24,712 nucleotides of DNA, taken from positions 1 to 24,712 of IMG/VR virus record IMGVR_UViG_3300020187_000205. One strand, 5' to 3'. Position numbers and translations under genes: made by a program. Under the pieces are notes generated by a model. It saw only the letters and a list, made by a program, of their open reading frames with translations, had not been told where the DNA came from and did no database searches. This DNA is from a virus. This document shows positions 1 to 24,712 of the stretch, piece by piece. Position 1 is the first letter of the stretch, and each line of letters starts with the position of its first letter.

Positions 1-1359
1 TATAATACCAATCTTGAAGATTCGGCAATTTATCAATGGGGCGGTAATGGATCCAGATTCAGTTTAACTCACCAACAACCAGGTGTTAGCAATGCTCAAT
101 ATGGTATTTGGTATGAAAGAAATAATGAGAGAATGGGGTTTGCTAATGATTGGACAGGTTTCCCAGCATTTCCTAACTTTACAGATAAATCAAGAGTTTT
201 AATAGATTGGAGTGGTCCAGTAGGTGATTCCGCATTAAAACTACAACAGGGCATGGGTCTACAAGTTGACGGTATCACCACACTAGACTCAACTGCGATA
301 GATGCTGGTTCATTTGGTAATGGATTAACGATACCGAACCTTGGCACTCAAACTACTAACACTGATGTTCTTACTATCAACGGTGATGTTGTAAGTAAGA
401 CTGCTTTCAGTGACATGTATGATGTTCCGAGTCTGCAATCAGTAACAGATGTTGGGTCAACGACTACCAACGATATTGAGATTAGTGATGCTTATCTATC
501 AGTAGTTAATACTGACGGTAGTTATGCTTTCAGAGCAAATGTCGCTAATTCCTTCAGCACATTCCAAGCAAATAACATATCTTCTGTAATATCGAAGACT
601 GGTATTATAGGAAATGGTGCGGCTGACGCTGCATATCATATTCATCGTTACGGTAACGTAACGCCTGGACCATATTTATTCTTGTCTAAAAGCAGAAGCA
701 ACGATTTGGTTTCCGCCGGTATTGTACAAAGCGGTGATAATTTAGGCACCATCGCCTTTGGTGGAAATGATGGAAACGGATTAACATCAATACCAGGCGC
801 AGAAATAAATGTAATAGCTGAGGGAACACCAGGCGCGGGTGACATTGCTGCCACAATGAATTTTTATAATTACTCGTCTGGTGTTAAAACTCAGACGATG
901 TCGGTTGCTCTGGATTCAGTCAGAGTAGACGGACAGTTCAGTGTTTTTCATGATACTGTTGGTGCGGATGTTCAGATTAATAAAACATCGCAAATACCCA
1001 TTCAGATTCATAATAATAAGACTGCAGCGTGGAATGCTTCTGGTTGGAAATCTGTTATTGAAACGAAGATGTTTTCTACGGACACAACTATTCATAGACA
1101 TTTTATCAATACATTAGATGCTTCGGGCGGTGCTGGTGATACAGTAACATATAATTCACAGTTGTTTGATATTAGCGGAACTATTCAATCGTATTCTTTC
1201 CAAACCGAATCTACTTTTGGATTTGATATTGGTGGATTGAAAATGTCACTAGATGCTAACAAAATGCAATTACAAACCGGTGTTCAACTACAAGATGCCG
1301 CAGGAGCAAATCTGGTTATTTACGATTCAGCAGGGGATGTCCTCTGGGGTAACGTATAA
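1..1359 (+). CDS. Fibre-like virion structural protein, 3' part (5' end outside window)
   Basis: Frame 1 is open from the first base to a TAA at 1357-1359, so about 452 C-terminal residues are visible. The ATG at 133 is internal, because the reading frame continues upstream of it without a stop. The product is rich in Gly, Ser, Thr, Asn and Asp, has almost no Cys and no membrane segment, and reads as a beta-rich fibre. It ends with the motif YDSAGDVLWGN, a C-terminal pattern I associate with tail-fibre-like proteins of marine T4-like phages (recollection, not searched). It sits directly before gp13, where T4 has wac (fibritin) and gp12, which supports a role as a virion appendage. No enzymatic motif is seen. 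The TATAAATA late promoter for the next operon overlaps its stop codon. The exact function and the N-terminal attachment domain cannot be judged from this fragment. Confidence 0.75.
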   Translation, partial: YNTNLEDSAIYQWGGNGSRFSLTHQQPGVSNAQYGIWYERNNERMGFANDWTGFPAFPNFTDKSRVLIDWSGPVGDSALKLQQGMGLQVDGITTLDSTAIDAGSFGNGLTIPNLGTQTTNTDVLTINGDVVSKTAFSDMYDVPSLQSVTDVGSTTTNDIEISDAYLSVVNTDGSYAFRANVANSFSTFQANNISSVISKTGIIGNGAADAAYHIHRYGNVTPGPYLFLSKSRSNDLVSAGIVQSGDNLGTIAFGGNDGNGLTSIPGAEINVIAEGTPGAGDIAATMNFYNYSSGVKTQTMSVALDSVRVDGQFSVFHDTVGADVQINKTSQIPIQIHNNKTAAWNASGWKSVIETKMFSTDTTIHRHFINTLDASGGAGDTVTYNSQLFDISGTIQSYSFQTESTFGFDIGGLKMSLDANKMQLQTGVQLQDAAGANLVIYDSAGDVLWGNV

Positions 1360-1362
1360 ATA
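1355..1362 (+). promoter_or_regulatory. T4-type late promoter (TATAAATA) for the gp13 operon
   Basis: This is an exact match to the T4 late promoter -10 consensus TATAAATA. It overlaps the stop codon of the upstream fibre gene and lies 18 nt before the ATG of gp13, with the Shine-Dalgarno-like AAAGGG between them. In T4 such sites are read by host RNA polymerase carrying gp55 and gp33, activated by the gp45 clamp. No other exact site is seen before 12747, so this promoter may drive gp13 through gp17. Confidence 0.75.
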
Positions 1363-1380
1363 AACGAAAAGGGTAGTTAA

Positions 1381-2139
1381 ATGGCGTTACCAAATTCTAG
1401 ACAAACTTTGATCGATCACTGCCTACGTAGGTTGGGCGATCCTGTAATCGAAATTAATGTCGATGAAGACCAGATACAAGACAAGGTCGATGACACTTTG
1501 CAGATGTATCAGGAATTTCATAGTGATGCAACATACAGAACTTATCTGAAACATTTGATTACTCAGGAAGATAAAGATAATGGATATATCCCAATATCTA
1601 CTAACGTTCTTTATATCTCACAAATGTTTCCGATTAATCAAGTTGGAGGCACGTCATCTATCGGAATGTTTGATGTTAAGTATCAAATGATGTTGAATAG
1701 TATGGGTGATTTTTTGAACTTTGGTGGTGGAATGTCATACTACTATCAGTTCGAACAGTATCTAAGTTTTTTAGATCAACTGCTTCAAGGCACTCCGCAA
1801 ACTACTTGGTCACGGCATCAAGATCGTTTGTATATTTGGGGTGAATGGTCTAACAAGGATCTTCAAGTAGGCGACTATGTCGTTGCAGAAATATATTCCA
1901 TAGTAGACCCTACTGTTCATACAAGCATTTTTAATGACATGTTTGTAAAAAATTACCTTACTGCTTCTATCAAACAACAATGGGGTATTAACATGTCTAA
2001 GTTTGAGGGCATGCAATTACCAGGTGGGGTTACCGTTAACGGTAGACAGATATTTGAAGATGCTAATGCAGAATTAGAAAAACTAGAAGAGAAATTGAGA
2101 ATCGAACAAGAGTTACCACCTGATTTTTTTGTAGGTTAA
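1381..2139 (+). CDS. 13: Neck protein gp13 (head completion / neck connector)
   Basis: This 252-residue protein resembles T4-like gp13, especially marine versions. The N-terminus has the typical CLRRLGDPVIEINVDEDQI stretch (residues ~15-33), followed by an acidic helix. A central aromatic segment follows around the YYYQFEQYL motif, and an RLYIWG motif lies near residue 146. In T4, gp13 and gp14 form the neck that seals the filled head and accepts the tail. T4 gp13 is about 309 residues, so this copy is shorter. The ATG is preceded by AAAGGG at good spacing and by a late promoter. gp14 starts three bases after its stop. The call rests on motif pattern plus the intact gp13-gp14-gp15 order, and no signal peptide or membrane segment is visible. 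Confidence 0.82.
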   Translation: MALPNSRQTLIDHCLRRLGDPVIEINVDEDQIQDKVDDTLQMYQEFHSDATYRTYLKHLITQEDKDNGYIPISTNVLYISQMFPINQVGGTSSIGMFDVKYQMMLNSMGDFLNFGGGMSYYYQFEQYLSFLDQLLQGTPQTTWSRHQDRLYIWGEWSNKDLQVGDYVVAEIYSIVDPTVHTSIFNDMFVKNYLTASIKQQWGINMSKFEGMQLPGGVTVNGRQIFEDANAELEKLEEKLRIEQELPPDFFVG

Positions 2140-2142
2140 CAA

Positions 2143-3060
2143 ATGGCAACAAATAAATATTTTTCTCAGGGTGCCAGATCAGAGCAACTCTTGTATGAAG
2201 ACTTGATTGTCGAGTCTTTAAAAATGTATGGGCAAGATGTCTATTACATGCCAAGAGATGCTGTCAATACCGACACTATTTTTGGTGACGAAACTTCTGC
2301 TATTTTCGATGACGCCTACAAGATTGAAATGTACATCGAAAATGTAGAAGGATTCGATGGCGAGGGCGACTTGTTTACGAAGTTCGGAGTAGAGATTCGT
2401 GACCAAGCAACCTTTGTAGTTGCTCGACGTAGATGGTTACAACAAGTAGCACCATACGAGCACGAAGAAGACACTAAACAATTTTTCAGACCAAGAGAAG
2501 GAGATCTTATTTTCCTTCCGTTGTCTGGTTCTATATTCGAAATACAAAAGGTGTTTGACGAAACTCCTTTCTATCAATTAAAAAATCTTCCAGTGTTTAG
2601 ACTTTCATGTGAACTGTTCGAATTCAGTGGTGAAAATTTTGAAACTAATATTGCAGAAATAGATAATGTAGAAATTTTTGGTCACCAACATCAAATGACA
2701 TTTGCCGAAGTTTTCACAACAGAGAATATGAATCTTCCGGGTGCTTTTGAAGTCGGTGAAAGAGTTCGACAAGTTCAAGGTGAAGGTCTTACTGCTTATT
2801 ATGTTTTTGGTGACGTTGTTAGTTATGACGCTTCGGACCCAGATGCAATAGTGCTAAGTATAACTAACATGAGCACTTCGGATGGACTGTTTCATTCGTT
2901 TAGCACAGTCGCAAGTGTAATAGGTTTAGAAAGTAATGCAGTAGGTATTCCTGTTACTGTTATTGAGAAAGAAATGAGTCAGAATCAAAATGATGTTTTC
3001 GAAGATGTTGCTGATGGTATCCTTGATTTTTCAGAATCTAATCCGTTTGGGAACCCATAA
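2143..3060 (+). CDS. 14: Neck protein gp14
   Basis: This 305-residue protein matches the gp14 neck family of T4-like phages. It shows the characteristic SEQLLYEDLIVESLKMYGQD stretch (residues ~13-32), the YYMPRD motif, and the near-invariant core IENVEGFDGEGDLFTKFGVE (residues ~65-85). It works with gp13 to close the packaged head and form the docking site for the tail. T4 gp14 is about 256 residues, so the extra length is probably in the C-terminal third (residues ~200-305), which I cannot match to a known motif. The start lies three bases after the gp13 stop, with AGGT as a weak ribosome site. The stop codon shares one base with the next start (TAATG), indicating translational coupling to gp15. 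Confidence 0.87.
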   Translation: MATNKYFSQGARSEQLLYEDLIVESLKMYGQDVYYMPRDAVNTDTIFGDETSAIFDDAYKIEMYIENVEGFDGEGDLFTKFGVEIRDQATFVVARRRWLQQVAPYEHEEDTKQFFRPREGDLIFLPLSGSIFEIQKVFDETPFYQLKNLPVFRLSCELFEFSGENFETNIAEIDNVEIFGHQHQMTFAEVFTTENMNLPGAFEVGERVRQVQGEGLTAYYVFGDVVSYDASDPDAIVLSITNMSTSDGLFHSFSTVASVIGLESNAVGIPVTVIEKEMSQNQNDVFEDVADGILDFSESNPFGNP

Positions 3061-5015
3061 TGTTAGGTAATTGGTTTTATCACGAAAGAATTCGTAAAGC
3101 AGTTGCGGTATTCGGATCATTGTTCAATAACATATATGTCGTTCGCCATAATAGCGCGGGTGATGTTATTAACGAGACCAAAGTTCCTTTATCTTACGCA
3201 CCTCGTCGAGATTTCATGGACAGAATTTCTGGCATGGAAATCGGTGAGCAACAAGAGCGACAGATTGCGATCAAACTTCCAAGGATGTCTTTTGAAATTT
3301 TAGCAATACAATATGATGCTGCTCGACAGTTATCTAAGGTAGGTGCAAGAACTATTGCGGGAACGTCCGACTCCACAAAGGCACGAAGGATGTACAATCC
3401 TGTTCCTTATAATTTACAATTTCAATTAAATGTATATGCTAGAAGTCAAGATGACGCGCTTCAAGTAGTCGAACAAATTATACCTTACTTTACTCCACAA
3501 TATACTGTAACAGTAAAACCTCTTACCGGATACGATATCACAGAAGACACGCCTATTAAACTTGATGGTGTGGTAATGCAAGACGATTATGAAGGGGCAA
3601 TCGAAACGCGAAGAACTATTATATACACGCTCGATTTTGAAATGAAAATTAACATGTATAAAGTCGTCGAATCGGCATCATCTATTATCAGAACAGTCGA
3701 AACAAGTCTCTTGGATTTCGATACCGGTGGTTTGCTTGCGTTCTGTAAAGTCGAGTCTAATATTTTGAGTGGAGATAGCGCAAGTCTTCCTTCTAATATA
3801 TTAGAAGATGCGGGGCAGACTGCGACTAATACTATATCGTTAAAAAATACCCTCAATGATATACAAGGTTACTCAATAATAACCGCGCCAGAGTTTGGCA
3901 CAGCAATTATAGATTCAGATGGAACGTGGACGTATACACCCAATCCAGATGCTTATGGACCAGACGCTTTTGTTGTTGGAGTAGATGTAGGGCAAAATGT
4001 AATAGAAAATATTAACATTGCTATCAATGGTCCGGTTAATGCTGGGGTTGATGATGCAGTAGACGATTCGTTCACACTGAATTACTCTGGCGCAGAAACC
4101 TTGACAATGAATGTTGCAAGCAACGATTTGTTTGAAACTGTAGGTGATATCACCCATACGGTGCAGTCACAACCCGCACAGGGAACAGTTACTATTATCG
4201 ACTCTCTTGCAGGGACTTTTTTATACACTCCACCAGCAGCACCCTTCGGCGGTACTGTTACTTGGCAGTATAGAGCAATCCCAGACGGTGCAGAAAACTC
4301 AGCAGAAGTGGGCGATGTTACAATAGTCGTTACAGACACTAGTAATATAGATGACGACTTTGCTAACGTAGTATTCTTAGTCAATGCTGTTGATGGTGAG
4401 AGTAGTCCTACAACATACGCAAGTGATGTTTCTACTTTTAATAATTCACTAGTCACAGTTAATGGTGTCCAAGCGGAAGCGGGATTGACTACATTATTCC
4501 AAGCAAAGTCAATGGAAGGAAATGGCACTAATGGCAGAATTGAAAGTACGTTCACAGGCACAGGCGGAGTATTAGGTGCTGGTGATTTCACCATGGAAGG
4601 GTGGTTTTACACGTTACAGTCAGGTAACTACGAGATGGCATCTACCCATTCAAATGAAGGGGTGAATGACGGTTTAGGGTTACAACAAATCGCAGTTACT
4701 CACGAAGTAAGAGTGATTAGAGGATTTAGTAATTTTGATACTTCTGGGACTCCATTAAATCTTAACGCATGGAATCACGTAGCAGTAACACGAGAAGGCA
4801 CTGACCTAAGAATTTTTGTCAACGGTGTTCTGGGACGTACTGTAACGAACGATACTCAAAATTATAGTTCAAACTTTTTGCAGATAATGGATGCATCCCG
4901 TAATGGGTCAGGCAGTGCCTGGGAAGGATTCATCGAAGATTTCAGAATCACAAAAGGTGTCGCACGATATACTGCGAACTTCTCTGTTCCAACACAAGCA
5001 TTTCCGACGAGCTAA
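3060..5015 (+). CDS. 15: Proximal tail sheath stabiliser / tail terminator gp15 fused to cadherin-like and LamG-like domains
   Basis: Residues ~1-215 are gp15-like: an N-terminal MLGNWFYHERIRK segment, LFNNIYV, the KVPLSYAPRRDFMDRI stretch, the LPRMSFEI motif, and VEQIIPYFTPQYTVTV (residues ~137-152). In T4, gp15 (272 residues) forms a hexamer that caps the tail tube and sheath and joins the tail to gp13/gp14. This protein has 651 residues. Residues ~255-325 and ~330-428 look like two cadherin/VCBS-type domains (TWTYTPNPDAYGPDAF; VASNDLF; FLYTPP). Residues ~432-651 look like a LamG/concanavalin-A-like domain, with FTMEGWFY, WNHVAVTREGTDLRIFVNG and FIEDFRITKGVARYT. The reading frame is continuous, so the fusion is real in this sequence. 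The start overlaps the gp14 stop by one base. The extension would place about six adhesive domains at the neck; that role is inferred. Confidence 0.83.
   Translation: MLGNWFYHERIRKAVAVFGSLFNNIYVVRHNSAGDVINETKVPLSYAPRRDFMDRISGMEIGEQQERQIAIKLPRMSFEILAIQYDAARQLSKVGARTIAGTSDSTKARRMYNPVPYNLQFQLNVYARSQDDALQVVEQIIPYFTPQYTVTVKPLTGYDITEDTPIKLDGVVMQDDYEGAIETRRTIIYTLDFEMKINMYKVVESASSIIRTVETSLLDFDTGGLLAFCKVESNILSGDSASLPSNILEDAGQTATNTISLKNTLNDIQGYSIITAPEFGTAIIDSDGTWTYTPNPDAYGPDAFVVGVDVGQNVIENINIAINGPVNAGVDDAVDDSFTLNYSGAETLTMNVASNDLFETVGDITHTVQSQPAQGTVTIIDSLAGTFLYTPPAAPFGGTVTWQYRAIPDGAENSAEVGDVTIVVTDTSNIDDDFANVVFLVNAVDGESSPTTYASDVSTFNNSLVTVNGVQAEAGLTTLFQAKSMEGNGTNGRIESTFTGTGGVLGAGDFTMEGWFYTLQSGNYEMASTHSNEGVNDGLGLQQIAVTHEVRVIRGFSNFDTSGTPLNLNAWNHVAVTREGTDLRIFVNGVLGRTVTNDTQNYSSNFLQIMDASRNGSGSAWEGFIEDFRITKGVARYTANFSVPTQAFPTS
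4353..5012 (+). other. LamG-like (concanavalin-A fold) domain at the gp15 C-terminus
   Basis: This covers residues ~432-651 of the gp15 fusion. The signature strands are AKSMEGNGTNGRIES, DFTMEGWFY, LNAWNHVAVTREGTDLRIFV, and the closing IEDFRITKGVARYTANF followed by PTQAFP. This arrangement is typical of Laminin_G_3-type domains in marine phage structural proteins, which are thought to bind glycans. Sugar-binding residues cannot be assigned by eye. Confidence 0.7.
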
Positions 5016-5024
5016 ATATAAACT

Positions 5025-8000
5025 ATGGCACACGATAATTTCATAGACAAGAAAAGACGAAGAATCAATCTGCGTGATGTGCATATTGAAAACGTTTTGC
5101 CTGAACATTTTGGTTCGTCATACCCAAAGTTTATCAATCTTTTAGAAAGATATTACGAATGGCAAAACCAATATGACGCAACTGAGTTGTTGAATCATTT
5201 ATTTGCTGCGCGTGATATTACCGAAACAGACCTGACGCTTCTTAACTTTATCGAAGATGAGTTGTTGTTAGGTGGAAGTTACTTCGAAGGGTCTGGTGAC
5301 AAACGGGCAGCAGCAAACTTTTCTAGTGTGTTGTTTCGTGCAAAGGGTTCTAAATATTCTATCGAATGGTTTTTCAGATCTTTCTTTAACCTTGATCCAG
5401 AAGTAATCTATACCAAAGAAAACGTTTTTCTTATTGCCGATGAAAACAATCCTTCGTCGTTGATATCTAAAATTGGTCCATCGTCATTAAGATATATCAC
5501 TAATGATAAACTCTATCAGACGTTTGCTATTCTTGTTCGTGCTGGAATTCCAGTAAACGAATGGAAAAAATTATTTAAATTATTTGTTCATCCTGCCGGT
5601 ATGTATTTGGGTGGAGAGGTGTTGTTAGAAAGTGTTGCTGATTTGAACCTGACCTCGCAGGGTTCTGGCGAAACTACTACATTAGAATCACCAGTTATAA
5701 CTCTCGCGCCATCACATGAACCTGTGCCAGAAGGTATTACTGTTACTTACACCGTAGGTGCAGGAACCTCGTTGAATGGAGCAGGAGCAACCGAACAAAC
5801 CTACCTATATCCCGGAACATATAAATGGTACTTAGAACATGTATCGACGGTAGATGATGACTTTGTTGTGGTACCTCCACAGATAGAGACACATACTCCT
5901 TCCATTGAAGCATCAAGTTTTGCTACCAAAGGAGATCGAATACTGTCAATCAATTCTGATCCGACTGGTTGGGAAGGATTTGATATCACAGGTCCAGGGA
6001 TTTTTCGTGGTACTAGTATCGTATCTGTTGTAGGCGGTGGTACAAACACTATTCAATTGTCTGATGGTATTACTTCTGATCTTCCTGCATTGACAGCGTT
6101 TACAGTTACAGGAGGTTGGGAAGATTTAGAAGTAACCGTTAAAACTGAATTGGGTTCGACTCCTCCTGCTGATGTTCCTGGTAAAGTTTACGACACCCCT
6201 ACTTCTGGATCGCTTTCGTTTCAAATAGCAAACGATTTCTTTTTAGCAGCAGAAGGTTTAGAAACATATAGGATTCATATACTGGATTGGTGTAATGCTC
6301 CTGTAAGAAATGAAGTACTTGATAACTTATATGGTATTGCAGATGTTCATTACATCGTATCTACTACGGAAGTCAACGAAGTTGGTTCTGTTGGTACTTC
6401 AATTAACATAACAGGAACTAATTTACCAGATGGAACCATTTATTACTATCTAACAGACGAAAATACTAGCAGCGGAATAAATCAGGTCGCAGATGCTAAT
6501 TTGACTGCAAATCCAAACGACTGGGATGCTGCACAACCCAATGCCTTTGGATTTAATAACAGACAACCTATTGTAGTATCATCAAATGCTGCAAGTTTTA
6601 CAGTATATCCTAAAAAAGATTATATAACAGAAGGGGATCAAACTTTTCGTGTTTTCTTAGTAGGACCAGCATCTTACAGTGATTATCATAACGATGCGAA
6701 TACAGTTGAACTTCTTGCATACTTACAACCTCCTGCTACTGGTTTAGACAATTTAACACCAACACAAGAAGAATCAGTTCAGCAAGGACAGTTGATTACA
6801 ATTAAGGACACTTCGGTTTATCCACAGTATGCTGTTTCTCAAAATAATATTACTGAGGGCGGTTCTATTGTTCCGACAATCACTGTAACAAACGAACACA
6901 ATCCAAACGGTGATTATTTTTACAATCAAAGCACAGAAACACTTACCTCTGATGGAGTGCTTTGGGAAATCCTTGATGACTTGGATGGAAGAATTACAAC
7001 TACCAGCGGAAGAATTGCTTTTAATGCAGCATCGCAAACACCAACATTATCTGCAACCACAGTAGATGGGTATTATAGAGGAACACAAACTTCAACGATT
7101 AGAATTACAAACCACGATGTTCCTGCTCAAATATCTACGAATACTTTTAACATGGTTGATGCTGCTCCTAGTGCTGCTGTAATCACCGGACCTACTGCTA
7201 TATCAGAAGGAGCATCTGGTTCGTGGACATTTACTCGAAAGAATACTGCGCCCGGAACAACTTATTATTGGTGGGTTACTGGGGCAGAAGACGCAGATTT
7301 TTCTTCTGTTCCAAGGACAGGTTCACGATCAACCTTGACAGTAGGCACAACTGCTGCTAGTATTACTGCTGGCGGCGATACCATGATCATGACATCCACC
7401 ATGGATCTTACTGCTGTCTTAGATCAACTTCCTCCGGAAGGCACACAAGCATTCACTGTGAATGTTTCCGATACTGTTGGCGGTGCCGCGATAGCAACCT
7501 TCGACTCTTCGATTACTGATGTTGTTCCTGTATATGAAGTTTTAACCTCGGCAGGATCATACACAGAAGGTAGCACTGTTGTTATTGGTTTGAATGTTAC
7601 TAACTCTGTTGGAGAAAATGTAGACTACGCAATTGAAGATGATGGCACTGGAAGATACAGTGTTGCTGGAGGAACTTTCGTCTGGAACGGATCAAGTTAT
7701 GCAAATCTAAATCTTCCTACAACTGTTCTTGCAACGGAAGAGGAGACTCAGACTATCACCATTACGGTTACAGGTCAGAGCACAGGAATACAAGATACAG
7801 TTGAATTCGATTTGACAGACCTTGTTCCAACATATGGATTGACTATTGCCTCACCTGTAACGGAAGGCAATGACATAACACTAGATTTGAGTGTAACCAA
7901 TTCTGTTGGCGAAACCGTTAGTTGGGCATTGACCGGAGATACTCAAGGACGTGCTAGTGCTTCGAGTGGTGACTTTACCGCACCGACTTATGATGACGTT

Positions 8001-9515
8001 GTTGTCGGTACAACAGAAAACACAGGGTTTGTTGGTCCCGAAGTTTGGACGTTCACCGTTACTGGTGATGACAGTGGTCAAACAGCACAACAAACAGTTA
8101 CCGTCAATGAAGCAGGAATAGTAAGAACTAATGTAATCGACATGGTTGCTACAACCGTAACAGAAGGCGATGGTTACAGTTTCACTGTCACTCAAACATT
8201 ACAGAACACCGCCACTTATGCGGATTTTGCATATGAGATTACTGGTGATACACGTGCTAATGTTGGATCGACTACTATTACTGCTGCTACATTTGCATCT
8301 AATAGCGGTGTGGTTACAATCAGTCCTACCACGACTTCTAGTGATGTTTATGAAGGTCCACAGACGATTACAATTTCTGGAACTGGAACAAGTGATACGT
8401 TTAGTCTTGTAGATGCTGCAACTGTTTACAATGCTGGATCGTTCAATGTATCAAGTATTGCAGAACAAGGCGGTGTTGCTAGGTTCACCCTTTCGGGCAC
8501 CAATATTCCAAACGGTACTCTTGTTCCATATACAATTACAGGTGTTCAAGCAGCAGATATTGATGTAGCATTGACTGGAAACATTACAATGGGTGGCAGT
8601 AACAGTGGATTTATTGATGTCACTGCTGTCTATGATAATGTTGCGATTGAAAACGAAACTCTAACTTTGACTGCGGGTGGTCAATCCGATACGGTTGATA
8701 TTACTGATGCTGTTCCTACTGTTACTTACACTGCGTCAACCAATACGCCGGTAACAGAAGGTTTCCCAATAGAATATACTATTGTAGCAACGGAAGTAAA
8801 CGGTGGTTCGTATGAAGATGTTACGGTTACAATTACGGGCACTGCTTCGAACAGGGTCACCGCTGGTAATTTTGCAATCACCGCAGCAGAATTTACTTCG
8901 GGTAGCGGTACGGTAACAAAGAATTACAGTGTAATAAGCGATCCTGTATATCAAGGGGACGAAAATGTCACCATCGATGCGGTTGGTGATACTTACGGTA
9001 ATTCAGCACCACAACAAACTGTGACTATTACAGATCAGGCAGCAGCAATCAATAGTGTTTCTGGTCCTACTGAGATTAATGATGGAGGAGCAACGACTTT
9101 GGTTGATCTTGGCGCACAAGTAAATGCTGCTGCGCAATCCGGACCTGCACCTGGACCGGACAAAGCAGAAGTTACATTTAGTTGGAACTCTCTATCAGAC
9201 GGTGATTTCAGATTCACTGATACAAGCACCGGTTTCGGTAGTAGCAACCTTCCGATCACCAGAACATGGTTGCTTGCAGGATCGTCAAGCGATTACGATA
9301 TCAGATTCGATCTCGACGGTTCATCATCGGCATTATTTTCAGGCACCACCGGATCATGGTTAGACGCAAGCGGTAGTCATGTTTGGGTCTCGCGGGACGA
9401 ATCACTTACGCAAGCAAATGGCAATGTGTTCGGCACTCTTAGTATAAGAGATGGCACAACACTAGATCTTTTAGATGCCATAACTGTCACTATGACAGCA
9501 ACTTATGAACAGTAA
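5025..9515 (+). CDS. Giant virion structural protein with N-terminal anchoring domain and tandem Calx-beta-like repeats
   Basis: This 1496-residue protein has two parts. Residues ~15-205 form a charged, aromatic domain beginning IENVLPEHFGSSYPKFINLL with YYEW nearby, and including FRAKGSKYSIEWFFRSFFNL. I recall similar N-termini on large marine phage structural proteins, where they probably anchor the protein to the virion. Residues ~215-1345 are beta-rich modules recognised by an (I/V)-T-E-G motif with the Glu near 236, 452, 611, 728, 848, 947, 1047, 1147 and 1245. From 848 onward the spacing is 98-100 residues. Several modules are preceded by a D-x-x-P linker (TDVVPVY, TDLVPTY, TDAVPTV). 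Residues ~1346-1496 form a different C-terminal domain. There is no signal peptide, membrane segment or catalytic motif. The ribosome site is weak. The gene lies between gp15 and gp16, where T4 has no gene. The role as a neck or tail fibre is inferred. Confidence 0.8.
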   Translation: MAHDNFIDKKRRRINLRDVHIENVLPEHFGSSYPKFINLLERYYEWQNQYDATELLNHLFAARDITETDLTLLNFIEDELLLGGSYFEGSGDKRAAANFSSVLFRAKGSKYSIEWFFRSFFNLDPEVIYTKENVFLIADENNPSSLISKIGPSSLRYITNDKLYQTFAILVRAGIPVNEWKKLFKLFVHPAGMYLGGEVLLESVADLNLTSQGSGETTTLESPVITLAPSHEPVPEGITVTYTVGAGTSLNGAGATEQTYLYPGTYKWYLEHVSTVDDDFVVVPPQIETHTPSIEASSFATKGDRILSINSDPTGWEGFDITGPGIFRGTSIVSVVGGGTNTIQLSDGITSDLPALTAFTVTGGWEDLEVTVKTELGSTPPADVPGKVYDTPTSGSLSFQIANDFFLAAEGLETYRIHILDWCNAPVRNEVLDNLYGIADVHYIVSTTEVNEVGSVGTSINITGTNLPDGTIYYYLTDENTSSGINQVADANLTANPNDWDAAQPNAFGFNNRQPIVVSSNAASFTVYPKKDYITEGDQTFRVFLVGPASYSDYHNDANTVELLAYLQPPATGLDNLTPTQEESVQQGQLITIKDTSVYPQYAVSQNNITEGGSIVPTITVTNEHNPNGDYFYNQSTETLTSDGVLWEILDDLDGRITTTSGRIAFNAASQTPTLSATTVDGYYRGTQTSTIRITNHDVPAQISTNTFNMVDAAPSAAVITGPTAISEGASGSWTFTRKNTAPGTTYYWWVTGAEDADFSSVPRTGSRSTLTVGTTAASITAGGDTMIMTSTMDLTAVLDQLPPEGTQAFTVNVSDTVGGAAIATFDSSITDVVPVYEVLTSAGSYTEGSTVVIGLNVTNSVGENVDYAIEDDGTGRYSVAGGTFVWNGSSYANLNLPTTVLATEEETQTITITVTGQSTGIQDTVEFDLTDLVPTYGLTIASPVTEGNDITLDLSVTNSVGETVSWALTGDTQGRASASSGDFTAPTYDDVVVGTTENTGFVGPEVWTFTVTGDDSGQTAQQTVTVNEAGIVRTNVIDMVATTVTEGDGYSFTVTQTLQNTATYADFAYEITGDTRANVGSTTITAATFASNSGVVTISPTTTSSDVYEGPQTITISGTGTSDTFSLVDAATVYNAGSFNVSSIAEQGGVARFTLSGTNIPNGTLVPYTITGVQAADIDVALTGNITMGGSNSGFIDVTAVYDNVAIENETLTLTAGGQSDTVDITDAVPTVTYTASTNTPVTEGFPIEYTIVATEVNGGSYEDVTVTITGTASNRVTAGNFAITAAEFTSGSGTVTKNYSVISDPVYQGDENVTIDAVGDTYGNSAPQQTVTITDQAAAINSVSGPTEINDGGATTLVDLGAQVNAAAQSGPAPGPDKAEVTFSWNSLSDGDFRFTDTSTGFGSSNLPITRTWLLAGSSSDYDIRFDLDGSSSALFSGTTGSWLDASGSHVWVSRDESLTQANGNVFGTLSIRDGTTLDLLDAITVTMTATYEQ
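7182..9044 (+). repeat. Tandem ~100-residue Calx-beta-like protein repeats (about six)
   Basis: These cover residues ~720-1340 of the giant protein. Successive modules start with ISEG (728), YTEG (848), VTEG (947), VTEG (1047), IAEQG (1147) and VTEG (1245), giving spacings of 120, 99, 100, 100 and 98 residues. The 848 and 947 modules share VTNSVGE at the same offset. The DNA of the copies has diverged, so this is an old protein-level repeat and not a recent DNA duplication. Confidence 0.75.
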
Positions 9516-9528
9516 TAGATAAGATACT

Positions 9529-10749
9529 ATGGCTAATCCAACATATCAATTTAGTGTGCTTCATTCAAATATGCCCAATGCATCTACGCTGTATTGGAGA
9601 ATTGTTAATGGCACCGGCGGAAATATAGCAGTAGATTTTCCGAGCAGAGACAGCGGAACTGAAACCACGGACGGTACTAGAAATTCTAGTATAGAATTAG
9701 AAGTGGAAGAAAATGCTACCAGCGGAACAAGGGGATATGTTTTAGAAGTAGCAACCAATGCTAGTTATATCGGAAAACAAACTCATTCTTTTAATGTAAT
9801 AGATGGCACAGTTATTCCTGCAAATGCTCCGACTGTTACGCCCAGTACTACGACACCCACAGAAGGCAATACTGTTACCTTTACATTCGGTGAAGCAGCA
9901 GGGTCTGCCGCACAAACATATTACTTCAATATCACTCATGGCACCACGTCTAATGCTGACTTTACTGCTGATCCTCCTGGTAATGGTGCGACTGCAAGAA
10001 CTACTGTTACATGGAATGGAACATCATTCTCTCCTGCCACTGTTGATGTGACACTTGCGGGAGCAGGAGGCGCAGACGGTGTAGATGATGGTGAACAATT
10101 TACTGGTAAATTGTTTGATGCTGTGACTGGCGGAACTGAAGTAGCAACCACTGCAACGATTACTGTGGCAGATGATCCTACAGCACTCACATTCGCATTC
10201 GATCCTACATTAGTTAGACATAGAAGGTTTACTAACAATCCGTTCCTTGGGTGTACCACAACTTCTCAAATAGATTTCTTAAGAAATGGTTCGACTGCTA
10301 TACAGAGTACTGGATTTGGGACTGAAAACGTGGAGACCATTACTCCTGCTCTTGATACAGGAAATAACTGGTCTAGCACTCAAAATTCTATTTTTGGAGA
10401 TAGTTATCAAATTTTGTTCCAAGTTTATGAGAATTCTGGTTTAACGATATTAACAAGCTCTACAAGAGGTTCTGTGGCAGGTGACGCTTATGAAGTTCTA
10501 AAAGGAGGTGTAGCAACTTCTTGGACACAATCCACAGCAAATACGTGGATTCAATTGAGTGATATCGTTAGACTACAAGCAACCAGAGCCGAAGGTGGAA
10601 CGGGCGATGGTTCTGGTGCTGGTTCCTCTGCGATCACAAACTACGTTAAATATACTATCAAACAATACTCGGGGGTTCTGGGAACCGGAACAACTGTCCT
10701 GACTGGAAATTTTGAACATAAAGTAGAAGCATCGGATGGTCCATCATAA
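9529..10749 (+). CDS. Calx-beta/Ig-like virion structural protein, companion of the giant repeat protein
   Basis: This 406-residue protein is recognised by relation to the gene before it. Residues ~1-92 begin abruptly with a strand pattern like the middle of a Calx-beta-like module (FSVLHSNMPNASTLYWRIVN) without the usual EG strand. Residues ~100-215 hold one complete module starting TPTEGNTVTFTF, with ADFTADPPG and ending ATITVADDP. Residues ~216-406 form a distinct C-terminal beta-rich domain with Trp at regular places. There is no enzyme motif, signal peptide or membrane segment. It starts 13 bases after the giant gene's stop with a weak ribosome site and overlaps the gp16 start by one base (TAATG). 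It may cap or assemble with the giant protein, or may be a piece split from it. Function is inferred only from composition and context. Confidence 0.72.
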   Translation: MANPTYQFSVLHSNMPNASTLYWRIVNGTGGNIAVDFPSRDSGTETTDGTRNSSIELEVEENATSGTRGYVLEVATNASYIGKQTHSFNVIDGTVIPANAPTVTPSTTTPTEGNTVTFTFGEAAGSAAQTYYFNITHGTTSNADFTADPPGNGATARTTVTWNGTSFSPATVDVTLAGAGGADGVDDGEQFTGKLFDAVTGGTEVATTATITVADDPTALTFAFDPTLVRHRRFTNNPFLGCTTTSQIDFLRNGSTAIQSTGFGTENVETITPALDTGNNWSSTQNSIFGDSYQILFQVYENSGLTILTSSTRGSVAGDAYEVLKGGVATSWTQSTANTWIQLSDIVRLQATRAEGGTGDGSGAGSSAITNYVKYTIKQYSGVLGTGTTVLTGNFEHKVEASDGPS

Positions 10750-11132
10750 TGAAAAACCACGATAAAGATAAAAAAACACCCGAAGAAAAAGTAGAGTATG
10801 ACTACGATTACTCTCGCGCTACATACTATGAACTTATAGAGAAGGGTAAAGAGTCTCTTGATCTTATGATCGAAGTTGCTCGTGAATCAGAACACCCTCG
10901 TGCGTTTGAAGTGTTATCAGGTATGGTCAAAAACATATCTGATGTCAACGATAGACTGATGGATCTGAATAAGAAACAAAAAGAAATGTTAGAACCAAGC
11001 AAGAATCAAGCAAAGCAGATCACCAATAACAATGTATTTCTCGGTAGCACAACAGACTTACAAAGGTTGCTACATAAAGTAGAAGATGAAAAGGTGATAG
11101 AAATTGACTCAAGCAATTCGAATGCAGAATGA
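10749..11132 (+). CDS. 16: Small terminase subunit gp16
   Basis: This 127-residue protein lies directly before the large terminase and fits the T4 gp16 pattern. A predicted helical, charged central region (residues ~28-85) contains the SEHPRAFEVLSGMVKNISDVN stretch, which parallels T4 gp16's SPRHMEVFATL region. It is followed by NNVFLGSTTDLQRLL (residues ~93-107), equivalent to the conserved ATVFMGSPTEL motif of T4. Small terminases form rings that recognise the concatemer and stimulate gp17 ATPase. T4 gp16 is about 164 residues, so this copy is short at the N-terminus. The start overlaps the previous stop by one base, and the 3' end overlaps gp17 by 11 or 29 bases depending on the gp17 start. 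Confidence 0.88.
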   Translation: MKNHDKDKKTPEEKVEYDYDYSRATYYELIEKGKESLDLMIEVARESEHPRAFEVLSGMVKNISDVNDRLMDLNKKQKEMLEPSKNQAKQITNNNVFLGSTTDLQRLLHKVEDEKVIEIDSSNSNAE

Positions 11133-12735
11133 AACATATCAATATAACTCACTAGTAAAAAGAGATGGTGTAGTTCAGGAGTGGACCACAGAGGAGGTCC
11201 AAGAATATGCAAAGTGTATGGCAAGTCCTTCGTATTTTGCGGAAACATATGTCAAAATTATATCACTCGATAAAGGTCTCGTTCCGTTCGATCTTTACCC
11301 CTATCAAGAAAAGATGTTCGAGCATTTTAATAGCAATCGTTTTACTATTATTCTTGCTTGTAGACAGAGTGGCAAATCTATTTCGTCTGTCGCCTACTTA
11401 CTCTGGTATGCAATCTTCAATCCCGAAAAAACAATCGCAGTCCTCGCAAACAAAGGTTCCACTTCGAGAGAGATGCTTGGACGTGTTACTCTCATGTTGG
11501 AGAACCTTCCTTTCTTTTTGCAGCCCGGTTGCAAATCTCTTAACAAAGGGTCTATTGAATTTTCTAATAATTCTAGGATTGTTGCTGCTTCTACCAGCGG
11601 GTCTTCTATTCGTGGTATGTCTGTTAATTTGCTCTATCTCGATGAGTTTGCTTTTGTTGAGCGAGCAGGTGAATTCTATACTTCCACCTATCCGGTTATC
11701 TCTTCCGGTAAAGACACGAAGGTTATTATCACGTCTACGGCAAACGGTATCGGAAACATTTTCCACAAAATCTGGGAAGGAGCAGAGCAAGGAACGAACG
11801 AGTTTAAATCCTTTCGAGTAGATTGGTGGGACGTTCCAAGTCGAGACGAAGCATGGAAACAAATGACAATTGCCAACACTTCGCAATTGCAATTCGATCA
11901 AGAATTTGGTAATACTTTTTTCGGAACAGGGGACACCCTAATAAACGCAGAGACACTTTTGTCGTTAAGATCAAAAGCGCCCCTGCGGGTACTAGAGGGT
12001 GGTCTTATGTTAGTTTACGATGAAACTCGGCCGAGTCACGAGTACATCATGACCGTTGATGTCTCGAAAGGAAGAGGACAGGACTATTCTACGTTCACTG
12101 TTATTGACATAACGACCAGACCCTTTAAACAGGTTGCTGTGTACCGGAACAACACTATCTCTCCAATACTCTTCCCTAATATTATATATAAGTACGCGAC
12201 TGTTTACAATGATGCATATGTGGTAATTGAAGCAAATGATCAGGGTGCAGTAGTCTGTAATGGTTTATACTACGACATCGAATATGAAAATGTACACGTA
12301 TCATCAACAATAAAATCATCTCATATAGGTGTTGAGATGAACCGAAGAACTAAACGTCTCGGTTGTTCTGGTATCAAAGATCTCATGGAGTCTCGAAAAT
12401 TAGAGATAGTAGATGAGCAAACCATCATGGAAATTTCTACCTTTGTTCTGAAAGGTCAGTCCTATGAGGCAAGCGAAGGTAACCATGACGATCTTATGAT
12501 GAACTTGGTCATGATGGGGTACTTTATACATACGGAATTCTTCCATAACTTGACAGACATTAATCTTAAAGATTTAATGTATCAGGAACGTATGAAGCAA
12601 ATTGAAGCAGACGTGGTACCTTTTGGTTTTATAGATGATGGCAGCGATGTTATCGACGAAATAGAATCTCGTGAAGACTGGGAAAGAAAACAATGGCAAG
12701 TGTGGTCAGAAGTAGACACTTTGGAATATTGGTAA
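11104..12735 (+). CDS. 17: Large terminase subunit gp17 (packaging ATPase-nuclease)
   Basis: This 543-residue protein carries every expected motor and nuclease motif. The Walker A variant CRQSGKS lies at residues ~86-92. Walker B with the catalytic Glu (LLYLDEF) spans ~176-182, with Asp180 and Glu181. The coupling motif TSTANG is at ~210-215. The RNase H-like nuclease acids are in TVDVSKGRGQDYS (Asp319, Asp327), VIEAND (Glu376) and NHDDLMMN (Asp462/463). It binds the portal gp20, translocates DNA and cuts concatemers. T4 gp17 is about 610 residues. The start at 11104 is a TTG, preferred because AAGG ends nine bases upstream. The alternative is ATG at 11122 with no visible ribosome site. Either start overlaps gp16, implying coupled translation. 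The stop lies at the left edge of an inverted repeat. Confidence 0.96.
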   Translation: MTQAIRMQNETYQYNSLVKRDGVVQEWTTEEVQEYAKCMASPSYFAETYVKIISLDKGLVPFDLYPYQEKMFEHFNSNRFTIILACRQSGKSISSVAYLLWYAIFNPEKTIAVLANKGSTSREMLGRVTLMLENLPFFLQPGCKSLNKGSIEFSNNSRIVAASTSGSSIRGMSVNLLYLDEFAFVERAGEFYTSTYPVISSGKDTKVIITSTANGIGNIFHKIWEGAEQGTNEFKSFRVDWWDVPSRDEAWKQMTIANTSQLQFDQEFGNTFFGTGDTLINAETLLSLRSKAPLRVLEGGLMLVYDETRPSHEYIMTVDVSKGRGQDYSTFTVIDITTRPFKQVAVYRNNTISPILFPNIIYKYATVYNDAYVVIEANDQGAVVCNGLYYDIEYENVHVSSTIKSSHIGVEMNRRTKRLGCSGIKDLMESRKLEIVDEQTIMEISTFVLKGQSYEASEGNHDDLMMNLVMMGYFIHTEFFHNLTDINLKDLMYQERMKQIEADVVPFGFIDDGSDVIDEIESREDWERKQWQVWSEVDTLEYW

Positions 12736-12768
12736 ATCTCAATTGTTATAAATAAAAGCATTGAGATT
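12735..12768 (+). repeat. 9-bp inverted repeat bracketing the gp18 late promoter
   Basis: AATCTCAAT (12735-12743) and ATTGAGATT (12760-12768) are perfect reverse complements separated by 16 nt. The TATAAATA promoter lies in the spacer. The left arm begins in the last base of the gp17 stop codon. There is no T-run directly after the right arm, so it is not a classic intrinsic terminator, though it could act as a weak one or protect the gp17 mRNA 3' end. Confidence 0.6.
12747..12754 (+). promoter_or_regulatory. T4-type late promoter (TATAAATA) for gp18-gp19
   Basis: This is an exact TATAAATA match in the gp17-gp18 intergenic gap, 66 nt before the gp18 ATG. Sheath and tube proteins are needed in many copies per virion, so a dedicated promoter here fits the stoichiometry. 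Confidence 0.8.
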
Positions 12769-12820
12769 AATACCGCATTATGTTTTCTTATCATAGGTAA
12801 ACGAAAAAAAGGACACGATT

Positions 12821-14545
12821 ATGGCAAATCAATTCGCGTCTCCAAACATAACCGTAAAGGAAATCGATCTTAGTGGCGTAGTGCCAGCAGTCGATACCTC
12901 TACTGGAGCGTTTGTGGGAGACTTTAATTGGGGACCAGTTGAACAACCGATTTTAATTAGTAACGAAGCAGGATTAGTAGAAGCGTTTGGTTCGCCCTCA
13001 TTAATTAAAGATAGTAGTGCTGTTGATTTTTTATCAGCATCTTACTTCCTTAAATATGCAAGCACACTTTACGTAACTCGAACAGTAAACACAAATGCCG
13101 TGAACGCATCACATGCTGGATCAGCTACATTAATTAAAAACGATGTTGATTGGGACTTCAAAAAATCAGGGTTATTAACACAAGAAATTTTAGCAAAATA
13201 TCCAGGTGCCGCAGGTAATAGCATAGCAGTAAAACTTTGCCCTGCAAGCACTACCGATACTGCTTTTGCTTCATGGGATTCTGCATATCAAGATCAATTT
13301 GATACTGCTCCCGGATCTTCTTCTTATGTGAAAAATGCTTCTGGTCTTACTAATCCACTAGATGAAGTTCATGCTTTGGTCATAGACTCTGACGGTGTAT
13401 TTTCTGGTGTTCCAGGAACTGTCCTTGAATCATTTGCTTATCTTTCTTTAGCAGGAGACGCTAAAACTCCTGATGGTACAGACAATTTCATAATTAATGT
13501 ATTAAACAACAAATCTAACTTTGTAAGAGCATCTGATATTACTGATTACACCGATGTTGGTGTTTTATCAGCATCTTTTGCTAGTGCAGGAGGCAATGCG
13601 GTTGCTAGTCTGGCACTTTCCGGAGGGGTACAATCACCCGCGTTAGACACTGGCGATTATCAAACTGGTTTCGATACATTTAATGATCCAGAAAACATTA
13701 CGGTAGACTTCCTCATCGCACCTTCTATGGTTAGTGATGCAGACCATAAAACTGTTGTCGATTATATGGTAGGTATTGCTGCTTCAACGAGAAAAGATTG
13801 TGTGGTGGTAACTTCTCCAAGCAGAGACGCTGTTCTTAATCAAGCAAACGCAACAGATATTACGAATGCAATTCTTGCTAGTACTTTAAATTATGCTCCA
13901 TCTTCATATCTAATCTGCGATAATAACTTTCTGAAAGTATACGATAAGTATAACGATCAGTATTTAATGATTCCTGCTGCAAGTTCTACTGCTGGTTTGA
14001 TGGCATTGACAGATCAAGTATCTGCTCCATGGTTCTCACCCGCAGGACAACGAAGAGGACAATACTTTGGTGTTACTTCTCTTGCGTGGAATGCAGATAG
14101 AAGCAAGCGCGATCTTTTATACAAGAAAGGGATTAATCCAATTGTTAATCTGCCAGGACAGGGCATTCTATTATACGGCGACAAGACCAAAGAGTCAAGA
14201 CCTTCGGCGTTTGACAGAATCAATGTTCGTAGGTTGTTCCTTGTAATTGAAAGAGCAATCAAAGCAGCATCATCAAATGTTCTGTTTGAGTTCAACGACG
14301 AGTTTACTCGATCAGAGTTTGTAGGTATTGTAGAACCTTTCTTACGAGAGATTCAAGGGCGAAGAGGGATTACAGATTTCCGAGTAGTTTGTGACGAAAC
14401 AAACAACACGGCAAACGTAATCGATAGCAACCGTTTTGTGGCAAGTATCTTTGTCAAACCCGCACGTTCGATCAACTTTATCACGCTTAATTTCGTGGCA
14501 GTTAGATCAGGTGTTGAGTTTGAAGAAGTTACTGGCACAGTATAA
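12821..14545 (+). CDS. 18: Contractile tail sheath protein gp18
   Basis: This 574-residue protein is a T4-like sheath subunit. It opens with a typical sheath N-terminus (SPNITVKEIDLSGVVPAVDTS, then GAFVGDFNWGPVEQP). It ends with the conserved sheath C-terminal domain from residue ~465: RINVRRLFLVIERAIKAAS, then FLREIQGRRGITDFRVVCDE, and the closing VKPARSINFITLNFVAV. This C-terminal domain forms the inner core of the sheath that packs on the gp19 tube. T4 gp18 is 659 residues, so the protruding middle domains are smaller here. The ATG has a good ribosome site (AAAGGA) and its own late promoter. gp19 follows after 11 bases. Confidence 0.95.
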   Translation: MANQFASPNITVKEIDLSGVVPAVDTSTGAFVGDFNWGPVEQPILISNEAGLVEAFGSPSLIKDSSAVDFLSASYFLKYASTLYVTRTVNTNAVNASHAGSATLIKNDVDWDFKKSGLLTQEILAKYPGAAGNSIAVKLCPASTTDTAFASWDSAYQDQFDTAPGSSSYVKNASGLTNPLDEVHALVIDSDGVFSGVPGTVLESFAYLSLAGDAKTPDGTDNFIINVLNNKSNFVRASDITDYTDVGVLSASFASAGGNAVASLALSGGVQSPALDTGDYQTGFDTFNDPENITVDFLIAPSMVSDADHKTVVDYMVGIAASTRKDCVVVTSPSRDAVLNQANATDITNAILASTLNYAPSSYLICDNNFLKVYDKYNDQYLMIPAASSTAGLMALTDQVSAPWFSPAGQRRGQYFGVTSLAWNADRSKRDLLYKKGINPIVNLPGQGILLYGDKTKESRPSAFDRINVRRLFLVIERAIKAASSNVLFEFNDEFTRSEFVGIVEPFLREIQGRRGITDFRVVCDETNNTANVIDSNRFVASIFVKPARSINFITLNFVAVRSGVEFEEVTGTV

Positions 14546-14556
14546 GGAGAGTCTAG

Positions 14557-15084
14557 ATGGCAATTTTAGGAGTCGATGACTTTAAGTCAAAACTAACCGG
14601 TGGTGGTGCACGTGCTAATCTTTTTAAGGTTACACTGAACTTTCCGGGATATGCTGGGGGAGATGTCGAACTGACATCTTTCCTTTGCAGAACTGCACAA
14701 TTACCTGCTTCTACTACGGGTGTAATTGAAGTTCCATTTCGTGGAAGAATACTCAAGATGGCAGGAGACAGAACTTTTGAAAACTGGTCTGTTACCATCA
14801 TGAATGATACAGGATTTGTATCACGGGATTCTTTCGAACGATGGATAAATGGTATTAACTCGCATTCTGCTAATACAGGTCTTGTTAATCCCGCAGACTA
14901 TCAAGCGGATCTTATTGTAGAACAACTTGATAGAGACGAATCTGTGTTGAAAAAATACACTTTTCGTGGATGCTTCCCCATCAGTGTAGGTGCTATTGCT
15001 TTGGATTACGACCAAGCAACTACTATTGAGCAGTTCGACGTTGAATTCGCAGTTCAATACTGGGAGTCAAATACAACTAGTTAA
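14557..15084 (+). CDS. 19: Tail tube protein gp19
   Basis: This 175-residue protein fits T4 gp19 (163 residues). It has ARANLFKVTLNFPGY near residue 20, FLCRTAQLPASTTGVIEVPFRGR in residues ~42-64 and FENWSVTIMND (~74-84). The C-terminus has YTFRGCFPISVGAIALDYD (~134-152) and ends with FDVEFAVQYWE. It polymerises as stacked hexamers to make the inner tail tube through which DNA passes, surrounded by gp18. The start has the strongest ribosome site in the window (AAGGAG at good spacing), consistent with a need for high copy number. A strong hairpin terminator follows its stop by 16 bases, ending the gp18-gp19 unit. Confidence 0.95.
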   Translation: MAILGVDDFKSKLTGGGARANLFKVTLNFPGYAGGDVELTSFLCRTAQLPASTTGVIEVPFRGRILKMAGDRTFENWSVTIMNDTGFVSRDSFERWINGINSHSANTGLVNPADYQADLIVEQLDRDESVLKKYTFRGCFPISVGAIALDYDQATTIEQFDVEFAVQYWESNTTS

Positions 15085-15090
15085 TAGCGT

Positions 15091-15098
15091 TATAGATA
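15091..15098 (+). promoter_or_regulatory. Degenerate late promoter candidate (TATAGATA) before gp20
   Basis: This differs by one base from TATAAATA and lies 47 nt before the gp20 ATG. It sits immediately upstream of the gp19 terminator hairpin, so a transcript starting here would begin at or within that hairpin. It is the only candidate promoter seen between the terminator and gp20. Confidence 0.3.
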
Positions 15099-15100
15099 TA

Positions 15101-15126
15101 GGGAGTCTTTAAGGCTCCCTTTGTTT
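15101..15126 (+). terminator. Hairpin terminator after gp19
   Basis: GGGAGTC (15101-15107) pairs with GGCTCCC (15113-15119), with one T-G wobble and a 5-nt loop TTTAA. It is followed by TTTGTTT (15120-15126). The GC-rich 7-bp stem and T-rich tail in an AT-rich gap fit a Rho-independent terminator for the gp18-gp19 transcript. Confidence 0.75.
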
Positions 15127-15145
15127 AATTTCCTATGAGGATCAC

Positions 15146-16838
15146 ATGTCGGACGATACTTTATTTAAACTTTTTGGTTTTGAAATCAAAAAATCGGGTA
15201 AGGGTGTTGCTAAAACACCTGACCTTAAATCTGTGGTTCCTCCTACTGACAATGATGGAGCAGGATATGTAACATCATCTGCTGGTTATTTTGGTCAGTA
15301 TGTTAACATCGATGGAGATAATGCCAAAGATGTGCACCAATTAATTATGCGATATCGAGGAGTTTCACAGAACTCAGAAGTAGATATGGCAGTTGAAGAA
15401 ATTGTAAACGAAAGCATCACCTCATCAGAGTTAGAAATGAACGTCCAAATTAATCTGGACGATATAGATGCAACAACTAAAATTAAAAAAACTATGACAG
15501 AAGAGTTTAAGCAGATTCTGAACATGCTAAACTTTACAGATTTAGGTCATGATATTTTTCGCTCGTGGTATATTGATGGTAGGATATTTTATCATCTTCT
15601 TATCGACGAAGCAAACCCAAAGCAAGGTGTTAAAGAAATTAGAAACATCGATGCTGCCAAAATTCGAAAAGTTAAAAATATTTCTACTAAGAAAGACCCC
15701 AAGACTGGGGTAAAAATTATTGACAACGTGGACGAGTTTTATATCTACGAAGAAAAACCCGGCATAAATCAACAAGCTGGTGCAGTAAAATTCTCTACCG
15801 ATTCTATTACCTATGTAACGTCTGGTCTTTTAGACGAAACAAAAAAGAAAGTTGTGTCCCACTTACATAAGGCACTTAAACCTATTAATCAATTACGAAT
15901 GATGGAAGACTCGTTAGTCATCTATCGTCTTGCTCGTGCGCCAGAACGTAGAATTTTCTATATCGACGTAGGTAACTTACCTCGCGGTAAGGCAGAGCAG
16001 TACATGAAAGACATCATGGCAAAGTATCGTAACAAATTAGTCTACGATGCAAACACCGGCGAACTCAAAGATGATCGTAAACATATGTCTATGCTCGAAG
16101 ACTTTTGGTTGCCAAGACGAGAAGGTGGACGAGGAACCGAAATCTCAACACTTCCTGGGGGAGATAACTTAGGTCAGATTGATGATATACTTTATTTCCA
16201 AAAAAGATTATACCGTTCATTAAACGTTCCTGCCCAGAGGTTAGAACAAGAAAACAATTTTTCTCTTGGTCGATCAAATGAAATTACTAGGGATGAGATT
16301 AAATTCCAAAAATTTATCGACAGACTTCGCAGAAAATTCTCACACATTTTCCTAAATATCCTCAAAAAACAATTGATTCTTAAAGGTGTTATTACTGAGC
16401 AAGATTGGGATCAATGGAAAGGTGACATTCAAGTAGATTTTATTAAAGACAATCATTATGTCGAATTAAAAGAATCCGAAATAATGCGTGAGCGTTTAGG
16501 TCTTATGAGTGAGGCAACTCAATTTGCGGGTGAGTATATATCTAAAGAATGGATATGGAAAAATGTTCTTAGAATGGACGACGATGAAATAAAAGAAGTT
16601 CAGAAACAAATGGAAGGCGAAGATAATGAGGGCGGCATGGATGCAGAAGAACCTGCTGCTGCTGCTGATGGTCCTCCTGAGGCACCAGCGGCACCAGAAT
16701 CGCCACAGGCAGCGCCTATTAACATTAACGTTAATGGCGGTGAGGTAGAAAAGAAAAAAACTGACAAGAAAGAAACCTATATCCCGTCACAAGAAGATGA
16801 ACTTCTCGAAAACATGACTCGGTTTATGAGCAAATTGA

Positions 16839-16852
<14 letters not shown>
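15146..16852 (+). CDS. 20: Portal vertex protein gp20
   Basis: This 568-residue protein has the T4-like portal pattern. IMRYRGVSQNSEVDMAVEEI lies near residues 67-86, followed by NESI. FRSWYIDGRIFYHLLID is near 136-152. A long conserved block runs from RAPERRIFYIDVGNLPRGKAE (~264) to DFWLPRREGGRGTEISTLPGG (~320-340), followed by LNVPAQRLEQENNFSLGRSN. It forms the dodecameric ring for head nucleation, gp17 docking and neck attachment. T4 gp20 is 524 residues. The extra length is a C-terminal tail of residues ~491-545 rich in Ala, Pro, Glu and Lys, probably disordered. The ribosome site is GAGGATC. The last 14 bases overlap the collagen-like gene, indicating coupling. Confidence 0.96.
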
Positions 16853-17957
<1,105 letters not shown>

Positions 17958-17961
17958 TTCT

Positions 17962-17969
17962 TATAAATA
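17962..17969 (+). promoter_or_regulatory. T4-type late promoter (TATAAATA) for the 863-residue structural gene
   Basis: This exact TATAAATA match lies 4 bases after the collagen-like gene's stop and 63 nt before the next ATG, which has a good ribosome site (AAAGGAAA). It probably drives the genes at 18033, 20647 and 20854. Confidence 0.8.
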
Positions 17970-18032
17970 ATAGCGTTACTAACTTGCTTTATGTATACAG
18001 CGATTTTTAAAGACTAAAAAAAGGAAAATGAT

Positions 18033-20624
18033 ATGGCGATCATTAACGATCCCGATCAGTTAAGTCAGGGTTTAGAAACTGCCGTTGCAGATATGCGATT
18101 CTCCGGTCAAACCGGAGCGCAAGTCACGATTACATCAGCAGGTACTTCTCTTCCGACCATTACTGCGGGAGATTATTTCGAAATTCGTGGGGCAATTAAC
18201 CCCGAAAACAATGGACTCTATTTAGAAGACGGCGGGTCGCCTACTACGGGATCTGTCACTGCTTCTAAAGTAGGCGGTTCTGCTGCTGATCCTCAAAACT
18301 CTGCGGTAGATAACACTGGCGCTAGTGCGCTTCATGACGATGGAACCGTAACAGAAGAAAAATCAGTATTCTTTGACACTATTAAACGTGAGATCTGGTT
18401 AATCCCAGGTCAAGGTAGTTTAACAGGCGGTGTCAATGCTACGGATACTGGTGTTATTCTCCAGTTCTTATACTCATTTGCAAAAGAAGAATGGAAAAAC
18501 GACAACACTCTTATCGTGCACCCATTCCCTTTCACTGCTATTACACCAGAACAGTTCGAATTAAGTTCTGGGTGGACATTCCACCGTGGAGCAGTTGGTA
18601 AAGGCACCACGTATGAGGCAACTCAGTTAATCCGTACTGGTGGTTTCCGAGAAGTTGCAGTAAACGGAACTCTTAACGACGAATTTGCTTCTATCGTATC
18701 TTTGGGTACGTTTGAAGACGCTACGAATGACAAAGCATACTTCCAGCAGGGTGACGATATTACTGACACCACTGCCCCAACAGACTTCTCATTCTTTGGT
18801 CCCGTTAACGAAGTTGTTACTACTTACAGTTACAAAACTTCATTGGGCGACATTGCTATTGCAGGAAATGGTAGTGCTAACACTATTACCTCAAGCGGTG
18901 CTGGTGTTGTTAACTTCAAAACACTAGGTTTCAAAGAAGGTGGTCAGATTACAGTTGTAACATCTGATACTGCTGGTGACTTAACTGCTGCTGTCGGTGG
19001 AACATACACCATTGACACCATTACGACTGTTTCTACGACGAATGATACAATAACGTTGACTAATGGTTTGCTTGCGAATGATGCGACCAATACCACGTTT
19101 ACTGCGGCAGTGAATAACAGAAACATTCTGAACATCTTCTTGCGTGAACCAGAAAATGGTGGTGATACAAACGGTAAGACATTCGGGTTTTCTGATCTTG
19201 CGGCAATTGGTGCTGATGCATCGGGTCTTGACAACAAAGTATTCCGATTCCCCCTTACCAACGCAACCGATCTTAAAATTAGTGAAGAAGATGCAACGAT
19301 TGCAGTAACCTCTCCATGGACTGAGGTTAAAATCCGTTACTTCAACACTAATGCATTTACCCGAGAAGTAGATGTCGAGGGTGGTAGCCCACGAAGTTTT
19401 GGTGTTGTAATTGACGTAGGTACGGTTTCTGGTGTTGATGGTGTAACAAACGGAACAACCACTTTCACTAGTGCTGACTCTCCATGGGCAACTGATGCTA
19501 CCTTTGTAGGTGGAACATTAACAATTCATGAGGGTAATGCAAAAGCCAGTTATGGTATTGTCAGCGTTACTGATGCAAACACTATCGTGCTTGACGCAAC
19601 AGCAACAGCAGATACTGGTGCTTCCTTTACATTGCAGAGAGCAACGCCCGTTGTTGCAACGACTCAAGAGATTTTTGAATCTGTTCAGTATCAATTGCGA
19701 CAAAATTCTGATATTAACGCAACAAGCGTTGCTGCTGATGCGGTCACAGGTTCGCTCGCAACAGAACTTCTGTTCTTTACGGGTGACAATTTAAGATCTG
19801 GTTCAGAATCTGGCGCTTCTGAAAACCCTGTTACCAGTTCTGCTGGTAATGGTGTAATCATTGAAGGATTCAAACCAGAAGATCTCAACATTTTAACTTT
19901 CGTTGATAACGGAGGGGAAGCTAGAGCATTCCCGTTCGTAACGTCAATCATACTTTCATTTAACGATAACTTGTTTAGTTCAGGTGGCGTTAATGACGGT
20001 AAGGTTTGGTTGTTCTTCCAATACACCAAACAGTTCAACGTGACTAATACTGTGACGATTGGAAACCCTAGTGCTGGTGCCGCACAGTTTACCACTACCA
20101 GTGGTGCTGTAAACTTCCCAAGTACAAGTCTTGTTGTTGATGACTATTTGGATATTCAAGGGTTTCCAACAGCATCAAACAATGGATTGTGGAGAGTAGA
20201 ATCAATTGCAACTGCAACGGATTTCACACTCTTCAAGGTTGATGGTGCCACGATTGTTCCTGAAGCTTCTGGTATAGGTAATTGTATTATGCGTGAGAAC
20301 CCCATCAACTCACCACAAACAATTGTGGTGCAGGATGATACTGGTGCTGATATTGCAGTAGATATTAATGCCGCAACAATCACCAAGGGTTTTGCATATA
20401 CGACAAACGTGCAGGGCGGTAGAACCCAAGCAGGTTCGACCAATTCTGGTGGTAATGTAGGCACTGGTGATAACGTGTATGACGCAGTAGTGGTTGCAAG
20501 AGCAATTGGTCTTGAAGAAGGACAGTTTGTAGAATCTGCTCCTACAAATATACCGAAGTCTACTGCTCCGATTACAATCAGTCTCGTTGCTGCTAAGGAA
20601 AGAAACTACTCTGATCCTGTATAA
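18033..20624 (+). CDS. Large beta-rich virion structural protein with four repeated modules
   Basis: This 863-residue protein has no enzymatic motif, signal peptide or membrane segment. Residues ~110-235 contain VFFDTIKREIWLIPGQGSL, FLYSFAKEEWKNDNTL, FPFTAITPEQFEL and LIRTGGFREV. I recall this pattern from structural proteins of marine phages but cannot name it. Four short modules of similar pattern flank or follow it (residues ~23-80, ~273-360, ~464-537, ~674-741). Each has a hydrophobic G-x-x-(L/I)-x-(I/V) strand, and some have an NNGL(Y/W) turn and an x-x-V-x-(S/T)-x-x-T-(I/F)-x-L strand. The best pair is YFEIRG...NNGLY (48-63) with YLDIQG...NNGLW (705-720). The start has a strong ribosome site and a late promoter. 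A tail-fibre or capsid-decoration role is inferred from size, composition and position. Confidence 0.75.
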   Translation: MAIINDPDQLSQGLETAVADMRFSGQTGAQVTITSAGTSLPTITAGDYFEIRGAINPENNGLYLEDGGSPTTGSVTASKVGGSAADPQNSAVDNTGASALHDDGTVTEEKSVFFDTIKREIWLIPGQGSLTGGVNATDTGVILQFLYSFAKEEWKNDNTLIVHPFPFTAITPEQFELSSGWTFHRGAVGKGTTYEATQLIRTGGFREVAVNGTLNDEFASIVSLGTFEDATNDKAYFQQGDDITDTTAPTDFSFFGPVNEVVTTYSYKTSLGDIAIAGNGSANTITSSGAGVVNFKTLGFKEGGQITVVTSDTAGDLTAAVGGTYTIDTITTVSTTNDTITLTNGLLANDATNTTFTAAVNNRNILNIFLREPENGGDTNGKTFGFSDLAAIGADASGLDNKVFRFPLTNATDLKISEEDATIAVTSPWTEVKIRYFNTNAFTREVDVEGGSPRSFGVVIDVGTVSGVDGVTNGTTTFTSADSPWATDATFVGGTLTIHEGNAKASYGIVSVTDANTIVLDATATADTGASFTLQRATPVVATTQEIFESVQYQLRQNSDINATSVAADAVTGSLATELLFFTGDNLRSGSESGASENPVTSSAGNGVIIEGFKPEDLNILTFVDNGGEARAFPFVTSIILSFNDNLFSSGGVNDGKVWLFFQYTKQFNVTNTVTIGNPSAGAAQFTTTSGAVNFPSTSLVVDDYLDIQGFPTASNNGLWRVESIATATDFTLFKVDGATIVPEASGIGNCIMRENPINSPQTIVVQDDTGADIAVDINAATITKGFAYTTNVQGGRTQAGSTNSGGNVGTGDNVYDAVVVARAIGLEEGQFVESAPTNIPKSTAPITISLVAAKERNYSDPV

Positions 20625-20646
20625 TTTTACATAACTGGAATATAAT

Positions 20647-20847
20647 ATGACTTTATTAAGTAAGAAAGATGCTGCTGATGTTCTCAGCATGAGTGAAGAT
20701 GAATTGATGTTTGCAGTGCAACTAAACAAGATCCAAGCGGGGGTTGATGATGACACCCTCGCTTGGACTTTTGTGCTTGAAGATGTTTTAAAATTGAAAC
20801 AACAAATCGAAGATCAAGAAGCGCTAGACAAACAAGAAGATGCATAA
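20647..20847 (+). CDS. Small HTH_17/MerR-like protein
   Basis: This 66-residue protein lies between two large structural genes, 22 bases after one and 6 bases before the next. Residues 3-53 follow the excisionase/MerR-type helix-turn-helix layout: LLSKKDAADVLSMSEDELMF matches the L-(S/T)-x-x-(E/D)-A-A-x-x-L-x-(V/M)-S-x-x-x-(L/V) pattern. It is followed by a short wing (AWTFVLEDVLKL) where excisionase-like domains have WRFxxxDLxxF. The C-terminal ~15 residues are acidic and Gln-rich. The usual basic residues of the recognition helix are largely absent (EDELMFAVQLNK), so DNA binding is doubtful. Upstream is only a weak TGGA ribosome site. It could regulate late genes, act as an adaptor or chaperone for neighbouring proteins, or be a minor virion protein. 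Confidence 0.65.
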   Translation: MTLLSKKDAADVLSMSEDELMFAVQLNKIQAGVDDDTLAWTFVLEDVLKLKQQIEDQEALDKQEDA

Positions 20848-20853
20848 CAAAAA

Positions 20854-22686
20854 ATGGCAGGAACATACTCAACAAATCTGACCACATTCCTCGAAGGTCT
20901 CTCCTCTGAGACTTGGAGCGAACCCGCAAACAATACCGGCTACAATGATATGCGAGCGGCAACCACGGAAGGTGATACCGACGATTTCATTCAAGGTGCT
21001 GAGTGTACTTCTGGTCAACCAGGTCCTGCAAACGGCGCGGGTGTAAGTGCCTTACTTGGTGTCGGCACCGCATTAACTGTTCCTACAGATGGTGCTATTT
21101 TAACGTGGATTAAATACGATGCATCGGTTGGTCTAAACGCCAACAACGGTGTTAGAATGTGTATTGGAACCGGAACTAGTAACTTCTATGCATACTATCA
21201 TTTTGGACAAGAGAACTATACTTACGGTGGTTGGAAAAATCTTGCCCAAAGCAACCATGACCAACTTGCTAACGTCACTCTAACAAATCCTGTCATTAAT
21301 GAAGATGAAATTCCAAACGGCACCCCTGCTAATGAAAACTATACTCATGTAGGATGGGCGGCGGCAACTACAACAACACCAGGTAAAGGTCAGGGTTACA
21401 AGGTAGATGTTATTCGTTACGGAAGGTGTGATATTGAAGTCACTGGTGGAACCAACACCGCAGTAGATAATACCGCATCTGGTGCACTTTCTAGTTCTGC
21501 CGCCAACTTTGCACAGATTGCAGAGTTTAACGATTACAATGGTGGTGGTAGTGCGACTACTGGGTCAGGTGGAGCAACTTGGACTTCAGTAGATACTGGA
21601 TTTCATCGTCTTGGAATCTTTCAGGCAGTAACGGGCGGTTACATATACAAAGGGTTGTTGAATTTAGGATTGACGGGAACTAACGTCTACTTTGATGCCG
21701 CTAATGAAAACATCAGTATAGACGATACGAGAAAAATTACTGATCAGTTCAACTTGATAGAAATCAGAGGCACAGGTAGCACTGTTAACTGGGAAACCGT
21801 ACAGTTTGTTTCTAATGCAATTAGATCATTAGGAAGTATAACTGTCGTTGATAATGCTACCGTAAACTTTACTGGTTGTTCTTTCACGGCAATGGATTCG
21901 TTCATCTTTCAATCCAATAGCACGTTGGTTGATACAACCTTTCGTAGATGTAATGATGTAACACAGGGTGGTGGTACGTTTACATCGTGTACGTTTGAAA
22001 ATCCTCAAAGTTCTGCTGGACTTATATCAACACCTTCTACTATTAATTTAGCGACTAATTCACTATTCAGTACAATTTCAGCAACAGGAAATGCTGTTGA
22101 TTTGGGAACAGTGACATCAAGTGCAACGGTAGACTGGAATGGTAATGAACTTGTTTCTCCAAGTAATAGATGGACTGGTGTTGCAGGAAACGGTATTTCA
22201 ACTACCGCGAACGGTGCAATAAAGATTACTGCAACAGGTGGAAACACTATTGTAGTAGATATTAATGTATTGAATAGCGCAACAATTCCCACAGTAGAAA
22301 CCGATATTACAGGGATTACTGGTGGTGGATCGTTGACTGTAAACATAATCAATTCCGTTGCACTGACGTTGACAAATATACTTGATGGTACTGAAATAGT
22401 AGTTCTTGATTCTAGGGATGACGTTACGCCATACGATGCACCCACCGTCATTTCGAGAGTAGAAAATTTAACAGGTGGTGTAGATGTCGGTAGTACTGCG
22501 GTCAACGGTACTGCGGGTGGAACCACGAACGCAAATACTTTCACGTTTAATGCAAATAGTGGTGCGACTTTATACATTAAAGCATTCAATACAGGTTTTA
22601 TTGCGGATACTATTGTCGATTCATACACAACATCACAGAACATTCAAATATCACAACGTGCAGATAGGGTGTTTTCTAACCCATAA
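20854..22686 (+). CDS. Virion structural protein with beta-helix-like middle region
   Basis: This 610-residue protein is Gly/Thr/Asn/Ser-rich. Residues ~1-190 have Trp/Tyr-rich strands (FYAYYHFGQENYTYGGW; NYTHVGW), suggesting a globular lectin-like or capping domain. Residues ~300-480 show short repeated strands (ATVNFTGCSFTAMDSF, STLVDTTFRRCNDV, GTFTSCTFENPQ), typical of a right-handed parallel beta-helix as in phage fibres and depolymerases. No catalytic residues can be assigned. Residues ~490-610 form a C-terminal domain ending NIQISQRADRVFSNP. I recall a similar Q-x-D-R-V-(F/Y)-x-N-P ending in marine phage structural proteins. The ATG lies 6 bases after the small HTH-like gene and has no good ribosome site, so translational coupling is likely. 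The role as a tail or fibre component is inferred. Confidence 0.77.
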   Translation: MAGTYSTNLTTFLEGLSSETWSEPANNTGYNDMRAATTEGDTDDFIQGAECTSGQPGPANGAGVSALLGVGTALTVPTDGAILTWIKYDASVGLNANNGVRMCIGTGTSNFYAYYHFGQENYTYGGWKNLAQSNHDQLANVTLTNPVINEDEIPNGTPANENYTHVGWAAATTTTPGKGQGYKVDVIRYGRCDIEVTGGTNTAVDNTASGALSSSAANFAQIAEFNDYNGGGSATTGSGGATWTSVDTGFHRLGIFQAVTGGYIYKGLLNLGLTGTNVYFDAANENISIDDTRKITDQFNLIEIRGTGSTVNWETVQFVSNAIRSLGSITVVDNATVNFTGCSFTAMDSFIFQSNSTLVDTTFRRCNDVTQGGGTFTSCTFENPQSSAGLISTPSTINLATNSLFSTISATGNAVDLGTVTSSATVDWNGNELVSPSNRWTGVAGNGISTTANGAIKITATGGNTIVVDINVLNSATIPTVETDITGITGGGSLTVNIINSVALTLTNILDGTEIVVLDSRDDVTPYDAPTVISRVENLTGGVDVGSTAVNGTAGGTTNANTFTFNANSGATLYIKAFNTGFIADTIVDSYTTSQNIQISQRADRVFSNP

Positions 22687-22690
22687 CCAG

Positions 22691-22698
22691 TATAAATA
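22691..22698 (+). promoter_or_regulatory. T4-type late promoter (TATAAATA) for the last gene
   Basis: This exact TATAAATA match lies 4 bases after the stop of the 610-residue gene and 36 nt before the next ATG, which has CAGGATT as its ribosome site. Confidence 0.8.
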
Positions 22699-22734
22699 GA
22701 ACTATTAAGAAAAAATTATTAACAGGATTCAATA

Positions 22735-24712
22735 ATGGCAGGCGAAAAACGATTTACTAGGATACCACCGGAGAGTACGGGTGACCGTTTGTACATGGTC
22801 CATACTGCCGAGATCGAATTTGTTCAAAAATTAGATGCACAAGGTGGAGATACCGGTCACGTTTGGAATATTGGTAAACGATATGACATTGTTGGATTTT
22901 TAGGTGGTGATGTTCACGTTCACGGTGTTTATGATAAAGGTGATGGTACAGGTATTCTTGCGGTTCACTACAACGCATCTGCTAAATTTGAAAATGCAGT
23001 ACCCGAAGCGCTTGCAGTAATTTCTTATAACGGTACTCCCATCTGTAAAGTAGGAGTTGCATACGATGTTTATGTTCCTACAACACACCTTATGGGATAC
23101 GACAATCCAGAGTATGGATTAGAAATTGATCGTTTCGGCGCGGCAAACATTAGGTTTTCGGAAGGACAACCAGAACTTGCTGCTTATGGTCAGTTGCGTA
23201 TTGCTAACTCTAAAGTTCTTGCCAGATACAATTTTGATGTTAGCGCAATGCCTGATCAATTTGCTAACTCTCTTTTAGGTTCTGGCACAGCAGTTTGGGA
23301 TCCAGGTAAGAAATGGATACGTCTTGGTTTAGAAGGCAATCTTGGCAATGGCGCTTCTGGAGACCTTGCAACAAACACTTCGCATCTCTATCACCCATTA
23401 TCATATGGTTCTGGCGTCTTCGTTATTATGGGTACTGTGGTTCCTGATACTGGTAAAGCAACCTGTGTGAGAAACTGGGGACCATTTGATGCAACCGATG
23501 GATTTATGTTCCGTCTTACTGGGTCAGGTCTTTCTGTCGTACACCGTAGAACCTTTGACGGTGTTCAATCCGAAACAGTCATATCACAGGCAAATTGGAA
23601 CGGAGATCGTCTGGATGGTGCTGGTGGCAACAGCAACAGATCAGGTGTGACACTTGATGTCACAACGGCAAACCAATATTTCTACGATTATCAAGTTTTG
23701 GCGGGAGGTTCTATTCGTTGGGGTATTATCATCAACGGTGAACGAATTATCTGTCACGAAATGGATATGAGTAATCGAACTGACATTGGATGGCAAACAA
23801 ATGCTATCGGATTAAGCGCAAGACCTGTCTGTTGGGCAACCAAGAGATTGTCTGCTCCAACCGAAGATACTGCTGATTATTTTTATGCACTGGGTGCTGG
23901 TGTTTGGACTGATGCTCAAACTGACCCTGTTCAAGAATTGGGAAAGCCAGGATCTCTCGACGAAACGTTCGTGTTCGATAATAAAGTAACTACTGCGGGT
24001 GTTCCATATACGCAGGGTGCTTATTACTTAACCTCAATGCGCCCTATCAGTGTATATCCTGCTGGTTCTCCTGCCGCTGGACAGTTCAATCATTCGTTAT
24101 ATGCACCTGAAACTATTCGTCTTAATTGTTTTAACCAAGATGGGACTTTTCCTGATGGTGAACTTCGAGTATTCTTGAAGTGCATTCTTCGAGGAGAAAA
24201 ATGGGAAAATCCCAGTTATAGCACAATAGAACGAGACGGCGATGCGGCTACTTCGGTTGATGGCATTCGTTCTGTATACAACGCCAAAGGGCATCACATT
24301 GGTCACGGACCAGAAATTCTTCGAGTGCCTATACGAAACGGTGTGTCCGAGATAGATCTTGAAAGGTTGTTCGACAATATTCAATATGGTGCGGTAAGAC
24401 CCAATACAGAAGTAGGTCTTTCAAAACGTAAACAACCGCTAACTAATATCACTGGTAATGTAGATCGTTACAACAGAGGTATTCCTCGTGTAGAAATCGA
24501 AGTTGGAGCAGATCCCGAACGAGGTGGTAACGTTCACTACTTCGAAGAAAAAGATCGAATCGTATTCAAAGATATTGTTGATGCGGGAACAGATGGTCCA
24601 GCAACATTACTGAACAAAGCATTCTATATGTCTTTCTTGTCAAGTAACGATGCTTGGTTGTATGATAGCGATGCGGGTGGGTTATCATTACTCGAAAATG
24701 ATCGTAATACAC
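22735..24712 (+). CDS. Large virion structural protein, 5' part (3' end outside window)
   Basis: Reading frame 1 is open from the ATG at 22735 to the end of the window, 659 complete codons with no stop. The start MAGEKRFTRIPPESTGDR is preceded by a Shine-Dalgarno-like AGGA and a late promoter at 22691. The product differs from its neighbours: it is less repetitive, has more charged, Trp and His residues, and looks globular. Recognisable stretches are RFGAANIRFSEGQPELAAYG and QLRIANSK (residues ~138-165), which I recall from marine phage structural proteins with a FGxL/R-x-S-x-P pattern. There are also GFMFRLTGSGLSVVHRR near 258 and a C-terminal part rich in Asp/Arg pairs. No catalytic motif, signal peptide or membrane segment is visible. 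It is probably a large tail, baseplate or fibre-attachment protein; the function is not identified. Confidence 0.85.
   Translation, partial: MAGEKRFTRIPPESTGDRLYMVHTAEIEFVQKLDAQGGDTGHVWNIGKRYDIVGFLGGDVHVHGVYDKGDGTGILAVHYNASAKFENAVPEALAVISYNGTPICKVGVAYDVYVPTTHLMGYDNPEYGLEIDRFGAANIRFSEGQPELAAYGQLRIANSKVLARYNFDVSAMPDQFANSLLGSGTAVWDPGKKWIRLGLEGNLGNGASGDLATNTSHLYHPLSYGSGVFVIMGTVVPDTGKATCVRNWGPFDATDGFMFRLTGSGLSVVHRRTFDGVQSETVISQANWNGDRLDGAGGNSNRSGVTLDVTTANQYFYDYQVLAGGSIRWGIIINGERIICHEMDMSNRTDIGWQTNAIGLSARPVCWATKRLSAPTEDTADYFYALGAGVWTDAQTDPVQELGKPGSLDETFVFDNKVTTAGVPYTQGAYYLTSMRPISVYPAGSPAAGQFNHSLYAPETIRLNCFNQDGTFPDGELRVFLKCILRGEKWENPSYSTIERDGDAATSVDGIRSVYNAKGHHIGHGPEILRVPIRNGVSEIDLERLFDNIQYGAVRPNTEVGLSKRKQPLTNITGNVDRYNRGIPRVEIEVGADPERGGNVHYFEEKDRIVFKDIVDAGTDGPATLLNKAFYMSFLSSNDAWLYDSDAGGLSLLENDRNT

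Follow-up and report, generated by a model that had tools for sequence, protein, structure and literature searches.

A gp15 tail terminator with an Ig-like stalk and an exchangeable LamG tip, a probable neck-mounted adhesin of marine T4-like phages

The stretch of DNA analyzed here (the window; 24,712 nucleotides of IMG/VR virus record IMGVR_UViG_3300020187_000205) encodes a gp15 protein that continues, beyond its conserved core, into two Ig/cadherin-like domains and a LamG tip. This core with its C-terminal extension is probably a neck-mounted accessory adhesin of a marine T4-like phage. The features of the window on which the following description is based are listed below.

1381..2139, plus strand: gp13, head-tail adaptor (PHROG 211)
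2143..3060, plus strand: gp14, neck/head-closure protein (PF11649, PHROG 460; T4 gp14 E 1e-24)
3060..3710, plus strand: gp15 core (tail terminator/tail sheath stabiliser), residues 1-217 (PF16724, PHROG 227, PDB, AF2, Foldseek)
3711..3785, plus strand: linker LDFDTGGLLAFCKVESNILSGDSA (residues 218-242), which replaces the C-terminal arm and (S/D)D(Y/F)GF motif usual in gp15
3786..4043, plus strand: Ig/cadherin-like domain 1, approximately residues 243-328 (Pfam Big_9/Cadherin_5, alignment)
4044..4355, plus strand: Ig/cadherin-like domain 2, approximately residues 329-432 (second Big_9 and Cadherin stretches in Pfam)
4356..5012, plus strand: LamG (ConA-like jelly-roll) tip, residues 433-651 (Pfam core 503-632)
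4289..5012, plus strand: exchanged cassette (sliding identity against L008 and dS by domain)

The gene at 3060-5015 (plus strand) is a single ATG-started frame of 651 aa without internal stops. The initial annotation, made from the sequence alone, had described it as one uninterrupted frame joining gp15 to two cadherin/VCBS-like domains and a LamG-like domain, and profile searches confirmed each of these parts. The T4-gp15_tss family of Pfam (PF16724) matched residues 6-217 (E 5.8e-67), PHROG 227 (tail sheath stabilizer) residues 1-216 (E 2e-70) and T4 gp15 from the PDB residues 4-217 (E 2e-26), placing the end of the core at about residue 217. Downstream of it, Pfam recorded two stretches of Big_9 (the better at 254-312, E 1e-10), Cadherin_5 (E 2e-8) and Laminin_G_3 at 503-632 (E 3e-14, above the cut-off).

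Structure prediction was performed for the whole chain and for the tip alone. In the AF2 model of the whole chain, pLDDT was mostly 70-88 over residues 10-200 and below 50 for most of the remainder, including the Ig stalk, for which the input was shallow and partly misaligned, with fragments holding LamG alone probably placed against the Ig region, as one alignment showed. When the gp15 core was compared with the PDB by Foldseek, the top matches were T4 gp15 structures (9mkb, 4huh and 4hud; TM-score 0.57-0.70 on the target, approximately 0.7 for 4hud), followed by further neck and terminator proteins. Residues 1-215 are thus gp15-like in both sequence and fold, which disposes of the objection, foreseen in the initial annotation, that they might not be.

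Residues 430-651, modeled separately, reached a pTM of 0.73, and Foldseek related them to ConA-like jelly rolls such as domain 4 of the arabinanase AbnA (TM-score 0.67). By profile and predicted jelly-roll fold, the tip is a Laminin_G_3 domain with a putative sugar or protein ligand; LamG folds bind proteins too. Matches of the tip to clostridial neurotoxin binding domains were set aside as generic jelly-roll similarity (approximately 10-18% identity) that says nothing on toxicity.

The junction between core and extension deserves separate description. The linker shares 80-100% amino acid identity with those of L008, L076, L012 and L014. The D-(Y/F)-G-F motif, present in most of the plain gp15 proteins aligned, is absent from the window protein. 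In T4, residues 178-256 of gp14 contact residues 203-245 of gp15, its C-terminal arm (PMC12270204, preprint). This arm is missing from the window gp15, where the linker and Ig domains stand instead, and it is possible that the linker/Ig region supplies a substitute contact with gp14. On sequence grounds the protein was classed as a variant gp15, because membership in the Pfam and PHROG families rests on the core, the arm being accessory and not family-defining. Core homology, fold and position after gp14 are common to it and T4 gp15 (PF16724, PHROG 227; PDB 4HUD, 9MKB), which has 272 aa and, unlike the window protein, no linker, Ig domains and tip in place of the arm.

The T4 gene order gp13-gp14-gp15 is kept in the window, and its gp14, which is plain, is the predicted contact partner of gp15. 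Downstream, gp17, gp18 and gp20 were recognized by PHROG, while gp16 and gp19 were assigned by similarity to Phage C48C1. Proteins of 1496 and 406 aa lie between gp15 and gp16, whereas in T4 gp16 is next to gp15. The N-terminus of the 1496-aa protein (5025-9515) matches a baseplate-wedge family weakly (PF23786, E 2.6e-6), and its long C-terminal part appeared by eye to be repetitive and fibre-like in kind. A collagen-repeat tail-fibre-like protein is encoded 3' of gp20 (16839-17957).

IMG/VR scans returned the same fusion from independent marine contigs (84-100% identity, identical copies included). An assembly chimera or annotation artefact might be imagined in view of L007, in which gp15 is frameshifted and whose closest match in the core has a different tip. 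However, many independent contigs carry the fusion, identical copies among them, and gene order is conserved; this explanation is so improbable that the independent contigs can be taken to rule it out.

Among at least 181 distinct complete gp15 proteins gathered, a biased sample from a pattern-based IMG/VR search (best 80 loci), at least 122 measured 230-290 aa and at least 24 had 380 aa or more. A tree built from 160 gp15-core sequences grouped the Ig-extended members in one clade (SH-aLRT 96). Several clade members called plain on the tree were contigs cut within the gp15 gene; with these scored as unknown, two state changes accounted for the two-Ig extension. The sole real exception in the clade was L191, whose gp15 of 236 aa ends after the linker, without Ig domains or tip, and is directly followed by a wedge-like gene. 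This suggests either a loss or an early state, and since L191 lies inside the clade, the module is dispensable there. Upstream of gp13 in the same contig (L191:1-1874), two frames resembling, by eye, a sulfotransferase and a 2OG-Fe(II) dioxygenase occupy the expected place of fibre genes. No psbA was detected in the relatives searched, which were mostly fragments, while the positive control, Bellamy, yielded psbA.

The gp15 proteins could be arranged into a series of architectures. Plain proteins of approximately 260 aa were represented by L020 and by C48C1, which is the nearest among deposited phages. Eleven contigs encoded the core and two Ig domains only (416-460 aa; L093, L094, L095, L175, L176, L179, L183, L185, L186, L188 and L194), six being checked by Pfam and the others assigned by length. 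On the same type of stalk, three mutually unrelated kinds of tip were found. The Laminin_G_3 tip occurred in the window, L008 and L076. An FG-GAP/propeller-like tip was carried by proteins of 1056-1269 aa (L012, 1269 aa; L014-L018, 1056 aa; L178, 1070 aa), FG-GAP_2 being identified by Pfam in L012, L014 and L178. A leucine-rich-repeat-like DUF285 tip was present in L177 (636 aa, E 3e-34) and, by Pfam, as the out-of-frame tip of L007. Other endings were also noted: a 423-aa gp15 (L169:2860-4128) has a cupredoxin-like end (YYCKNHAKMGG), to which a segment of the gp14 insert of L098 is similar, with a weak Copper-bind match, and two gp15 proteins (L242:922-2709, 596 aa; L141:4001-5653, at least 551 aa) have long extensions that matched no Pfam family.

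A marked difference in divergence was observed along the gene. Between the window and L008, dS was 2.13 in the core, 1.94 and 1.78 in the two Ig domains, and 0.095 in LamG. In the core and Ig domains, where dS is near saturation, dN/dS was approximately 0.04-0.08 and synonymous change was dominant. Nucleotide identity was about 95% at 4289..5012, compared with approximately 74-79% 5' of it and 77% just past the gene, the climb occurring at about gene position 1230. Against L076, identity was 74% in the core, 94.6% in Ig2 and 99.5% in LamG, with the climb at the start of Ig2. In L007, a core like that of the window is joined to an Ig1 like that of L076 and to a different tip. Nucleotide comparison thus shows tips moving between diverged phages as cassettes. 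In L007 (L007:3949-4650) gp15 is stopped at 234 aa, at the core/linker junction, by a one-base deletion, and Ig and DUF285 sequences follow out of frame; this is either an assembly error or a natural off-state.

In the gene for the 1496-aa neighbour, identity to L008 is mostly 44-84% in the first part and mostly 89-100% from about position 6815, which reads as a second mosaic junction. In L195, a DUF285 array akin to the tip of L177 was found in a large gene lying upstream. This makes neighbouring fibre-like genes a possible source, from which tips may be drawn.

The cassette-like behavior of the tips supports an adhesive, outward-facing role. A displayed extension could also be a structural or regulatory decoration, stabilizing the neck or retracting tail fibres in the manner of the T4 neck, whose fibritin whiskers bind the long tail fibres (PMC3004832, PMC12270204), and the occurrence of stalk-only versions agrees with this. 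Nevertheless, whole tips were recently swapped for unrelated folds and near-identical LamG domains sit on divergent cores, which is typical of outward-facing recognition domains and less so of a fixed intravirion contact; a purely decorative function is considered unlikely. It is quite unlikely, too, that the Ig and LamG modules are mobile passengers spreading among structural genes with little benefit. Such an origin would fit the frequency of LamG in unrelated cyanophage structural proteins, the similar mosaic jump at about 6815 in the neighbouring gene and the lack of an extension in L191, but the Ig domains have persisted throughout a clade of deep divergence, dN/dS being low wherever it was measured, and several contigs maintain continuous frames of up to 1269 aa.

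The initial annotation had also raised the prospect that the extension is common and is cut off by proteolysis, leaving ordinary gp15 in mature virions. Extended homologues were indeed found, and as a whole clade. A motif resembling that of the T4 prohead protease ([LIFPV]xE[GAS]), however, is not conserved at the junction, and its single match in the window protein, at residue 202, falls inside the core. Moreover, gp15 is a tail protein and the T4 prohead protease acts in the prohead. Removal by proteolysis is accordingly regarded as very unlikely, and an adhesin retained on the neck stays the preferred reading.

A second neck protein was found to carry comparable additions. In sister phages with a plain gp15, gp14 was 567-695 aa long and contained an internal LamG, detected by Pfam in L019/L020, L098, L210, L227, L228, L244 and L249. 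For L238, PF13385 exceeded the cut-off on a 585-aa frame in a genome-wide search; the whole-protein Pfam scan of gp14 gave no LamG. In the cultured cyanophages P-HM1, S-MbCM25 and Bellamy, gp14 measured 442-486 aa and showed GxGY-type repeats by eye, the insertions being unexplained. Mapped onto T4 numbering, the extension of gp15 starts at residue 216, and the insert of gp14 falls on the C-terminal side of residue 186; given the contact known from T4, both additions are therefore located at the gp14-gp15 interface. The gp14 insertions of marine T4-like phages resemble the window gp15 in placing a beta-rich domain on a neck protein near this contact. They differ in being internal, with the gp14 C-terminus kept and gp15 lacking the Ig extension, whereas the window gp15 is extended at its C-terminus. 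None of 170 distinct pairs had both gp14 and gp15 of 380 aa or more, a result that did not reach significance (Fisher p 0.13) and was not independent of phylogeny. Mutual exclusion of the two extensions was consequently rejected as a claim.

Neck appendages have precedents in other phages. In the lactococcal siphophages 936 and TP901-1, neck passage structures (NPS) bind carbohydrate; a neck carbohydrate-binding module of a 936 phage, as a GFP fusion, bound host cells weakly, and the TP901-1 collar was reported to be non-essential (PMC6669499). Domain shuffling is known to concentrate in neck passage proteins (PMC10684548). The window protein resembles the NPS in layout, both being neck proteins with a conserved base and variable, accessory C-terminal modules, which in the NPS bind carbohydrate. 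In contrast, the NPS is a separate siphophage collar protein, thought to be an 18-mer, while in the window the module extends gp15 itself, the ring protein of a T4-like myophage; the N-terminus is gp15 and not the BppU-like one of the NPS, so the analogy is functional only. T4 fibritin (wac) whiskers occupy the same neck region as is proposed for the extension, but fibritin, attached through gp13, is a fibre of its own, a trimeric coiled coil without LamG or Ig, whereas the Pfam domains of the window protein are gp15, Ig and LamG. The same domain types (Ig-like, LamG/ConA) serve as virion decorations in Hoc and in cyanophage structural and baseplate-wedge proteins, and concanavalin A domains were noted, with no position assigned, in pelagimyophage structural proteins (PMC7029224).

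Among 50,697 deposited phages, no record covered 80% of the window protein or had the full gp15 fusion, and the LamG matches listed sit in other proteins. A literature search for LamG or Ig domains in gp14 or gp15 found no papers. A neck adhesin of this kind had been called unusual in the initial annotation; this holds for the full fusion, but neck decoration as such is preceded by 936, TP901-1 and cyanophage gp14. Its domain reading stood, while the clade-wide extension, the tip cassettes, the stalk-only relatives and the LamG domains on sister gp14 proteins had escaped it.

As for the mode of action, the gp15 core would be incorporated into the virion at its presumed assembly site, forming, as is usual for gp15, a hexameric ring where the tail meets the gp13/gp14 neck. 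Sixfold display there is inferred because the T4 homologue is a hexamer (PMC3004832). The conserved linker, in place of the C-terminal arm, would lead to a two-Ig stalk outside the neck, which would present the LamG head outwards. Displayed six times, the head would gain avidity for a ligand bound with low affinity, probably a glycan on the host or on particles; its role would be an accessory one. Heads are interchangeable cassettes across the clade, which has members with no head and members with a LamG, an FG-GAP/propeller-like or a leucine-rich-repeat-like one.

These observations suggest the neck as an extra gripping site for cells or particles. More tentatively, and with somewhat less than even confidence, the neck may be an evolvable second recognition site, at which gp15 or gp14 carries cassette-swappable adhesive heads at their interface, independent of the tail fibres and tuning attachment to hosts or marine particles. 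The results point to the presence, in a contractile-tail phage, of a recognition device that sits on a core assembly protein and at a distance from the baseplate. If so, tail fibres by themselves would not suffice to predict what hosts or particles marine myophages are able to bind, and gp15 would be a natural scaffold for sixfold display, accepting C-terminal additions of over 1000 residues. With stalk-only, tip-bearing and extension-less members in one clade, this role is directly testable.
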